From assembly GCA_003246575.1 (NCBI GenBank), contig QJZZ01000003.1, positions 208,644-272,643 of the forward strand: a DNA stretch of 64,000 nt, read 5' to 3'. Below, one piece after another: positions 1 to 64,000 of the stretch (positions are counted from its first letter, which is position 1; each line of letters begins with the position of its first letter). The stretch comes from Candidatus Saccharimonadota bacterium (GTDB lineage Bacteria; Patescibacteriota; Saccharimonadia; Saccharimonadales; Saccharimonadaceae). The translations under genes and the position numbers were made by a program. The notes below the pieces were generated by a model. That model ran no database searches and was not told the origin of the DNA. It was given only the letters and a program-made list of their open reading frames with translations.

Positions 1-890
1 AGAGCGTACGAGATAAATACCCCCGCACCGGTAATCGCGACGATGCCGGCAACAATTGGTGCGACAATAATGAACGTCAGTCCAGCTACAATTGACACAC
101 CGAACTTACCCCAAGAAATTGCACCCGCGGCGTGTACCTGGCGTGGCATCACAATCGCGCCAATAAGTGCAAGAAAGCCCAACGCAACAACCACGAGGAG
201 CCCAAAGAATGGCATCATACGGTGCATACCTGTGTCTGAGTTGTTTTCTACTCGAGTGAAGGTGGTGTCACCCGCTACGACGCCATCTGGAATCGAAAGT
301 TCCTTGTCGCTGCCGTAGCTGAGGTTGCCTCCGATGGTCGCAGTGTCACCGAATGTGACTGCTGACACGCCGGTCATAACATCGCGCGTGACCGATCCAT
401 TAAGGATAAGTGTGGCCGCACCAGCCGTCATATCGCGGCCAATCGTGCCGTTAATTCGCAAGATGGATGCGCCACCGGTCAAATCGCCGCCTATAGTAGA
501 GTCGGCTGCTATCGTAACATCGGATCCGAACACCGTTGCGTTTCCAGAGATGACCCCGACAATATTCACTGACGCACCGGCAAGCCGCACATTGCCGTTG
601 ACCGTCCCGTCAATCGTGAGTGAGCTACCCGCACACAGCACATCGCCGTTCACGGTTCCCTCAATAACAATTGTGTCGGCCGCACAGTACACGTCTCCAT
701 CGACAATACCACTCACCGTTACATTATTGCCAGCCAAGTACGCCGAGCCATCGATTGTCTCGCTACTCGCGACAGTTGCCTGCGAGGCGTCTCCTCTATA
801 CACAGAGCCAGCGAATACAGAGCTGCTCGCGGCTACTCCAAGCCCAAGAATCGCTCCCACCGCGACAAGACTCACTTTGATTTTATTCAT
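1..890 (-). CDS. Bactofilin-like polymer-forming membrane protein (partial)
   Basis: The gene begins at ATG 890 behind AGGAGG and runs off the left edge without a stop. The product opens with a signal-like hydrophobic segment (MNKIKVSLVAVGAILGLG). About 170 residues of short beta repeats follow, such as NVTVSGIVDGDVYCAAD and SLTIDGTVNGNVRLAG, which is the pattern of bactofilin or polymer-forming cytoskeletal proteins (DUF583-like). After that come two hydrophobic segments (MMPFFGLLVVVALGFLALIG and the next stretch). An extracytoplasmic beta-helix anchored in the membrane is inferred. The plus-strand open frames over this region are low-complexity shadows. The C-terminus is not visible, so the full domain set is unknown. 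Confidence 0.8.
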   Translation of the reverse strand, partial: MNKIKVSLVAVGAILGLGVAASSSVFAGSVYRGDASQATVASSETIDGSAYLAGNNVTVSGIVDGDVYCAADTIVIEGTVNGDVLCAGSSLTIDGTVNGNVRLAGASVNIVGVISGNATVFGSDVTIAADSTIGGDLTGGASILRINGTIGRDMTAGAATLILNGSVTRDVMTGVSAVTFGDTATIGGNLSYGSDKELSIPDGVVAGDTTFTRVENNSDTGMHRMMPFFGLLVVVALGFLALIGAIVMPRQVHAAGAISWGKFGVSIVAGLTFIIVAPIVAGIVAITGAGVFISYA

Positions 891-947
891 CGTGCACCTC
901 CTTTAGATACCCCTCATTGTACGCTAGAATGATAGAAAAGCACAGCG

Positions 948-1787
948 TTAGACAGCGGTGATAACTGCGCTCAAAATGAGACTAATAACCGTTGCGCCGA
1001 GCGCAATTCGGTAATATACAAAAGCGCGAAAATCATTATGTGAAACGAATCGAATCAACCAAGCGATCGATATGTAGCCAACAACAAACGAAATGAGCGT
1101 AGCGAGAATCGTCGGGCCCCATCCCACACCATGCGCTGAAATGTTGTCGTATTCCTTGATTGCCTGGAGTGCGCCCGCTGCAACCAGTGCAGGGATACCG
1201 AGGAAAAAACTAAGACGCGTCGCCGTCACGCGGTCAAATCCACGTAGTAGCCCAGCAGAAATTGTCGCACCAGAGCGCGAGACGCCAGGAATCAATGCCG
1301 CACACTGCATAGCGCCGATCACTAGTGTGTCTTTCCAGGTAACCTCAGCCTCGTCGCGTGTTTGTTTGCTCACGCGATCCGCATACAGCAATACAAAGCT
1401 CCACACGATCAAACCACCCGCTACCCACCACAAACTCCTGAGTGTCGTTTCGATAACACCCTGAAACAATAAGCCGACAATCGCAATTGGTACAGAGCCA
1501 ATGATAATGGCCCAGCCATACTTATAGTCAGTATTCTTACGATGTGCTGGCACACGAATGCCGTCGATCCATGCCGTAGCAACGCGTATAATGTCCCGAC
1601 GGAAATATACGATAGCCGCTGCAATTGCGCCAATCTGGATGATCGCCGTAAATGCCGTAATTGCCGGGTCGTCAATTTTGTAACCAAGCAGTTTTTCTAC
1701 AATTGTGAGGTGGCCCGTGCTGGAAATAGGAAGAAACTCGGTCACCCCCTCCACAATTCCGAGCCACACAGAATCAAGCCAGTTCAT
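948..1787 (-). CDS. uppP: Undecaprenyl-diphosphatase UppP (BacA family)
   Basis: This integral membrane enzyme dephosphorylates undecaprenyl pyrophosphate, recycling the lipid carrier of peptidoglycan and other envelope polymers. The 279 residues have the usual length and several membrane segments. The first family signature, EGVTEFLPISSTGH, lies at residues 13-26 and the second, PGVSRSGATI, near residue 170. uppS, which makes the same lipid, lies at 11.5 kb. A -10 box (TATACT) ends 7 bases before the ATG, so the transcript is probably leaderless. The family call is certain; the expression mode is inferred. Confidence 0.96.
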   Translation of the reverse strand: MNWLDSVWLGIVEGVTEFLPISSTGHLTIVEKLLGYKIDDPAITAFTAIIQIGAIAAAIVYFRRDIIRVATAWIDGIRVPAHRKNTDYKYGWAIIIGSVPIAIVGLLFQGVIETTLRSLWWVAGGLIVWSFVLLYADRVSKQTRDEAEVTWKDTLVIGAMQCAALIPGVSRSGATISAGLLRGFDRVTATRLSFFLGIPALVAAGALQAIKEYDNISAHGVGWGPTILATLISFVVGYISIAWLIRFVSHNDFRAFVYYRIALGATVISLILSAVITAV

Positions 1788-1800
1788 TGTTCTTAGTATA
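1788..1800 (-). promoter_or_regulatory. Leaderless-type -10 box of uppP
   Basis: On the minus strand TATACT (1795-1800) is followed by 7 bases and then the uppP ATG. Transcription would begin at or next to the start codon, and no Shine-Dalgarno sequence fits between them. Confidence 0.6.
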
Positions 1801-1817
1801 TACTACGGAGGCTTAAA

Positions 1818-2780
1818 TTATGCTGTGGCTTCGTCGAATTCGTCTTCAATTTCGCGCTTGATGATTTCTTCGATCACATCCTCGAGAGAAAGAACGCCGA
1901 CCGGCTTTTCATCATCAAGCACCAAGAACAAGTGTGATTTTGTCTGGATGAATCGACTCAGGGCAGTATCAAGACGAGCATCTGCTTGAATGTCATGAAA
2001 CTTGTCTCGATACACGTGTGCGACTGGCGTCGGTATGTCTCGCCCCAGGATATCCTTTGTATACAAAATACCGACATACTCGCCGTCGCGATTCGCTACC
2101 GGCAAGCGTGAATGTCCCTCGCGCTTGATCATGCTGATCATACTGGCGTCAATTTCATCATCGAGATCAACCGACGTCAGTTCTTCGAGCGGCGTTGCGA
2201 TATCCCCTGCTGTCTTGTGGCTAAACTGCAATGCACCTGCAATGATACGCGATTCGTCTTGGTCAATTTTACTTTGATTGTGGCGAGCATGGTCTTCCAC
2301 CATGTGCGTTAGCTCTTCGTGGGTGTACAAGGCTGGTAGCTCTGCTCCGATGAGTTTGTCAAGAAGTTTCGCACCCGGATAGGCAATAGGCCACAGTAAG
2401 ACAAACATGAAGTCGAGAAGCCAGAAAAAGTGCCGCGTCAGTCGATAGCCACGACGACTAAATAGTGACTGCGGAAAAATTTCGCCAAACGCCGTTACGA
2501 GCAGCGTTGTTACGATGCCAGCCGTGACTCCACCCGCAATACTATCAAGCAGAAGTGTCAGTATCGAGATAACCGCAACATTGCCGAGCAGCACGCAGAT
2601 CAGTAGATAGTTGCCGTTCTTTCGATAGCGATACACTGTCTTGGCAACCTCGTCGCCGTGCTTGGCCTTGCGCTCAAGTTCCTCTGGTCGAACCATCATC
2701 AATCCAATATTAAGGCCCGAGAATGCAGCGCTCAAAAACAACAAAATAGCCGCCAGTAGCAGCGTTCCGATCAGTTCCAT
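1818..2780 (-). CDS. DUF21/CNNM-type membrane protein with two CBS domains
   Basis: The N-terminal half (about residues 1-160) is hydrophobic with the DUF21/CNNM pattern of four membrane segments. The C-terminal half carries paired CBS motifs (DIATPLEELTSVDLDD, then SRLPVANRDGEYVGILYTKD and HLFLVLDDEKPVGVLSLEDV). The family is linked to magnesium or cobalt export (CorC/HlyC-like). At 320 residues this protein ends after the CBS pair and lacks the extra C-terminal CorC_HlyC domain of longer members. Transport of divalent cations is inferred from the family only. The ATG at 2780 has a weak AGAG upstream; a TATACT box lies near 2810. Confidence 0.88.
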   Translation of the reverse strand: MELIGTLLLAAILLFLSAAFSGLNIGLMMVRPEELERKAKHGDEVAKTVYRYRKNGNYLLICVLLGNVAVISILTLLLDSIAGGVTAGIVTTLLVTAFGEIFPQSLFSRRGYRLTRHFFWLLDFMFVLLWPIAYPGAKLLDKLIGAELPALYTHEELTHMVEDHARHNQSKIDQDESRIIAGALQFSHKTAGDIATPLEELTSVDLDDEIDASMISMIKREGHSRLPVANRDGEYVGILYTKDILGRDIPTPVAHVYRDKFHDIQADARLDTALSRFIQTKSHLFLVLDDEKPVGVLSLEDVIEEIIKREIEDEFDEATA

Positions 2781-2833
2781 ACTCTAGATGTTCACTTTCA
2801 TGAGTTCTTGTACATAGTATACCATATACTGGG

Positions 2834-3982
2834 CTAATTTCGGGTCCGTACGTACTGCGCACTCGCTCGAAGCAACACCGTGAGCAGGAGTAGCACCCCG
2901 AACGAGAGTACATAAAACACGATGTTTTTTGGCGATGACCCGCCAAACAAGAGTGCCATGGACATGAGCGTGACGAGCTGCAGACCAATGACCGCTGGCG
3001 TCCATGGACGCTTTGCTACTGCCGCTACGTACATCATCACCTCTGCCGCGAAATAGTAGCGTTCATGCATTTGTGGCAACATGAACGGCACGATCAAAAC
3101 AGATAGCGTAGCCAGTACTGCCAGTTGATCGGCTGCTAGTTTTGTCTTTCGATACTTCCAGCCGACATATCCCGCCAGTACCACAACCGCGGCAAACAAG
3201 CCGATGCCAACGAAACGCCAGAAATAAAATTGCGTATCGGGCAGCCACGTCATTAGATTCGGTAGCCACCAACTCAGGAGCGTCACGCCAAACATCGGTT
3301 CCCCGTCTGCGAGATAATATTGAATAAGTTGACCGGGGGTGTATCCCGCCAGCAGCGGCCCCGCCAACAAAACCACCAAAACACCTATAAATGCCCCTAG
3401 GTCACGGCCCTTTGATACGGAGCGCATCCCGACGAACACCATAAATGGCGCGAGAAATATCCCCTGCGTCTTCATCGCGATCGATGCGGCAAAAAGCGCC
3501 CATGCTACTGTCATCTTGCCTCTCATAGCAGCGCCAACACACAGCAACAGAAAAGCTGTATAGAGAGCGTCACACTGCCCCCATGCTGCACCGTTTACGA
3601 TCACCGTCGGCAGAAGGAGGACGCCCACCGCGGCCAGCCATCGGAGCGCTGGCTTGATGCGAAACGACCCGACGATTGTGTATACCGAAAATGCGAGGAG
3701 TCCATCGATCAGGAGACTTGCGACTTTAATCACCGAGAGATTATCTGACACAACCAGACTAATCAGCCAAATCAAATAGAGGTACGGAGGGTGGTAATTC
3801 GCAAAATCGCTTCCGACGATACCTGGCCCGTGCGCACGGAGTTGTTCAACCCAAGGATCGAGAAATAGAGTAAAGTCCGGAAACTGCGCCTGCCAGAACG
3901 CAACGCGCACGATAATCACCAACAGCACAGCAATCGCGATGCTGAGTCGATGCGTATACATTTGCCTCACAAAACACTGCAT
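2834..3982 (-). CDS. GT-C family glycosyltransferase (mannosyltransferase-like)
   Basis: A multi-pass membrane protein with hallmarks of polyprenyl-phosphate-dependent GT-C enzymes: an acidic lumenal loop after the first membrane segment (PDFTLFLDPW, HPPYLYLIW), then GAAWGQCDALYTAFLL, and PQMHERYYF near the C-terminus. It probably transfers a sugar from a lipid donor to an envelope acceptor outside the membrane. The open frame extends to 4117, but that part is a shadow of the glycine-rich tail of the upstream gene. Starts at 3982 or 3961 follow that gene's stop; 3961 (MYTHRLSIAIAV) has a better ribosome site, GTGAGG. Substrate and sugar cannot be read from the sequence. Confidence 0.85.
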   Translation of the reverse strand: MQCFVRQMYTHRLSIAIAVLLVIIVRVAFWQAQFPDFTLFLDPWVEQLRAHGPGIVGSDFANYHPPYLYLIWLISLVVSDNLSVIKVASLLIDGLLAFSVYTIVGSFRIKPALRWLAAVGVLLLPTVIVNGAAWGQCDALYTAFLLLCVGAAMRGKMTVAWALFAASIAMKTQGIFLAPFMVFVGMRSVSKGRDLGAFIGVLVVLLAGPLLAGYTPGQLIQYYLADGEPMFGVTLLSWWLPNLMTWLPDTQFYFWRFVGIGLFAAVVVLAGYVGWKYRKTKLAADQLAVLATLSVLIVPFMLPQMHERYYFAAEVMMYVAAVAKRPWTPAVIGLQLVTLMSMALLFGGSSPKNIVFYVLSFGVLLLLTVLLRASAQYVRTRN

Positions 3983-4004
3983 GAGCTTGCTATACGGCTC
4001 GAGA

Positions 4005-5765
4005 CTATGCCCCGCCGCCGCCTCCGCCGCCTCCGCCTCCGCCAGACGAGCCACCGCCAGACGAGCCACCGGTTGATGAACTTGAGGAGGTTGCATAGGT
4101 GGCCGATGAGATTCCACTCATTGCACTGCTGAATACTGCCGCGTTGAAGCCGGCGCGCCCAGAATACCACTCCGGCTGAGCCTGCGCCTGTTCGTAATAG
4201 AGGCCCAGTTGACGAGTCCACTCTTTTTCATCCCCGAACAATACTGCGTACGGCAATACTCGTTCATACAGCTTGACGAGCGATTTCTGATCCGTACCCG
4301 TGCTGACCGCTGCGACTTTTTCCGCGCCTTCTGGACTTTGGAGCATTCGTATACGTTCAGCTTCGGCGGTATGAATGTAGAGTTTGAGACCTTCAAGGTG
4401 ACGTCGGAGTGTCAAGCCCTTGTCGGTAAGTCTGCCAGCGTTCACGAGCGCGACAAATGATACCAACGCCATGAACAGCAGAGGCAGTGATGCCGTAAAG
4501 AAACCAACTATCACCAAGACGAGCGGAACACGTTTGAGCCGACGGATCGATTCATGAGTTTTGTCGCGGAACGCGTACTCGCCCATGATTAGCTCCCGCA
4601 ATTTCTTGTCGTTGTCCATTGTAAGCAACCGATAGCCCTGGTTATTCTGAAGTGTCTTGAGGTTCAAGCGAGCGCCCACAGCCGGCAGAGCCCCACCAAA
4701 TGCGTCCGATAGTAGCTCACGCTCTTCGGCCGCGAGCCCACTGAGATCTTTGACGATTTCAATTTCGTATTCTGCCTTACGGTACCATGTTTTCTCTGCA
4801 ACTTCATAAAAGCGAATGTAGTGGCGCACCGCGAAATCAAGCAACTGCGCGGACATGATAGACCCTACCGGGGTTTTAGCTAGCTGGGAGGCCGTCGTCA
4901 CACTGACGCCAGTTGGTGGCAGATACTCTGGCGGAATTGGCTTGAGTTCCTTCGAGCGCTCGACGAGTCGATCATACGCGATACTGAGCCAAATCAATAT
5001 ACCGACCGCGACCACACCAGTGATAATTTGGATCAATATGAGTACGCGAGCGACTGTTTCACTACTCGTGAAGACGTGCTCTGCAAATGTACTGGCATCG
5101 AATCCGATTGCCACTGATATATTCTCGCCCACTCCGAGCCCTGTTGCACTTGATGAGATAACGCCACCAGAACGATCAACCTCACAGCGCTGAGTTGATC
5201 CAGTGGCGCCCTCGTAGCACGCCATGTTGCCGGTCAAATACTGTTCGATGCCGTCCGCCAACGTAATGCGTGTGTCAAGTCGCTGAATCGGCACCTTCCA
5301 CTCCGTGCCGTTGATATCCCAATAGAATTCATCGTCATTCGTATCACTGAAATACTTTGTGACATCATACTGCGTGTAGGTAAAAACATATACCTGCGTC
5401 CCGTGCACATACATACTCGGGTCAGCTGCAGTTATGATCATATTGCCATTGTCGCTACTCGTCGAATAGTCTCGAGCGCGACCATTCTCATCTGTTACCG
5501 ACAACAGACTCAAACTCACCGTATGACCGTTGTAGCTCTTGGGGATTGCACGAACCAGGCCATGATTTTGGTCATATGACGGAAACTCGGCCGTAATAGT
5601 TTCTACTGTCTTGAGTGTTGAGTGCCCCTCGGCATCTCGACCAAGCGTCATATCAACTTGGTAGTTACTGATGACAAAGTTGTTTAGATTCGCTGCCGCA
5701 ACAGGTGTCGCACCCGTAATCACGGCGAGTATGAGCGCCGCTACTAATCCCCCAAAGTATTTCAT
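4005..5765 (-). CDS. DUF2207 membrane protein with glycine-rich tail
   Basis: The 586-residue product has a signal peptide (MKYFGGLVAALILAVITGAT) and an extracytoplasmic beta-rich DUF2207 domain to about residue 240. A membrane segment follows (VLILIQIITGVVAVGILIWL), then a cytoplasmic region, a pair of membrane segments near residues 415-440, and a C-terminal run of Ser and Gly ending in eleven glycines. That tail is typical of DUF2207 proteins, whose function is unknown. A TAGACT box ends 6 bases before the ATG, suggesting a leaderless mRNA. The GT-C gene follows 22 bases downstream, so the two are probably co-expressed. Confidence 0.9.
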   Translation of the reverse strand: MKYFGGLVAALILAVITGATPVAAANLNNFVISNYQVDMTLGRDAEGHSTLKTVETITAEFPSYDQNHGLVRAIPKSYNGHTVSLSLLSVTDENGRARDYSTSSDNGNMIITAADPSMYVHGTQVYVFTYTQYDVTKYFSDTNDDEFYWDINGTEWKVPIQRLDTRITLADGIEQYLTGNMACYEGATGSTQRCEVDRSGGVISSSATGLGVGENISVAIGFDASTFAEHVFTSSETVARVLILIQIITGVVAVGILIWLSIAYDRLVERSKELKPIPPEYLPPTGVSVTTASQLAKTPVGSIMSAQLLDFAVRHYIRFYEVAEKTWYRKAEYEIEIVKDLSGLAAEERELLSDAFGGALPAVGARLNLKTLQNNQGYRLLTMDNDKKLRELIMGEYAFRDKTHESIRRLKRVPLVLVIVGFFTASLPLLFMALVSFVALVNAGRLTDKGLTLRRHLEGLKLYIHTAEAERIRMLQSPEGAEKVAAVSTGTDQKSLVKLYERVLPYAVLFGDEKEWTRQLGLYYEQAQAQPEWYSGRAGFNAAVFSSAMSGISSATYATSSSSSTGGSSGGGSSGGGGGGGGGGGA

Positions 5766-5777
5766 ACATCTAGTCTA
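5766..5777 (-). promoter_or_regulatory. Leaderless-type -10 box of the DUF2207 gene
   Basis: TAGACT (5772-5777, minus strand) is followed by exactly 6 bases and the ATG. A weak -35 (TTTACG) lies 18 bases upstream. Confidence 0.55.
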
Positions 5778-5823
5778 CACGCCCGAGGTAGCTGGCGTAA
5801 AGTAGTGCGCCCCGTGAAGCGAC

Positions 5824-7326
5824 CTAGATTTTGAGATCTGGATAAATCGCTTTGGTAGTCTCATCTGTTTCGGCACGAAGCTGGGGGAATGGCACGCCTT
5901 CACGAGCAGTCACACCTTCGAAGATCCAAAATACGCGCTCGCTATATCCCCAGCCACACGCTGGCGGCATGCCATATTCGAGCATCTCGACATAGTCGAT
6001 GTCGAGCATCATCGCTTCATCATCACCACCGTCGCGCATCTGCTGCTGCTCAACAAATCGTCCAAGCTGATCAATCGGGTCATTCAATTCAGAGAAACCA
6101 TTTCCAAGCTCACTTCCGACGATGACCGGCTGGAAGCGCTCGACGACACGATCGTCCTCAGGATTCGACTTCGCAAGCGGAGAAATGAACTTTGGCGTGT
6201 TCACGAGCCACACTGGGCCAGCAACATCCTTACGGATATTCTTCCAGAGCTTATCGATGCCCCGTGGAATACTATCGGTTTTTTCAACCTCAAGATTATG
6301 TTCTTTGAGTTTTGCCGCGACTTGATCGATAGTCGTATCATACACGTCAATATCGTAGTGTTTCTTGATAACCTCAGCATAATCCCATACCTCCCAGTCG
6401 CCACTCATGTCGACATCGAAGCGACCGAGTTTAAACTGCAGTGTGCCAAATGTCTTCTCAAGCACATATTTGTACATACCTTCCATAAACTTCATGCCGT
6501 CTTGCCAGTTCCAGTAGGCAGCGTACCATTCCATTGCAATATGCTCAGGCAAATGTTCGTCGGAGAAATTTTCGTTTCGGAAGCGAGGACCAAGGTCATA
6601 TACTTTTTCAAACCCGGCACCAAGCAAGCGCTTGAGAGGAAGCTCGTGGCTGATACGCAGGTAGAATTCTTGGTCACCAAGTGCATCCATATGTGTTACG
6701 AATGGATTTGCGTCTGCACCACCCGTCGTATGTTCGAGCACAGGGATATTAATCTCCGTGAAGCCTTCTCGATCTAAATATTGACGCGTCGCCTGCCAGA
6801 ACCGGCTACGGCGCACAAAGCGTTCGCGCACTTCGGGGTTCACGTTCATATCGACGTAGCGACGACGGAAACGCTCCTCCTTGTTAGTGAGCGCTTCAGG
6901 CATCGGACGAAGCGACTTCGTAAGCAAGTGGAGCTCGTGCACACCGACAGATTTTTCGCCCGTCTGGGTTATCGTCATGCGTCCCGTTGCTTGGATGAAG
7001 TCCCCCGTATCGAGCAGCTTGAGCTGCTTCATGCCAAGTACGCCCTCGCTCGCGTGGAGTTCGGCAACTTCACTTGCCTGCAAATAGAGCTGCACACTAC
7101 CACTTGCGTCACGTAGCTTGATAAACGCCAGCTTGCCAAAGCTACGAATTGACTCGATACGGCCAACAACCGTTACGTCCTGGTCGGCGAGTTCTTCAAA
7201 CTTCTCAACCACCTCCTTGCAAGTGTGCGTGCGCTTGGCCTGCGCAGGATATGGGTTAACACCAAGCTCTTTGAGCTCAGCCAGTTTGCGTAATCGTTCG
7301 TCTCGGTAGTCTTGTAATGTGGCCAT
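5824..7326 (-). CDS. lysS: Lysyl-tRNA synthetase, class II
   Basis: This enzyme charges tRNA-Lys. An N-terminal OB-fold anticodon-binding domain (about residues 50-150, VVGRIESIRSFGKLAFIKL) precedes a class II catalytic core with motif 2 (GPRFRNENFSDEHLPEH) and motif 3 (GMPPACGWGYSERVFWIFEG). Motif 3 is divergent from the usual GLGIGIDRL of LysRS but keeps the G-x-G-x2-E-R core. The 500-residue length is normal. It stands immediately downstream of the greA terminator, at the end of the minus-strand run. The identity is secure. Confidence 0.95.
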   Translation of the reverse strand: MATLQDYRDERLRKLAELKELGVNPYPAQAKRTHTCKEVVEKFEELADQDVTVVGRIESIRSFGKLAFIKLRDASGSVQLYLQASEVAELHASEGVLGMKQLKLLDTGDFIQATGRMTITQTGEKSVGVHELHLLTKSLRPMPEALTNKEERFRRRYVDMNVNPEVRERFVRRSRFWQATRQYLDREGFTEINIPVLEHTTGGADANPFVTHMDALGDQEFYLRISHELPLKRLLGAGFEKVYDLGPRFRNENFSDEHLPEHIAMEWYAAYWNWQDGMKFMEGMYKYVLEKTFGTLQFKLGRFDVDMSGDWEVWDYAEVIKKHYDIDVYDTTIDQVAAKLKEHNLEVEKTDSIPRGIDKLWKNIRKDVAGPVWLVNTPKFISPLAKSNPEDDRVVERFQPVIVGSELGNGFSELNDPIDQLGRFVEQQQMRDGGDDEAMMLDIDYVEMLEYGMPPACGWGYSERVFWIFEGVTAREGVPFPQLRAETDETTKAIYPDLKI

Positions 7327-7349
7327 AGTGTCTATAGCTTATCAAAAAA

Positions 7350-7372
7350 ACAGAGGCAGCGGTAGCCTCTGT
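7350..7372 (-). terminator. Rho-independent terminator of greA
   Basis: Minus-strand hairpin ACAGAGGC / GCCTCTGT (7350-7357 with 7365-7372), followed by a run of seven T (7344-7350). It separates greA from lysS. Confidence 0.85.
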
Positions 7373-7397
7373 TATGATTTGCAGTCAAAAGTGACCG

Positions 7398-7853
7398 CTA
7401 TGCAACAGTGATGATTGAGTAGGTCGTTGAACCTTTTGGCGTCGTGATTGTGACCTCTTCGCCAACATTCTTGCCTATGAGCTGCTGACCGATTGGCGAC
7501 TGATCACTCACCTTGCCCTCGACCGGGTTCGCCTCAACGGCACCAACAACGGTGTAAGTTACCTCTTTTTGGTCATTTTTAAGTGTCACTTTGCTACCGA
7601 GGTGAACTGACTTTGAACGGCTCGCTTTGATCTCTTCGGCGTTCATGAGGATATCTTCGATTTCGGCAATTCGCGTCTCAACGATACCCTGCTCTTCACG
7701 AGCAGTATCGTATTCGGCGTTCTCGCTCAAATCACCGTAGTCACGTGCAGCCGCAATCTTATCGGCAATTACACCACGTCGACCCTTCAACTGAACTAGT
7801 TCAGCCTCAAGTTCTTGTCGCCCCGCCGCAGTCAGCTGATACGTCTTCTTCAT
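7398..7853 (-). CDS. greA: Transcription elongation factor GreA
   Basis: GreA binds the secondary channel of RNA polymerase and stimulates cleavage of backtracked RNA. The 151 residues have the N-terminal coiled coil (GRQELEAELVQLKGRRGVIADKI), the acidic tip DLSENAEYD that supplies the catalytic acids, and the C-terminal FKBP-like domain ending in GSTTYSIITV. The ATG at 7853 has GAGGA 8 bases upstream. A strong terminator follows. Confidence 0.96.
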   Translation of the reverse strand: MKKTYQLTAAGRQELEAELVQLKGRRGVIADKIAAARDYGDLSENAEYDTAREEQGIVETRIAEIEDILMNAEEIKASRSKSVHLGSKVTLKNDQKEVTYTVVGAVEANPVEGKVSDQSPIGQQLIGKNVGEEVTITTPKGSTTYSIITVA

Positions 7854-7936
7854 TATATTATCCTCGCTTAATTCCTATAAAAACACTCTTTAAAAGGGCT
7901 CCTGTGGTGTCCAAAAGTCCTTTTAACTCCAACAAT

Positions 7937-9631
7937 TTAACCTAGCTTAGCAAGCAGTTCATCGTATGTCAATACAACTGTTTCGCCGGTTTTTCTCTCT
8001 GTTAATTCGTATGTTCCAGCTTCGACACCACGGTCGCTCACTGTCACTCGCCATGGCATACCCATGAGTTCAGCGTCAGCGAATTTCTCACCAGGGCGAA
8101 CATCACGATCGTCATACATCACCTCTACCCCACGCTTCGCAAGTTCGTCGTATAGCTCGTCAGCCTTTTCACTTCCCGTTTGACCAATTGACACTAAATA
8201 GACATGGTACGGCGCAATGTTCTCTGGCCAAATAAGGCCTTTATCGTCTGAGAAATGTTCTGCCACAACACCCATGAGACGACTAACGCCAACGCCGTAA
8301 CTTCCCATGACGATACTCTGCCGCTCACCGTTTTCATCAAGATAATACATATCAAGCAGATCCGTATACTTGGTTTCAAGGGGAAAGATGTTGCCAACCT
8401 CCACTGCACGGAAGACTTCATAGACTTCACCAGTCTCGGGACTCAGGTCGCCTTCCTTGGCATCCTTAACGTCATAGAAACACTCTGGTCGTGGCAGGTC
8501 GCGATCCCAGTTGACGTTCACATTGTGCTCATTTGTGACGTTGGCGCCAAGCTCAAAGTTGACGAGCGGCTCGACGGAATCATCGACGATGATACGCACA
8601 TCATCCGGTAGACCGATCAAGCCCGCATAGCCGACTTCGGCACCCGTGACGCGCTTGATAGTGTCCTCGTCAGCGAGCGCAACACTCTTGGCATCGAGCG
8701 CCATGCGAAGCTTAATCTCGTTGACCTCATAGTCGCCGCGCACCGCAACCGCCGTGACAACATCGTCGATAACATACAGCATGGTTTTGACCGTACTTTC
8801 AACAGCGACACCGAGCTCGCGTGCGAGTTGCTCAACACCAACAACACCCGGTGTGTGCTTTGCCTCCATTGGCAGTTGCTCGCTCGCCTGCTCAACTCGT
8901 GGTGCACGAGATGGCGCGACCTCTTGGTTGTAATACAGTTCAGATCCTTTTGCGTGATAAATGATATCTTCACCAATATCTGTACGTGTCTGGAACTCAT
9001 CACTGTAACGCTTAGTGAAAATGCCCCCGTCTGCTTTGACGCGATAAGTTACGTCACCGAGTCCGAGACGTTCGTAGACCTTACCGTAGGCAACAGCAAA
9101 ATTCTCATAGACTCGCTCATGCTCTTCTTGGTCACGCGCGAACGTGTAGAGGTCTTTCATGATAAACTCACGGCCACGCAACAATCCAGATTTGGCACGC
9201 TTTTCGTTACGGTATTTATTGCCGATTTGATAGACGCTCTTTGGCAAATCCTTGTACGAGCTAATGTATGGCCGAGCCGCATCGACAATTGGCTCTTCGT
9301 GCGTCAGGCCAACACCCAACACTGTACCGTTCAGAAGTTTTGTCTTGAACCAGTTGTCAACAACCTCGTCGTCCCAACGATTGGTCTTTTCCCATATATC
9401 ACTTGGCTGCAATGTGGTCATAAGCAGCTCTTCGCCACCCGCGGCGTTCATCTCTTCGCGAACAATCTGCTTTATATGCTCAATCACCCGAAGACCGAGC
9501 GGCAAATACGCGTATACTCCGGCCATTTCTTTGTGAACGAAGCCTGCACGAATCAAAAGCTGCGCGTTGCGCGCGACTTCATCAGCAGGAGCTTCTCGGA
9601 GTGTCTTGGTAAATAGTCTAGTTCTTCGCAT
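7937..9631 (-). CDS. proS: Prolyl-tRNA synthetase (bacterial type)
   Basis: A class II synthetase charging tRNA-Pro, 564 residues from the start MRRTRLFTKTLREAP at 9631. Motif 2 (NKYRNEKRAKSGLLRGREF) and motif 3 (GSYGVGVSRLMG) flank an inserted editing domain of the YbaK type (about residues 220-370). The C-terminal anticodon-binding domain (VYLVSIGQTGSEKADELYDEL) follows. A frame extending to 9724 overlaps the upstream CPBP gene and shows no conserved residues, so 9631, six bases past that gene's stop, is preferred. Confidence 0.95.
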   Translation of the reverse strand: MRRTRLFTKTLREAPADEVARNAQLLIRAGFVHKEMAGVYAYLPLGLRVIEHIKQIVREEMNAAGGEELLMTTLQPSDIWEKTNRWDDEVVDNWFKTKLLNGTVLGVGLTHEEPIVDAARPYISSYKDLPKSVYQIGNKYRNEKRAKSGLLRGREFIMKDLYTFARDQEEHERVYENFAVAYGKVYERLGLGDVTYRVKADGGIFTKRYSDEFQTRTDIGEDIIYHAKGSELYYNQEVAPSRAPRVEQASEQLPMEAKHTPGVVGVEQLARELGVAVESTVKTMLYVIDDVVTAVAVRGDYEVNEIKLRMALDAKSVALADEDTIKRVTGAEVGYAGLIGLPDDVRIIVDDSVEPLVNFELGANVTNEHNVNVNWDRDLPRPECFYDVKDAKEGDLSPETGEVYEVFRAVEVGNIFPLETKYTDLLDMYYLDENGERQSIVMGSYGVGVSRLMGVVAEHFSDDKGLIWPENIAPYHVYLVSIGQTGSEKADELYDELAKRGVEVMYDDRDVRPGEKFADAELMGMPWRVTVSDRGVEAGTYELTERKTGETVVLTYDELLAKLG

Positions 9632-9636
9632 AGCCC

Positions 9637-10401
9637 TTATTGTATCCCAGGTACTATAGGGCTGACAAATAGAAGATAGTACGCAATTCCGTTCTTCATC
9701 ATGTGCATGAGAATTCCCGGCCAAATAGAATCAGTCGCTTCCCTGCCGATACACATCATTATGCTCAAAATTCCCACGTTAATGCCAACATTCCACTGCC
9801 CGTGCGCGAGACCGAACAGAACACTCACAATAATCGTTGCGACCACGAAGGAAATACCACGCCTGCGAAGAACCCCATACAAATATCCACGAAAGATGAG
9901 CTCTTCCATAATTGGGCCGATCGCAACAAACAACAAAAACACCCACAAGCGATCCATACCAAGTGGCATCGACACACCTGTATCTTGCGCCTGATTCACA
10001 TCAATCTGTGGTACATACTCAGCAAACAGCCACATGACAATTCCCGCAATCAAGAAATACCCGACAATTCCCGATAGCGCAACGCCTATATCGCGCCATT
10101 CAGGAAAACGGTCGATGCCAAGCAATTTCAATCCAGGACCCCGACGCATCGCAAGCCATGGCGCTCCAACCAATACAGTAAACATGATGGCGTACAAAAC
10201 AATACCCTGAGCCACTGTGAGAACATTGGTCGAAAGATCTGCCAACAAGCCAAGGTGGTAAAGCGCCGAAAATATCAGCCACTGCAGTTGTACTGCGACA
10301 AGCAACGCCACCACCGACCACGCCGACAATCCGAGCACAAGCAACACTTTTTGCTGCCAGGCTCGTAGACTACCCCAGCGTTTAGTTAAAGAATTTTCCA
10401 A
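9637..10401 (-). CDS. CPBP family intramembrane metalloprotease
   Basis: A 254-residue multi-pass membrane protein with the CPBP (Abi/Rce1-like) signatures: EELIFRGYLYG (glutamates and arginine of motif 1) and FGLAHGQWN (histidine of motif 2). Members include CAAX prenyl endopeptidases and bacteriocin-related proteases; the substrate here is unknown. Its start overlaps the end of rseP by 20 bases, so translation is probably coupled, putting two intramembrane proteases in one operon. Confidence 0.88.
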   Translation of the reverse strand: MENSLTKRWGSLRAWQQKVLLVLGLSAWSVVALLVAVQLQWLIFSALYHLGLLADLSTNVLTVAQGIVLYAIMFTVLVGAPWLAMRRGPGLKLLGIDRFPEWRDIGVALSGIVGYFLIAGIVMWLFAEYVPQIDVNQAQDTGVSMPLGMDRLWVFLLFVAIGPIMEELIFRGYLYGVLRRRGISFVVATIIVSVLFGLAHGQWNVGINVGILSIMMCIGREATDSIWPGILMHMMKNGIAYYLLFVSPIVPGIQ

Positions 10402-11548
10402 TGTCAGCTACCGTTATTAGCACAAACAGCCCCATCAAGAACATCATGCCATAGCCGACAATCTGCTCTTCACGCTCTTTGGTGAGCGGACGCTTCAGCG
10501 CACGATAGACCGCAATCAATGCCCAGCGACCGCCATCGAGGCCAGGGATTGGCAATGTATTCAGAACTGCAAGGCTCAGTGAAATAATCGCCGTGATAAG
10601 AATCACGAACTGTGGACCTGCCATGATGAGTCCTGGCAAAATAACACCGATGAGACCAATCGGACCAGCGACATTCTCGCCTGCAGCGGCAAGTTTTTGA
10701 TTTGCTTGCTGTTGAGCCGCTTGATCAGGATTGAGTTTTTCGACAACTCCAGAGAAGAAGCTGCCAGCCATGCTGCCGATTCCCTGCAGAGTCAGCCAGC
10801 TTAATTGCCCCGTCAAGCCAACGCCCACGATAGGTGCTGACCACGTCGCGCGATACCACACGCGTTGCGCCACTCCCGCCCCGAGATAGCCCTTGCCGTC
10901 ATCGTTTGATGCGCGCAACGTTGCGACTGTTGACTCTGTCACGCCGTCGCGCTGATACTCGATCACAATTCCCTTGCCTTTTTCTGCCGTCGTAATCTCA
11001 CTCAGCTGACTTGCCGTCGTAAGTGTCTGCCCGGCAACGCTGATAAGCGTATCGCCAACCTTGAGGCCAGCAGTCGCAGCAGCAGAATCCTCGCCAACAT
11101 AGTTCAGCACTGGGGATTCAGCTGTTGTAATCGTATCTGATGCGACCGTAAATTGATCGTCGACAACCTTCGGGATACCGACGAGTGCCAGAATCGTAAG
11201 AAGTACCGCAGCAGCCGCCCAGTTCACCAAAACACCTGCGAGCATAATTTTGGTCTTCGCCCAAAAACTTGCGCGTCCAAAATCACCATTTTTACCACCA
11301 TCTTCATCGTGCTCGCCCTGAAGTTTCACGAAGCCACCAAGTGGAAGCCAGTTCAGGCTATACTCGACGTTCTTGCCGAGAAAGCTCTTCTTGACCTTAC
11401 GTGCACGTGCACGTGGTGGAAAGCCGACGCCAAATTCTTCGACAGTCACGCCGTTTCGGCGAGCTACGATAGCGTGACCGAGCTCATGGATCACAACCAA
11501 AAAGGTTAAAATTAGTAGTCCTGCAATGATTGCGAGTATCGTTATCAT
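10382..11548 (-). CDS. rseP: Site-2 protease, M50 family (RseP/RasP)
   Basis: An intramembrane zinc protease that cleaves membrane-bound substrates such as anti-sigma factors or signal-peptide remnants. HELGH at residues 21-25 in the first membrane segment supplies the zinc ligands. The third ligand lies in the LDGGRW motif near the C-terminus (NTLPIPGLDGGRWALI). One PDZ domain lies between them (about residues 130-220, AATAGLKVGDTLISVAGQ). The 388-residue length is typical. It overlaps uppS by one base in a frr-uppS-rseP-CPBP-proS order, a common neighbourhood without cdsA or dxr here. Confidence 0.93.
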   Translation of the reverse strand: MITILAIIAGLLILTFLVVIHELGHAIVARRNGVTVEEFGVGFPPRARARKVKKSFLGKNVEYSLNWLPLGGFVKLQGEHDEDGGKNGDFGRASFWAKTKIMLAGVLVNWAAAAVLLTILALVGIPKVVDDQFTVASDTITTAESPVLNYVGEDSAAATAGLKVGDTLISVAGQTLTTASQLSEITTAEKGKGIVIEYQRDGVTESTVATLRASNDDGKGYLGAGVAQRVWYRATWSAPIVGVGLTGQLSWLTLQGIGSMAGSFFSGVVEKLNPDQAAQQQANQKLAAAGENVAGPIGLIGVILPGLIMAGPQFVILITAIISLSLAVLNTLPIPGLDGGRWALIAVYRALKRPLTKEREEQIVGYGMMFLMGLFVLITVADIGKFFN

Positions 11549-12237
11549 TAGCTTCCGTGCCTCCGCTCACGTTTGGCGTACTCGTTGAGTACATTTTTTA
11601 CATCTTCAGGGCCCATATCTGGCCAAAACTTATCGAGAAACATAAATTCACTATAGGCGCTCCGCCATAGCATGAAGTTGCTGAGGCGCTGTTCGCCACT
11701 CGTGCGTACAATGATATCACATGGCGGTACCTCTGGGTGATCAAGGAACTGCGCGAATGTCTCATTGTCCAGTGATGTAGGGTCAACGCCCGCCTCAATG
11801 GCACGCTGCGTAGCGCGAACGATTTCTTGCTGACCGCCGTAGTTGAAACACATGGCAAGCGTAGCGCGCTTTCCTTCTTGGGAGCGGCTTTCCGCCTCAT
11901 CCATCATCTGAATGATGTCGTCGGGCAAGTGTTCCCTGCCACCGAGTACTACCAAATGAAACCCTTTTCTCTGCAGCTCTTTGATATCAGTTTTGAAGAG
12001 GCGGCGAATCAGTGAAAATACGCCCTTCACCTCCTCTTCGGCACGCTGCCAATTCTCTGTTGACCAAGTATAGAACGAGATATATTCGACGCCAGCATCG
12101 GCCGTCGCCTCAATCACGTCCTTGAGCGCGTTGTAGCCAGCAAGATGCCCTTCGTACGTCGGCAGACCGTGCTGCTTCGCCCAGCGGCGGTTGCCGTCGA
12201 GAATAAACCCGACATGTTTTGGCGCTTTTTCACTCAT
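11548..12237 (-). CDS. uppS: Isoprenyl transferase (undecaprenyl diphosphate synthase)
   Basis: A cis-prenyltransferase that adds isopentenyl units to make the C55 lipid carrier. Conserved regions are present: FILDGNRRWAKQHGLPTYEGHLAG (catalytic Asp, substrate-binding Arg), SFYTWSTENW, and RTSGEQRLSNFMLWRSAYSEF. The 229 residues are slightly shorter than the usual 240-250. Stop and start overlap with rseP, and the ATG abuts the frr stop, so this is one transcription unit. Confidence 0.95.
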   Translation of the reverse strand: MSEKAPKHVGFILDGNRRWAKQHGLPTYEGHLAGYNALKDVIEATADAGVEYISFYTWSTENWQRAEEEVKGVFSLIRRLFKTDIKELQRKGFHLVVLGGREHLPDDIIQMMDEAESRSQEGKRATLAMCFNYGGQQEIVRATQRAIEAGVDPTSLDNETFAQFLDHPEVPPCDIIVRTSGEQRLSNFMLWRSAYSEFMFLDKFWPDMGPEDVKNVLNEYAKRERRHGS

Positions 12238-12791
12238 TAGACGGTCAGAATGTCCTTTTCTTTTGCTTTGAAAATCTCATCGATTTTCACCTGATAGTCC
12301 TGCATGAACTGATCGAATGCTTTCTCGACCGCCTTCACGTCGTCTTCAGAAAGTGCTTTATCTTCTTTCATGCGCTTGGCGTCTTTGAGACCATCCTGGC
12401 GAACCGCACGCAGTGCAATACGGCATTCTTCGACTTTTTCGCTTGCCTGCTTGACCATCTCACGGCGACGCTCTTCTGTCAGTGGCGGAACCGGCACGCG
12501 AACAATGCGACCATCATCCGAAGGGTTGAATCCGAGGCTCTGGTTGTCGCGGATTGCTGATGAAATCGCCGCGATTTGACTTGGATCAAATGGCGTAATC
12601 AGTAGCATGTTTGCCTCTGGAGCAGTCACGTTTGCGACTTGGCTGAGCGGCATCATTGAGCCATAGGCGCTCACCATAACACCTTCAAGCATGCCGGCAT
12701 GTGCACGACCGGTACGGACTTTTTTCAGTTCATTTTCGAAGTGCTCCAAGGCACCATCCATTTTGTGTTCATACTGCTTTGTATCAAACAT
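12237..12791 (-). CDS. frr: Ribosome recycling factor
   Basis: With EF-G, this factor splits post-termination ribosomes. The 184 residues match the usual 185, with the conserved start region MDGALEHFENELKKVRTGRA, the PFDPSQIAAISSAIRDN stretch, and the C-terminal helix RMKEDKALSEDDVKAVEKAFD. The ribosome site GAGGA precedes the ATG. The promoter is TGC-TATACT about 30 bases upstream, back to back with the recF promoter. frr heads the uppS-rseP-CPBP-proS operon. Confidence 0.96.
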   Translation of the reverse strand: MFDTKQYEHKMDGALEHFENELKKVRTGRAHAGMLEGVMVSAYGSMMPLSQVANVTAPEANMLLITPFDPSQIAAISSAIRDNQSLGFNPSDDGRIVRVPVPPLTEERRREMVKQASEKVEECRIALRAVRQDGLKDAKRMKEDKALSEDDVKAVEKAFDQFMQDYQVKIDEIFKAKEKDILTV

Positions 12792-12847
12792 TATTCCTCG
12801 CTTTCGTATTGTTATCAGTATAGCAGATTATCACCTTCTAACTAATG

Positions 12848-12861
12848 TATACTGAAGAGGA
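12848..12861 (+). promoter_or_regulatory. -10 box immediately upstream of recF
   Basis: TATACT (12848-12853) is followed by 8 bases (GAAGAGGA) and the recF ATG. The expected transcript has at most one or two bases before the start codon, so the GAGG may be only partly transcribed. Confidence 0.5.
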
Positions 12862-13932
12862 ATGAGAGTTTCCGAAATCCGATTGCGCAACGTGCGCTCA
12901 TACGATTTGTTTGCCGCCAAACTCAATAGCGAACTCACGCTTCTCCTGGGACGCAACGGCACCGGCAAAACCACCCTACTCGAAGGGATCTATTATCTGT
13001 GCCAAGGTACCAGTTTCCGCGGTCGTGATCGTGAGATGATCGCCCACGACAGCACTCGTGCAGAGCTTGCACTCAACCTCCAAGATGGTCAGCTGCGCCG
13101 TGCTAGCCTTCAGCAAACCCCAGAGGACACCATCAAAAAGTCATTCACTATCGACGACAAAAATTCCCAACGCCTCCTCGCACGTCATCGCTTGCCAATC
13201 GTGCTGTTCGAGCCAGACGAGCTTCGTCTCATCAGCAGCTCGCCTGAGCGTCGTCGTCGTTTCTTTGACGGCATTCTCTCGCGTCTCTATCCCGGCTACG
13301 CGACAGTACTCACACGCTACCAGCGTACGCTACTCCAGCGCAATGAGCTCCTCAAACGACGCGAAGAAATGCCCGCCAGCACCTGGGAAGATCAGCTGTT
13401 CGTGTGGGACCTCAAGTTCGCCGAACTTGCGCTCGAAATCACCCGACAACGCCGTGAATTTGCCATGACGAGCAACGCGCAGCTGTCACAGTTGTATTCC
13501 CAGATGGCCGACAGCGAGCACCGCGTCATGGTTTCCTATCACTCACCGATCAATGACGATAATTACCAGCAACGTCTCCTCGATACGCTTCATCGCGAGC
13601 GCATCGCCGATAGCTACCGTGGGTACACAAGTGCCGGGCCCCACCGAGACGATTTTCTCTTGACGCTCGACGGCCACCTCGCTTCCGAAACAGCCTCACG
13701 CGGCGAAATGCGCACCATCATGCTCGCCTACAAGCTGCTCGAGGTAGCGTTGCAGCGAGAGATATACGACACGCCGCCACTCGTTTTGCTCGATGACGTA
13801 TTCTCCGAGCTCGACGCCGTACGCGAAAATCGCCTGATGTCAGCCCTCGCAGGCCACCAGACAATCATCACTGCGACAGACTTGCGCGATGATCTCAAGT
13901 CACGCGCAACCATCATTACTCTCGAAGATTAA
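12862..13932 (+). CDS. recF: DNA replication and repair protein RecF
   Basis: An SMC-like ATPase that loads RecA at gaps with RecO and RecR. The 356 residues show Walker A (GRNGTGKTTLL, about residues 31-41), the signature region (SAGPHRDDFLL), and Walker B with D-loop (PLVLLDDVFSELDAVRENRL). It stands apart from dnaA, dnaN and gyrB, its common neighbours elsewhere. It reads convergently toward tsf with a shared terminator. Confidence 0.95.
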   Translation: MRVSEIRLRNVRSYDLFAAKLNSELTLLLGRNGTGKTTLLEGIYYLCQGTSFRGRDREMIAHDSTRAELALNLQDGQLRRASLQQTPEDTIKKSFTIDDKNSQRLLARHRLPIVLFEPDELRLISSSPERRRRFFDGILSRLYPGYATVLTRYQRTLLQRNELLKRREEMPASTWEDQLFVWDLKFAELALEITRQRREFAMTSNAQLSQLYSQMADSEHRVMVSYHSPINDDNYQQRLLDTLHRERIADSYRGYTSAGPHRDDFLLTLDGHLASETASRGEMRTIMLAYKLLEVALQREIYDTPPLVLLDDVFSELDAVRENRLMSALAGHQTIITATDLRDDLKSRATIITLED

Positions 13933-13960
13933 AAATCCGCTCTATAGAGAGCGGATTTTT
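13931..13960. terminator. Bidirectional terminator between recF and tsf
   Basis: A perfect 13-bp inverted repeat (AAAAATCCGCTCT / AGAGCGGATTTTT) with a 4-base loop. T runs at both ends serve both strands. Confidence 0.9.
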
Positions 13961-13980
13961 AATCGATATTGCGGCGACGA

Positions 13981-14577
13981 TTATTCGCTAACGCCGAGTT
14001 CGATACGCTTGAATTGGCGAATCACGATGTTTTCACCAAGCTTTGCGATAGATTCAGTGACGTGGTCACGAACCGTTTTGCTGTCGTCAAGAACGTAGCC
14101 TTGGTTCATCAAACACTGTTCAGCAAAGTGCTTCGAAAGCCGACCTTCGACAATCTTTTCACGCATATCTTCTGGCTTTTTCGCCAGGTCATCGCTTGCC
14201 ATCAGTTCTGCCTTAACGCGGTCACGCTCTTCGGCAGGAATGTCGTCTTCAGATACGTAGGTTGGCGCCATTGCAGCGATCTGCATTGCAATTTGGTGTG
14301 CGAGTTCTTTGAAGCCTTCGACGCGAGCGACGAAGTCAGTCTCGCAGTTTACTTCAACAACAACACCGATACGACCGTCGTGAACATAGCTCTCAACGAG
14401 ACCAGCACGTGCTTCGCGGTCACCTTTTTTCTGTGCCTTTGTCAGACCTTTTTTGCGCATTTCTTCGAGCGCTTTGTCAAAATCACCATCAGCCTCAACG
14501 AGAGCTTGCTTTGCGTCGGTCAAACCAACACCGGTAAGTTCTTTGAGCTTCTTGATATCTTCGATAGTTACAGCCAT
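13981..14577 (-). CDS. tsf: Elongation factor Ts
   Basis: The guanine-nucleotide exchange factor for EF-Tu. The N-terminal UBA-like domain has the signature ELTGVGLTDAKQALVEADGD, and the core has GRIGVVVEVNCETDFVAR. At 198 residues it is of the short type, lacking much of the second core subdomain of E. coli EF-Ts (283 residues). Two adjacent ATGs exist; the second (14577) is 5 bases from AAGGGG and gives MAVTIEDIKK. It is cotranscribed after rpsB. Confidence 0.95.
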   Translation of the reverse strand: MAVTIEDIKKLKELTGVGLTDAKQALVEADGDFDKALEEMRKKGLTKAQKKGDREARAGLVESYVHDGRIGVVVEVNCETDFVARVEGFKELAHQIAMQIAAMAPTYVSEDDIPAEERDRVKAELMASDDLAKKPEDMREKIVEGRLSKHFAEQCLMNQGYVLDDSKTVRDHVTESIAKLGENIVIRQFKRIELGVSE

Positions 14578-14606
14578 CATTACCCCTTTTGGTATGGTTT
14601 AAAATA

Positions 14607-15317
14607 TTATTTAGCTTCAGCAGTTTTTTGTGCAGCGCCCTGACCTTCGCGAACTGCTTCAACGAAGAGGTCGAGGTAGGCCTGGATTGCCTTAAGGGCG
14701 TCGTCGTTACCTGGAATCGCGTAATCAACTGCGCTTGGGTTCGCGTTTGAGTCAACGATACCGACAACAGGAATGCCGAGGTTCTTTGCTTCGCGAATTG
14801 CGTTCACGTCAACAAGTGTGTCGATAACGACGATAAGACCTGGCTTGCCGCTCAGTTCTTTGATACCACCGTACTTAGTGTTGAGAGCGTCGATTTCTTC
14901 CTGGAAGCGCTGTACTTCAAGCTTGTTGTAGCGCTTTTCGAGCTCACCAGCGGCCATGCGCTTTTCGAGATCACGAAGTTTGCGAATCTGACGAGTGATA
15001 GTGTCGACGTTGGTCAACATACCGCCGATCCAACGCTCAGTCACAAATGGCTGACCGCAACTCTCAGCAGCTGCCTGAACAGCGGCCTTAGCCTGCTTCT
15101 TGGTGCCGACGAAAAGAACTTTCTTGCCAGCTGCAACCGTCTTGGCCACAACAGGAAGTGCTACGTCAAATGCCGCAACCGTTTTCTCGAGGTTGATAAT
15201 GTGGCTGTCACCACGCTTTGAGTGAATGTTGCTGGCCATTTTTGGGTGCCAGCGGCTAGTTTTGTGCCCGAAATGAGCACCGGCCTCATAGAGGACCTTG
15301 ATATCGGCGCTTGCCAT
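14607..15317 (-). CDS. rpsB: 30S ribosomal protein S2 (uS2)
   Basis: The 236 residues begin MASADIKVLYEAGAHFGHKT, with the family hallmarks GAHFGHKTSRWHPKM, VLFVGTKKQAK and GIPVVGIVDSNANP. The start at 15317 has GGAGAAGGAT upstream; a frame reaching 15338 would include that ribosome site and is rejected. rpsB-tsf is the near-universal pair. Confidence 0.96.
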   Translation of the reverse strand: MASADIKVLYEAGAHFGHKTSRWHPKMASNIHSKRGDSHIINLEKTVAAFDVALPVVAKTVAAGKKVLFVGTKKQAKAAVQAAAESCGQPFVTERWIGGMLTNVDTITRQIRKLRDLEKRMAAGELEKRYNKLEVQRFQEEIDALNTKYGGIKELSGKPGLIVVIDTLVDVNAIREAKNLGIPVVGIVDSNANPSAVDYAIPGNDDALKAIQAYLDLFVEAVREGQGAAQKTAEAK

Positions 15318-15398
15318 GATATCCTTCTCCCTTCGCACTCCGCCCTAGATGATTAGGATATCTGCAGAGTGTTGCTTCATTAAAAATTTTACTCAGGT

Positions 15399-15427
15399 AT
15401 TGTAACCTGTTGACACAAAAAAATCAA
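15399..15427 (-). promoter_or_regulatory. Promoter of rpsB-tsf
   Basis: Minus-strand TTGATT (15422-15427), 17-base spacer, TACAAT (15399-15404). The leader is about 75 bases. It overlaps the plus-strand TTGACA (15410-15415) of the next gene, so the two promoters may interfere. Confidence 0.65.
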
Positions 15428-15446
15428 GTCATGCTATAGTAGTGAC
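15410..15446 (+). promoter_or_regulatory. Leaderless promoter of the Fet4-like gene
   Basis: TTGACA (15410-15415), a 19-base spacer ending in TGC, TATAGT (15435-15440), then 6 bases to ATG 15447. The extended -10 compensates for the long spacer. Confidence 0.6.
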
Positions 15447-15890
15447 ATGAAATCAGTCTTTCGCTCAGTGTCTAGCAAAGTGTCGGCATGGGCAGGCTCG
15501 CCAGCCGTCTTCCTTGGTGCGGTCCTCATTGTCGGGACATGGGCAGGAACCGGCAATTACTTCAACTACTCTGATACCTGGCAGCTCGTCATCAATACCG
15601 GGACAACGATTGTCACTTTCCTGATGGTGTTCTTGATTCAGAACACGCAAAACCGCGATGGCAAGGCCGTTCAGATCAAACTCGACGAACTCATTCGCGC
15701 CACCAAGGGTGCCCGTCAGTGGTACGTTGGCCTCGAGGAAATGACAGACGATGAAATTGCCGAGCTCAATCATGAGTTTAGCCAAATCGCACACCGCCCC
15801 GGCGCGGCACGAGCCCTCAAGAAGCTTCACGAGACCATCGAGGCTGAGCACGCCCAGCGCAGCCGCCTCCACCTTCCCGGCCGTAAGTAA
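15447..15890 (+). CDS. Low-affinity iron permease (Fet4-like) family protein
   Basis: A 147-residue protein with two membrane segments (SPAVFLGAVLIVGTWAGTG and WQLVINTGTTIVTFLMVFLI), then the family signature FLIQNTQNRDGKAVQIKLDELIRA of the small bacterial low-affinity iron permease group. A charged cytoplasmic tail follows. The bacterial members are named by similarity to yeast Fet4; iron transport here is not shown. It stands alone between rpsB and rpmE, with a leaderless promoter. Confidence 0.85.
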   Translation: MKSVFRSVSSKVSAWAGSPAVFLGAVLIVGTWAGTGNYFNYSDTWQLVINTGTTIVTFLMVFLIQNTQNRDGKAVQIKLDELIRATKGARQWYVGLEEMTDDEIAELNHEFSQIAHRPGAARALKKLHETIEAEHAQRSRLHLPGRK

Positions 15891-15894
15891 CCCT

Positions 15895-15923
15895 TTGACT
15901 TTTTGCGTCTACTAGCGTACAAT
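15895..15923 (+). promoter_or_regulatory. Promoter of rpmE
   Basis: TTGACT (15895-15900), 17-base spacer, TACAAT (15918-15923), then 10 bases to ATG, giving a leader of only a few bases. It overlaps the stop codon region of the preceding gene. Confidence 0.65.
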
Positions 15924-15933
15924 TGGGCAAGTT

Positions 15934-16260
15934 ATGAAAAGCAGTATTCACCCACAAGACTACCGCCCTGTCGTATTTAGCGACGATCAAGCGGGCTTTG
16001 CGTTCTTGACACAGTCAACCGCGCAAACGGATGAAACGATTGCATGGGAAGATGGCAACACCTACCCACTCGTTAAAGTCCACATCTCAAGCAAATCTCA
16101 CCCATTCTTTACGGGGGAGGAAAAGATCATCGACACCGAAGGTCGCGTCGACCGCTTCGCAGCTCGCCAGAAGGCAGCCGAAGAGCGCCGCGCAGCTCTC
16201 GCATCGAAGGCAAAGAAGAAGAACGCTCAAAAAGCAGCCAAAACCGAAGACGTAGCTTAG
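15934..16260 (+). CDS. rpmE: 50S ribosomal protein L31, type B
   Basis: A ribosomal large-subunit protein. The core [21 protein letters not shown] and the region [25 protein letters not shown] match the type B (zinc-free) form, with no cysteines. The C-terminus carries an extra Lys/Ala-rich tail of about 35 residues, making it 108 rather than about 85 residues. It has its own promoter and two possible terminators downstream. Confidence 0.92.
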
Positions 16261-16283
16261 TCGCATTTCGCTTCAACCACTCA

Positions 16284-16312
16284 CCTCGCCAGATAATATC
16301 GGCGAGGTTTTT
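16284..16312 (+). terminator. Terminator of rpmE
   Basis: CCTCGCC (16284-16290) and GGCGAGG (16301-16307) are followed by five T. Confidence 0.85.
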
Positions 16313-16358
16313 GGATAGATACTCACGCAGCAGATCGCTCGCACGGCCACACGAACAA

Positions 16359-16387
16359 AACACCCCTGTTATACCAGGGGTGTTTTT
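16359..16387. terminator. Second hairpin terminator before prfA
   Basis: AACACCCCTG / CAGGGGTGTT with T runs in both directions, ending 20 bases before prfA. No gene is visible between the two terminators (16313-16358). Confidence 0.75.
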
Positions 16388-16406
16388 GATATAATCTAGT
16401 ATTGAA

Positions 16407-17477
16407 ATGCCTCAGATCAATCTCAATATCACCGAATTAAAGACCGAGAAAGCCGAACTCACGGATTTTTTGTCACAACCCGATGCCTACAACGCTCCTG
16501 ATTTTGGCAGTAAAAATCGTCGGCTCGCAGATCTGACTACCTTGATCGAAAAAGCGACTCTCCGTGACACTCTGACAGGCCAACTCCAGGAAGCCAAGGA
16601 GCTCTCTGGCGGTGGCGACGAACTGGCAGAGCTCGCAAAGATAGAGATTCCTGAGCTAGAGACCCAGCTCGCTTCGATTGAGGACGAGCTCTTCATCATG
16701 CTGACACCGCGAGACCCCAATGACGACAAAAACGTTATCGTTGAAATCCGTGCCGGCGCCGGTGGCGACGAAGCTAGCCTGTTTGCAAGCGAGCTCTACC
16801 GCATGTATCTTCGCTGGTGCGAAACGAATGGCTTCAAAACCGAAATTATCAGTGAATCAGCCAACGAGTCAGGTGGCTACAAGGAAGTTGTCTTCGCCGT
16901 CAAGGGCGACGCTGCCTACTCAAAACTCAAATTCGAAGGTGGCGTACACCGCGTCCAACGCATCCCAGCTACAGAGAGCCAGGGACGTATCCATACTAGT
17001 ACCGTCACTGTTGCCGTCTTGCCAGAGGCAGAGGAAGCCGACGTCGAAATCAATGCTAATGACCTACGTATCGACGTCTACCGCTCGGGTGGACACGGTG
17101 GCCAGAGCGTCAACACGACCGACTCAGCCGTTCGCATCACTCACTTGCCTACCGGCATGGTTGTGACCAACCAAGACGAGAAGTCCCAGATCAAGAACAA
17201 AGAAAAAGCTATGAGCGTGCTCCGCTCTCGCTTGCTTCAGCAGAAGATCGACGAAGAGCAAGCCAAACTTACCGCCGAACGCCGAAGCCTCGTCGGTACC
17301 GGCGATCGCTCAGAAAAAATCCGCACCTACAACTTCCCACAAGACCGCATCACCGACCACCGCATCAAATATTCACGTTCGAACATCACTTCTGCGATGA
17401 ACGGCGATATCGATGACCTTATCGACCACCTCGCTGCCTACGAGCGCGAACTCAAGGCACAAAACGCCGAAGGCTAA
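16407..17477 (+). CDS. prfA: Peptide chain release factor 1
   Basis: Recognises UAA and UAG stop codons and triggers peptide release. The 356 residues have the GGQ catalytic loop ([19 protein letters not shown]) and the conserved [22 protein letters not shown] and [14 protein letters not shown] stretches. A TATAAT box lies 11 bases before the ATG. prmC follows directly and methylates the GGQ glutamine of this protein. Confidence 0.96.
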
Positions 17478-17481
17478 TACT

Positions 17482-18288
17482 TTGACGATCGCAACATGGC
17501 TCCAAGAGACAAGTGCGCAGTTCGCCAATGCACTCATCCCCTCGGCTGGCCTAGATGCCGAGATACTTCTTGCGCACACTCTCAACAAGCCGCGCACGTG
17601 GCTCCGCGCACACCCTGACGATGAGCTAGACGGTCGACGCGCCAATATTGCCGATGCTCGCGCACAGCTCCGTCTCGAGCGCGTGCCTATCGCCTATATC
17701 ATTGGCCATAAAGAATTTTATGGCCGACGGTTTTTCGTCACACCCGACACGCTCATTCCTCGACCAGAATCAGAACATATACTCGAGCTCCTCGACGCCT
17801 ACCTACCAGCTACGGCGAAACAGCTCGTTGATATTGGCACCGGCAGCGGTTGTCTCGGTATTACCACCAAGCTCGAACACCCAGAGCTAACCGTCACGCT
17901 CGTCGATGTTAGCAAGCAGGCGCTCAAAATCGCTAAAAATAATGCTGCGTCGCTCGACGCTAACGTTCGAATCCTTGAAAGTAATCTTCTCGACAGCTAC
18001 CCGCTTCATCCTGACGTGATTATCGCCAACCTCCCCTATGTCGATCAGTTATGGACCGATCAATCGCCAGAATTGAAGAACGAGCCTTCTCTCGCTCTAT
18101 ATGCCGATGATGGTGGACTTGCACTTATCAAAGAACTCATCATGCAGGCCGCCTCGTCACTTCGAGAGGGCGGTCTACTGCTTCTCGAGGCAGACCCGCG
18201 CCAGTTCGACGCAATTGTTGCGTTCGCAGCCGAGCACAGCTACACCCATCTCGAATCAAGCGGCTTTGTCGTCGCACTTACGCGCTAG
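17482..18288 (+). CDS. prmC: Release factor glutamine methyltransferase PrmC
   Basis: An S-adenosylmethionine-dependent enzyme that methylates the Gln of the release-factor GGQ motif. It has the N-terminal helical domain (SAGLDAEILLAHTL), the SAM-binding loop VDIGTGSGCLGI, and the catalytic NLPY in place of the usual NPPY. The most likely start is TTG 17482, five bases after the prfA stop with GAAGG upstream, giving MTIATWLQETSAQ (268 residues). An in-frame ATG at 17413 lies inside prfA and codes for unrelated residues. It overlaps the htrA stop by 4 bases, tail to tail. Confidence 0.92.
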   Translation: MTIATWLQETSAQFANALIPSAGLDAEILLAHTLNKPRTWLRAHPDDELDGRRANIADARAQLRLERVPIAYIIGHKEFYGRRFFVTPDTLIPRPESEHILELLDAYLPATAKQLVDIGTGSGCLGITTKLEHPELTVTLVDVSKQALKIAKNNAASLDANVRILESNLLDSYPLHPDVIIANLPYVDQLWTDQSPELKNEPSLALYADDGGLALIKELIMQAASSLREGGLLLLEADPRQFDAIVAFAAEHSYTHLESSGFVVALTR

Positions 18289-19466
18289 CTAGAGTACGCA
18301 GCCAACGTAACGCTCAGCGTCTTCGTTTCTGTGCCGCGCACAATCGTTAATTCGATTGTATCGCCAGGCGAATATTCAGCAATAAGGCTTGAAACACCGC
18401 CGCGAGCACCCACTTCAATACCGTTGACCTTCATAACTACGTCTCCACTTTTCAAGCCTGCTGTATCCGCAGGACTACCCGACACCACCGCCTCTTCGCC
18501 CGTATCTGCATATACGTATGCACCCGTCGCCACCGATAGATTATGCTGCTTAGCGACAGCTGCGTTGACCGGTACATACCGCACACCGAGATACGCATGC
18601 TTTGGAGTTGTACTTCCTGCCAGTACCTGACTCAGCATACCCTTCACTGCATTGATTGGAATAGCGAACCCAATCCCCTCTGCGTCAGCTGCAATTGCTG
18701 TATTAATTCCGATCACCTGGCCGCTCGTGTTCAGGAGCGGACCGCCAGAATTCCCTGGATTAATTGCCGCATCTGTCTGCAGGAGATCCGTGAGCGTCTC
18801 AACCGATGAACCTGCTTGCGCCGAAATCGGACGACCAGTACCAGAAATAATTCCGCTTGTCACCGTATTTTGATATTGCCCCAGCGAGTTGCCGATCGCA
18901 ATCACTTGTTGACCGACGCGAATTGTCGTCGAATCTCCAAGCTCAGCCACTGGCAAGCCAGATGCATCAGGAATCTTCAGGAACGCAATGTCATTCATTG
19001 GATCCGTCGCTACGACTTCAACTTTATCGTACGTCGTGCCGTCAGCAAGAACAACACTTACCGTCGTCGCGTTATCGATAACATGCTTGTTCGTTAATAT
19101 CGTGCCATCGCTACTGACAATAATTCCAGACCCCGCGCCTTCCTGCGTGCGCGTTCCGTAGAAGTAGCTATTTGCCGTCACTGTCGTCAAAACCGACACT
19201 ACCGTCGGTGAGGATTTCGTCACGACCGCCCCAATTGTCGTTTCTTCGGTAGTTGCAACTGCGTTACCATCATTCGCAAGGACTTTATGCTCAGCAGTTA
19301 CCTGCTCACTCCCCGATGTAAGCTGCTCATACGTTAACACGCCGCCTATTCCTACGCCCACACAAGCGAGGCACACTACGATGCCGACTATCATCTTCTT
19401 GATAGCGGGAATATTCCGTTTTGGTTTGTGAGAAGACAGCTTCTTTTCAGAGTGCTCTTCAGGCAT
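18285..19466 (-). CDS. Trypsin-like serine protease with PDZ domain (HtrA/DegP family)
   Basis: A membrane-anchored protease for quality control outside the membrane. A cytoplasmic basic stretch and one membrane segment (MIVGIVVCLACVGVGIGGVL) lead to a chymotrypsin-fold domain with His in TNKHVIDN, Asp in NDIAFLKI and Ser in INPGNSGGPLLNTSG. One PDZ domain closes the protein (about residues 290-385, GSPADTAGLKSGDVVMKVNG). The 393-residue length and single PDZ fit DegS/HtrA-type proteins. A ribosome site (AGGGTAGG) precedes ATG 19466. Confidence 0.95.
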   Translation of the reverse strand: MPEEHSEKKLSSHKPKRNIPAIKKMIVGIVVCLACVGVGIGGVLTYEQLTSGSEQVTAEHKVLANDGNAVATTEETTIGAVVTKSSPTVVSVLTTVTANSYFYGTRTQEGAGSGIIVSSDGTILTNKHVIDNATTVSVVLADGTTYDKVEVVATDPMNDIAFLKIPDASGLPVAELGDSTTIRVGQQVIAIGNSLGQYQNTVTSGIISGTGRPISAQAGSSVETLTDLLQTDAAINPGNSGGPLLNTSGQVIGINTAIAADAEGIGFAIPINAVKGMLSQVLAGSTTPKHAYLGVRYVPVNAAVAKQHNLSVATGAYVYADTGEEAVVSGSPADTAGLKSGDVVMKVNGIEVGARGGVSSLIAEYSPGDTIELTIVRGTETKTLSVTLAAYSS

Positions 19467-19496
19467 CGCGTTCCTACCCTTTCGCGTTATGAGATA

Positions 19497-20279
19497 TTAG
19501 AGTCCGTTTGCCGCAGTGAGTCTACTAAAGAACAGTACCAAAATCGCGATCAATAAGGTCGCAAACACAAATGGCAACACGAGATCACTGCGGCGGACCG
19601 CACCATGCGCATGACGGCTCGCCAAGCCGCGCTCAGTCACAAAACCGAGCAGCGTTACTATCAATGCTAGCTGTGAAAGCTTAAGATCACCTGAGTTTGG
19701 AAGTTGGTATGCAAACAACCAGCTATACGAAAACCATCCAAGCTCAGCCACAAATAACGCCCATACGAGACTGAAAAATGCCGTCATCGGTGTTTCATAG
19801 TGCAACAATACATGCCGGGCACTCGCATATCCGATTACCCAAATACCAGCAACAAACACGAGAGCGTCCTGCCCGTACGCTAGCATCGAAACTGAGGTAA
19901 TTCCAAGGAATAACGCAATGCCCGCCTGCGCAACGACATATATGTGCTTCGAACGTGGCTTAATGAATAGGAGCCAGATGACATACCCGATCGTGAGAGC
20001 AATTTGCAGCCATAGTTCACCCGAGGCAGCGTACAAAAACAGTACGTGGCTAATACCGACAATCGCATCAACGCTATTCGCCAATACGTTCTGCCTCCAA
20101 AACCGAGGACGGACCGCAAATACTCGCCATTTTCCGAGCAAAATAATCAAGAGTGGCAGCCAAACGTTCTCTGTGGAGATTGTAATGACAAAAATAGCAA
20201 TCGCAAGGCCCACATTGAGGCCTATATAGGCAACATCACTGAGGCGCGAGCGTCGTCGGTGTAGTTTCAGTAACTCCAT
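19497..20279 (-). CDS. Multi-pass membrane protein of unknown function
   Basis: A 260-residue protein with about eight hydrophobic segments and basic loops (RPRFWRQN, IKPRSKH, HAHGAVRRSD). No catalytic motif is recognised. A TATACT box lies 11 bases before the ATG, inside the end region of the LCP gene. The neighbours (LCP protein, HtrA) suggest an envelope role, but that is context only. Confidence 0.7.
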   Translation of the reverse strand: MELLKLHRRRSRLSDVAYIGLNVGLAIAIFVITISTENVWLPLLIILLGKWRVFAVRPRFWRQNVLANSVDAIVGISHVLFLYAASGELWLQIALTIGYVIWLLFIKPRSKHIYVVAQAGIALFLGITSVSMLAYGQDALVFVAGIWVIGYASARHVLLHYETPMTAFFSLVWALFVAELGWFSYSWLFAYQLPNSGDLKLSQLALIVTLLGFVTERGLASRHAHGAVRRSDLVLPFVFATLLIAILVLFFSRLTAANGL

Positions 20280-20299
20280 AGCTACCCTTCAGTATACCA

Positions 20300-21922
20300 T
20301 CAATTGCCCTGATCGGTCGCACCGACTATGAGCACAATATCAACACCAGTCGGCACAGCGAAAGGCGGCGTGTCAGTTGAAGGTACTACGCCATACGCGT
20401 CAGCAAGCTTCGCGAGTGTTTGCGGCTTTGCACCGTCACTAACGTCATAGAGCACATAGCTCGTATAACTCGTTGTGTCAGCATTTCGTACCGCAGTAAC
20501 TACGTACCCCTCCTCTTCAAGCGCGTCTGCAGTCTTTTGAGCCAAGCCGTATGTGCTCGTGCCATTATATACACCAATTCCAGCAGCCTCACGTACCACA
20601 GGATCACTACTTAGCTGCTGCGCCAAATAACCCTGAAGCGTCGTAAAGTCATAAAAGCCATCGCTTGAGCGCACAATCGACGCGCCGCTAACGGTGTCGT
20701 TCGTAAAGACCGCAGGCGTAGCATCGACAAGGCTCAGAGATGTTATGCTTTCGGTTGGAATATCAGAGCCAAGTTTCATCAACGTACGAATCTCGGACGT
20801 ATCGAAGTTGGTGCGAAGGTTCGCTCCGAGCGCGTCAAGAAGGCTTGTGACCGTACCGATATTAGTAAGCGTACCGACACTAAGCGCCTTCTCTTTTAGA
20901 GCGACGGCAATCTTTTGCTGGTTGATCTCACGATCGTAGTTTGAGCGTGACAGACCGTAGGTTGGTGCCACATCACCACGTGCACGTGCCAGTGCAAGCG
21001 CGTGTTCGCCATCAAGGTGATGAACGCCGTTGTCGTACTTCACGTAGTAGCACGTATATTTACACTTCCAGTCAAAGTTCCTATCAAGGATACCGCCGGC
21101 GCTAACTGGATCACTCTGGATATCAACATCAACCCCGCCAACAGCATCCACCACATCCACGACTACGCCGTAGTTAACGTGTACATAGTACTGAACATCG
21201 AGCCCCATTGCCGTCTTAAGGACGCCCCTCAATGCATCAGTACCGGCAGTCTCATCTTTACCTTCATTGGAGTAGCATTGGTACAGCGCGTTAATCCTGC
21301 CTTCGTATCCTGCGGCGCATGCGCGACCATACTTCACCCACAGATCGCGAGGAATACTGAATGTATACGCGTTGTTCTCATTTTGATCGAGACTGATAAT
21401 CATGATCGAATCGGTCAGCCACGCACCCGGGTGTGTTCCGCCTTCATCATCTTCACTCGTACCGAATACAACGATGTTTGTTCGGCCGTTTTCGTCTTGC
21501 TTGAGCGGTTGTGATTGTACAAGTCCGAGAATATTTCCCTTGAACACAGACCCACTCGCCATCAAGAATTTTGCGCCAACATATCCACCGACAGCCAATC
21601 CTGCGATGAGTATGAATAGAAAGATACGTCCAATTAGCTTCTTTTTGCTCAGAGGTTTGCGCTGATGATGTCGCTTCTTTTTTGGCTCCTCCGGCTGAAA
21701 CTCAATCTCATTGAGTGACGCGTCGATCACGTCACGGGTGAGCCCGCCCTCGGACTGAGGCGCAAGCGCAGACCCCTTAAGTTCACGCTCGTCTCGAGCA
21801 TGTGAAAGGCTGCTGTCTTTGAACGATGGCGTCAGTCCGCTTTCCTGCGCAACGTCTTGTCGGCCGCCGATAGAACGACGTGGAACGAAACCATCCATGC
21901 TCGCATTGTTTTTCTTGACCAT
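20300..21922 (-). CDS. LytR-CpsA-Psr (LCP) family protein with LytR_C domain
   Basis: LCP enzymes attach teichoic-acid-like or capsular polymers to peptidoglycan using lipid-linked donors. The N-terminal 100 residues are charged and cytoplasmic. One membrane segment (LIGRIFLFILIAGLAVGGYV) leads to the LCP domain with TDSIMIISLDQNENNAYTFSIPRDLWV and the basic motif LALARARGDVAPTYGLSR. A C-terminal LytR_C domain (REAAGIGVYNGTSTYGLAQKTADALEEEGY) completes the 540 residues. A TATACT box ends 7 bases before ATG 21922. Confidence 0.93.
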   Translation of the reverse strand: MVKKNNASMDGFVPRRSIGGRQDVAQESGLTPSFKDSSLSHARDERELKGSALAPQSEGGLTRDVIDASLNEIEFQPEEPKKKRHHQRKPLSKKKLIGRIFLFILIAGLAVGGYVGAKFLMASGSVFKGNILGLVQSQPLKQDENGRTNIVVFGTSEDDEGGTHPGAWLTDSIMIISLDQNENNAYTFSIPRDLWVKYGRACAAGYEGRINALYQCYSNEGKDETAGTDALRGVLKTAMGLDVQYYVHVNYGVVVDVVDAVGGVDVDIQSDPVSAGGILDRNFDWKCKYTCYYVKYDNGVHHLDGEHALALARARGDVAPTYGLSRSNYDREINQQKIAVALKEKALSVGTLTNIGTVTSLLDALGANLRTNFDTSEIRTLMKLGSDIPTESITSLSLVDATPAVFTNDTVSGASIVRSSDGFYDFTTLQGYLAQQLSSDPVVREAAGIGVYNGTSTYGLAQKTADALEEEGYVVTAVRNADTTSYTSYVLYDVSDGAKPQTLAKLADAYGVVPSTDTPPFAVPTGVDIVLIVGATDQGN

Positions 21923-21935
21923 TTTTACCAGTATA
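21923..21935 (-). promoter_or_regulatory. Leaderless-type -10 box of the LCP gene
   Basis: TATACT (21930-21935, minus strand), 7 bases, ATG. No Shine-Dalgarno sequence is present. Confidence 0.55.
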
Positions 21936-22018
21936 CACTATTTTTGCCCCAATACCTTGGTTGCGGTTGTGTTTTTAACCTGGTATTTTTAGGTGTTTTT
22001 GCTGTATAGTGAGGGGCA

Positions 22019-22621
22019 ATGGAAGCAAGTTACCTTCAGCGCCATCAGTCACTCCGCGACGCTCTCAATTTTATTGGATTCGTGGTGCTTGTTCTGATCG
22101 GGACGCTTCTCATCAATACCTATCTGTTTCGTAGTTTCAATGTTGTTGGACCGAGTATGGAAAAGACATTTTATACTGGCGACCGCCTTATCGTTAACCG
22201 TCTCGCCGTGACCTGGGCACACGTCCAAAACAAACCCTATGTCCCAGAGCGCGGACAGATCATCGTATTTGAAAACCCGCAGTATACTGTCGGCCAAGAA
22301 GAAAAATACATCGTCAAACGTGTCATCGCCTTCCCGGGTGAACGTGTCACCGTCAAGAACGGCGTGCTGATTGTATATAACGACCAAAATCCATCAGGGT
22401 TTGAACCGGACAAACTCGACACCCACGGCACACCAGGCTGGCCCACCAGTGGCGATGTCGACATGACGGTGCCCGAAGACACCATTTTTGTCGCCGGAGA
22501 TCACCGTGAGGGCAACTATTCCTATGACTCACGCAGTGGCCTCGGCACTATTCCGTATTACGACATCATCGGACCGGTCGCCTTCCGCATCTGGCCGCTC
22601 ACGGCACTCGGCGCCTACTAA
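22019..22621 (+). CDS. lepB: Signal peptidase I
   Basis: Removes signal peptides from exported proteins. One membrane segment (residues 18-37) is followed by catalytic Ser46 in VVGPSMEKTF and catalytic Lys100 in KYIVKRVIAFPGE. The C-terminal signature GDHREGNYSYDSRSGLGTI is also present. The 200-residue single-anchor form is typical of Gram-positive-like bacteria. TATAGT lies 8 bases before the ATG. Confidence 0.95.
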   Translation: MEASYLQRHQSLRDALNFIGFVVLVLIGTLLINTYLFRSFNVVGPSMEKTFYTGDRLIVNRLAVTWAHVQNKPYVPERGQIIVFENPQYTVGQEEKYIVKRVIAFPGERVTVKNGVLIVYNDQNPSGFEPDKLDTHGTPGWPTSGDVDMTVPEDTIFVAGDHREGNYSYDSRSGLGTIPYYDIIGPVAFRIWPLTALGAY

Positions 22622-23493
22622 GAATCCGCGAGTAATTTCTGTATTCGTTTGAAGTCTTCTTCGTTTCGGAATGCTATCGAAATCGTTCCCGACCCACGCT
22701 TCGATGTCTTGATCGCAACCTTGGCATCAAACCGTTTATTGAGGGTTGTTGCGGCTTTTTTGTACAGAGGTGGCTGCGCTGCAACGACAGTTTCGCGAGT
22801 TGTATCATCTTTTTTGTACGCTGAAACCACTGATTCGATACGACGTGCGGACCAGTTCTCTTTGAGTATTTTTGGCAAAAGCTCTAGAGCAAATTCTTCA
22901 TCAAGATTAACGAGTGGACGCGCCTGGCCTTCCGTGAGAAGCCCCTTTGAGAGTGCCTCTTTGATTGGCTTGGGCAGCCGCAGTAAGCGCATAGTGTTAC
23001 TAATTGCACTCGAAGATTTACCTCCAACACGCGTGCCAATCTCGTCTATCGTCAGGTTGAATTGATCGCGCAACTTGAGGTATCCGGTTGCCGTTTCCAT
23101 GATATTGAGCTGTTGACGCTGAAGGTTTTCAATCAAACTCAACTCAAGCTTGTGCTGATCGCCAAGCGTACGCACGAGTGCAGGAATCTTGGTGAGCCCG
23201 GCAAGTTTCGAGGCACGCCAGCGACGCTCTCCAGCGACAATCCGATAGCCGCCAGCTGGGAGCGGCGTGAGAATAATCGGCTGGATAACACCATGCTCGC
23301 GAATCGATGCCGCCAGTTCATCAAGCGCTTCTTGATCGAACTGTTGACGCGGCTGGTCAGGATCGGCATGAATTTGGTCGATCGCTACGTTACGCAGATC
23401 ACTTACCTTCTGGTCCTGCCCTGCAGTCGGGTCAAACGACTCATCGAGAAGATCACTCGGAATAAGTGAATCAAACCCTCGTCCTAATGCCAT
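22618..23493 (-). CDS. parB: Chromosome-partitioning protein ParB
   Basis: Binds parS sites and slides as a CTP-dependent clamp. The 291 residues from ATG 23493 (MALGRGFDSLIPSD) contain the CTP-binding box GGYRIVAGERRWRASKLAGL and the helix-turn-helix NLTIDEIGTRVGGKSSSAISN. A C-terminal dimerisation region follows. An alternative TTG start at 23517 would overlap parA. The parA stop lies 5 bases upstream. It overlaps the lepB stop tail to tail. Confidence 0.95.
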   Translation of the reverse strand: MALGRGFDSLIPSDLLDESFDPTAGQDQKVSDLRNVAIDQIHADPDQPRQQFDQEALDELAASIREHGVIQPIILTPLPAGGYRIVAGERRWRASKLAGLTKIPALVRTLGDQHKLELSLIENLQRQQLNIMETATGYLKLRDQFNLTIDEIGTRVGGKSSSAISNTMRLLRLPKPIKEALSKGLLTEGQARPLVNLDEEFALELLPKILKENWSARRIESVVSAYKKDDTTRETVVAAQPPLYKKAATTLNKRFDAKVAIKTSKRGSGTISIAFRNEEDFKRIQKLLADS

Positions 23494-23497
23494 TTTT

Positions 23498-24259
23498 TTA
23501 GCCGACACGATCAACAACCTCCTTGGCTAGCCCCTTATATGCGCGCGCACCCTTTGAGAAACGATCATATACACCAATCGGCACACCGTGACTCGGCGCT
23601 TCAGCCAAGCGAATATTGCGTGGAATCGTGTGCTCGAATACCTTGCCTGGGAAGTGTTTTTTGATCTCTTCATAGACTTGATTGCTCAAACTCGTTCGCG
23701 TGTCCATCATCGTTGGCAAGACACCGATGAGATCAAGCGTCGGATTCATATTCTTGCGCACTAGCTTCATCGCCTCGAGAAGCTGCCCAAGGCCCTCCAG
23801 TGCATAAAACTCGGCCTGGACTGGCAACAATACGTAACGAGACGCGATGAGGGCATTCACTGTCAAAAGGCTAAGGCTTGGCGGGCAGTCGATGATAACG
23901 TATTCATACGAATACAGCTGTTCAATCGCTGTTCGCAGGCGCGTAAATCGTCGCTCAGCCTGAGCAATCTCAACTTCCGTATTCGCAAGCTGCTGCGTCG
24001 TGGGGGCCAATGAGAGATTCTTGTGGTCCGTATCAATAATACAGTCGGCCAGCGAACGTTCTTCGCGAAGCACATCCACCATAGTACCCTTTAGCTCAGT
24101 CTTATCAATACCAAGCCCGCTCGTAGCATTTCCCTGTGGATCAAAGTCAATAAGCAGTGTAGGTTTGCCCATTTTCGCGAGGTAATACGCAAGATTGACG
24201 CTCGTCGTCGTCTTGCCGACACCACCTTTTTGATTGGTGACAGCTATCACTAATGGCAT
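23498..24259 (-). CDS. parA: Chromosome-partitioning ATPase ParA (Soj)
   Basis: A Walker-type ATPase moving ParB-parS complexes over the nucleoid. From ATG 24259 the 253 residues begin MPLVIAVTNQKGGVGKTTTS with the deviant Walker A. They then show LLIDFDPQGNATSGLG and the Walker B VIIDCPPSLSLLTVNAL. GAGAGGG lies upstream of this start. Longer frames lack conserved residues. parAB form the usual operon. Confidence 0.96.
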   Translation of the reverse strand: MPLVIAVTNQKGGVGKTTTSVNLAYYLAKMGKPTLLIDFDPQGNATSGLGIDKTELKGTMVDVLREERSLADCIIDTDHKNLSLAPTTQQLANTEVEIAQAERRFTRLRTAIEQLYSYEYVIIDCPPSLSLLTVNALIASRYVLLPVQAEFYALEGLGQLLEAMKLVRKNMNPTLDLIGVLPTMMDTRTSLSNQVYEEIKKHFPGKVFEHTIPRNIRLAEAPSHGVPIGVYDRFSKGARAYKGLAKEVVDRVG

Positions 24260-24338
24260 GTTGGTGTTTTCCCTCTCATTTCTGAGTTTCATTATAGCAC
24301 GCTACCGACGAGGTTATGCTATTTCCCTGGCCCACAAA

Positions 24339-24364
24339 AAAACGCTCCAGTACGGAGCGTTTTT
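24339..24364 (-). terminator. Terminator of rplU
   Basis: AAAACGCTCC / GGAGCGTTTT arms (24339-24348 with 24354-24363), with an A/T tract outside on both sides. Confidence 0.8.
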
Positions 24365-24381
24365 CATAACGAAAATCGAAA

Positions 24382-24690
24382 TTACTTAGAGATGGTGCCG
24401 ATTTCGATTTTTGAGTACTTCTGGCGGTGACCGTTTTCGGTGTGCACGCGCTTCTTTGACTTATAGCGGATCACGCGGATCTTATCGCCTTTTACAAGTG
24501 GCTCAAGTACTGTAGCTTTGATGCTGACACCCTTTACAGTAGGTGTACCGACAGTAGATTTGTCACCGTCAATCAGCATGAGGGCGTCGAGTGTGAGCTC
24601 TTTTGTTCCTTCCGGGAGGAGGTCCACCAGGAGGGTCTCTTTTTCGCTGACGATATATTGCTTACCGCCAACCTTAACGACTGCTTTCAT
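24382..24690 (-). CDS. rplU: 50S ribosomal protein L21 (bL21)
   Basis: The 102 residues from ATG 24690 begin MKAVVKVGGKQYIVSEKETL, matching the usual L21 start MYAVVKIGGKQY. They end in the conserved HRQKYSKIEIGTI. An upstream in-frame ATG at 24705 would add five residues (MKKEA); AAGGAAG lies just before 24690. rpmA (L27), often the next gene, is absent here. A terminator follows. Confidence 0.94.
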   Translation of the reverse strand: MKAVVKVGGKQYIVSEKETLLVDLLPEGTKELTLDALMLIDGDKSTVGTPTVKGVSIKATVLEPLVKGDKIRVIRYKSKKRVHTENGHRQKYSKIEIGTISK

Positions 24691-24745
24691 AGCTTCCTTT
24701 TTCATTAGTTATTGAATCTAAGGTATTGTAACAGATAAGACGATT

Positions 24746-25564
24746 CTATTCAAGGCCACAGATGACGTTGTTAGCATGAAGCCAGCCCTCGAGCGTGCCA
24801 CCATCAATATACTGTCCCGTAGCCCGGTGAACCGTGATCGCGCCGCCATTCGCTACAAACTGATTGATAACATCAGTAATCTCGTACTCGCCGCGTAGCG
24901 GATTCGCCTCGACACGGACTGCAGCATCGATTGCTCGCTTCGGCAAAAGATACTTGCTAATATTTATCAGATTGCTTGGCGACTCACTCACAGACGGCTT
25001 CTCGACAATACTCTGATATTCACCGTTTTCACCCAGTTTTAGTACGCCGTACTGCGATACCCTATCTGCAGGAACTTCAACGCCAATCATTGCCGCACCG
25101 TCAACCGATGCCGCCTCGATCAGACGCTTCGTCTCACTCGAACCGTCAGCATTATAGATAAAGTCATCCCCCATCAAGACAACCGCCGACTCGCCCTCAC
25201 TGATGTAGTCCGCAGCGAGACCAACCGGCACCGCCGTGCCGTACTTGCCGTGACTTGGCTGTACGACGAAATGCAGTTTCACTCCCTCGGGTGGCGCAAC
25301 GAGTGCAAGCGCTTCAGTTTTTCCTTTCTTCTCGAGGTAATCATTGAGCTTGATATTGTCGCGGTAATAGTCCTCAACCTGAGAACTCCCCTCGCCAACA
25401 ATAAAAATCAGCTCATTGATACCGGCAGCGATACAGTCCTGCACGACATAATCGATGAGCGGACGGTTGCCAATTGGTAGCATGCTCTTCTCGATAGTCT
25501 TGGTGATTGGAAGTCGACGGGTGCCCCATCCAGCGATGGGAATGATAGCTTTGGTTACATTCAT
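24746..25564 (-). CDS. galU: UTP-glucose-1-phosphate uridylyltransferase (GalU type)
   Basis: A nucleotidyltransferase making UDP-glucose for envelope glycans. From ATG 25564 the 272 residues start MNVTKAIIPIAGWGTRRLPITK, with the GxGTRxLPxTK nucleotide loop. Further motifs are KSMLPIGNRPLIDYVVQD, VVLMGDDFIYN (metal-binding Asp) and QYIDGGTLEGWLHAN near the end. An upstream frame extension overlaps the 81-residue gene and is rejected. The start lies 17 bases after that gene's stop, so both probably share its promoter. Confidence 0.92.
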   Translation of the reverse strand: MNVTKAIIPIAGWGTRRLPITKTIEKSMLPIGNRPLIDYVVQDCIAAGINELIFIVGEGSSQVEDYYRDNIKLNDYLEKKGKTEALALVAPPEGVKLHFVVQPSHGKYGTAVPVGLAADYISEGESAVVLMGDDFIYNADGSSETKRLIEAASVDGAAMIGVEVPADRVSQYGVLKLGENGEYQSIVEKPSVSESPSNLINISKYLLPKRAIDAAVRVEANPLRGEYEITDVINQFVANGGAITVHRATGQYIDGGTLEGWLHANNVICGLE

Positions 25565-25580
25565 ATAGGTATATTGTACG

Positions 25581-25826
25581 CTATTCTTCAGCGAAGTTGA
25601 CCCAGTCAGGATCATTCTGCAGGTCACGCTCTACCGTCGTCCAGTAGCGCGAAAGCTCCTGTGTGTCAGGGGTAGGATCAAGCGTCCATACGTCATCACT
25701 ATCCGCTGTATCGATATCATGAATCAGTTCATCATCTTCTGAGACAACGGGGCTCATCGCGAGCCGATGCGTCGCAGTAGTGAGTGATGGAAGCGAAAAG
25801 CTATGGTGTTTTTTTATCTGTAGCAT
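25581..25826 (-). CDS. Small acidic protein of unknown function (81 aa)
   Basis: Not recognised. The product is rich in Asp, Glu, Ser and Thr (SEDDELIHDIDTADSDD, PDWVNFAEE) after a short basic start (MLQIKKHHSF). It has no membrane segment and no cysteine. Reality is supported by a near-consensus promoter and a 10-bp palindrome just upstream, and by galU following 17 bases after its stop. No Shine-Dalgarno sequence is visible. Confidence 0.65.
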   Translation of the reverse strand: MLQIKKHHSFSLPSLTTATHRLAMSPVVSEDDELIHDIDTADSDDVWTLDPTPDTQELSRYWTTVERDLQNDPDWVNFAEE

Positions 25827-25856
25827 GTGTATGTTGTATTGAATTTACATACACAT
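25825..25856. promoter_or_regulatory. Palindromic operator-like site over the start of the 81-aa gene
   Basis: A perfect 10-bp inverted repeat (ATGTGTATGT at 25825-25834, ACATACACAT at 25847-25856) with a 12-base AT-rich centre. It begins inside the -10 box and ends on the ATG of the 81-aa gene. The position is that of a repressor site or a leader hairpin. Confidence 0.65.
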
Positions 25857-25883
25857 ATTAGCATAAAAACTTTGAAAAGTCAA
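25855..25883 (-). promoter_or_regulatory. Promoter of the 81-aa gene and galU
   Basis: Minus-strand TTGACT (25878-25883), 17-base spacer ending TGC, TAATAT (25855-25860). It overlaps the stop codon of the upstream metallopeptidase gene. Confidence 0.75.
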
Positions 25884-26251
25884 TCCCGGCGCTCTAGTGC
25901 GTCCATCTGTTCGTGGCTCAGACCAAAATAGTGTGCGATCTCGTGCCACACGGTTCGCTTGACGCGCGAATAGAGCTCGTCATCATTTCGCGAGATAGCC
26001 AAAAGCGGCTGCTTGAAAATCGTAATCGTATCAGGCAGCAGCCCGCTTTCATATCCACTTCGCTGTGTACGCGGCACGCCCTCAAACAATCCAAGAAGTA
26101 GCTGATCGCCACGCAGCTGTAGTTTCCTCGCCTGCTCGGTTGTCGGCAGGTCACTAACGAGTATCGCCACGTGCTCAAGCGCCGCGATATGCTCCGGCGA
26201 CAGCTCATCAATTGCGCGTCGAACTAATAACGTAAACTGTTCATCGGTCAT
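25880..26251 (-). CDS. Metallopeptidase family protein (zincin type, PF06262-like)
   Basis: A 123-residue minimal zinc protease. HEIAH in TVWHEIAHYFGLSHEQMDALE gives the HExxH zinc site, with an acidic residue downstream. The family is widespread in Actinobacteria and Saccharibacteria, and its substrate is unknown. The preceding PDTITIFKQPLLA stretch is also conserved in the family. It uses a TGA stop, evidence that TGA is not recoded here. It follows the CAP-protein gene's start by only a few bases on the opposite side. Confidence 0.85.
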   Translation of the reverse strand: MTDEQFTLLVRRAIDELSPEHIAALEHVAILVSDLPTTEQARKLQLRGDQLLLGLFEGVPRTQRSGYESGLLPDTITIFKQPLLAISRNDDELYSRVKRTVWHEIAHYFGLSHEQMDALERRD

Positions 26252-26256
26252 ATAGC

Positions 26257-27177
26257 CTAGAGTTGCCCGCCACTAAAGAGCGCGACAGCAATAATCACAA
26301 AACTCGCTAACCCCACTGCTTTGCCGACCGTATGATGCTGATGCCACGCAGTCGTTTGGCGGACCTTATTGAGAGGCTTCTTTTGCCACATACGGAAGAC
26401 ACCGACATGCGTTGAGGCGAACGTCAAAGCAGCAACGGCGATCGCGAGTAAGGCTAGTAGAACCGACCCGAGAAGCATCGGATTCATTGCCTGAACGCTC
26501 AGCCCAACTCGAGACAAAAAGTTGATATCCGCGCCTGTTTGCGGACTGCTCGTAGAAGCACCAGCTACCGTTGTCGATGCCGGAGTAGCAAATAGCGCAA
26601 CGATGATTGTCGTCGGCACGTCATCTAGCTGCCCATCAACTACCGCAAATCCCGCTTCGGTATAGTAGTCATGCATCATATTTTCACGATGTGCTGATGA
26701 CGCCATCCAGGCGGCAACCGTCGCATCGGCGCTTGAAAAATTCTTCGCAAGGTTTTCACCCGCATACATATAGCTATACTGCTGATCTTGAATCCATTTC
26801 CATGGCGTGACACCACTCGGGGAAGTGTGTGCCCAGTACTGATTTGCTAACATATCCTTGCCTTTCGCAAGTGCGGCATCAGCCAACACGGCACTATACG
26901 CCAACTCAGCACCTCCGGCGCGTGTACGTTCTGCATTCACGTCCTTCAGCAACGCAGCGGGAGTGATCTCAGGCTGTGCGCCAAGCACCGCTGTCTGCTG
27001 AGAGCTTGCTGCGAGCCACAACCCAGCCCCTGCCAGCAGCGCAATTGCACCGAGCCCAATGCCACTGATGAGGTGCGGACGATAATTATTGTGCGATCGC
27101 GGAACAATCACGTTGATGGCGTGATGAATCAGCTTAACAGCGTATGATTGTTTTTTGCGATTTTTTTTGTTTGGCAT
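26257..27177 (-). CDS. CAP (SCP/PR-1) domain surface protein
   Basis: A secreted or membrane-attached protein. A basic N-terminus precedes a membrane segment (ISGIGLGAIALLAGAGLWLA). The CAP domain (about residues 75-195) starts LLKDVNAERTRAGGAELAYS and contains GENLAKNFSSADATVAAWMASSAHRENMMHDYYTEAGFAV. After it comes SSPQTGAD, resembling a sorting motif, then two hydrophobic segments separated by a basic loop. Bacterial CAP proteins are of uncertain function. The ATG at 27177 is preferred over GTG 27192. Confidence 0.9.
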   Translation of the reverse strand: MPNKKNRKKQSYAVKLIHHAINVIVPRSHNNYRPHLISGIGLGAIALLAGAGLWLAASSQQTAVLGAQPEITPAALLKDVNAERTRAGGAELAYSAVLADAALAKGKDMLANQYWAHTSPSGVTPWKWIQDQQYSYMYAGENLAKNFSSADATVAAWMASSAHRENMMHDYYTEAGFAVVDGQLDDVPTTIIVALFATPASTTVAGASTSSPQTGADINFLSRVGLSVQAMNPMLLGSVLLALLAIAVAALTFASTHVGVFRMWQKKPLNKVRQTTAWHQHHTVGKAVGLASFVIIAVALFSGGQL

Positions 27178-27210
27178 ACAGATAAAATCCACCGCAATTA
27201 TACCAGAAAA

Positions 27211-27235
27211 AACCGAAGCGCGATAGGCTTCGGTT
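27211..27235 (-). terminator. Terminator of the 1043-residue surface protein gene
   Basis: AACCGAAGC (27211-27219) pairs with GCTTCGGTT (27227-27235). On the minus strand it is followed by a T run (27205-27212). Confidence 0.85.
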
Positions 27236-27256
27236 TTCCCTTTTCTCTTTTGCTAT

Positions 27257-30200
27257 TTATTTGCTCTGATCGTCTTCGTCATCTGCCATACGGCGGCGAA
27301 TCCAGTAGATGATTGCGATGATAATTGCGATGATAAGCAACCACCAGTACCAGCAGATACCCAGAATTCTCCAGCAATCCGTATCTTCATCGGTGGTTGT
27401 ATCGGCAGCAGTCTCGCTTGCCATAACGTCAGATGATGAATTGGTGGTCTCATCTGCGAGCACTTCACCATCCTGCTGAGTTGTAGTTGTCGCAGCAGCG
27501 GTAGTGGTAGTTCCTCCGCCTGTGATGCCTGTCGCAGCGGCGGTAGTAGTGGTAGTTCCGCCACCAGTGGTGCCCGTCGTAGCAGGTGTCACCACTGCCA
27601 GAGACACAACGATTGGAGTCCGTGTTGCAACACCCACGTTACCTACACCATCTTGCGCTGATGCACTCGCAGTGTATGTTCCGGCGCTTACACCAGTGAA
27701 AGTTGCCGTCCAATTACCTGATGCATCAGGAGTGACAGTTTTTGTAATTCCAGCAAATGTCACTTCGACAGGACCATTGACTGTAGGATCAACCGTTCCC
27801 TCTAGTGTGATTGTCGTACCCACGTACAGCGTGCCCGATGGCGCAGCAATCGTGAGTGTCGGACCAACCGTGTCAATCGTAAAGTCCCATCGCACCGTAT
27901 TGCTGACGTGTCCAGCGAGGTCGATACTATTCACCTTCAGGTAGTACGCACCATCCGCAAGCGAAGTGATATCGAGTGAGCACCGGTAATCATAGCTAGC
28001 GAGCACTGGCGACAATATATCGTTGACGTAACTCTTCATGAATCCACTTGGCCCGTAGAGGTTCATGACGGCCCCCACAATACCCGAACCAGCATCAGTG
28101 GTTGTCGCATCGACAACCACAGGACCGGTTGCGAACGTTTGGTTGCTGGCAGTGTGAACTACCGTGACTGGCCTCGTCGTATCAACGATGACGTCGTGAT
28201 AGAGATACTTCCAATTGCCCGCGCCATCAAATGCCTGAACCTTGATGCGATAGTAGCCATCAGCAAGACCCGATACATCGAACGACCAGGCTGTAGTTCC
28301 AGTTGCTGCACCAGCAGCGATTGAAGCAACGTAACTGCCACCGATACCATCAATCTCGTTCACGGTGTACGCAACATGGTCAATGCCCGTTAGTGCATCG
28401 CTTGCTGTACCAGATACAGTGAATGATCCCGTTCCAAGCACCGCACCGCTAGCTGGCGTGTCGATAGCAACTGATGGCTTCGTGTGGTCGACAACGAAGT
28501 TACTTGATGAAGTAAATGACATATTGCCGGCCATATCTTTGGCGTTATACCGAATTGTGTATGTACCATCCGATAGCACCGCTGGCAATGTGCAGTTCAG
28601 AGTGTAGTCTGTTACCGCAAGATCTCGCTCAGAACAAGATTTGACGAGCGTTGAACCTTTATAAAGGTTGGCCGTCACAATATAGAGTGATGTATCGTCT
28701 TGTCCGCGAATCGAGTAGCCCGTCGGGTTGATAGCACCGCTGGCCGGCGAGAGCAAATCAACCGTTGGACGTGTGGTGTCGAGCGTGAAAACATACGTCG
28801 TGACGTTTCCGGCGACATCATATACCTCTAGAGTGTTCACGCCTTCAACTGCGCCGAATACGCCTGGGGTGACTCCGTTGAGATCGCTCCATTTGTTGTC
28901 CGTGAGGTCTTTCGTGACACCGTTGAGAATAACTTTGTCTACTTTGTATTCGTCATGCAGCTTGAAGCTCACCGTACTGTAGATACCATTGCTGCCAACA
29001 GATTCCGGCTTTACCGTTACATCAGGGCCCTTATCGTCGAGATAAAAGACGTATGGGCTTGATATGTTACCTGCTTGGTCAGTAACGGTAATGGTATTCA
29101 TACCGTACACGCCACTTCGAGCGCCAACCTTAACACCGTTTGCGTCACTCCATGCGTTTGGCGTTACGCTATAGTCATGTCCATTAACGGTGTATTTGAC
29201 TACAGCAATGTTGTCATGCAGTTTGAAGTCGGCGATACGGAATACGTTATTAGTGAAACTACCAATAGAACTTGGCTTGATCGATATCGTTGGGATATTG
29301 TGATCAACCATGAAGCTGGCAGTGTGTGTGGTCGACAAGTTGCTAGAGGTGTCCTTGGCATTGTAGCGAATGCTGTAGGTGCCGTCCGCTAGACCCCCGG
29401 GAACCGCACAAACGAGAGTGTAATCTTGCACTCCGAGCGGATTCACCGAGCACGATTTAAGCAGACCGCTTGCGTCATAGAGGTTTGCCGTAACGAGCGC
29501 GAGCGCTGTTTCATCATGAGCGGTGACGGTGTATGTCGTTGGATTATACGAACCGGCTACTGGACTATCCAGCGTGATGGTTGGTTTCGTTGAGTCAACA
29601 ACAGGAGCAGCATTGACCGTATACGTCCACACCTGACTCCATGGGCCGACAACGCTGCCAGCTGTCTTGAGCGCGGCTACGCGCCATTTGTATGTGCCCT
29701 GAGCAATATTCAAGAGATCGTGAGTCGTACCCGCACCATCGACAGTAGTGCTCGTAACGAAGTTGTCTGTTGAATACTGCCAACGATATGTATCGGCACC
29801 CGTTACGGTATTCCATACGAAGTGAACCGAATCCCCTTCTGTGTATGTCGAGCCACTCGTTGGTGCTACTAGCACAGGAGCCGTCAGCGGCGCTGGGGCG
29901 GACACATGTGAGCTAAACGTAATCTCTTGCCCCTGTATTGCACTCGAATACGAGACCTGGTCGATAACCGTAGATCCACTCATAAGTGTGATCGTATCAC
30001 CGGTGTTATTGAGCCCGAGTGCACTCACAGAAAAGCCTGTCGTACAGTACGCGTAGGAACTCGCCACGCTCAATGGACAAAGCGTTACACTTGCGCCCGA
30101 GGCGATTGTTCCGCCTGCACTGACGCCGTGATCGACACCGTCATTCAGTACCCAGCCATCGATGTCGACAGCCATTGAACTCTGGTTCGTGAGTGTGACA

Positions 30201-30388
30201 TATTCTGTCTCACCAGCTGCTGGATACGGCATTGCCGCCGCAACCCAAACGTCACTTGGCTGGCTTGCGGCAAATACTGCCGGCAAATTTAACATTAATA
30301 TTGGCTGCACCACGAGTGCAGCTACCACAAACGCTAAACCCGAAAATCGAGCAATAGCGCGTAGTCTTACATATTTAGACCCTCGCAT
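27257..30388 (-). CDS. Large surface protein: lamin-tail domain, Fn3-like domain, Ig-like repeats, C-terminal anchor
   Basis: The 1043 residues start with a signal segment (LAFVVAALVVQPILMLNLPAVF). A lamin-tail-like domain comes next (about 45-135, PYPAAGETEYVTLTN, IDGWVLNDG), then an Fn3-like module (SVHFVWNTVTGADTYRWQYS) and about seven Ig-like bacterial domains. Two of these are clear duplicates, with paired cysteines and the motif LxDGTYxIRYNAKD. A Thr/Gly/Ala linker with internal repeats leads to a final membrane segment (WWLLIIAIIIAIIYWI) and a basic tail. There is no LPxTG motif. Adhesion to the host cell is inferred from architecture only. Confidence 0.88.
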   Translation of the reverse strand: MRGSKYVRLRAIARFSGLAFVVAALVVQPILMLNLPAVFAASQPSDVWVAAAMPYPAAGETEYVTLTNQSSMAVDIDGWVLNDGVDHGVSAGGTIASGASVTLCPLSVASSYAYCTTGFSVSALGLNNTGDTITLMSGSTVIDQVSYSSAIQGQEITFSSHVSAPAPLTAPVLVAPTSGSTYTEGDSVHFVWNTVTGADTYRWQYSTDNFVTSTTVDGAGTTHDLLNIAQGTYKWRVAALKTAGSVVGPWSQVWTYTVNAAPVVDSTKPTITLDSPVAGSYNPTTYTVTAHDETALALVTANLYDASGLLKSCSVNPLGVQDYTLVCAVPGGLADGTYSIRYNAKDTSSNLSTTHTASFMVDHNIPTISIKPSSIGSFTNNVFRIADFKLHDNIAVVKYTVNGHDYSVTPNAWSDANGVKVGARSGVYGMNTITVTDQAGNISSPYVFYLDDKGPDVTVKPESVGSNGIYSTVSFKLHDEYKVDKVILNGVTKDLTDNKWSDLNGVTPGVFGAVEGVNTLEVYDVAGNVTTYVFTLDTTRPTVDLLSPASGAINPTGYSIRGQDDTSLYIVTANLYKGSTLVKSCSERDLAVTDYTLNCTLPAVLSDGTYTIRYNAKDMAGNMSFTSSSNFVVDHTKPSVAIDTPASGAVLGTGSFTVSGTASDALTGIDHVAYTVNEIDGIGGSYVASIAAGAATGTTAWSFDVSGLADGYYRIKVQAFDGAGNWKYLYHDVIVDTTRPVTVVHTASNQTFATGPVVVDATTTDAGSGIVGAVMNLYGPSGFMKSYVNDILSPVLASYDYRCSLDITSLADGAYYLKVNSIDLAGHVSNTVRWDFTIDTVGPTLTIAAPSGTLYVGTTITLEGTVDPTVNGPVEVTFAGITKTVTPDASGNWTATFTGVSAGTYTASASAQDGVGNVGVATRTPIVVSLAVVTPATTGTTGGGTTTTTAAATGITGGGTTTTAAATTTTQQDGEVLADETTNSSSDVMASETAADTTTDEDTDCWRILGICWYWWLLIIAIIIAIIYWIRRRMADDEDDQSK
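27484..27590 (-). repeat. Imperfect tandem repeat coding for Gly/Thr linker
   Basis: Two copies of a roughly 50-base unit encode GTTTTTAAATGITGG-type peptide in the 1043-residue protein. The near-identity makes the site prone to length variation. Confidence 0.6.
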
Positions 30389-30487
30389 GGTCTGATACCC
30401 CCTTGTCTGGTCTCCACTCAGACGGTTAGTTCAGTGTACTCTTCAGTATACGCCCCTATGTCAACCCCGCCAAACACAAGGGAGAAT

Positions 30488-30522
30488 TTGCCAAAAAAAT
30501 GCACGAGCAGTATGCTGAAAGC
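30488..30522 (+). promoter_or_regulatory. Leaderless promoter of the ABC exporter operon
   Basis: TTGCCA (30488-30493), 17-base spacer, TATGCT (30511-30516), then 6 bases to ATG 30523. This decides the start of the ATPase gene. Confidence 0.55.
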
Positions 30523-31440
30523 ATGGATACACAGCGTAAAAAACCTGTTCTCGTACTAAAAAATGTCACCAAAAGTTACGGTAAGGATCGCGGCATCTCA
30601 GGTATTAACTTGTCTGTCGTCGAAGGTGAAGTTTTTGGCTTCCTCGGCCCCAACGGCGCTGGAAAATCAACGACTATCAACTCCATTCTCGATTTATTAC
30701 ACCTCAATTCAGGTACTATCACCGTCTTCGGACTCGACGCCCATCGTGACAGTGTTGAGGTCAAACGCCGCATCGGCTACCTGTCTGGCGACATGACGAC
30801 CGACCCGAGCCTCACCGGCGCACAATACCTGTTGCTTGCGCAAAACTTGCATGGCAATGTCGACGAAACGTACGTCGCCGAACTTGTGAAGCGACTGCGC
30901 TGCGAAACACACAAACGCATCAAGTCATTGTCTCGCGGAAATCGCCAAAAAATCGGTCTCGTTGCAGCGCTCATGCACGACCCTGACCTCCTCATTCTCG
31001 ATGAACCAACTTCTGGTCTCGACCCACTGATCCAAAGCGAGTTCAACGAAATCATTCGCGAACGCAAAGCACGCGGCAAAACGACCTTCATGAGCTCGCA
31101 CGTCTTGAGCGAAGTACAGGCCGTCTGCGATCGTGTCGGCTTCATCCGTGATGGCAAACTGATTCGCGTCAGCAAACTCGAAGAGCTCTTACAAGACGCA
31201 CCACGGCGCGTGAGCGTTCTCTACCAGACGAGCGCTCCTGATTCACAACTCAAGACTCTCGCTGGTGTTTCCGACATGCAGACCATCGGCAAGCGCCGAG
31301 TATTCACGTATTCCGGTGAGTACAATGAGCTGCTCCGTGTCCTCGGCACCAAGAAAATTCACGATCTCCAAATACTTGAACCACAGCTCGACGAACTATT
31401 CATGGAATACTACCAAACCAAGGAGCGACACGATGTTTAA
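30523..31440 (+). CDS. ABC transporter ATP-binding protein (ABC-2 type exporter)
   Basis: The ATPase subunit of an exporter, 305 residues from ATG 30523. It has Walker A (GFLGPNGAGKSTTI), the signature SLSRGNRQKIGLVAAL, and Walker B with the D-loop (PDLLILDEPTSGLDPL). A C-terminal extension of about 80 residues is typical of the CcmA/NatA-like branch. An ATG at 30499 would add eight residues, but it lies inside the promoter preferred here. The stop overlaps the permease start by a few bases. Confidence 0.92.
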   Translation: MDTQRKKPVLVLKNVTKSYGKDRGISGINLSVVEGEVFGFLGPNGAGKSTTINSILDLLHLNSGTITVFGLDAHRDSVEVKRRIGYLSGDMTTDPSLTGAQYLLLAQNLHGNVDETYVAELVKRLRCETHKRIKSLSRGNRQKIGLVAALMHDPDLLILDEPTSGLDPLIQSEFNEIIRERKARGKTTFMSSHVLSEVQAVCDRVGFIRDGKLIRVSKLEELLQDAPRRVSVLYQTSAPDSQLKTLAGVSDMQTIGKRRVFTYSGEYNELLRVLGTKKIHDLQILEPQLDELFMEYYQTKERHDV

Positions 31441-32230
31441 AAATGTATTCACCAAGAGTCTCTACACGCTGCGCTGGCATTTTCTCGGATGGCTGCTCGG
31501 CATCGCCTTTATTGTCTTCTTGACGATGGTGCTTTACCCTTCATTCAGCCAGGACGGTATCGAGCAAATCGTCAACAGCGTCCCGGATTCGCTCAAAAGC
31601 CTCGTTGGCAATGTCGCCGACTTCAAAACAATCCCTGGCTACATCGGCCAACAAATCTTCGGACCAAACCTCTATATCGTTTCACTCATCATGTCGATCC
31701 TTATTTTCATGGCGATCAGCGCCAATGAGGAAGCAGATGGACGCCTGCAATCACTCCTCAGTTTTCCGGTCAGTCGCACAAAAGTCTACTTTCAAAAGTT
31801 CCTGGCAGCAAATGCTGTTGTTCTCGCCATCATCGCTAGCACCGTCGTCTCGCTCTGGATCGCGCTCGTTATCATTGGCGAGTCAGCCGACTATTTACGT
31901 ATCTGGGAATCGATCTTCGCGCTTGGCCTCGTCAATCTCGTCTACGGCATGCTTGCGTACGCTATCGCCATGGCAACTGGCAACAAAGGTCTGTCTGTGA
32001 TGATTGCGTCCGGGTACGCCGTCGGTAGCCTCTTCATTACCTCTCTGGCCCCTGCCGTCGACAGGCTCCAGATGATCGACAAGTTTTCGCTTCTACACTA
32101 CTACAACAATCCTCAGATTATGACAAACGGTCTCAACGAAAAACACCTCGTATTGCTACTCGGTGTTTTTGTCATTTTGACGCTCATTGGCTGGATTGGG
32201 TTCCTCCGCCGAGACGTTCGCACGAACTAA
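31433..32230 (+). CDS. ABC-2 type transporter permease
   Basis: The 265-residue partner of the upstream ATPase, starting at ATG 31433 behind AAGGAG. Six hydrophobic segments and a large extracellular loop (YPSFSQDGIEQIVNSVPDSL) fit the ABC-2 permease family. The motif SANEEADGRLQSLLSFPVSRTKVYFQKF marks the usual coupling region. The substrate is unknown; drug, lipid or peptide export is possible. Frames reaching further upstream are ATPase shadows. Confidence 0.9.
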   Translation: MFKNVFTKSLYTLRWHFLGWLLGIAFIVFLTMVLYPSFSQDGIEQIVNSVPDSLKSLVGNVADFKTIPGYIGQQIFGPNLYIVSLIMSILIFMAISANEEADGRLQSLLSFPVSRTKVYFQKFLAANAVVLAIIASTVVSLWIALVIIGESADYLRIWESIFALGLVNLVYGMLAYAIAMATGNKGLSVMIASGYAVGSLFITSLAPAVDRLQMIDKFSLLHYYNNPQIMTNGLNEKHLVLLLGVFVILTLIGWIGFLRRDVRTN

Positions 32231-32499
32231 GCTTGCTCTTCGAGAAACTTTCGCACGTGATGCTCGTTGATACCATTGGTCAGGTTGGTGTATCCCGCCT
32301 GTCGCAAGATCATCGAGCAGGTATTTGAACGCGCACCACTGCGACAATACAAGATGATTGGCGCATCTTTTGCGAGGCCGCCCAGTTTTTGCTCAAAGCT
32401 TCCGTTCATGAAATCGACGGGTGAAATATTCACCGCCCCGTCAACATGACTCATTTCGTATTCAAATGGTTCTCGCGTATCAATAACCGTGTAGTTCAT
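32227..32499 (-). CDS. Rhodanese-like domain protein
   Basis: A single-domain rhodanese of 90 residues with the active-site loop LYCRSGARSNTC. The first cysteine would carry the persulfide. The N-terminal VIDTREPFEYEMSHVDGAVNI is the family hallmark. It overlaps the permease stop tail to tail and lies 12 bases after ileS, with a good ribosome site (GAGGAGAT), so it may be cotranscribed with ileS. Sulfur transfer or oxidised-sulfur handling is inferred. Confidence 0.9.
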   Translation of the reverse strand: MNYTVIDTREPFEYEMSHVDGAVNISPVDFMNGSFEQKLGGLAKDAPIILYCRSGARSNTCSMILRQAGYTNLTNGINEHHVRKFLEEQA

Positions 32500-32511
32500 C
32501 TCACTATCTCC

Positions 32512-35500
32512 TCACTTCTTGTTCAGTGCAATTACGAGTTCAGCACCTTCGACGCGAGCAGTGGTACTATATCCATCTGCATCACCGAATGTGCCAAGGG
32601 TTTCAGCAAGAATCGTGTCTTGATGCTCATTGATTGCTTTTTGCAGCTCGTCGTCTTCCGTCGTGAGAGTGAGGACGATGCGATCATCGACATTGAGGCC
32701 AGCGGCCTTTCGCGCCGACTGTACATGACGAATCACTTCGCGCATCATACCCTCACGCTTCAGCTCAGGCGTTTTGTGCAGTTCTAGAAAAACCATCACA
32801 CCGTATTTCACGTGCTCTGTCGCCACAGCCTCTTTCATGCCCTCCGCCCATAACGGGTCTTTTGACTCAAAAATTTGGATACTTTTTACATTAACCTCCT
32901 CAGCGATGATATTGAGGTACTCTGGCTCTAAATGAATGCCTCCTATGCGCATCTCAGCAAGTGGCTGTCGCACTCCATAGCCCTTACCCGCCTCAGCACG
33001 CATAGATAGACCAGCGTTAACAATAACCTTAGTAACCTCCATTTTATCCACTGAAATCTGGTTAACATGCCCTGCCGACATCCAGTCCTTCAGATGAATT
33101 GATTCCGCATCGCCCGTCAAATTATGGTAGAGCTCTTCGGCGAGGAATGGCGTAAACGGCGCCAATACATACGCGAGCCGCACCAGCACGTAGTGTAGCG
33201 TCCTGTAGGCCATTTCTTTGTCGCCATCGTCCTCAGACTTCCAGAAACGACGTCGACTTCGGCGCACATACCAGTTACTGGCATCATCAAGGAATGGCAA
33301 AATCGGGTTCATTGCGTCGGGGATATTGTAGCCATCCATGTTCTTCTCGACGTCACTAATCAACTGGTGCAAACGGCTAATAATCCACACATCGAGTGGG
33401 TTCGTGACTTCATCGATTGGGTCCTTGAGATCACCGTCGTATTCCCAACCATCAACTTCGGCATACATCGTGAAGAAGTCATACATATTCCAAACCATAC
33501 TGAGCTTGCGAGCAACGTCGCCAACGTCTTTGTCTTGCAACGCAAAGTCCTCGCCATTCAGCAGCGGACTCGAGAGAAGCAGAAAACGAAGTGAGTCAGC
33601 CGAGAACTTGTCCATGAGCTCGTTCGGATCAGTGAAGTTGCCGTAGCTCTTACTCATCTTGCGGCCATCATTACCAGCCACGACGCCTGTTGTGATGACG
33701 TTTTTGAATGGACTTGAATCGAAGAGACCAACGCTGATAACGTGCAGATAGTAGAACCATGCGCGCACCTGTCCGATGTATTCAGCGATGAAATCACCTG
33801 GGAAATTCGCCTCAAACTTTTCTTTATTTTCAAACGGATAGTGGAACTGAGCAAACGGCATACTACCCGACTCGAACCAGCCATCGAGTACCTTGTCGAT
33901 ACGCGTGTAGTGCACGCCATCTTTATCGAATTCGACATCGTCCACCCATGGGCGGTGATAGTCATCAAGGCGCTGCCCACTGAGCTGCTCAAGTTCGTCA
34001 TAACTACCGACAACGATTTGGTGCTTCTCACCCTTGTCGTCACGTCCTTCCCAGACGGGCATCGCCGTTGCCCAGAAACGATCGCGTGACAAATTCCAAT
34101 CCGGCGCCTGTTCCATGTTCTTCTCGAAGCGACCGTGCTTGAGGTGCTCAGGGAACCAATTGATTTGATCGCCGTTCTTCTCGAGCATTAATTCTTTTTG
34201 ACCCTGCACGTCGAAGAACCAGCTTGGGTGTGCGCGATACATCAGTTTGGTGCCACAGCGGTGACAATGCGGGTAGCTGTGGCGAATATACTCAACTTTC
34301 CAGACCATGCCACGCTCATGAAGGGTTTTGGCGATCGTTTTGTTGATCTCCCAGACATTCTCACCCTTCCATTCGCTCTCGCTGTATAGACCATTTTCGT
34401 CAATGATACGCACCACTGGAATACCGTTTTTCTTAGCAAGCTCAAAGTCCTCTTCGCCATATGCTGGTGCCAAGTGAACAATACCCGTGCCTGACTCTGT
34501 CGAGACGTAATCTGCAGCCCAGACCTTAAAGCCGTTCTTAAATGCAGCCATAACATGATTCTGTCGCTCTTTGCTATTCTCTACCTCATGATTATGAATT
34601 GTCGCACCTTTCGCGTCTCTCTCGCTCTCTTGCACAGAAAAATCAGATACATCACGAACCAAGTCTTGAAACAATGGCGCATACTCCTCGCCAACCAGTT
34701 CACTACCCTTGAGTGTGCGCACAACTTCGTACGCAAGTGGCTGGTGCTTTTCGTCTTGAAGCACCGATTCGACGAGGTCTTTGGCAAGGATGAATTGCTC
34801 GTCGCCGACCTTAACTTCTACATAGGTAAATTCTTTGTTCACAGCAACCGCTGTGTTCGCAGGGAGCGTCCACGGCGTCGTCGTCCATGCAAGCAGCGTT
34901 GAACCACTCTTGAGCTTAAACTTCACGAACACGCTCGGATCGGTAACATCCTGATACGAGCCAGAATCCATTGTCACTTCAGCTTTTGAGAGCGGCGTAG
35001 CGTCACGGGTACAGTACATAAGCACACGCTCACCTTCATAGATCTTACCCTTCTCATGGAGCGTCTTGAACGCCCACCAAATCGATTCCATGTACTCTTT
35101 GTCCATGGTCTTATAGGCATGATCCATATCAACCCAGCGACCGATGCGATCGATCGTATCGTTCCAAAGGCCTGACGTCTGAACCATGTTGTCACGAGCC
35201 GTCGTAATGTACTCTTCAAGGCTGATCTTGGTGCCGATATCTCGGCGGTCCTTGATACCGAGCTTCTTTTCGGTGAAGACCTCTGCCGGCAAACCATGAC
35301 AGTCCCATCCCCAGACACGCTCGACACGCTTGCCCTTCATCGTCTGATAGCGCGGAATCGCATCTTTAACGATACTACTGAGCAATGTTCCGTGGTGTGG
35401 CACGCCCGTGATAAATGGAGGGCCGTCATAAAAGACGAAGCTATTGTCTACTGGTCGATTCTCAACCGACTTTTCAAATGTCCTGTCTTGTTTCCAGCGC

Positions 35501-35559
35501 CGCACCCAATCTTTTTCGTATTCGAGTGCTCGCCTGCGTGTTCCGTGCTTGAATTTCAC
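32512..35559 (-). CDS. ileS: Isoleucyl-tRNA synthetase
   Basis: A class I synthetase of 1015 residues. The HIGH-type motif reads PHHGTLL (in GPPFITGVPHHGTLLS) and the KMSKS motif is in NDGRKMSKSYGNFTDP. A CP1 editing domain lies between them, and a C-terminal anticodon-binding helical domain follows. The length, the tail without a clear zinc finger and the motifs match the eukaryote-like IleRS type often linked to mupirocin resistance. The start is GTG 35559 behind AAAGGAGAT. A T-box leader precedes it. Confidence 0.95.
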   Translation of the reverse strand: MKFKHGTRRRALEYEKDWVRRWKQDRTFEKSVENRPVDNSFVFYDGPPFITGVPHHGTLLSSIVKDAIPRYQTMKGKRVERVWGWDCHGLPAEVFTEKKLGIKDRRDIGTKISLEEYITTARDNMVQTSGLWNDTIDRIGRWVDMDHAYKTMDKEYMESIWWAFKTLHEKGKIYEGERVLMYCTRDATPLSKAEVTMDSGSYQDVTDPSVFVKFKLKSGSTLLAWTTTPWTLPANTAVAVNKEFTYVEVKVGDEQFILAKDLVESVLQDEKHQPLAYEVVRTLKGSELVGEEYAPLFQDLVRDVSDFSVQESERDAKGATIHNHEVENSKERQNHVMAAFKNGFKVWAADYVSTESGTGIVHLAPAYGEEDFELAKKNGIPVVRIIDENGLYSESEWKGENVWEINKTIAKTLHERGMVWKVEYIRHSYPHCHRCGTKLMYRAHPSWFFDVQGQKELMLEKNGDQINWFPEHLKHGRFEKNMEQAPDWNLSRDRFWATAMPVWEGRDDKGEKHQIVVGSYDELEQLSGQRLDDYHRPWVDDVEFDKDGVHYTRIDKVLDGWFESGSMPFAQFHYPFENKEKFEANFPGDFIAEYIGQVRAWFYYLHVISVGLFDSSPFKNVITTGVVAGNDGRKMSKSYGNFTDPNELMDKFSADSLRFLLLSSPLLNGEDFALQDKDVGDVARKLSMVWNMYDFFTMYAEVDGWEYDGDLKDPIDEVTNPLDVWIISRLHQLISDVEKNMDGYNIPDAMNPILPFLDDASNWYVRRSRRRFWKSEDDGDKEMAYRTLHYVLVRLAYVLAPFTPFLAEELYHNLTGDAESIHLKDWMSAGHVNQISVDKMEVTKVIVNAGLSMRAEAGKGYGVRQPLAEMRIGGIHLEPEYLNIIAEEVNVKSIQIFESKDPLWAEGMKEAVATEHVKYGVMVFLELHKTPELKREGMMREVIRHVQSARKAAGLNVDDRIVLTLTTEDDELQKAINEHQDTILAETLGTFGDADGYSTTARVEGAELVIALNKK

Positions 35560-35564
35560 CGCTT

Positions 35565-35762
35565 ATCTCCTTTTTACCAAAATAAAAATCCCTTTTTCGC
35601 CACTGGAACCCGAGATTTCGGGCGGTACCATCCAGTTTCGAAAAAGAGATTCTCTTTCCGCACTTCGTTATTCGCTTTGTCGCAGCGTTCGCGGCAGGCT
35701 CTACTCTCTGATATAGATTTCTTCCTGCGACTCGTGGGTGATAGCCACTCAAACGTCTTCAG
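35565..35762 (-). ncRNA. T-box leader of ileS
   Basis: On the minus strand the leader holds the T-box core TGGATGGTACCGCC (35621-35634). It sits in a canonical antiterminator: ACTGGA pairs with TCCAGT around the bulge, then a CCCGA/TCGGG hairpin. The outer stem is extended by TCTCTTTTTCG with CGAAAAAGGGA, reaching toward the ribosome site. Upstream, a GCAGG/CCTGC stem encloses two ATC triplets (35710-35712 and 35716-35718), either of which could be the Ile specifier. Uncharged tRNA-Ile binding would raise ileS expression. Whether control is by termination or by hiding the ribosome site is not settled. Confidence 0.9.
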
Positions 35763-35767
35763 GCTGC

Positions 35768-35773
35768 ATTATA
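35768..35773 (-). promoter_or_regulatory. Extended -10 promoter of the ileS T-box transcript
   Basis: TGC-TATAAT on the minus strand (box 35768-35773); no good -35. Transcription should start near 35761, at the 5' edge of the T-box leader. Confidence 0.65.
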
Positions 35774-35775
35774 GC

Positions 35776-35802
35776 AAAAGAGCGGTGCAATAGCCACACC
35801 GC
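35776..35802 (-). terminator. Terminator of the DoxX gene
   Basis: GCGGTG / CACCGC arms (35782-35787 with 35797-35802), followed on the minus strand by TCTTTT. It abuts the ileS -10 box. Confidence 0.75.
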
Positions 35803-35826
35803 CCTTCTATGTAGAAGCCTAGAACT

Positions 35827-36333
35827 TTACCAGAGCCATGGATTCTTTTTGACGAGCTTATGCTTGCGCCACCAGTCCATGACACTCCACTCAGTCTGAC
35901 CGAGCGCAGCTAACCACATAACCATTGCGTAGATGATATGCTCATCAATGAATGGGTTGTTTTCGAGTGGATTCTCGGCTGCCCATAGCATAACCATCAG
36001 TACAGTACCGGCAACCGCAGCGATACGAAGACCGATACCAAGAATCAAGGCAATGCCGATCCCAAGGAGGCCAACCATAAACAGCCAGTCGATCACTACC
36101 GAACCTGCAAGGCCAGTAAAGAAACTTGCGAGCGGACTATCTGGATTGACGCCGTGCTGCAAAAAACCTTCAGTCGGCGATACGCCGTTAATCCATGCGT
36201 GGCCACCACGCGTTGACATACCGAGTCCAATCAGTTTGTCCAGAAATGCCCACAAAAAGACCCATCCGAGCATAATACGCGCCGCAGCGAGTACATACCA
36301 TGCGTCTTTATTTGCTGAACTTTTTCGAGCCAT
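35827..36333 (-). CDS. DoxX family membrane protein
   Basis: A 168-residue protein with four hydrophobic segments and the family's first-helix pattern (RIMLGWVFLWAFLDKLIGLG). It also has GLLGIGIALILGIGLRIAAVAG. DoxX proteins include thiosulfate:quinone oxidoreductase subunits and redox partners of disulfide-stress systems. The VKOR and thioredoxin-like genes just upstream support a membrane redox role, but the reaction is not known. The ribosome site is GGGGGAAG. Confidence 0.88.
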   Translation of the reverse strand: MARKSSANKDAWYVLAAARIMLGWVFLWAFLDKLIGLGMSTRGGHAWINGVSPTEGFLQHGVNPDSPLASFFTGLAGSVVIDWLFMVGLLGIGIALILGIGLRIAAVAGTVLMVMLWAAENPLENNPFIDEHIIYAMVMWLAALGQTEWSVMDWWRKHKLVKKNPWLW

Positions 36334-36393
36334 TATAGCTTCCCCCTAATTTTTATGGTGCTTATGGCTATAAGTGTATACTGTCGAGGTGTT

Positions 36394-36990
36394 TTAGGCA
36401 AATAGAGCGTTGCCGTACTTGAGTACGATAGCTGCAATCAAGATGAAGAAGATGCCGACCAATACAGCAAGATCGTAGTTCTTTTTTGAGAATTCAGCCA
36501 TTTTTTCAGGCATAAAACAGAGTGCTTTTTCGCGCGCTGCATAGCGAAACACGCCATACGCGATCAGTAACATAGCAGTGTCAGTGAGAAGACACCATGG
36601 ACACAACACTTGTATAACAAAGTAGCTCTGATAGAACATCCAGCCTGCAAATACTACACCTGCCAACGCTCCAATCCATGCCGCTCGCATAAACCAGCGC
36701 GGAAAACGTGCGCCCGCGAGCGCCGCAACACCAACGGTAATGAGCACTGGCAATGTCATCATGCCGATGTAACTATTTGGGAAGCCAAATAGAGTCGACG
36801 AGGCATCGTTTGCCACCGTGGCACAGTTCAGAACGATACTGACACTGCATGTCAGCACAGCGTCAGGGTTTTTCGCAAGCGTCAGCGCCTCAACACTCAG
36901 CACGAATGACGCGATAAGCCCGAGGACTCCACCAACAATCAGTACGATGAGCGGCGTTTTATCGATAATTTGCTTTACTGTCTTAGCCAT
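36394..36990 (-). CDS. Vitamin K epoxide reductase (VKOR) family protein
   Basis: VKOR proteins reoxidise disulfide-forming thioredoxin-fold partners using quinone. The 198 residues have five hydrophobic segments. The loop cysteine pair (LTCSVSIVLNCATV) and the active-site CPWC (IQVLCPWCLLTD) together form the four-cysteine relay. No fused thioredoxin domain is present; the neighbouring thioredoxin-like gene overlaps its start by 8 bases. The ribosome site GAGGTAAG sits inside that upstream gene. Confidence 0.94.
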   Translation of the reverse strand: MAKTVKQIIDKTPLIVLIVGGVLGLIASFVLSVEALTLAKNPDAVLTCSVSIVLNCATVANDASSTLFGFPNSYIGMMTLPVLITVGVAALAGARFPRWFMRAAWIGALAGVVFAGWMFYQSYFVIQVLCPWCLLTDTAMLLIAYGVFRYAAREKALCFMPEKMAEFSKKNYDLAVLVGIFFILIAAIVLKYGNALFA

Positions 36991-37240
36991 AATAACTTAC
37001 CTCATTTATCGTTGGCAGCGGTCGCCCACGCCATATATTTAACATTCTTCCGTCATCAGAGAGCGCGATCAGAGTCGGATACTCGACAATATCATAGGCT
37101 CGGCAAAACGTCTCGCCGTCGCGCGTATCAGGATTCACCCCCTCAAGTTCGCGCCCAGTCTGTCGATGAAAGTCCCTCAAGTAGTCACTCACCTCTCGTG
37201 CGTGATCACTCTCTGTTTTGTAGACCACCACCGTCCTCAT
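36983..37240 (-). CDS. Thioredoxin-fold-like small protein without CxxC
   Basis: From ATG 37240 the 85 residues read MRTVVVYKTESDHAREVSDY and end IWRGRPLPTINEVSYYG. The first beta strand, the YPTLIALSDDG segment with the cis-proline position, and the overall order match a glutaredoxin or thioredoxin fold. The CxxC site is replaced by TESD, and only one cysteine (FCRAYDI) remains. It lies 4 bases after nrdR and overlaps VKOR. It may be a scaffold or non-redox partner; the family call is tentative. Confidence 0.65.
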   Translation of the reverse strand: MRTVVVYKTESDHAREVSDYLRDFHRQTGRELEGVNPDTRDGETFCRAYDIVEYPTLIALSDDGRMLNIWRGRPLPTINEVSYYG

Positions 37241-37244
37241 ACTG

Positions 37245-37703
37245 TTAGGCTTCCTCCTTCTGGCGACGTTTCTGATCAAGGATCTTCACGAAGTCATCAA
37301 GCGTCTGGAATTCATGGAAGACACTCGCGAATCGCACGTAGGCAACTTCATTTGCTTGAGCAAGCTTGTCAAGGACCACTCCGCCGATCGTCTTTGATGG
37401 CACTTCATTTTCACCGAGGTCATAGACACTGTCTTCGATATCATTGATGATTGCGTCAACTTCCATCTCTGATTTGAAAAACTTACCAACTGACCGATGG
37501 ATCGAATTACCAAGTTTTTCGCGATCGAAGAGCTCGCGCGTACCGTCTTTTTTGACGACAGCGATATTACGACGCTCAATACGCTCGTAGGTCGTAAAAC
37601 GATGTCCGTCCGATGATTCGCGGCGGCGGCGAATTGCCAGGCCATCAGCAGATTCTCGTGACTCAAGCACGCGGCTGTCACCAATTGTATAGTTCTGTGG
37701 CAC
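37245..37703 (-). CDS. nrdR: NrdR-like repressor lacking the zinc-ribbon cysteines
   Basis: NrdR represses ribonucleotide reductase genes through an ATP/dATP-sensing ATP-cone and a zinc-ribbon DNA-binding head. The 152 residues keep GDSRVLESRESADGLAIRRRRE, RFTTYERIE and the full ATP-cone (VVKKDGTRELFDREKLGNSI). All four zinc cysteines are missing: the CPxC site reads PQNY and the second knuckle reads SSDGHRF. Length and the rest are normal, so it is not a truncated gene. The start is GTG 37703 with AAAGGAGGAG upstream. It lies 5 bases after ftsZ. Confidence 0.85.
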   Translation of the reverse strand: MPQNYTIGDSRVLESRESADGLAIRRRRESSDGHRFTTYERIERRNIAVVKKDGTRELFDREKLGNSIHRSVGKFFKSEMEVDAIINDIEDSVYDLGENEVPSKTIGGVVLDKLAQANEVAYVRFASVFHEFQTLDDFVKILDQKRRQKEEA

Positions 37704-37708
37704 GAGAC

Positions 37709-38890
37709 CTACTCCTCCTTTTGTTGCTTTTTCTTGCGGCGACGAAGGAACGCTGGCGTATCATCATCGTCATCCGTATTCTCGACTGGCTGATCCCAGA
37801 TACTCGAAGTTGGCTCAGCAGCAAAGTGCTCTGCGGGATCTTCGCGCACCGTTTCGGTTTCGGTTTCAAGCGTATCTACCGCCTGATCCATTGCTGCAGT
37901 TTCTTGAGTCTGCTGAGTTGCCTCTTCGCCGTAATATCCGTCAAAACCAGTCGCAATAACGGTGATGATGAGCTCGTCCTCGAGGTCAGGCTTCAGTGTT
38001 GCACCGAAGATGATGTTTGCGTCTGGAGAGACGGCGCTTGTGATGATTTCGGCGGCTTCCTGGATTTCAGACATCGACATGTCGTATCCACCGGTGACGT
38101 TGAAGAGCACGCCCTTGGCGCCATCGATAGAGACTTCAATCAATGGTGATTCGATTGCCTGCTGCGCGGCCTGCGCGGCACGATCATCACCACTTGCGCG
38201 GCCAATCCCCATCAATGCACTGCCGGCGTTGCTCATGATTGCCTTCACGTCAGCGAAGTCGAGGTTGATCAGACCATGTTCAGTGATAAGTTCAGAGATT
38301 CCTTGGACACCCTGCCTGAGGACATCGTCAGCGATCTTGAATGTTTCGAGGAGCGGCGTGCGGCGATCAATCGTCTGAAGCAGACGGTCGTTTGGAATCG
38401 TAATCAATGTATCGACTTGACGACCAAGGTTACCGATGGCACCCTCTGCATTAAGGCGACGCTTTTCACCTTCGAAACTGAACGGTCGAGTTGCAACACC
38501 GACGACCAGAATACCGAGGTCGCGAGCAATTTCCGCCACAACATGACCAGCACCCGAACCGGTACCACCACCGGCACCAATCGTAACAAACACCATGTCT
38601 GCGCCATCAAGCGCATCACGGATTTCGTCAGCTGATTCACGTGCAGCCTGCTCGCCAACAGATGGATTGGCGCCAGCACCAAGACCATTTGTCGTGTTGT
38701 GTCCAAGGTGAAGCTTCACGTCTGCCTTCGAGTTGTGGAGTGCCTGAGCATCAGTGTTCATGGCGATGAACTGCACGCCAGTGAGTCCAGCATCTTTCAT
38801 GCGGTTGACCGCACTACCACCAGCACCGCCAACACCAACGACCTTGATGCTTGCGAATGTCTGAATTTCAGTTGGTTTAACTTCTGGCAT
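37709..38890 (-). CDS. ftsZ: Cell division protein FtsZ
   Basis: The tubulin-like GTPase forming the division ring. The 393 residues show the tubulin signature GAGGGTGSGAGHVVAE, the N-terminal VGVGGAGGSAVNRM, and the T7 loop NLDFADVKAIMSNAGSALMG. An acidic linker ends in TPAFLRRRKKKQQKEE, the usual C-terminal FtsA/partner-binding peptide plus a strongly basic end. The ribosome site GGAGGGAAC precedes ATG 38890. nrdR follows in the same operon. Confidence 0.97.
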   Translation of the reverse strand: MPEVKPTEIQTFASIKVVGVGGAGGSAVNRMKDAGLTGVQFIAMNTDAQALHNSKADVKLHLGHNTTNGLGAGANPSVGEQAARESADEIRDALDGADMVFVTIGAGGGTGSGAGHVVAEIARDLGILVVGVATRPFSFEGEKRRLNAEGAIGNLGRQVDTLITIPNDRLLQTIDRRTPLLETFKIADDVLRQGVQGISELITEHGLINLDFADVKAIMSNAGSALMGIGRASGDDRAAQAAQQAIESPLIEVSIDGAKGVLFNVTGGYDMSMSEIQEAAEIITSAVSPDANIIFGATLKPDLEDELIITVIATGFDGYYGEEATQQTQETAAMDQAVDTLETETETVREDPAEHFAAEPTSSIWDQPVENTDDDDDTPAFLRRRKKKQQKEE

Positions 38891-38959
38891 GTTCCCTCCT
38901 CAGGCTAAACGGGGCTCTATAAAATCTGCCCCCAGTATACAATGTTTTGTCTCAAGAAT

Positions 38960-40210
38960 CTATGATTTGAACTTGCTGAACACATTCTTGACGAGAGAGT
39001 GTGCCAACTTGAGTGCACTTGCACCAGATGAAGCGCCGCCGCGTGACTTTTTTGTATTCACGTGCGCACCATCAGTTTCGTTATCAAGGAGCATCAGTCC
39101 AAGCGCTGCTGCATATTCTGGCGACTCAACAGATTCGTTAACACCGCCAAATCCGGTTGGTTTACCGACACGGACAGCAAGGCCGAGCTTTTCTCGTACA
39201 TATTCGCTCATGTGACGCATCTGAGAGGCGCCGCCGACGAGCACAACACCGCTCGGTAGTTGGCCGGCACGACCGGCCTTCTTGAGTTCTTTGTGAACAA
39301 GTTCAAAAATCTCATCGAGACGAGCGCTCACGATATCATCAATATCTTCAGTCTGAAACGTCTGGATTTCGCCATCAACTTTGTGACTAATCCCCTCTTT
39401 GTCCGTGCGCACTACTGCCGATGCATACTTCATCTTGATCTCTTCAGCAACCTCAGGGTCTGTCTTGAGACCAATTGCAAGGTCATTTGTCACGTGCATG
39501 CCGCCAAACGGCACAATGCCAACGTACTGCAAATCACTTTCTTCAAAGATAGCCACACCTGTCGTAGCGCCGCCCATATCGACAACAGCAACACCACTTT
39601 CGAGTTGCTTCTCGGTCAACACAGCTTTTGCCGCCGCAAGCACAGATGGAATTGCATCATGCGTCGTCACTGTCGCCATCTCGGTCGCTTTGCGCAAGTT
39701 TTCGATATGTGGCGTCAGCGCACTGATAACATTCGCGTTAATCTCAAGACGAGTTCCCGTCATGCCGACAGGATCTTTGATGTTATCTTGCCCATCAAGG
39801 CGAAAGGCGTGCGGAACAACTTCGATAATTTCACGGTTTGGCGGAATTTTTCCAACCGTTGCAACCTCTTCAACGCGCGCGATATCATCTGGACCAATCT
39901 CATGATCCATTGCACCGACAGCAATCATTCCTTCAGCTTTCGTACTCAAAATATGTGAACCATTGATACTGAAACTTGCACCGTTGACTTCATACCCGCT
40001 CATGCGCTCAGCTTCACCGAGTGCATCATCGATTGCTTTAGCTGGACCGTTGAGGTGTACGACTGTCCCTTTTCGCATGCCGCTGTTTGGTGCCGTGCCG
40101 ACGCCAACAACAGTTGGTATACCAGTAGATTCATCGATATGCCCGACAACACAGCGAACCGTCGTCGTGCCGACATCTACCCCTACGGCGTATCGAGAGT
40201 TTTCATTCAT
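38960..40210 (-). CDS. ftsA: Cell division protein FtsA
   Basis: The actin-like membrane tether of FtsZ. From ATG 40210 the 416 residues begin MNENSRYAVGVDVGTTTVRC (phosphate-1 loop). They continue with GVAVVDMGGATTGVAIFEES (phosphate-2) and LPSGVVLVGGASQMRHMSE (adenosine loop), and end in the amphipathic membrane helix VKNVFSKFKS. A TATACT box 7 bases before the ATG makes the mRNA leaderless; a frame to 40255 would run through that promoter. It lies directly upstream of ftsZ. Confidence 0.95.
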   Translation of the reverse strand: MNENSRYAVGVDVGTTTVRCVVGHIDESTGIPTVVGVGTAPNSGMRKGTVVHLNGPAKAIDDALGEAERMSGYEVNGASFSINGSHILSTKAEGMIAVGAMDHEIGPDDIARVEEVATVGKIPPNREIIEVVPHAFRLDGQDNIKDPVGMTGTRLEINANVISALTPHIENLRKATEMATVTTHDAIPSVLAAAKAVLTEKQLESGVAVVDMGGATTGVAIFEESDLQYVGIVPFGGMHVTNDLAIGLKTDPEVAEEIKMKYASAVVRTDKEGISHKVDGEIQTFQTEDIDDIVSARLDEIFELVHKELKKAGRAGQLPSGVVLVGGASQMRHMSEYVREKLGLAVRVGKPTGFGGVNESVESPEYAAALGLMLLDNETDGAHVNTKKSRGGASSGASALKLAHSLVKNVFSKFKS

Positions 40211-40223
40211 GTCTTTCAGTATA
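40211..40223 (-). promoter_or_regulatory. Leaderless-type -10 box of ftsA
   Basis: TATACT (40218-40223, minus strand), 7 bases, ATG 40210. Confidence 0.55.
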
Positions 40224-40270
40224 CCGCTTACGCACTTTTTTGAACAGGTGCGCAAAAAAATTTCGTAATA

Positions 40271-41026
40271 CTACTTCTGTGTCAGAATCTCGGCGCCGTC
40301 ATTGGTTACGAGAATCGTGTGCTCAAAATGTGCCGAAAGACTGCCATCGCGTGTTGCGATCGTCCAGCCATCATCTTCGGTGCGAATTTTCTCTCCGCCG
40401 AGCGTCGCCATTGGCTCGATTGCGATCGTATCGCCTACATGCAAGACAGGGCCAGTCCCGGCGCGACCGTAGTTTGCCACCTCTGGTGCCATATGCATTT
40501 CGATACCAACCCCGTGGCCAACTAGCTCACGTACGATACCAGTGCGAGCATCGTTGAGTACTTTTTCTACTGCCGCAGAAATATCACCGATACGAGTCCC
40601 TTCGCCCTTGATGGCGTCGATGCCAGCGTAGAGGCTGCGTTCAGTCGCCTGTAGTAAGTGCTTCACCGCACCTCGAGGTTCTTCGTCAACAACAATGGTG
40701 AATGCGCTGTCCGTCATCATATTTCTGTACGTGATCACAAGATCGAAACTAACGATGTCACCTTTTTCAAATGCAACATCGGTTGGCACGCCGTGAACAA
40801 TCTGGTCGTTCACACTGATACAAATATTGCCCGGAAAATTCACCTCAGGTGATTTGTACGTTACCTGCGCGCCATATTCTGCAATCTTGCCACCAACAAA
40901 CTCATCCACGTCCGTGCCAGTGACGCCAGCATGCACAAATCCACGAATATCATCGAAGATACGTGCCAAAATCGCACCACCTTCGCGCATTGCTTGGATT
41001 TGGCTAGGCGTTTTGGTCGGTTGCAT
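40271..41026 (-). CDS. map: Methionine aminopeptidase, type I
   Basis: Removes the initiator Met after deformylation. The 251 residues carry the metal ligands in SFDLVITYRNMMTDSAFTI (first Asp), GHGVGIEMHMAPEV (His), and IEPMATLGG with the late Glu before the C-terminus (AHFEHTILV). The N-terminal PTKTPSQIQAMREGGAIL is typical. The ATG lies inside the end of adk (23-base overlap) behind GAAGG, so translation is coupled. def and fmt lie at 47.3 kb. Confidence 0.95.
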   Translation of the reverse strand: MQPTKTPSQIQAMREGGAILARIFDDIRGFVHAGVTGTDVDEFVGGKIAEYGAQVTYKSPEVNFPGNICISVNDQIVHGVPTDVAFEKGDIVSFDLVITYRNMMTDSAFTIVVDEEPRGAVKHLLQATERSLYAGIDAIKGEGTRIGDISAAVEKVLNDARTGIVRELVGHGVGIEMHMAPEVANYGRAGTGPVLHVGDTIAIEPMATLGGEKIRTEDDGWTIATRDGSLSAHFEHTILVTNDGAEILTQK

Positions 41027-41576
41027 TGCCTTCGGTCGCTTCCACTACTTCGTCATAAATCTTGTCATGTACTTCACCTGCCGTACCAACACCCTCGAGG
41101 TGAACGATACGGACGCCGTCCTCAGCAAAGATACCGAGCACTGGATACATTTTTTGACGATAGATGTTCATGCGCTTCGCAATCGTATCAGGTGTGTCTT
41201 CCATGCGACCACGCTTTTCGAGGCGCTTCATGATCTCAGACTCAGGAACCTCGAGCGCGACGACGAGTTCAATCCGTTCGCCATTCTCATCCATGTAGTT
41301 AGCGAGCCACTCGGCCTGCTCCTTGGTGCGAGGGAACCCGTCGACGATAGTTCGCGGGTAGTTGTTCGCCTTTGCGTCACGAATTGCTCGGTCGAATACT
41401 TCATAGGTCAGCTCGTCACTCACCAATTCGCCACTCTTGAGGACGCGAATTACTTCAGGATCATCGCTCGCACGAAGCATTTCGCCTGTCGAAAGCCATT
41501 TCCAGCCCATACGAACAGCGAGCATCTGCCCCTGCATACTTTTTCCGGCACCAGTTGGGCCAAACAATAAAATCAT
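41004..41576 (-). CDS. adk: Adenylate kinase family protein with short LID
   Basis: Interconverts ATP, ADP and AMP. The P-loop is FGPTGAGKSMQGQ rather than the standard GxPGxGKGTQ; the lysine is kept. AMP-site features (STGEMLRAS, VDGFPRTKEQAEWL) are present. The LID is of the short type: KRGRMEDTPDTIAKRM follows directly without the zinc or long LID domain. At 190 residues it matches short AKs. It overlaps map and has the ribosome site AAAGGGGAAAC. CMP or UMP kinase activity is a less likely alternative. Confidence 0.85.
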   Translation of the reverse strand: MILLFGPTGAGKSMQGQMLAVRMGWKWLSTGEMLRASDDPEVIRVLKSGELVSDELTYEVFDRAIRDAKANNYPRTIVDGFPRTKEQAEWLANYMDENGERIELVVALEVPESEIMKRLEKRGRMEDTPDTIAKRMNIYRQKMYPVLGIFAEDGVRIVHLEGVGTAGEVHDKIYDEVVEATEGNATDQNA

Positions 41577-41597
41577 TCGTTTCCCCTTTTTCGAGAG

Positions 41598-42053
41598 TTA
41601 TTTATTTAGTTCTTCTTTGACGATTCGTGCCAGTATTGCACCATCAGCGCTATTGCCTGCCACTTGCTTCACTGCACCGATCACTTGTCCCATTGCTTGG
41701 GGACCACTGACGCCAAGCGCGGCGATCTTTTCCTGCACGAGTGTACGGATTTCATCTTCACCCATCTGTTCAGGCAAGTAGGCTTCGAGTACTGCAGATT
41801 CTTTCTCTTCAGGTTCAGCCAGATCATCACGTGCATTTTCGTGGTAGAGTTTTGCGGCTTCGCGACGTTTTTTGACTTCGCGAGCGATCACTTTTTCGAT
41901 CTCAGCATCAGGTAGACCTGCTTCACGCTGGCCTGTGGCCACTTCTTCGTTCAAGATAGCTGCCTTGAGGTTGCGAAGAACCTCACCTACAAAACGATCG
42001 CCGCCCAGAAGAGCGGCTTTCATATCGTTTGCAATTTGCTCTTTAAGAGCCAT
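41598..42053 (-). CDS. GatB/YqeY domain protein
   Basis: A 151-residue helical protein of the YqeY group, related to the tail domain of the GatB amidotransferase subunit. It begins LKEQIANDMKAALLGGD and contains EVKKRREAAKLYHENARDDLAEPEEKESAVLEAYLPEQM. The conserved GPQAMGQVIGAVKQVAG region marks the second helical subdomain. The function is unclear; tRNA binding has been suggested from GatB. It follows rpsU by 3 bases, the common rpsU-yqeY pair. Confidence 0.93.
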   Translation of the reverse strand: MALKEQIANDMKAALLGGDRFVGEVLRNLKAAILNEEVATGQREAGLPDAEIEKVIAREVKKRREAAKLYHENARDDLAEPEEKESAVLEAYLPEQMGEDEIRTLVQEKIAALGVSGPQAMGQVIGAVKQVAGNSADGAILARIVKEELNK

Positions 42054-42056
42054 TGA

Positions 42057-42272
42057 TTAGCGGACTCCGAGGCGCATTTTCGCCATTTTGTCAGCTTTGC
42101 GCTCTTTGCGAATGATCGCCTTTGCGCGACGCTCAGTCTTGCTGATTGGCTTGCTGAAACGCATAGAAGCTTTCGCTTCGCTCAGCACACCGCTCTGCAA
42201 CACCTTACGGTTGAAACGACGAATGATGTTTTCGTTCGCTTCTTTCTCGTCTTTACGTGTAACTTGTACCAT
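42057..42272 (-). CDS. rpsU: 30S ribosomal protein S21 (bS21)
   Basis: A 71-residue basic protein with the S21 pattern: NENIIRRFNRKVLQSGVLSEAK, then MRFSKPISKTERRAKAIIRKERK. It takes part in initiation and in mRNA pairing with 16S rRNA, which may matter here given the many leaderless genes. The promoter is TTGATT-N17-TAAAAT ending 9 bases before the ATG. Confidence 0.94.
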   Translation of the reverse strand: MVQVTRKDEKEANENIIRRFNRKVLQSGVLSEAKASMRFSKPISKTERRAKAIIRKERKADKMAKMRLGVR

Positions 42273-42328
42273 ATCGGTAGTATTTTATCAGATTGAATGA
42301 AACTAATCAACTCCTGACTGTGCGCTAA

Positions 42329-42357
42329 TTGACTTTTCTTAGTGCTTATGCTATAAT
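42329..42357 (+). promoter_or_regulatory. Leaderless promoter of the 74-aa gene
   Basis: TTGACT (42329-42334), 17-base spacer ending TATGC, TATAAT (42352-42357), 6 bases, ATG 42364. It is divergent from the rpsU promoter. Confidence 0.75.
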
Positions 42358-42363
42358 GATAGT

Positions 42364-42588
42364 ATGGAAACACTCCAAACACCAACATATTCAGATATAG
42401 AAGAAGCTCGCATGCGTAGACTAGGCGCGGAATCTCTTGCTTTCATGGTATCAGGTGAACCCCTCAAGTTTGAGGATGACATCAAGAATACGCCCCCAGA
42501 TACGTCCGCACAAGCTCCAGATGCAAGAATCGATCCACGCATACAGGTTCGTCCCGACGACAGGCAGATAGCGAAAAAATATCGATAG
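42364..42588 (+). CDS. Small charged protein of unknown function (74 aa)
   Basis: Not recognised. The frame is supported by an excellent leaderless promoter directly upstream. The sequence METLQTPTYSDIEEARMRRL is helical and charged, followed by a disordered, basic tail (RIDPRIQVRPDDRQIAKKYR). The segment NTPPDTSAQA resembles the C-terminus of the protein at 50.1 kb (NTPDDTSAQA). The overlapping minus-strand frame (42351-42635) lacks a promoter and a ribosome site. Confidence 0.65.
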   Translation: METLQTPTYSDIEEARMRRLGAESLAFMVSGEPLKFEDDIKNTPPDTSAQAPDARIDPRIQVRPDDRQIAKKYR

Positions 42589-42607
42589 AAGTGTCCGCTC
42601 CTCGGCT

Positions 42608-44299
42608 CTAACAATCTGATATACTCATACGCCACAGTCGCCCCTCAACACTGCGCCTACCCCGCCATTCATTGAGCGTTGGCTCATACCAGACGTCGAC
42701 AACCTCACCTATCTCGTAGGTGTACTCATCCGCCTTACTGAAGGCAATATGATCCATCGTCGCACCTGCCGCATCGCGGAAGGTGTATTTAACATGCTGC
42801 GCCTCCGCACCCATCGTCCGTCGAGACAAGACTGTAACGCCGTTGGTACGTAGTACCGGATCGGGATTGCCATTGCCAAACGGTTCGAGCGACGCAAGCT
42901 GCCCTACGAGTTCTTCGGTGACATCGCCGAACAGACACACGGCATCCTCTTTCGGATACAGATGCTCGATCTGCGATTCGAGTTTCAGCGAGCGATAATA
43001 CTCGTTGACGCGAGCACGGAAGGCATCAATATTCTCAACTGGCAGCGTCACACCGGCCGCAAGTTTATGACCACCACCCTTGGTGATGATATCGTCACTC
43101 GCCCGAATCGCATCAGCAGCGCTGAAATCGCCATAGCTCCGCGCACTGCCCTTCGCCTCATCATCCATCTCTTCGAGGACATAAGTTGGTTTGCTGAATT
43201 TTTCGAGTAATTTTGCCGCCACAATACCGATAATTCCATGGTTCCAGCCTTTGCCGCTCACAACCAAGACCGGATCATTTTCATAGTTCGCCGCGACGAC
43301 AAGCGCTTCGCTCAAGATACTATCCTGCTCCGCGCGGCGCGCGGCGTTCATCTCATCGAGCTGCTGCGCAAGCTCGAGCGCCGTCTCGCCGTTGTCACTG
43401 AGTAGCATGTCCTGTGCATACTTGGCCGTCTCGAGCCGACCAGCGGCGTTCATGCGTGGACCGAGCGCAAACCCGAGGCTACGAGCATTCACGAGCTCGG
43501 GCTCAACACCAGCAACCGCCATCAAGGCACGCAATCCCGGACGACGTGTCTTTTTGAGCACTTCCAATCCCCAATAGGCGTGCATACGATTCTCATCCTG
43601 GAGCGTGACAACATCACATACCGTACCCAGCGCAACGAGATCGAGAAGCCACTTCTCGTGCCCAGGCTCGAGGCCGTCAAGCCGTGTCTGCAGCGCCTGG
43701 ATCAACTTGAATGCAACGCCAACTCCAGGCAGATCGAGAAACGGATAAATCTCACCTCGCTTCGGTGAATCTGCCTTGAGAACATAGTTTTCGAACTCAT
43801 CAGGAAACTCATCGAGCCAGCGCTTTGGGTTGATTACTGCAACAGCCGGCGGCTGCTCTTTGGCAACGTTGTGGTGATCGGTGACGACAACATCGATACC
43901 GAGTTCCTTAGCACGAGTAATCGGCTCATGACTCAGGCTGCCGCAGTCTACTGTCAGGATGAGGTTCGCTCCCGTTTTGGCGATTTTTTCGACTGCGCCA
44001 ACCGTCATGCCGTATCCTTCGACAAAGCGATTCGGAATAAACGTATCGACGTACTCAAACCCGAACGAACCCAGTGCGTCTACCAGAATCGTCGTGGCCG
44101 TCAGCCCGTCGATGTCGTAATCTCCGTAGATGACAACGCGCTCCTGATCCTCACGAGCCGAGACAAGTCGGTCGACTCCAGCACTCATATCAGGCAGCAA
44201 AAACGGATCATGTCCCATGTCATATGAAGGCGACAAAAACAAATCGCGCGCAGCTCCATCGAGACCACGCGCGGCTAAGATCTGCTCAAATAATGTCAT
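42608..44299 (-). CDS. recJ: Single-stranded-DNA exonuclease RecJ
   Basis: A 5'-3' single-strand exonuclease for recombination and mismatch repair. The DHH phosphoesterase motifs are YGDYDIDGLTATTILV, LTVDCGSLSHEP and VVVTDHHNV. The DHHA1 motif is TKGGGHKLAAGVTL, and a C-terminal OB-fold region follows (VKYTFRDAAG). The 563 residues are within the normal range. It starts 4 bases after the winged-helix gene, so the two form an operon. Confidence 0.94.
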   Translation of the reverse strand: MTLFEQILAARGLDGAARDLFLSPSYDMGHDPFLLPDMSAGVDRLVSAREDQERVVIYGDYDIDGLTATTILVDALGSFGFEYVDTFIPNRFVEGYGMTVGAVEKIAKTGANLILTVDCGSLSHEPITRAKELGIDVVVTDHHNVAKEQPPAVAVINPKRWLDEFPDEFENYVLKADSPKRGEIYPFLDLPGVGVAFKLIQALQTRLDGLEPGHEKWLLDLVALGTVCDVVTLQDENRMHAYWGLEVLKKTRRPGLRALMAVAGVEPELVNARSLGFALGPRMNAAGRLETAKYAQDMLLSDNGETALELAQQLDEMNAARRAEQDSILSEALVVAANYENDPVLVVSGKGWNHGIIGIVAAKLLEKFSKPTYVLEEMDDEAKGSARSYGDFSAADAIRASDDIITKGGGHKLAAGVTLPVENIDAFRARVNEYYRSLKLESQIEHLYPKEDAVCLFGDVTEELVGQLASLEPFGNGNPDPVLRTNGVTVLSRRTMGAEAQHVKYTFRDAAGATMDHIAFSKADEYTYEIGEVVDVWYEPTLNEWRGRRSVEGRLWRMSISDC

Positions 44300-44302
44300 A
44301 GA

Positions 44303-44611
44303 CTACTGAGGCTGTACGTCGGCAGTGCGCTTCGTTCGTGACGATTGATGCTGCTGCGACTTGATAACGATACTCTGAAGTTCTTTGAAGATTGGGAACT
44401 GCTTGTTTGTCGAGTAAATCTTGGTGTTACCCTGCTTTTCACTAGCGAGAAATCCCACTTTTTCGAGTCGCTTCAATTCACGCTGAATATTGCCTGGATC
44501 TTCCTTGATAAGTTTCGCGAGGCCGCGAACATGTGTTCGGAAATCAGGATACTTCGCATACACAACGACAATCTTGCGGCGCACCCGAGAAGTGATAAAG
44601 ACGTCTAACAT
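44303..44611 (-). CDS. Winged-helix (ArsR-like) DNA-binding protein
   Basis: A 102-residue protein whose core (KIVVVYAKYPDFRTHVRGLAKLIKEDPGNIQRELKRLEKVGFLASEKQGN, read in segments) has the helix-turn-helix and wing of ArsR/MarR-like regulators. The wing is the stretch TKIYSTNKQFPIFKELQ. There are no metal-binding cysteines. It stands before recJ with the ribosome site AAAGGGAGT. The target is unknown; autoregulation or control of recJ is possible. Confidence 0.8.
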   Translation of the reverse strand: MLDVFITSRVRRKIVVVYAKYPDFRTHVRGLAKLIKEDPGNIQRELKRLEKVGFLASEKQGNTKIYSTNKQFPIFKELQSIVIKSQQHQSSRTKRTADVQPQ

Positions 44612-44683
44612 ACTCCCTTTCGCTTAGTCTTGCTCAAACGTTGCTATTTATTCTACACCATTTCGGTCAGCGGATGCAAGATT

Positions 44684-45337
44684 TTAACGCCAATTCATGA
44701 TGATTTCGCTGATGCGTTTCATCGTTTCCTCGGGGGTAGGCAACTCATTCTGCTCATAATAGTGCTCTGTGTTGATATAGTTCTCTTTCACGTCGAGCAC
44801 ATGGATTTCATCAGCCATAATATGCACTTTATCGACTGCATCGATCGTAGCAATTGGCGAAACAACCACGAGTTTTTGCGTACGAATTGGTTTGAGAAAA
44901 TCGAACATCACGTCTATCCGCGTACTGCTATTCAATCCGTCGTCTACAACAATCACTACGCGATCAAGTAGCAGACTGGCATCAATCGTGCCGTTATCGC
45001 CGAGCAATCTGTTAATACCCTGAAATGCCTCGCGTTTTTGCTCATCGAGATAGCTGTGGAACTCACTCGTATAGCCTTCGATTTCACCTTCGCTAAATGC
45101 TGAATTATACGTAAAGTTTCCGCTCTGCGCGACTGAGCCAAACGCCATTGACTCACCCGGCACCTCAATCTCTTTTGTAACGAGCATCATCATGACGCAG
45201 TGAAGATCAGCCGCAATCTGTTCGGCGACCATCGCACCACCGACACTCAACGCCACGATGGCAGTGTTCTCATACCGGTACTGCACCAACTGCTCAGCCA
45301 ATAAGCGCCCAGCCTGCCCACGCGATTCAAAATACAT
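44684..45337 (-). CDS. Phosphoribosyltransferase-family protein
   Basis: From ATG 45337 the 217 residues begin MYFESRGQAGRLLAEQLVQY. They contain VVIVVDDGLNSSTRIDVMFDFL, the PRPP-binding loop in variant form (usually VDDGIATG). This matches the stand-alone phosphoribosyltransferase-like group often fused to hydrolases (YGGxxVA, here LSVGGAMVAEQIA). The substrate is not known. The promoter is leaderless, TACAAT 6 bases before the ATG, and faces priA. Confidence 0.82.
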   Translation of the reverse strand: MYFESRGQAGRLLAEQLVQYRYENTAIVALSVGGAMVAEQIAADLHCVMMMLVTKEIEVPGESMAFGSVAQSGNFTYNSAFSEGEIEGYTSEFHSYLDEQKREAFQGINRLLGDNGTIDASLLLDRVVIVVDDGLNSSTRIDVMFDFLKPIRTQKLVVVSPIATIDAVDKVHIMADEIHVLDVKENYINTEHYYEQNELPTPEETMKRISEIIMNWR

Positions 45338-45349
45338 ATGCTTATTGTA
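45338..45349 (-). promoter_or_regulatory. Leaderless -10 box of the phosphoribosyltransferase gene
   Basis: TACAAT (45344-45349, minus strand) followed by 6 bases and the ATG. Confidence 0.6.
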
Positions 45350-45364
45350 ACAGACCCCGAGCAG

Positions 45365-45376
45365 TATAATAGCTAC
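45365..45376 (+). promoter_or_regulatory. Leaderless -10 box of priA
   Basis: TATAAT (45365-45370) followed by 6 bases (AGCTAC) and ATG 45377. It is divergent from the phosphoribosyltransferase promoter only 16 bases away. Confidence 0.65.
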
Positions 45377-47314
45377 ATGTACTACTACGAAATCGCACCA
45401 TCGCTGATCGTCCGCGCGGGTCAAAACACCCTCACCTACTCAAGCGACTCCGTACTCGATACTGGTGCGATCGTAGAGGTTGAGATAGGCTCACGCCTCA
45501 CAATCGGCGTCGTCACAGAGCGCGTCAAAGCTAAACCGGCCTACGAAGTAAAACCAATCAAAAATAATCTGGCGCTTACACTGCCCGCACAACTTCTTCG
45601 AACACTCGCTTGGACCGCCGAGTATTATCACACCCCGCTTGCGTCCGTTCTGCAAACCGCCTTGCCCCGCGGCCTCACAAAACAACGCCGCGCCACAAAA
45701 AAATCCGTACTTCAGGCCACCCGAAACCGAACAAAAAATGTACTCAATACAGATCAGACTGCCGCTCTCGAGAAGATACGGGCCACTCCGTCAGGCACAA
45801 TTCTTCTGCATGGCATCACCGGCTCGGGCAAGACCGAAGTGTACATCCGTGCCGCTCAGGACGCACTTGCAGCGGGCCAATCTGCAATCATTCTCGTGCC
45901 AGAAATCGCACTTACGTCTCAGCTTGTCGCTGATTTCCAGCATCACTTCGCCGACATTATACTCACCCATTCCAAGCAAACTGAAGCCCAGCGTCATCAC
46001 GCCTGGCTCGATGTGCTTCAGTCAGACAATCCTCGCGTCGTCATTGGTCCACGCTCGGCACTATTTTCACCTCTCAGCTCAATCGGACTCATCGTGATCG
46101 ACGAATGCCACGAACCGAGCTTCAAACAGGAGCAAGCACCTCGCTACTCCGCACTTCGCCTCGCTAGTACCCTCTCACACGAGCATCGGGCGAAACTCAT
46201 TCTCGGCAGTGCAACACCAAATGCGAGCGACTACTATCTTGCCAAGCACGCCAATCGCCCCATCGTTGAGATGTTCAATCTCGCACGCACGGATGCCGTC
46301 AAGCCAACTATTCAGTTAATCGACATGACCAAGCGCACCAACTTCACTAAACATCGCTTTTTCTCAGACGCGCTCATTGCCCGCATCACCTCGACTCTCG
46401 CGGCAGGAGATCAGTCACTCGTGTTCCATAACCGTCGCGGGAGCGCACCGATCACTCTTTGCGAAGAATGTGGCTGGCAGGCTGGGTGTGGCCGCTGTTT
46501 TGTGCCGCTCACTCTTCACGCAGATCAGCACAAACTCGTGTGCCACATTTGCGGTATGTCCAGTCCAGTTCCCACCTCGTGTCCAGAATGTGGTAGTGTC
46601 GACATACTGCACAAGGGCATTGGGACAAAACTGATTGAGTCGGAGCTCATGCGACTCTTCCCCAAGGCTCGTATCGCTCGTTTTGACGGTGATACCGATA
46701 CCGCAGATGCCCTCGATCAACGCTATCAAGAACTGTACGACGGTGAAATCGACATTATCGTCGGTACCCAAGTCATCGCCAAAGGTCTCGACCTCCCCCA
46801 CCTTCGCACAGTCGGTGTCGTCCAAGCAGATGCCGGACTCAGCCTTCCAGACTACACCTCATCGGAGCGAACATTCCAGTTACTCAGCCAGGTTATCGGT
46901 CGCGTCGGTAGGTCATCGCACGAAACACACGTTATTGTTCAGAGCTACCAACCGACCCATCCAGCCGTGCACGATGGCATCGCACAAGATTACGCTACCT
47001 TCTACGAGCGCACGCTCAAACTCCGAAAAGCCAGCAACTTTCCTCCGTTTACTCACCTCCTCAAGCTCGTGTGCATCTACAAAACCGAAGCTGCAGCCGT
47101 ACGCAACGCCCAGAAGCTTGCCGCGCAACTCCGCTCGTCTGTCCCTGACATTGAACTACTCGGGCCAACCCCAGCATTCTACGAACGCGTCCGCGATACC
47201 TATCGCTGGCAGCTCGTGCTCAAGTCGCCACACCGCCAAGCGCTCCTCGATGCGCTCGAATATTTGCCACTGAGTCACTGGCAGTACGAACTCGACCCCC
47301 TAAGCCTCCTCTAA
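45377..47314 (+). CDS. priA: Primosomal replication helicase PriA
   Basis: Restarts stalled replication forks. The 645 residues from ATG 45377 (MYYYEIAPSLIVRAG) show Walker A (GITGSGKTEVYIR), the DECH box with aromatic-rich loop (IVIDECHEPSFKQEQAPRYSAL), and four cysteine pairs binding two zinc ions (CEECGWQAGCGRC, CHICG, CPECG). The helicase motif VGTQVIAKGLDLP and motif VI (QVIGRVGRSS) are also present. A start at 45338 would include the promoter and is rejected. Confidence 0.95.
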   Translation: MYYYEIAPSLIVRAGQNTLTYSSDSVLDTGAIVEVEIGSRLTIGVVTERVKAKPAYEVKPIKNNLALTLPAQLLRTLAWTAEYYHTPLASVLQTALPRGLTKQRRATKKSVLQATRNRTKNVLNTDQTAALEKIRATPSGTILLHGITGSGKTEVYIRAAQDALAAGQSAIILVPEIALTSQLVADFQHHFADIILTHSKQTEAQRHHAWLDVLQSDNPRVVIGPRSALFSPLSSIGLIVIDECHEPSFKQEQAPRYSALRLASTLSHEHRAKLILGSATPNASDYYLAKHANRPIVEMFNLARTDAVKPTIQLIDMTKRTNFTKHRFFSDALIARITSTLAAGDQSLVFHNRRGSAPITLCEECGWQAGCGRCFVPLTLHADQHKLVCHICGMSSPVPTSCPECGSVDILHKGIGTKLIESELMRLFPKARIARFDGDTDTADALDQRYQELYDGEIDIIVGTQVIAKGLDLPHLRTVGVVQADAGLSLPDYTSSERTFQLLSQVIGRVGRSSHETHVIVQSYQPTHPAVHDGIAQDYATFYERTLKLRKASNFPPFTHLLKLVCIYKTEAAAVRNAQKLAAQLRSSVPDIELLGPTPAFYERVRDTYRWQLVLKSPHRQALLDALEYLPLSHWQYELDPLSLL

Positions 47315-47319
47315 TCTGG

Positions 47320-47332
47320 TATACTAAAACCA
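47320..47332 (+). promoter_or_regulatory. Leaderless extended -10 box of def
   Basis: TGG-TATACT (box 47320-47325), 7 bases, ATG 47333. It overlaps the end of priA, so def-fmt has its own promoter. Confidence 0.55.
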
Positions 47333-47911
47333 ATGAAAAAAGAAGCTATCATCACCCTACCTCACGCACATTTGCGCCAAAAATCATCGCGCGTCTTCGA
47401 AGTGTCCGATGAGATCAAGCAATTGATCGACGACATGACGAGCGCGAGTCTTGACTGGGAAGATTCACGACCCCACGAAATCAGCGCCGCCCTCGCCGCC
47501 GTGCAGATTGACCGCCTCGAGCGAGTCGTCATCGTACGCAGTGATTTCGACGACAAGGAGATCCGCGAATTCACCCCTCTCATCAATCCGGAAATCGTCA
47601 AATACGAAGGCGAGCAAATCGAAGATTTTGAAGGCTGCCTCAGCGTCAAAGACGTCTACGGCAAAGTAAAACGCTGGAGCAAGATTCGCGTCAAAGCGCT
47701 CAACCTCGATGGTGAAGAAGTTCGTTTCCGCGCCGAAGGCTTCCTGGCTCGCGTCATCCAACACGAAGTCGACCACACGAACGGCATCGTCTTTATCGAT
47801 CACATCCGTGATACCCACGATGCCTTCTACTACCTCAATGCCAAAGGTGAGCTTGAGCCTCGCGACTACGACCAGTACATCAAGGACAACCATGACCTCT
47901 GGGAAGATTAA
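47333..47911 (+). CDS. def: Peptide deformylase
   Basis: Removes the formyl group from nascent proteins. Motif 1 is SAALAAVQI (usually GxGLAAxQ), motif 2 is EGCLSV with the metal-binding Cys, and motif 3 is QHEVDHTNG with the two His and catalytic Glu. The 192 residues are normal. Motif 1 is altered at its first glycine. fmt overlaps its end by 20 bases, giving the common def-fmt pair. Confidence 0.93.
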   Translation: MKKEAIITLPHAHLRQKSSRVFEVSDEIKQLIDDMTSASLDWEDSRPHEISAALAAVQIDRLERVVIVRSDFDDKEIREFTPLINPEIVKYEGEQIEDFEGCLSVKDVYGKVKRWSKIRVKALNLDGEEVRFRAEGFLARVIQHEVDHTNGIVFIDHIRDTHDAFYYLNAKGELEPRDYDQYIKDNHDLWED

Positions 47912-48809
47912 TCCGGAACCAACTGTTTTCTTCGGGAGTGGACCGGTTGCCGCACGATCTCTTGAGCTTCTCCTCGAACACACCCCTGTCGAAGTTGTTA
48001 TCACCAAGCCACGTCCACCTCATCACAAAGGTGACGTGCCCGTGCTCGCGCTTGCCGAAGCACGCGGGTTACGCGTCATCACTGCCGCCAACAAAGCCGA
48101 ACTCAACCAGCGCATAGCAGAAGAATCGTTTCAGAGCCGATATGCAGTACTGATCGACTTTGGCATCATCGTCAGCCAAGCGGTGATTGATACGTTCGAG
48201 CTCGGTATTATCAATAGCCACTTTTCACTTCTTCCTCATCTCCGCGGCGCCGACCCAATCACTTGGTCAATCGCCAACGGTGACGAGACTACCGGTGTTA
48301 GCTTGATGTGCGTTGATGAAGGACTCGATACCGGCACACTCATCACCTCTCGTACACTCCATCTCGAACCAACCGACACAACCATCAGTTTGACCGAAAA
48401 ACTCATCGACCTGAGCGACGCACTTATCCAAGAATACGTCCCTCGCTACCTCGCAGGCGATATCACCCCGCACAACCAACCTCATCCAGATCGCGCGACG
48501 TATTCACGCAAACTCACGAAGGACGATGGCCGCATCGACTGGAACGACTCAGCTGTTTCAATCGAGCGTAAAATCCGCGCCTTTATCGAATGGCCGCAAT
48601 CACGTGCCCGTTTCGCCGGACTCGACGTCATCATCACCCGCGCACATGTCGTGCCTGGAGCGGGTACGCCGAGCACCTATCACCTCGAAGGCAATGAGTT
48701 TATCGTCTACACCGGAGATCAGGCTCTATCGATCGACGCACTCAAACCTGCGGGCAAAAAAGAAATGCCCATACAGGCATTTCTTGCGGGATATCGTAGT
48801 AAACTTTAG
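47892..48809 (+). CDS. fmt: Methionyl-tRNA formyltransferase
   Basis: Adds formyl to Met-tRNA for initiation. From ATG 47892 the 305 residues begin MTSGKINPEPTVFFGSGPVA. The catalytic region is LGIINSHFSLLPHLRGADPITWSIANGDETTGVSLM, with Asn, His and Asp in the expected places. The C-terminal OB-fold domain (RIDWNDSAVSIERKIRAF) binds tRNA. Frames reaching further upstream are def shadows. Confidence 0.94.
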   Translation: MTSGKINPEPTVFFGSGPVAARSLELLLEHTPVEVVITKPRPPHHKGDVPVLALAEARGLRVITAANKAELNQRIAEESFQSRYAVLIDFGIIVSQAVIDTFELGIINSHFSLLPHLRGADPITWSIANGDETTGVSLMCVDEGLDTGTLITSRTLHLEPTDTTISLTEKLIDLSDALIQEYVPRYLAGDITPHNQPHPDRATYSRKLTKDDGRIDWNDSAVSIERKIRAFIEWPQSRARFAGLDVIITRAHVVPGAGTPSTYHLEGNEFIVYTGDQALSIDALKPAGKKEMPIQAFLAGYRSKL

Positions 48810-49243
48810 GCGGCTGGCTCTTCGAGTCCACCAAGGATAGCATCGCGGTTCTTGACCGTTTCGTCCTTGAGTTCTTGCATGGTAGCCGCAACAACATCAC
48901 GGTAGTCAGGACGGTTGAGTCCGAGCCACTTGAGGCTTGCGTATTCTGATTTGACGACCAATTCAGGTACATCAGCTGGCGCACCGGTCTTGAGCTGTTG
49001 CCAGACAGCATCTTCTTGATAGTTCGGGATGTTATCGGCAATCCACTTGTTGACCTTGGCCTCATCGCGATCGATGAAACTTTCAAACTCATCAAGTTGA
49101 GCGTCAGATAGGCCTTCAGATAGCTTTGTACCGACACGCAGCTCGAGCTGCTCGCGGAAATAATCCAAAAATGCCTGTTTTTGGTCTTCCGGCAATTCGC
49201 CGAGACCTACTTCGTCAAGAAATTTCTCATCAAGTTGAAACAT
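48806..49243 (-). CDS. Helical acidic protein of unknown function (145 aa)
   Basis: Not firmly recognised. The protein is acidic and helical (MFQLDEKFLDEVGLGELPED, DYFREQLELRVGTKLSEGLSDAQLDEFESF) without membrane segments or cysteines. The first 75 residues resemble the small protein at 55.2 kb in pattern (ELPEDQKQ..., LRxxMxxxLxxGLxDxQ), of the type sometimes called DUF5663. It has a TGC-TATAAT promoter at 49277-49282 and the ribosome site AAAGAGG. It overlaps the fmt stop tail to tail. Confidence 0.75.
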   Translation of the reverse strand: MFQLDEKFLDEVGLGELPEDQKQAFLDYFREQLELRVGTKLSEGLSDAQLDEFESFIDRDEAKVNKWIADNIPNYQEDAVWQQLKTGAPADVPELVVKSEYASLKWLGLNRPDYRDVVAATMQELKDETVKNRDAILGGLEEPAA

Positions 49244-49276
49244 ACAAACCTCTTTTTAGAGTTATCTAATAGAGTC

Positions 49277-49282
49277 ATTATA
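49277..49282 (-). promoter_or_regulatory. Extended -10 box of the 145-aa gene
   Basis: TGC-TATAAT on the minus strand. The region of its -35 (about 49300) coincides with the left 13-bp inverted repeat of the GC-rich cassette. Confidence 0.6.
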
Positions 49283-49293
49283 GCATTGAAAAT

Positions 49294-49306
49294 CGCAAGA
49301 GCGTAG
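49294..49306 (+). repeat. Left 13-bp terminal inverted repeat of the GC-rich cassette
   Basis: CGCAAGAGCGTAG; the exact reverse complement lies at 49940-49952. Confidence 0.8.
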
Positions 49307-49313
49307 TACTGCT

Positions 49314-49350
49314 TCGCTGTCCGGCCCCAAAAGGAGGGGCCGGACAGCGA
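49314..49350. repeat. Perfect GC-rich hairpin after the cassette gene
   Basis: A 15-bp perfect inverted repeat (TCGCTGTCCGGCCCC / GGGGCCGGACAGCGA) with a 7-base loop. There is no T run in the expected place, so it is not an ordinary intrinsic terminator, although it may still stop or protect the transcript. Confidence 0.85.
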
Positions 49351-49369
49351 TAAGCATCAGACTTGGTCG

Positions 49370-49906
49370 TCAGAAGATGACGACCAGAAGCCCGATGGCA
49401 GCGAACGCCGCGGCCGCGGCCGCTGAGCTGAAGGCCCAGCGACGACCACGGCCATTGACTAGGCCGATGGTCTGAGCGACTGCCCAGACCACCATTGCCA
49501 GCCAGAACAGCCGATGCGCCAGGGCCACGTAGCCGTGAGCACCAATGGCATAGGCCACCACTGCAACGACGGCAAGCACGAACGCGGTCCCGAAGATAGC
49601 GGTGGGCGTGTAGAGCCCCCGACCATCTTTGAACCCGTTGAGCCAGGCCTCCGCACGTCCCTTGAGGGTGCGGTCGTAACGGGACTGCCAGAAAGCATCC
49701 CGCCCCCGATCGCGTGCCTCATTGTCGTCGGAGGCAGCGGCCAGCGCCGCCTCCAGAGCCGCGGGGACATCACCCCGGGTTGTGGTAGTGCGGAGACTGT
49801 CCTCGAAGACAGCCTTCCCGTGGAGCCAAGCCCCACCGTCCGCGGCTGTGGCAGTCATTGCTGCCTCGATTGGGACCTGATAACGGTCCGGGATCCGGAA
49901 ATTCAT
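49370..49906 (-). CDS. GC-rich gene for a membrane protein with a DGGxWL/FW domain (178 aa)
   Basis: Not recognised. Residues 1-95 form a soluble helical region with ATAADGGAWLHGKAVFEDSL, ALEAALAAASDD and RDAFWQSRYD. Three hydrophobic segments follow (AIFGTAFVLAVVAVVAYAIGA, LFWLAMVVWAVAQTIGLV and AAFAAIGLLVVIF). The same soluble pattern occurs in the protein at 61.0-61.8 kb. The base composition stands out: 49381-49440 is about three quarters G+C, against roughly half around it. The ribosome site GAAGGGCAG precedes ATG 49906. The gene has its own promoter, a structured leader and flanking inverted repeats. Confidence 0.8.
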   Translation of the reverse strand: MNFRIPDRYQVPIEAAMTATAADGGAWLHGKAVFEDSLRTTTTRGDVPAALEAALAAASDDNEARDRGRDAFWQSRYDRTLKGRAEAWLNGFKDGRGLYTPTAIFGTAFVLAVVAVVAYAIGAHGYVALAHRLFWLAMVVWAVAQTIGLVNGRGRRWAFSSAAAAAAFAAIGLLVVIF

Positions 49907-49937
49907 GTTACTGCCCTTCGTTTGGTCGGAGTGACGA

Positions 49938-49970
49938 AGCTACGCTCTTGCGCTGCGCAAGCGTGTAGCT
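49938..49970. repeat. Leader hairpin 1 of the cassette gene
   Basis: AGCTAC / GTAGCT outer arms and CTTGCGC / GCGCAAG inner arms. It includes the right 13-bp terminal repeat. Confidence 0.7.
49940..49952 (-). repeat. Right 13-bp terminal inverted repeat of the GC-rich cassette
   Basis: CTACGCTCTTGCG on the plus strand, exactly complementary to 49294-49306. No target duplication is visible outside the pair. Confidence 0.8.
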
Positions 49971-50018
49971 GGCGCACACCATTTGTATTGGTGCACAATA
50001 CAAAAAGTGTGCGCCAGC
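49968..50018. repeat. Leader hairpin 2 of the cassette gene
   Basis: A 51-base nested palindrome: outer arms GCTGGCGCACAC / GTGTGCGCCAGC (12 bp, perfect), inner arms TTTGTATTG / CAATACAAA (9 bp, perfect). It lies in the predicted 5' leader of the cassette gene. Confidence 0.85.
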
Positions 50019-50055
50019 CAGAAATAGCTCACGCAACAATACCTATGATGAAAAG

Positions 50056-50077
50056 TTCATTACGGTATCGTAATGAA
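50056..50077. promoter_or_regulatory. Palindromic operator-like site
   Basis: A perfect 9-bp inverted repeat (TTCATTACG / CGTAATGAA) with a 4-base centre, starting 5 bases after the -10 box and covering the expected transcription start near 50075. Confidence 0.7.
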
Positions 50078-50081
50078 GTAT

Positions 50082-50110
50082 ATTATAGCAAAAAATGTAT
50101 TTTTTGTCAA
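50082..50110 (-). promoter_or_regulatory. Consensus promoter of the GC-rich cassette gene
   Basis: TTGACA (50105-50110), 17-base spacer ending TTTGC, TATAAT (50082-50087). Both boxes are exact consensus with an extended -10, predicting strong transcription of a leader of about 170 bases. Confidence 0.85.
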
Positions 50111-50117
50111 TATATGA

Positions 50118-50420
50118 TTATGCCTGCGCCGACGTATCATCCGGAGTATTTTGGTCCTCGATGGTTTCCGGGCTAAGCTTTTCATTGAGAGCAAATTCAA
50201 CTTCATCGAGCAATTCAAGGTATCGGCTCAAGCGGTCGTCCGTATTCTCAATCGAAGATATCAGCTCGAAAGCTCGCCGATACAAGCCAGCGTCCTGTTG
50301 CACCTGCGCAAGTCGCATGACGAGCTGTAGTCTCTCTTCATTTGACAAGCCCTCAGCCTCAATCATAGGCTGCACTGCACGCAAAAGGTCCTCGCGTAGC
50401 TGAGTCAATTCATCTTTCAT
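50118..50420 (-). CDS. Helical protein of unknown function (100 aa)
   Basis: Not recognised. The residues form amphipathic helices resembling a helical-repeat (TPR-like) hairpin set (LSNEERLQLVMRLAQVQQDAGLYRRAFELIS). The tail NTPDDTSAQA is shared in similar form with the 74-aa protein at 42.4 kb. It follows the 1572-residue gene by 69 bases with a G-rich ribosome site (GGGGGG), so it is probably the last gene of that operon. Confidence 0.75.
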   Translation of the reverse strand: MKDELTQLREDLLRAVQPMIEAEGLSNEERLQLVMRLAQVQQDAGLYRRAFELISSIENTDDRLSRYLELLDEVEFALNEKLSPETIEDQNTPDDTSAQA

Positions 50421-50489
50421 ATACTGCCCCCCTTTTTTTCATTCTAAAGTTACACCTAATTATAAAGTGGTTGCGATACCGAGACAAGC

Positions 50490-53400
50490 TTACTGTACAA
50501 ATCTAGGTTTTCCAGTAAGGTTAACGGGGCCGATTTTCTGATACAACTCGCGACGAACCCTATCTGGATCCCGAGTAATATTTTTGCGCGCCCACTTCCG
50601 TCCTGCGGCCGTAAAGCTGAATTCAGGGCCGTTTGCAGTTTCTTTGATAACGTATGTTGCCCCACCATCAATCTGTGCCGGCATTAGATATGATAGACCT
50701 ACCGCAACCTGCGCGCGATCGTGGAACCACTCTTTGATCATCGCAGTCATATTGCGTTCAACTCGACTCAGTGTTGCATTGCGATGCAGATAGCCACGCT
50801 CGTTTATCCTTCGGCCAGCCAGTCCTTCGCCTCGCTCGCGATACCCACCTTCGTCGAATCCACCCCATGCCGCAGTAATAGGACGACCAGCTACGTATTC
50901 CGCTTCTAGCCTATCCACCTTCGTGTCAATGTTTGCCCCTGGCACATACTGCGATACCGTCCGACTATCAACGCCGTCCGAACCATCGGTCGGGGCTTCG
51001 TATCTATAATATGACGTGAACCCTGAGTCCACGAGCCTACCAGATGCACGACCGGCCTCTATCCTGCCTCCGACCTTGAGATCGTCTGAGCCGGCTCCTG
51101 TATCAGTCTTGCTATGCCCAACACCGCCGACTGCAGCGAGAGTCGACATGCGCGCCGCCATATTAATCCCGATCGTAGGAACCCACGAATTAAATTGCTT
51201 TCGATTCGAGAGTACATGCATAATCTCACGAAAGTTTGTCGCAAATGCAAGACCTGGCAGTTCCGGATGCCGAGCCGTTTCCCAGCGCACAGCGCCCGTG
51301 AATACATCCTTCTCAGGGTGACGATCAAATAGGCGCACCATACGCTCGAGATACTGCGCATCCATTCCTTGTGCATCCGCATCATTTCGAATCATCAAAA
51401 CTTCCTGATTCGGCATTTTGCCATCGCGCATTGCACGCTCAACAGACATCATGGCCGTATCGTACATTCTTTGAGCAACATGACCGATCATGCCCCTGCC
51501 ATATTCATTGTTCTGTCGCTTCTCTTCACTCCATGTCTTTTGAACCGTCGCAATCGAGAGATCAGGGAAATCATGTCGCGCACGTTCAATTTCCGCAAGC
51601 GTCTTATGTATTTTTTCGCTTTTTTGCGGATCAGATTCCGCCGAGTCAAACCAGTTCACATACAGTAAAATTGTTGCCTGCCCGGCCGCATCACCCTGTT
51701 GCGCATACAGCGAGAGCGTTTTATAGATATTATCAGATTCAGATGCAGCAGCGACAGGAATCGTGACAACTGCCCTCGTGTCAGAAGATAGGTTTTGCAG
51801 CTCCTGACTTGAGGTAATTGCCGCTTCGATTTCATCGGCATACTCATCGCTCACGGATGACCGTAGATGCTCACGATACCAACTAAGTTCTTGCGCGGTA
51901 TCCAGACGTGCTTGTGGATCCGACTCTAGGCGGGGCGATCGATCACGAGCAAGCGCTATCCGCTCCCGCTCCGATTCATACGAATTGGTCGACAGGCTAG
52001 GGTGTCCATATCCACCATATATCTCGCGCCTCGGAACCCTTTCTGCGCGCTCGAGTGACCTGCGCGGCACGACTCCAGGCACCCCAAAACCTTCAACTTC
52101 CCGTGCGGGCACATCAACAACGCGCTCAATCGCCGGAGGTGTCACTTTCATGTGAGGTACATACTCCTGGGTTTCGGTTGTGACTGTTGTTGTCATTTCA
52201 TGTGTCGATTGATCGCCTACGAGTGTCGCAAGTGGTGCCATGTGTGTCACGCCATCTGCCTCAGAACGAATCTCAACAACCTCAGCATAGGCACCATGGA
52301 ACTGCATATGCCCACTGCCATCGACAGAGAAGAATTGCGCCGCAGGGTCATCCGGAGCGATATTTATCGTACCGTCCGGCTGAACATCAACCATGAATAC
52401 TTCTCCCTGGGTATCACGTGACGCAGAGACTGCGAGCTTCAATGCTCCCTCTTGAGCATCCTCGGCCCAGTTTGTTTGTTCAGACCCCTGGAAAGAGCCA
52501 TTCTCTGTCATATGAGCAACCGTCATTTGAACGCCACCATTAGACGCCTTACCGGCGTCACCACCCCACCAGAGTCCGAGCTCATTGCGGTCGTACTTGC
52601 CCGGCGTGTCGTTGTTGTACCAGAAGTCACGCTTCACATCGACGGTTTGATCTTGGTGCGAAGCGATATATTCATTAACGCCGACCGTGGCCGTGGTTGT
52701 CTCTGTATGCGAAACGTAGGAGCCTCCGTCCATAACGCTGACATTGCTATCATGAAGCAGTACAAGACTGTGCGCGGTCAGCTCTCCCGTTGGATCAGTT
52801 TCAAGTCCCTGTACGAGCGTGCTGCCGTCTGGCGCATGAATATCCATCGTGCCGTCCGCATTCGTCACAAGCTCGTAGTCGCTCGGCAGTTCTAGTGCAT
52901 CATGCGTTGACCCCAAGTTATACGATGTGTAGGTGCTTGACGGCATATCGTACTCAATGTGCGATGAGGCTGACTGACCATTCACCATACCCTCAAGCAA
53001 TGTTTGACGACCGTCAGTCGATAAGCCTGCTGGGTGAACGAGATGCTCAGCAAGCCCGTCATAGCTTGGGTTCGCGAATGCGGCAATCTCTTGAGCGCCT
53101 ACGCCGAAGACGAAGCTTGTCGTGAAACCTACCGCCGCAGCAGTGGTTACACGCTTTGCACGAAGCTTGTTAAAAACGCGATCCTTAGCATCGATATCCG
53201 CGCTGAGCTCAAGAACGGCGTCGGTGTGGAGTGCAAGTGCGTCATCGATATCGCTATCCGATTCTATGCCAAGTGCATTCCTAAATCCTTCTGGTAGCTC
53301 AGAAAGTCTCCCCGCTAATTGCTGCTTTGCACGTGCCCGTGCAACGTCGAGGTCAAACCGCTCCTGCTCAATGCGCGCGACATCCGAGTACGCAACTAAA

Positions 53401-55208
53401 TCGATATTCCGACTATCCGACAGTCGCACGCGAGCCTCTACCATTGAGATGGCCTCATACGCCTGCTGTACCTGCTCGGGTGTCAATTCATCAGTAGATT
53501 CAAACAATCCATTCAGTTCTTCTGTAAGGTCAATCGCACTTGCGGTTTCGTAGCGCGCCTGCTCCATCTCGTCACGTCGAGCACCCTGATCATACTGTTT
53601 TCCCTGCGCCATTTCGCGCGAATGCAATGCTCTTTCAACTTTGACACGCTTATTCTCTCGCAGCGCAGCAAAGGCGCCACCAAGCACGCCAGGAGCTGCG
53701 GTTACGCCAGCTGCATGCATTACCGTGCTTCGTCCGAGTCGAGCGACACCAAGAGCCACGGCGGCGGCAGTACCAATCGTTTCAGGACCGACAAGCGAAC
53801 CGATGCGCGACTCTTGTAGCCGCTCTACTGCTCGATCGATCTTGCCGAGGTGGGCTTCGGTGCGAACATTGGTTCGAGCCTCACCACTATAGATAGTCAT
53901 GCCTTCGAGGACACGCTCAATGCTCTCGCCATGCTCGATAAGTGAACGAACCTGCTCAGCCACAGCCAAAAAGTTATCTATGCGCACACGCCCTTCGCCT
54001 ATAAGCTCGGTGTTGCCGTTTTGATCGAGCATTTCTAAAATACGATCTTTTTCAGTCTCGAGAGCGTCAGGATCTGTTATCTCACCAATAGCAAACCGAC
54101 GAAGCAAATCTTTCATATGCGTCGAGAACTCGGAGTCACCCTCGAGCTCTGCTCGCTGCTCGCCAGCCCCGTCTACGCCATCATGGATAGCCTCGTCAAA
54201 CTCAGAGGTAAAGCGCTCCAGTGTTGCAAGCTGAGCGCGCTCACGCTCCTCGTCACTCAACCCCTCGAGCGCGAGTACGTCATTTTCGTTTTGCAAATGC
54301 TCAATTGCTTCTTGACGATAGCGCTGAAAAACAAGATTTCCAATAATTCCATTTTCGCCACGCCACATGTTTCGCAGAAACCTGCGAACGCGCCCACCCG
54401 ATTGCATCTCGTCTCGATGTCGCGCCTCGGCAGCGTCACGCGCATTCGACAGCACGTCGCGGCTTTCGTCTACAAACGCTAGCGTTGTACGGATATCTCT
54501 CGGTTCAGCATCAGCAGCCGCTGGCTGAGGCTGAAGTTCCGCCGTGTCACTCTCGCCGCCTTCGGCAGGCGCCTCATCTTGATGATTGTGCGCATCGTAG
54601 CGCTGCGCTGCACGATCTTGATCAATTTCATCGCCGCCGAGGGGTTCATTTGTGTCCGGCACACCGCTCGCCGCCTCTGCTGGCTCCCGATTAAGATCCT
54701 CGACACCACCGTCGCTAGCGCGACCAGTTTCGTTGGCAGTCTGCGCCAGAGTCGCTTCATCGGGAGCAGGAGGATGTAATTCGTTCCGAGCATCTGCAAT
54801 GAGCGTATCAATCTCTTGGTTCGTCATTTCATAAATTGACTTAAAGCCCAATAAATCAGACAATGCCGCCCGCTTGTCTGCATACGACTCCTTGCCGCTC
54901 ACGGCTGACAAGATAGCATTCAGCTCATCGGCACGAGCGAGCGCCTTTCGATGCTCCAAGTTACCTTGCGCACCGGCAGCGAGCGCCCTAAGCTCAATAT
55001 TATTTGTGTGATACTTGTCACCAAAATCAAACAGACCGCTATCGGTCATCTTGCCACGCAAGTCCGCAACTGGCGTATCCGAGTCTTTTACCTCTGACCA
55101 TATATCAGATAACGCGTCGAGTTGAGCATCAGACAAATTCTCATGTCGTAATTTTTGATCATGATTTTCACTTGGCTGCGCTTCGTTGATAGGAGTATCC
55201 TCACTCAT
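50490..55208 (-). CDS. Giant protein: coiled-coil head, membrane segments, beta-rich middle, C-terminal GT-A-like domain (1572 aa)
   Basis: The first 250 residues are charged, partly disordered and Glu/Ala-rich. Helical regions follow, including RVRRFLRNMWRGENGIIGNL near 273-292. A hydrophobic pair lies at about 478-515, with a clear membrane segment at 687-712 (VTTAAAVGFTTSFVFGVGAQ). A Thr/Asp-rich, beta-like stretch covers 715-1040. From about 1144 a glycosyltransferase-2 fold appears: AVVTIPVAAASESDNIYKTL, a DxD motif in IRNDADAQGMD (Asp 1276 and 1278) and an acidic motif in SDDLKVGGRI near 1374. If active it would transfer a sugar from a nucleotide donor. The fusion is unusual and its partners and product are unknown. 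Confidence 0.85.
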   Translation of the reverse strand: MSEDTPINEAQPSENHDQKLRHENLSDAQLDALSDIWSEVKDSDTPVADLRGKMTDSGLFDFGDKYHTNNIELRALAAGAQGNLEHRKALARADELNAILSAVSGKESYADKRAALSDLLGFKSIYEMTNQEIDTLIADARNELHPPAPDEATLAQTANETGRASDGGVEDLNREPAEAASGVPDTNEPLGGDEIDQDRAAQRYDAHNHQDEAPAEGGESDTAELQPQPAAADAEPRDIRTTLAFVDESRDVLSNARDAAEARHRDEMQSGGRVRRFLRNMWRGENGIIGNLVFQRYRQEAIEHLQNENDVLALEGLSDEERERAQLATLERFTSEFDEAIHDGVDGAGEQRAELEGDSEFSTHMKDLLRRFAIGEITDPDALETEKDRILEMLDQNGNTELIGEGRVRIDNFLAVAEQVRSLIEHGESIERVLEGMTIYSGEARTNVRTEAHLGKIDRAVERLQESRIGSLVGPETIGTAAAVALGVARLGRSTVMHAAGVTAAPGVLGGAFAALRENKRVKVERALHSREMAQGKQYDQGARRDEMEQARYETASAIDLTEELNGLFESTDELTPEQVQQAYEAISMVEARVRLSDSRNIDLVAYSDVARIEQERFDLDVARARAKQQLAGRLSELPEGFRNALGIESDSDIDDALALHTDAVLELSADIDAKDRVFNKLRAKRVTTAAAVGFTTSFVFGVGAQEIAAFANPSYDGLAEHLVHPAGLSTDGRQTLLEGMVNGQSASSHIEYDMPSSTYTSYNLGSTHDALELPSDYELVTNADGTMDIHAPDGSTLVQGLETDPTGELTAHSLVLLHDSNVSVMDGGSYVSHTETTTATVGVNEYIASHQDQTVDVKRDFWYNNDTPGKYDRNELGLWWGGDAGKASNGGVQMTVAHMTENGSFQGSEQTNWAEDAQEGALKLAVSASRDTQGEVFMVDVQPDGTINIAPDDPAAQFFSVDGSGHMQFHGAYAEVVEIRSEADGVTHMAPLATLVGDQSTHEMTTTVTTETQEYVPHMKVTPPAIERVVDVPAREVEGFGVPGVVPRRSLERAERVPRREIYGGYGHPSLSTNSYESERERIALARDRSPRLESDPQARLDTAQELSWYREHLRSSVSDEYADEIEAAITSSQELQNLSSDTRAVVTIPVAAASESDNIYKTLSLYAQQGDAAGQATILLYVNWFDSAESDPQKSEKIHKTLAEIERARHDFPDLSIATVQKTWSEEKRQNNEYGRGMIGHVAQRMYDTAMMSVERAMRDGKMPNQEVLMIRNDADAQGMDAQYLERMVRLFDRHPEKDVFTGAVRWETARHPELPGLAFATNFREIMHVLSNRKQFNSWVPTIGINMAARMSTLAAVGGVGHSKTDTGAGSDDLKVGGRIEAGRASGRLVDSGFTSYYRYEAPTDGSDGVDSRTVSQYVPGANIDTKVDRLEAEYVAGRPITAAWGGFDEGGYRERGEGLAGRRINERGYLHRNATLSRVERNMTAMIKEWFHDRAQVAVGLSYLMPAQIDGGATYVIKETANGPEFSFTAAGRKWARKNITRDPDRVRRELYQKIGPVNLTGKPRFVQ

Positions 55209-55223
55209 TAGATCTACTCTCGG

Positions 55224-55556
55224 CTATGTGTTTTCCGGTGCGACACCATTATTATCCGCATCCCCCAGGTACAGCTCCCTAAAACGAAGCATCGTCTCAA
55301 GTGTCACGCGCTGTATGTCAACGCCGCAATCAACAATATACGATTGCACTTCCTGCTCAGATGCACTCGTATCGAGAAGATCGTTCAATCCGTCAACTTT
55401 ATCTTCAGGTAGAGCCTCGATAACCGCACGATCTATCTGGTCCATCAATCGAGTCTGCAGATCTTTTGCCATCTGCTCTCGCAGCTCAGGCTCTACAGCA
55501 AGCTGCTTGTCTTCAAGCATTGAATTGATGAACTGAACGAATGGGTCAGACTCCAT
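55224..55556 (-). CDS. Helical acidic protein of unknown function (110 aa)
   Basis: Not firmly recognised. The residues are acidic and helical (FVQFINSMLEDKQLAVEPELREQMAKDLQTRL, then LPEDKVDGLNDLLDTSASEQE), similar in pattern to the N-terminal half of the 145-aa protein at 48.8 kb (DUF5663-like). It has the promoter TTGTTT-N18-TATATT (extended TGC) near 55620 and the ribosome site AAGGAAAG. The giant gene starts 15 bases after its stop, so it heads the three-gene operon. Confidence 0.75.
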   Translation of the reverse strand: MESDPFVQFINSMLEDKQLAVEPELREQMAKDLQTRLMDQIDRAVIEALPEDKVDGLNDLLDTSASEQEVQSYIVDCGVDIQRVTLETMLRFRELYLGDADNNGVAPENT

Positions 55557-55654
55557 GGCTCTTTCCTTGTGTTTTTATGTTTCTCTAGAAGCGCAGAGAG
55601 CGCACTCTTATCATGAATATAGCATACCAATGATACAAAAAACAACGCTTTTGC

Positions 55655-57436
55655 TTATTGCAATTCGCGCTTGACGAGTTCGCGAGTGAAGAATTCGAGC
55701 TTATCACCTTCTTCGACGAGAAGCTTCTTGTCGGTTTTGAGGCTCAAACCACACATTTCACCTTCGAAGACCTCTTTGGCTTCGACTTGTTGACGCTGAA
55801 CGTGCTCAACGGTCACTTCAGCAAGTTGCTCATCACCACGCTTGACGCGGGTCAGGAGGCCAGCGGTAATTTTACCGCTCGTGACTTCACCACCACAGAT
55901 AACTTGGTCTTTGAGCGTACGGAAGACACCCTTGACGGTCAGTGCACCAACCTCTGCCTCAACAACCTCCGGTGCAAGCAAATCGCTCATCGAGTGCAGT
56001 GCGTTATCGAGCAGTTCGTAGATGACCTTGTAGATACGGATTTCGACGCGATCACGCTGAGCGAGGCGCTTGACTGCAGGAGGTAGATCAACGTTAAAGC
56101 CATAGATAATCGTTTTGTCGCTACCGATAGCGAGGCGAACATCATTCTCAGAAATATTACCGACACCGCTACTGACGATGCGAAGTGTCACGTCGCCCTT
56201 GGTGTCAATCAGCTTGAGGCTGTCGATAACAGAGGTTAGAGATCCCTGTACGTCAGCACGGACGATAACGTTGAAGTCAGCTGCATCGTGCTGCTGGCTC
56301 ATCATCTTGAGGAGGTCAGCGCCGGTAACGTTGGTACTGGCAGCAGCTTCGGCGTTTTCCTGACGGTGCTTTTCGATCAGGTTACGCGCTTCTTTTTCGC
56401 TCTTCACAATTTCGAAACGATCACCAAATTGAGGAATTTCTTTGAATCCAGTCACCGTCACGGGAGTTGACGGACCAGCCTTGGCAATTTGCTCGTTCTT
56501 GTAGTTGAGAAGTGTGCGGACCTTGCCGTAGGCTGTACCGGCAACCATGAAGTTACCTCGGGCGAGTGTTCCCTGTTCGATGAGTAGTCCAACGACAGCA
56601 CCACGCCCTGTCTCCATGTGCGACTCGATGACGAGGCCTTCAGCGGGCACGTCGACATCAGCCTTGAGCTCTTCGAGGTCAGCCGTCAGGAGGACCATAT
56701 CAAGTAGCTTGTCGAGGTTGTCACCACGTTTGGCACTGATTGGAACCATAATGACATCACCACCCCATTCTTCTGGGTTGAGGTTGTGCTCGCTAGCGAG
56801 TTGCGCCTTGACCATGTCTGGATTGGCAGCTTCTTTGTCGATCTTGTTAATCGCAACGACAATTTTGGCATTTGCTTCACGAGCAAAACGAATTGCCTCG
56901 ATCGTCTGAGGCTTCACACCATCATCTGCGGCCACAACGATAATAACGACGTCTGTGAGGGCCGCACCGTGCTGACGAAGCGCAGCGAAAGCTTCGTGAC
57001 CAGGCGTGTCGAGAAGCGTAATCGGACGACCCTTACGAATCGTCTGATACGCGCTAATGTGCTGAGTAATTCCGCCAGCCTCGCCTTCAACCACCTTGGT
57101 GTCGAGAATTGCATCGAGCAAGCTCGTCTTACCGTGGTCGACGTGGCCCATGACAGCCACGATCGGTGGACGCTCGGTAGCGGTGTCAGAAACAACCCGT
57201 TCTTTCTGTGCTGGCGCAGATGATTCTACGCGACGCTCGATTTTGACATCGAGGCCAAGCTCCTCAACGATAATCTCTGCCGTTTCGACATCGATTCGCT
57301 GGTTGATAGTTGCTACGATTCCGTTCTTGAACAACTCGCCGACGAGTTGCACCACTGGAAGGTTTAGCTTTTCGGCCAATTCTCCAACAGTAATCGAACC
57401 TGAAAGCGAAAGAACTTTTTGGGTTGAATCTGCCAT
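55655..57436 (-). CDS. infB: Translation initiation factor IF-2 (short form)
   Basis: Brings formyl-Met-tRNA to the 30S subunit. The G domain shows [23 protein letters not shown] and NKIDKE. Domains II-IV follow, with the tRNA-binding C-terminal domain ([20 protein letters not shown]). The N-terminus has only one short IF2_N domain ([26 protein letters not shown]), so the 593-residue protein lacks the long N-terminal extension. A hairpin just before the ATG covers the ribosome site. Confidence 0.96.
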
Positions 57437-57437
57437 G

Positions 57438-57480
57438 AACGCTCGTTCCTTTCTGCTCGCCGCTTCAAGGAGCGAGCGTT
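57438..57480 (-). promoter_or_regulatory. Hairpin covering the infB ribosome site
   Basis: On the minus strand AACGCTCG-C-TCCTT (57480 to 57467) pairs with AAGGA-A-CGAGCGTT (57451 to 57438): 8 bp, one mismatch, 5 bp. The AAGGA is the Shine-Dalgarno sequence and the stem ends one base before the infB ATG. This looks like translational control or coupling to rpsA. Confidence 0.7.
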
Positions 57481-57493
57481 TATTAATTACTCA

Positions 57494-58573
57494 TTACTTT
57501 TTCTTTTTGTCAGCGAGGCTGAGAGAAATCTTGCGGTTGTCTTTGTCGATATCGAGGACAATGAACTCTTTGCGTTCGTTCAATGTGAAGACCTTTTCAG
57601 GGTCAACGCCTTCACCGCCGCCAAGCTCTGAGATGTGTACGAGAGCTTCAACAGCTGGGCTGAGCTGAACAAATGCGCCGAATGGAGTGATACGAGTGAC
57701 CGTACCTTCTACCTTGTCGCCCTTAGCGAACTTCTCGACTTCTGAAATCCATGGGTCTGGAGTCAGTTGCTTCATGCTGAGGCTGAGGCGATCCTTGTCG
57801 ATAGCGATGATCTTCGCTTCGACCGTCTGACCAACCTTGACGTAGTCGCCAGGGTTAGAGACACGCTCCCAGCTGATTTCTGAAATGTGGATCAGGCCTT
57901 CGATACCGTCAACGTTGACGAATGCACCGAAGTCAACAACACCAGTGACGACGCCCTTGACGGTGTCACCAACAGCGAGTTTTTCGAAGCGTTCTGCGAG
58001 GCCGTCCTTGATAGCTTCCTTCTCAGAGAAGATAAGCTTGTTTGCCTTGCGGTCACAGTCAAGGATACGAACCTTGAGCGGCTGTGAAACGAGTGCGTTC
58101 AAACGAGCAAGGATTTCATCCTTGTCAGCAGAACCGACACGTGGGTAGTGTTCAGCAGAAAGCTGTGAAACAGGAAGGAAGCCACGAACACCTTCGTATT
58201 CGATAAGCAGACCACCACGGTTGGCGTCATATGCTTCAACTTCGATGATTTCTTCAGCAGCCATCTTGGCGGTTGCTTCTTCCCAACCCTTGTCTTTTGC
58301 TGCCTTGCGGAGCGAAAGAAGGCTGTAACCATTGTCGAGTTCAGTGTCGATAATGCTTGCAGTTACCTCGTCACCATCGACGAGCTTGCGACCGAAGCCA
58401 ACTTCACGGCGTGGTACGAGACCGATACCGAATGGGCCAAGATCGATTAATACTTCGTGTTTTTTGACAGATAGAACTGTCCCGTTGATTGTTTCGCCAC
58501 TGACGAGATGTGCTGCGCCCTCTGATGAGCCCGCGAGCAGATCGTCCATAGTGACAGATGCGGCTTTTGCCAT
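57494..58573 (-). CDS. rpsA: 30S ribosomal protein S1 (four S1 domains)
   Basis: The 359 residues contain four S1 RNA-binding repeats: [61 protein letters not shown] and [21 protein letters not shown]. coli S1 has six; four is common in Gram-positive and Patescibacteria. It assists mRNA binding at initiation. The promoter TTGACA-N17-TACAAT gives a leader of about 70 bases with AGAGAGG 14 bases before the ATG. Confidence 0.93.
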
Positions 58574-58575
58574 AA

Positions 58576-58588
58576 GTCTAAGTTAGAC
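58576..58588. promoter_or_regulatory. Palindrome between the rpsA ribosome site and its start
   Basis: GTCTAA-G-TTAGAC, 6-bp arms. It occupies the over-long spacing between AGAGAGG and ATG. Folding would shorten the spacing; alternatively it may be a protein site for autoregulation. Confidence 0.45.
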
Positions 58589-58648
58589 CTCTCTGTTAAT
58601 TAATATTGTCGTGACATTACAAAAAGAAACGTCGAGCGATTACTGTCT

Positions 58649-58677
58649 ATTGTACCCGAGAAGTGAACAGATGTCAA
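58649..58677 (-). promoter_or_regulatory. Promoter of rpsA-infB
   Basis: TTGACA (58672-58677), 17-base spacer, TACAAT (58649-58654) on the minus strand. Confidence 0.75.
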
Positions 58678-58681
58678 AGAG

Positions 58682-59089
58682 TTAGCTCTGGCGCGAACGC
58701 TGGTAGGCGACAAATGCACCAGTGAGCATGGCGGGGCCAAGTGCGGTCAGGATGGCATCAGCTGGACCGGTCTCTGGCAGCTCAGTTGCGGCATCGCTCG
58801 CCGATGAAGTAGCGGTCAACTCGTCCACTGGTGTGTCTACCACTTCATCGGTTGACGACGTGCTGCCGTCATCGGTCGAGGCCTCAGTTTGGCCTGCAGA
58901 TTCGTCCGTCGTGACGTCTTCCGTAGCTGTTTCTTCCGCGTCCGTGTTAGCAACGACTGCGTCGCCACTTTCATTGCCGCCCAGGCCGAGGAAACTCCCC
59001 TGTCGCAGGCTATATAGTCCACCAATCACTACTACAGCTAGTACCAAGCCCACCACGACGAAGCTGACATTTTCTCCCTTGCGTGTCAT
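58682..59089 (-). CDS. LPETG-motif surface protein (135 aa)
   Basis: From ATG 59089 (MTRKGENVSFVVVGLVLAVV) the protein has an N-terminal membrane or signal segment and a Thr/Asp/Ser-rich spacer. A sorting signal follows, with LPETG in ATELPETGPADAIL, then a hydrophobic stretch (LTALGPAMLTGAFVAY) and the basic end QRSRQS. This is the layout of a sortase substrate, although no sortase gene is in the window. The ribosome site GAGAGGAT decides the start; the promoter is TTGCGC-N17-TATAAT (box 59121-59126). The function of the short spacer protein is unknown. Confidence 0.82.
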   Translation of the reverse strand: MTRKGENVSFVVVGLVLAVVVIGGLYSLRQGSFLGLGGNESGDAVVANTDAEETATEDVTTDESAGQTEASTDDGSTSSTDEVVDTPVDELTATSSASDAATELPETGPADAILTALGPAMLTGAFVAYQRSRQS

Positions 59090-59165
59090 CGCTATCCTCT
59101 CGCAGTTATATTTGCCTTCCATTATATCGCTAAGCCGACAGAGGCGCAAACTGCGTGTTCTGTGC

Positions 59166-59177
59166 TACACTGCTAGT
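59166..59177 (+). promoter_or_regulatory. Leaderless extended -10 box of the ROK gene
   Basis: TGC-TACACT (box 59166-59171), 6 bases, ATG 59178. It decides the start; the frame open upstream is a shadow of the LPETG gene. Confidence 0.6.
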
Positions 59178-59990
59178 ATGATTATAGCTGTCGATACCGG
59201 AGGGACGAAGACGCTGATCGAGGCGTTCGACCACGACGGAACAAAAACGTTTGTTACAAAATTTGCTACCCCGCGAGCACCCGAAGAGTACATCAAAGCC
59301 GTGTCCGAAGCGGTACTTGCTTTTACGGCAGCGGAGAATATCGACTGCCTATCGATCGCCATACCTGGCCCGATGCGCGATGGCAAGCTCCTCTGGGCGA
59401 TCAATCTCGGCTGGTCATCACTCGATATCGTTGAACTCTTCCGCGGCAGCTTCCCGAATACAAAAATTGTGTTCGCCAACGACGCAATGCTGGGCGGTCT
59501 CGCCGAAGCACGAGCAATCGAGACGCCACCTGCATTGTCGCTCTACCTCACCCTCAGCACCGGTGTCGGCGGTGGCCTCGCGGCGAACGGTCGTCTCTTG
59601 CCGGGCCTGAGTATCTTCGAGGCAGGCCAAATCCATACCGAGCACAATGGACAACTTCAGCGCTGGGAAGACTTTGCCAGCGGCCATAACTTCTACGAAC
59701 GTTACCAACAATACGGCGCAGACGTCGACGACCCTGCCGTGTGGCAAGATTATGCACAGCGTGTCGCGACCGGACTCCTGGTCATTATCCCGATGCTCAG
59801 CCCTGATCGCGTCATCATCGGTGGCAGCATGGGCACGCACTATCACAAATACGGCCAGTTCCTCGAGGAAATCCTCCAGAGACAACTACCAATCCACATG
59901 CAACACACGCAGATCACACAGGCCAAAAATCCTGAGGAGGCTGTCATTTATGGCTGCTACTACAACGCAATCGACGCCCTTGCTGGCTAA
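59178..59990 (+). CDS. ROK family sugar kinase
   Basis: From ATG 59178 the 270 residues begin MIIAVDTGGTKTLIEAFDHDG, the ATP-binding phosphate-1 loop. They continue with LSIAIPGPMRDGKLLWAINLGW and VFANDAMLGGLAEA, then LTLSTGVGGGLAANG (phosphate-2). The motif EAGQIHTEHNG keeps the ExGH-type sugar site in altered form, and the usual zinc-binding cysteine cluster of ROK proteins is absent. Glucokinase or N-acetylhexosamine kinase activity is likely but not decided. The metalloprotease gene overlaps its end by 41 bases. Confidence 0.85.
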   Translation: MIIAVDTGGTKTLIEAFDHDGTKTFVTKFATPRAPEEYIKAVSEAVLAFTAAENIDCLSIAIPGPMRDGKLLWAINLGWSSLDIVELFRGSFPNTKIVFANDAMLGGLAEARAIETPPALSLYLTLSTGVGGGLAANGRLLPGLSIFEAGQIHTEHNGQLQRWEDFASGHNFYERYQQYGADVDDPAVWQDYAQRVATGLLVIIPMLSPDRVIIGGSMGTHYHKYGQFLEEILQRQLPIHMQHTQITQAKNPEEAVIYGCYYNAIDALAG

Positions 59991-60417
59991 TCAGCTGCAA
60001 GCCGCCTACCCCGAATACACATTCACAGCCAGTGAACGTTTTTCATGGAATCCTGTCAGCAAGACGGTGTCCTATCAGGCTGATGGCGATCCGGCCCGAC
60101 TCCTGCACGAACTGGGGCACGCACTGCTTGGTCACCACGTCTACCGACGCGACGTCGAACTCGTGAAAATGGAGAGCGACGCATGGCAAAAAGCATCCGA
60201 AATCGCCGCCGAATACGCGACAAATGTCAGTGAAGCATCCATCGAGGAGCACATGGACACCTATCGTGACTGGCTTCATGCGCGCAGCACCTGCCCTAGT
60301 TGCGAGGCAAACGGCATCCAGAGCGATGTCGACCACTATAGATGCCTCGAATGCGAAACAACCTGGCGCGTCAACGAAGCGCGCACCTGCGGCCTCAAAC
60401 GCTACATCGACCAATAA
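59950..60417 (+). CDS. Small zinc metalloprotease-like protein with zinc ribbon
   Basis: From ATG 59950 the 155 residues read MAATTTQSTPLLANQLQAAY. The HExxH motif (PARLLHELGHALLGHHVYRR) resembles the ImmA/IrrE or SprT-like group, and ESDAWQKASEIAAEY may give the third ligand. The C-terminal CPSC...CLEC pair (STCPSCEANG, YRCLECETTW) forms a zinc ribbon, similar in layout to SprT. The role is unknown. Translation is coupled to the ROK gene by overlap. Confidence 0.75.
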   Translation: MAATTTQSTPLLANQLQAAYPEYTFTASERFSWNPVSKTVSYQADGDPARLLHELGHALLGHHVYRRDVELVKMESDAWQKASEIAAEYATNVSEASIEEHMDTYRDWLHARSTCPSCEANGIQSDVDHYRCLECETTWRVNEARTCGLKRYIDQ

Positions 60418-60466
60418 AAATACGCTTCCAACCGAAAGCGTATTTTTGAGTGAACTGATCTATCTA

Positions 60467-60667
60467 CTACGCAGTAGTTTTTGCTTTGCCGCGACGCGAG
60501 ATACGACCGCCCTTTGCACCAGCGATACGAGCGAGTTCAGGGTTGGCAGCGAAGCCACCAGTGTTGCTTGCCTTGCCGCCCTTTGCGCCAATCTTTGCGT
60601 AAAAGTTAGGGTCTTTTTGTAGGTTCTTTGCTGCAGCCTTCTGGCCACCGGCTTTTGTACCAGCCAT
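60467..60667 (-). CDS. KGG-motif stress protein (con-10 family)
   Basis: A 66-residue basic, Gly/Ala/Lys-rich protein with two KGG repeats (IGAKGGKASNTGG and IAGAKGGRISRRG) of the conidiation-10/GsiB type general-stress family. The family is hydrophilic and linked to desiccation or other stress. It has the ribosome site GGAGGAAAA and the strong promoter TTGACA-N17-TAATAT. The leader is about 85 bases long. Confidence 0.9.
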   Translation of the reverse strand: MAGTKAGGQKAAAKNLQKDPNFYAKIGAKGGKASNTGGFAANPELARIAGAKGGRISRRGKAKTTA

Positions 60668-60733
60668 AGAGTTTTCCTCCGTATTAAAAAGTTTTCCACG
60701 CCATTTCTGACCGGAAAACCCTCATTATTCCTC

Positions 60734-60748
60734 GCACACATGTTGTGC
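60734..60748. promoter_or_regulatory. Palindrome at the transcription start of the KGG gene
   Basis: GCACA / TGTGC arms around ACATG, directly after the expected transcription start (about 60751). Possible repressor site. Confidence 0.5.
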
Positions 60749-60757
60749 TATGTTTTT

Positions 60758-60786
60758 ATATTAGCATAAGCCTTGCTTTTTGTCAA
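60758..60786 (-). promoter_or_regulatory. Strong promoter of the KGG gene
   Basis: TTGACA (60781-60786), 17-base spacer ending TTATGC, TAATAT (60758-60763) on the minus strand. Confidence 0.8.
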
Positions 60787-60793
60787 CGTTTAC

Positions 60794-60831
60794 ATAAGCG
60801 CATTTTATTGTAATAAAACTGTTGCGCTTAT
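60794..60831. repeat. Nested palindrome upstream of the KGG promoter
   Basis: Outer arms ATAAGCGCA / TGCGCTTAT (9 bp), inner arms TTTTATT / AATAAAA (7 bp), all perfect. It begins 7 bases upstream of the -35 box, where an activator site or an upstream transcription unit's terminator could lie. Confidence 0.7.
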
Positions 60832-60842
60832 ATCACTCGTGG

Positions 60843-60975
60843 TATACAATTATGGATGCACCTGTTTGAATCTCTCAAACCTACGAGATTCACCACAACC
60901 AAAAGAGATTCCCGCCTTCTGCGAGATCCGAGAATCCACCACAAAAATGACCCGCCTGCGAGACGGGTCATTTTC
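60843..60975 (+). ncRNA. Candidate small RNA in the 60.8-61.0 kb gap
   Basis: No gene is visible in this gap on either strand. A plus-strand TATACAAT box (60843-60850) precedes two mutually exclusive hairpins: GTTTGA/TCAAAC at 60864-60880, or GAATCTC/GAGATTC at 60868-60891. Two similar 16-base direct repeats (60884-60899, 60929-60944) and an 11-bp terminator with a T run follow. The -35 is poor, so transcription is uncertain. Confidence 0.4.
60944..60974. terminator. Bidirectional terminator after the 265-aa gene
   Basis: AAAATGACCCG / CGGGTCATTTT, 11-bp perfect arms and a 9-base loop. It serves the minus-strand gene at 60993 and, if real, the plus-strand small RNA. Confidence 0.85.
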
Positions 60976-60992
60976 TTATAGCCTTAAGACTA

Positions 60993-61790
60993 CTACTTGC
61001 GGTTTTTTCGAGACTTGTCAACAACAGCCAAATCTGCAGCAAGCTGCCAGACCGCGAGCTTGGTTGCCACCTCACCTTCGGTCAGCTGTCGAGTGGTACC
61101 CGCTGGATTACCACTGGTCTTCTCCTCGCAATGCACTACTTCATCACCTTGAGTCCATTTATAGAAATTGCCGAAACCATGTTCCTGAGCGTTCGGATTG
61201 GTAGAAATCTCGTAAGATACCACACCATGTTCATCCGTATTAGAGCGAAAAACCGAGCCAACCGTTGGCATATAGCGCTCATTTGACGTATCATTTGAGT
61301 CCGCATTGGGCTGAGAGCTGGCAAGTACGCCTTCCATCATCGAACTCATCTCGCTCACCATATCACCGTAGGAATCGCGCTCGATATCACCCATCGTGTC
61401 CCAGAAACGCTGAGTGGCTTCCCTGGGATCGCTTTCGGCGCCATCTGCGGCGCTATCAAGCGCAGCTCTCAGTGCCCGGTCACACATAGCCCATCGATTA
61501 GCACCATTCCATTGTGCTAGCTCAGAATAAAACTCGCCTTTTGCTTGGAGCCACGTGCCCCCATCTTTCGCATATCCGTCCAGTGCCGCCCCTATGGACT
61601 GATCCGCTAGCTCGAAGTCAATTTCATGGCTTGCCAGTACATCTCGTGGATCGGCCACTCTATCGTCGGCGTCTCTGTCACGGTGCATATGTCCTGGGCG
61701 CAACAAATCCATCAAAGCAGCGCCACCCCGGCGGCCTAAACCTCTGCCATTACGACCCGGGCGAGTTTCGATTTTATCAATAGAGCTCAT
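60993..61790 (-). CDS. Soluble DGGxWL/FW-domain protein of unknown function (265 aa)
   Basis: Not recognised. The N-terminus is basic and Gly/Arg-rich (RPGRNGRGLGRRGG). Residues about 60-155 hold the pattern AALDGYAKDGGTWLQAKGEF, ALRAALDSAADG and ATQRFWDTM, shared with the GC-rich cassette protein at 49.4 kb. The C-terminal part (SYEISTNPNAQEHGFGNFYKW) may be a small beta domain. There are no membrane segments. It has a consensus promoter and a strong terminator, so it is a self-contained unit. Confidence 0.78.
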   Translation of the reverse strand: MSSIDKIETRPGRNGRGLGRRGGAALMDLLRPGHMHRDRDADDRVADPRDVLASHEIDFELADQSIGAALDGYAKDGGTWLQAKGEFYSELAQWNGANRWAMCDRALRAALDSAADGAESDPREATQRFWDTMGDIERDSYGDMVSEMSSMMEGVLASSQPNADSNDTSNERYMPTVGSVFRSNTDEHGVVSYEISTNPNAQEHGFGNFYKWTQGDEVVHCEEKTSGNPAGTTRQLTEGEVATKLAVWQLAADLAVVDKSRKNRK

Positions 61791-61828
61791 CTTTTTACCT
61801 ATCTATATGTTTTATTGATTTTATATAT

Positions 61829-61857
61829 ATTATACTCCAGATTTTCTATTTTGTCAA
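61829..61857 (-). promoter_or_regulatory. Consensus promoter of the 265-aa gene
   Basis: TTGACA (61852-61857), 17-base spacer, TATAAT (61829-61834) on the minus strand: exact consensus in both boxes. Confidence 0.85.
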
Positions 61858-61896
61858 TTCCACCTCGGCAACCAGGCCGCTGATCCTCCTATTCAG

Positions 61897-61939
61897 GGGG
61901 TCTTTCTATAGTTCAATATCGTGCTAGTTTGCCATGATT
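61897..61939 (-). repeat. Relic of a 5S rRNA 3' end and its downstream terminator
   Basis: It matches 63405-63447 (second half of the 5S terminator plus the 5S 3' end) at 33 of 43 positions, including GTGCTAGTTT. Both copies point the same way. Confidence 0.7.
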
Positions 61940-61971
61940 CAACCACAGCAGTGTGCCTATGTGATATTTGC

Positions 61972-61984
61972 TATACTGATATCC
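61972..61984 (+). promoter_or_regulatory. Leaderless extended -10 box of the 181-aa membrane protein gene
   Basis: TTTGC-TATACT (box 61972-61977), 7 bases, ATG 61985. Confidence 0.6.
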
Positions 61985-62530
61985 ATGCAGGCTCTCGGTG
62001 CCCTATCCATACTGATATTAACGTTCGGCCTTATCGTAATTCCCGTAGCATGGCCACTCGACATCAAGCATACTTTTAGTCAGCATGTTGCCCGACACAA
62101 GGCGAGCATCACTTACTACATTGCGCTCTTTTCGGTCTTCCTGGTAGCATTTTCCGTGTTTTATATTGGATGGTTCATCCCGACCCTGCAATTACCTTTT
62201 TACACTTCCATTCTCTACTGCGTGGCGATGATTACTCAATATACCTGCACCTTCATACCCGAAATCGGCGGCATGAAGAGCGTACTACACCGTATACTGG
62301 CCGCAACGTCAGCGTTTACGCTCATCCCGTTGACTCTCGCCCTCTTAACTATTCCTAGTCCAGCAATGCGAGTTACCGTACTCGCCTCCGTATCTATCAT
62401 GATTATACTGCCGATTATCTTTTTGCATAAAAGGCTTAAAAGATACCTCGGGGAATCATATCTTATCCAGGCGCTTTACTATGCAGCATTCTTCACACCG
62501 GTACTCATTGCGACATATACACAGAGTTAG
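61985..62530 (+). CDS. Multi-pass membrane protein of unknown function (181 aa)
   Basis: From ATG 61985 (MQALGALSILILTFGLIVIP) the protein has five to six hydrophobic segments and basic loops (HVARHKAS, LHKRLKRYLGE). The layout resembles DUF998-type membrane proteins, but this is tentative. An in-frame ATG at 61934 is less likely because the -10 box lies inside that extension. A very strong terminator follows. Confidence 0.7.
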   Translation: MQALGALSILILTFGLIVIPVAWPLDIKHTFSQHVARHKASITYYIALFSVFLVAFSVFYIGWFIPTLQLPFYTSILYCVAMITQYTCTFIPEIGGMKSVLHRILAATSAFTLIPLTLALLTIPSPAMRVTVLASVSIMIILPIIFLHKRLKRYLGESYLIQALYYAAFFTPVLIATYTQS

Positions 62531-62539
62531 ATGCCACAC

Positions 62540-62582
62540 ATAAATCAAAACGCCATCCTGCCTGGATGGCGTTTTGATTTAT
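62540..62582. terminator. Long perfect terminator hairpin
   Basis: Arms of 19 bp without mismatch (62540-62558 with 62564-62582), a 5-base loop (TGCCT), and A/T tracts at both ends. It ends the 181-aa gene on the plus strand. Confidence 0.88.
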
Positions 62583-62597
62583 ACTTTTGGAATCTGC

Positions 62598-62632
62598 CAA
62601 GATGACCCGCCTGGAGGACTGGTCGTCTTTTA
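62598..62632. terminator. Terminator of the 147-aa gene
   Basis: AAGATGACC / GGTCGTCTT with T runs. The 5' arm and loop (TGACCCGCCTG) repeat those of the terminator at 60944. Confidence 0.7.
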
Positions 62633-62656
62633 TATTTGACTAAGCGAGATTTGAAT

Positions 62657-63100
62657 TTAGCTATTCTTACTAACTTTAGCCAAAACATTTTGCCTGTCGC
62701 CCACTTGAATGGTTGATCGACCGCCACGACGCATAGGCCCCGTGCCCTCCCAGTTATGCCTTGCAGCTGCCCTGCCCACAGAAGAGCTAGAGTGCCCGCC
62801 ACCAATAGAATGAGAATTAGCTTCTTTTACTGCATCGCTTACTGAGCTATACGCCCGCCACCGACGTGCCAATTTTACTGTAGCATCGGTAGTAGCATTA
62901 TCGCGAGCCATTACCAAGAGTTGTGCCCCGGCCATGAGCCTATCTCTGATATTATCCTTGTCCGAATCGAGCGCAAGAACACCATGCCTCTGATGCAATT
63001 CAGCGATCGCATCCAAATCGAGCTCCGTATCTCCGGTGGCATCTATGATACCGACTAGCCTTAAGGCGTTTTCACCCGTATGACGTCTGACTTTTTTCAT
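62657..63100 (-). CDS. Basic protein of unknown function (147 aa)
   Basis: Not recognised. From ATG 63100 (MKKVRRHTGENALRLVGIID) a helical segment (LDLDAIAELHQRHGVLALDSDKDNIRDRL) is followed by a Gly/Ser/Arg-rich, probably disordered tail (HSIGGGHSSSSVGRAAARHN, GPMRRGGRSTIQ). It overlaps the upstream gene's end by 29 bases, so translation is coupled. Longer frames lie wholly within that gene. Confidence 0.65.
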   Translation of the reverse strand: MKKVRRHTGENALRLVGIIDATGDTELDLDAIAELHQRHGVLALDSDKDNIRDRLMAGAQLLVMARDNATTDATVKLARRWRAYSSVSDAVKEANSHSIGGGHSSSSVGRAAARHNWEGTGPMRRGGRSTIQVGDRQNVLAKVSKNS

Positions 63101-63305
63101 TAATCTCAGAGTTTGGCTCAGACTGATCCTCAACATCAACTATATGAGTGGCGAAGTTTGCCCAAGCTAGAGAATGATCTTGTCGACTGGGGTCACGAGG
63201 TTCCTGGCGTGCACCAGACTGAAGCGACTGCACTTTCTTGCTAGCCTCCATGAAGTCTAGTGCTTCCTGGTCAAAGATTATCTCTTTTTGTGTCATTTTC
63301 TTCAT
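63072..63305 (-). CDS. Small charged protein of unknown function (77 aa)
   Basis: Not recognised. The first 35 residues are helical and charged (MTQKEIIFDQEALDFMEASK). The rest is polar and likely disordered (GARQEPRDPSRQDHS, SEPNSEINEKSQ). It has the promoter TTGACT-N16-TATTAT with extended TGC. Together with the downstream gene it forms a two-gene unit next to the rRNA operon. Confidence 0.65.
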   Translation of the reverse strand: MKKMTQKEIIFDQEALDFMEASKKVQSLQSGARQEPRDPSRQDHSLAWANFATHIVDVEDQSEPNSEINEKSQTSYG

Positions 63306-63347
63306 ACTGATTCTGCCTTTGTTGGTTTTGTAATTAGTATGATTGAA

Positions 63348-63375
63348 ATAATAGCATTATTTTCCAAAAAGTCAA
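63348..63375 (-). promoter_or_regulatory. Promoter of the 77-aa/147-aa operon
   Basis: TTGACT (63370-63375), 16-base spacer ending AATGC, TATTAT (63348-63353) on the minus strand. Confidence 0.75.
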
Positions 63376-63384
63376 TACCAAGAG

Positions 63385-63415
63385 AAAAAGACCATCCTGT
63401 TCGGATGGTCTTTTT
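63385..63415 (-). terminator. Terminator of the rRNA operon
   Basis: AAAAAGACCATCC / GGATGGTCTTTTT, 13-bp perfect arms and a 5-base loop, 6 bases past the 5S 3' end. Confidence 0.9.
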
Positions 63416-63420
63416 ATAAT

Positions 63421-63527
63421 TCGGCACCGTGCTAGTTTCCCACGATTGCAGTATAATCGCCGCTGAGAGGCTTAACTTCTGTGTTCGGAATGAGAACAGG
63501 TGTTTCCCTCACGCCATGGGCACCGAA
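63421..63527 (-). rRNA. rrf: 5S ribosomal RNA
   Basis: The minus strand reads CGGTGCCCATGGCGTGAGGG at the 5' end, then CACCTGTTCTCATTCCGAAC and AGAAGTTAAGCCTC, and closes with the complementary GGTGCCG. These are the conserved 5S helices and loops. The ends are set by pairing of the terminal stem, so they could be off by one or two bases. Confidence 0.93.
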
Positions 63528-63710
63528 GAGGGGGTTTGAAGCGCTTGGTCCCGTTTAACTCCACGGTGGGCCAAACCCCTTCTTCGATGTCAATGCTAGC
63601 TACGGATTTTGTAAAATTGACTTGGTGACATGCACCAATTACTAGTTAAGTCTACCTCGTCACCTACGTCTATGCAAGCATAAACACTCGGTGACAAGGA
63701 CATAAAAAGG
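63528..63710 (-). other. 23S-5S spacer
   Basis: A 183-base transcribed spacer with no tRNA that I can find. It carries a long complementary pair, GGGGTTTG (63531-63538) with CAAACCCC (63573-63580), probably an RNase III-type processing stem. Confidence 0.6.
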
Positions 63711-64000
63711 CAATGGGACTATTAGTATGCTTCAGCTCCATATATTACTATACTTCCACCTTGCACCTATCAAACAGATCATCTTTCTGTGTCCTCATAG
63801 GGAAATCTAATCTTGAAGTTGGCTTCGCGCTTAATATGCTTTCAGCGCTTATCTCATCCGAACATAGCTACTCGACAATGCAGCAGGTGGCCACAATCGA
63901 TACACCAGAGGTTCGTCCGCCCCGGTCCTCTCGTACTAGGGGTAGATCTTCTCAAATTTCCTAACGTCCATACCGGATATAAACCGAACTGTCTCACGAC
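63711..64000 (-). rRNA. rrl: 23S ribosomal RNA, 3' end (partial)
   Basis: The last roughly 290 bases are present and the gene continues beyond the right edge. The sarcin-ricin loop AGTACGAGAGGACC and the preceding GTCGTGAGACAGTTCGG are exact matches to the conserved 23S sequence. The 3' boundary is estimated from the conserved end region. Confidence 0.93.

Follow-up and report, generated by a model that had tools for sequence, protein, structure and literature searches.

A solitary GC-rich gene of a fast-diverging Saccharibacteria family, likely inserted as a complete transcription unit

The window analysed here, a stretch of 64,000 nucleotides from a Saccharibacteria genome, holds a GC-rich gene of 178 amino acids (the A gene) that is enclosed by short inverted repeats and hairpins and carries its own promoter. 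The locus raises the question of how this gene came to stand between its two neighbours. An earlier note on the sequence saw in it a small cargo cassette moved by an outside enzyme, or a non-autonomous element. We instead favour, with a probability of about two in three, a solitary member of a fast-diverging Saccharibacteria family that likely arrived here by insertion of an intact transcription unit and so came to lie between genes found side by side in relatives. The features of the locus are as follows, in coordinates of the window.

48806..49243, minus strand: left neighbour, a DUF5663 protein
49277..49285, minus strand: extended -10 of the left gene, TGCTATAAT, which is one copy of a 9-bp direct repeat
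49294..49306, plus strand: left copy of the 13-bp inverted repeat, at chance level, over the -35 position of the left gene
49314..49350, minus strand: 3' hairpin, a perfect 15-bp stem with a 7-nt loop and no T-run behind, 19 nt past the stop
49370..49906, minus strand: the 178-aa A gene (ORF, composition, hydropathy and profile match of relatives)
49938..49970, minus strand: leader hairpin with 16-bp arms, one of which contains the right 13-mer copy (49940-49952)
49968..50018, minus strand: larger leader hairpin, 23-bp arms that are 91% complementary, 5-nt loop
50056..50077, minus strand: inverted repeat, arms of 9 bp, on or shortly past the putative transcription start as placed relative to the -10 box
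50082..50110, minus strand: consensus promoter TTGACA-17-TATAAT, -35 at 50110-50105 and -10 at 50087-50082
50090-50082, minus strand: extended -10 of the A gene, TGCTATAAT
50118..50420, minus strand: right neighbour, 100 aa
60993..61790, minus strand: 265-aa gene with a two-repeat domain and without hydrophobic segments, 11 kb from the A gene

The exact 13-bp inverted repeats, the perfect 15-bp hairpin at one end, the leader hairpin with its further inverted repeat and the consensus promoter were all found where the earlier note had placed them. The left repeat, said to fall in the -35 region of the neighbouring gene, does cover that position, but no recognisable -35 is present there (TACGCT, 2 of 6 matches). 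The promoter pattern TTGACA/TATAAT with a spacing of 16-18 bp occurs at six sites in the readable genome, and a ribosome-binding-like AAGGG stands ahead of the ATG of the A gene.

The composition of the A gene departs from that of the window, as had been claimed. Its G+C content is 65.4% (GC3 72.5%), whereas 56 non-overlapping ORFs of the window average 51.3% (sd 2.6); that set was picked by length and includes an overlapping 220-aa ORF instead of the A gene. The 500-bp segment of the A gene, with a G+C of 0.662, is the GC-richest in the genome. The three codon positions have G+C contents of 0.70, 0.54 and 0.73, as in a coding frame. Upstream, the G+C is 0.57 at this locus and at most 0.549 (L023) at the loci of 28 relatives, a 29th value (L032, 0.173) having been set aside as a probable artefact; the upstream G+C alone therefore does not set the locus far apart. 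Elsewhere in the genome, another GC-rich gene (59%; C1:22578-23975, minus strand) has a start that seems to resemble that of a subtilisin-type protease.

Direct searches placed the A protein nowhere. Among 5.8 billion proteins, in a search that detects only sequences sharing 5-residue words, the whole protein (E 1e-3) and residues 1-102 (E 10) each returned only the protein itself. There was no family above the cut-off in Pfam/NCBIfam and none in PHROGs or PADLOC, and no relative was found in genome and viral contigs by peptide patterns or in plasmids by tblastn. A plasmid or phage origin was rejected, since these sources gave nothing for the A gene and the other matches covered at most 7% of the query, with an E value of 0.02 at best. 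The literature, covered at the level of titles and the opening lines of abstracts with few subscription papers among them, yielded no description of the family.

Profiles gave a different picture. The A protein weakly matches the 265-aa gene of the window (E 0.005) and a 190-aa ORF in G009, a genome of another genus (E 0.014). These three sequences were combined into a three-row domain alignment, and its profile, searched in 394 family genomes, found relatives in G244 (E 1.2e-11) and G067 (E 3.3e-7). Because this search was seeded by the window's own proteins, the test was repeated in the reverse direction, using a profile of G244, G067, G009, G215 and G017 from which the window proteins were left out; G215 and G017 were included for their position before gene B, described below. 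Against the 6735 ORFs of the window's own genome, this profile, of which three of the five sequences had originally been found through the A gene, ranked the A gene first (E 2.1e-10, 39.8 bits) and the 265-aa gene second (E 8.4e-5), the next match having an E value of 0.36. The best of 2000 shuffled controls reached 14.3 bits. As single sequences, G244, G067 and G009 scored 30.3, 20.6 and 15.4 bits against the A gene, and none of 2000 shuffles reached the real score in any case (best 14.4, 12.8 and 11.1 bits); G215 and G017 as single queries did not find the A gene. The homology is limited to the N-terminal ~80 residues. Judged by these profile matches, the A gene belongs, through its N-terminal domain, to a fast-diverging gene family of other Saccharibacteria genera. 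The 265-aa gene shares the two-repeat domain but differs from the A gene in having no hydrophobic segments and a G+C of 52.8%; its own search of the 5.8 billion proteins returned only itself.

The A protein contains two helical repeats of about 37 residues each (residues 10-45 and 48-83), followed by three hydrophobic segments in the hydropathy profile (103-121, 126-144 and 159-177). Among the relatives, two such segments are present in G244 and G009 and none in G067. A single-sequence AlphaFold2 model gave five helices with a mean pLDDT of 66.9 and a pTM of 0.27, which is too poor for a fold search. The protein is predicted to be an inner-membrane protein, with the two-repeat helical domain in the cytoplasm and three membrane helices; the cytoplasmic N-terminus is suggested by Arg/Lys-rich stretches before segment 1 and between segments 2 and 3.

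In G009, G067 and G244, the relative of the A gene is followed after 36 to 66 bp by a GC-rich gene, B, and then by the gene of a surface-type protein. The B protein, hydrophobic in one or more stretches at its N-terminus and rich in Pro at its C-terminus, is probably exported. The B proteins of G009 and G067 are clear relatives, and that of G244 is weakly similar (E 0.006). In G009 and G244 the surface protein has a DUF11 match (in G009 just under the cut-off) together with a weak LPXTG anchor match below the cut-off. On the other side of the module lie pyruvate kinase and other glycolysis genes in G009 and G067, while the contig of G244 ends there. Gene B was matched in 38 of 388 family genomes. 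We viewed 31 module loci, 30 from the B search (39 rows, nine of them without a locus) and that of G244; two loci (G125 and G350) to which no B ORF could be assigned were dropped, leaving 29 counted modules, 13 of them outside genus g2 (in four genera) and 16 within it. All 13 modules outside g2 have a B gene of 60-68% G+C with 3' flanks of 43-48%, and seven of them have a surface-protein motif in the 3' flank; in g2, the G+C of B is 46-56%. The A genes of relatives are GC-rich as well (57% in G244, 61% in G009 and 64% in G067). GC-richness is a property of the module in four genera and therefore does not date the A gene of the window as recent.

The A position itself is varied, being occupied by repeat-domain proteins in some modules and by proteins with coiled coils, Pro-rich stretches and membrane segments in others; G150, G232 and G226 are among the genomes whose protein at this position is built differently from that of the A gene. 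Between G232 and G226, two species of the same genus (loci L158 and L159), the module ends and flanks align at 76-88% identity, including the 3' end of B, whereas no nucleotide match was seen for the last part of A or for most of B's first two thirds. This mosaic pattern suggests recombination at a hypervariable locus. The 37-nt terminal hairpin is identical in the two loci.

Hairpins of the same kind close the modules of relatives. Of the 13 modules outside g2, 11 have a GC-rich hairpin without a T-run behind their last gene (G017 and G244 lack it); these 11 hairpins have a G+C of 57-82% and start within 25 nt of the stop. In g2, a 3' hairpin was found in 2 of 16 modules. Since such a hairpin stands behind the last gene of the relatives' modules as it does behind the A gene, the hairpins resemble the ends of transcripts more than those of a transposon. 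By comparison, a GC-rich, T-run-less hairpin stands behind 11 of the 767 ORFs considered in the window's own genome. This rare type is also seen directly behind genes at C4:81003-81040, C1:368181-368216 and C1:424929-424958, the last a perfect hairpin about 0.9 kb downstream of a Y1 transposase gene.

The unit of the window resembles the modules of G009, G067 and also G244 in the two-repeat helical N-terminal domain and in being GC-rich, and those of G009 and G067 in the T-run-less hairpin after the last gene. It differs from them in that the A gene stands alone, at another locus, with no B or surface-protein gene behind it and with a different leader, without the conserved leader motif that lies upstream of such modules. 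No match to gene B was found in the own genome, of which 72,000 bases were masked, and B could lie within these bases. The interval between the relative of the surface protein and pyruvate kinase in the own genome contains no A-B module.

The leader of the A gene folds strongly (z -6.45; none of 200 shuffles was as stable). A known RNA family was rejected, as every Rfam match up to E 1 (to models of microRNA, Histone3 and Pxr) fell far short of the gathering score. Many, though not all, of the modules in relatives are preceded by an AT-rich promoter-leader that is conserved and contains TTAACAARTCAGATYATTACAGTG, a motif found in 31 of 151 family genomes and 14 of 61 genera (0 for the reversed-pattern control); sites include L145 17518-17541, L147 17298-17321, L155 371-394 and L158 412-435. 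In 12 of 15 loci examined, the next ~940 bases after the motif have a G+C of 58-67%. For seven loci bearing the motif, Rfam listed nothing apart from one tRNA elsewhere. The consensus fold of this leader is weak (eight pairs, one with a two-sided change); judged by eye, its outer stem seems to covary. The own genome has no match to TTAACAARTCAGATYATTACAGTG at up to two mismatches, the best site being mismatched at 8 of 28 positions, and the gene of the window therefore has a different leader.

Were the block a mobile element of the non-autonomous kind, its ends would be formed by the 13-bp repeats and the hairpins, and a transposase from outside would have moved it here. Inverted repeats do lie near both ends of the GC-rich block, the site is empty in two relatives, and the genome encodes one Y1 transposase (RAYT/IS200-type by its Pfam model; C1:423391-424005, plus strand), on a different contig from the A gene. 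However, the 13-bp repeat is no more than chance would give: the 859 kb of readable genome contain 17 exact inverted repeats that are at least 13 bp long with arms 300-1500 bp apart, or 1.3 per 64 kb, and three simulated first-order Markov genomes held 11, 18 and 21 such pairs. The right 13-mer lies inside a hairpin and is not an end, as hairpin sequence continues to 50018. The earlier note had proposed looking for the repeat and hairpins elsewhere in the genome; inverted repeats of at least this length are present at chance frequency, and no second copy of the element was found. None was seen in 393 other family genomes with at most two candidates scored per genome, the best match being 36 bases (E 7.6e-4). 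The note had also seen no target duplication. A 9-bp direct repeat, ATTATAGCA, does exist at 49277-49285 and 50082-50090 and could be one, but each copy is at the same time an extended -10 sequence, and counting both strands the genome has 35 occurrences of the 9-mer, so it is weak evidence. Mobilisation of the RAYT/REP type was rejected because GTAG-plus-hairpin sites are at chance level, with GTAG beside GC-rich hairpins at five sites, where the 256 tetramers average 2.8 (sd 2.9) and 43 of them, GTAG included, reach at least five. The locus is like MITE-like and REP/RAYT hairpin elements in that a segment of foreign appearance is flanked by short inverted repeats and hairpins, and unlike them in that its repeats are at chance, with no extra copies, no standout target duplication and no matching transposase end. 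The locus also resembles an integron cassette, in that a hairpin follows a single small gene that fits no known family; this reading was rejected, as the A gene has its own consensus promoter and no flanking attC-type pair of core sites (GTTRRRY/RYYYAAC), the single site being inside the gene at 49637-49643. With the 3' hairpins of relatives marking gene ends, the cassette proposed in the earlier note was not supported, and we regard movement by a transposase as improbable.

The insertion we favour was examined through the neighbours. The left neighbour was matched in 55 of 61 genomes searched, the own genome included. A relative of the right neighbour adjoins that of the left neighbour in two genomes only, G017 and G009 (28% and 38% identity), which are of other genera in the same family. 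Of the 29 loci obtained from relatives through the left gene, 11 were read. The two genes are separated by 39 bp in G017 and by 56 bp in G009, against 874 bp in the window; when the 805 bp between the two TGCTATAAT boxes are subtracted, 69 bp are left in the window. These two empty sites are of the kind that the earlier note had suggested seeking and, with the deviating base composition and the other locus of the relatives, support its reading in part. The note had also considered that the gene with its hairpins might be kept in place in distant relatives: a GC-rich gene with a 3' hairpin is indeed found there, but at another locus and with a partner gene. Since every known relative lies at another locus and has its partner B, the case for an insertion depends on the two empty sites, both of them in other genera, and the comparison of neighbours indicates that the A gene was likely inserted whole into a gene pair that is contiguous in relatives.

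Three other accounts of the gene were weighed against the same evidence. It may be an old resident, inherited vertically and lost by relatives, with the GC-rich codon usage typical of its family; GC-richness is common to the modules of four genera, and the promoter and hairpins are intact. The A gene is absent from both same-genus genomes (88% and 96% complete), where the left gene has different upstream neighbours, so the site is prone to rearrangement and loss in relatives is possible. The absence in these two genomes nevertheless speaks against vertical inheritance, as does the finding that G017 and G009, the only genomes in which the two neighbours were seen side by side, leave no space for the gene there and carry their A genes at another locus; we consider vertical inheritance doubtful, though it deserves to be kept in mind. 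Recent capture from a GC-rich actinobacterial host would account for the G+C of 65% and the outlying composition, but the protein matched only itself among 5.8 billion proteins and nothing in plasmids, and its relatives were found within the same Saccharibacteria family, in which the profile was searched; such a capture is very improbable. Finally, the lack of any family in the Pfam/NCBIfam, PHROGs and PADLOC searches would be expected of a chance ORF within GC-rich non-coding DNA, an idea to which we give almost no credence in view of the homology to ORFs of other genera (E 2e-10), the codon-position G+C and the AAGGG before the ATG.

Based on the insertion reading, we propose the following course of events. 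Transcription would start at the predicted consensus promoter and pass through the strongly folded leader of about 170 nt, the 178-aa protein would be translated from the transcript, and the transcript would end, or be protected, at the 3' hairpin. The A protein may then act at the cell envelope, perhaps touching the host cell; this role is suggested by the company of its relatives, namely the probably exported B protein and the DUF11 surface protein with its anchor-like C-terminus. The unit would have arrived as Saccharibacteria DNA that was taken up and integrated by ordinary recombination rather than by a transposase, and partner B may have been lost or may never have arrived with the A gene. 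Natural transformation is documented for a cultured Saccharibacterium in excerpts of PMC10633639.

More speculatively, Saccharibacteria might carry a hypervariable GC-rich surface module, composed of a conserved leader RNA, an interchangeable A, a recombining B, a terminal hairpin lacking a T-run and an anchored surface protein, that would recognise or protect against particular host cells. The hairpin-bounded unit would then be the currency of exchange between genera, and the unit of the window would have jumped from its home locus to work alone under a strong promoter; we hold this larger picture to be a long shot, yet worth stating. To our knowledge, little is understood of the way in which episymbiotic Saccharibacteria adjust to different hosts. 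Their host binding is likewise described as largely unknown in excerpts of PMC12206443. A gene whose only match in 5.8 billion proteins is itself can still be placed by means of profiles and synteny. Fast-diverging membrane proteins and probably exported proteins encoded beside a surface protein, by genes of distinct composition that are richer in G+C than their flanks in four genera, are concrete candidates for diversification driven by hosts or phages, and such genes could be deleted in a transformable Saccharibacterium (excerpts of PMC10633639).
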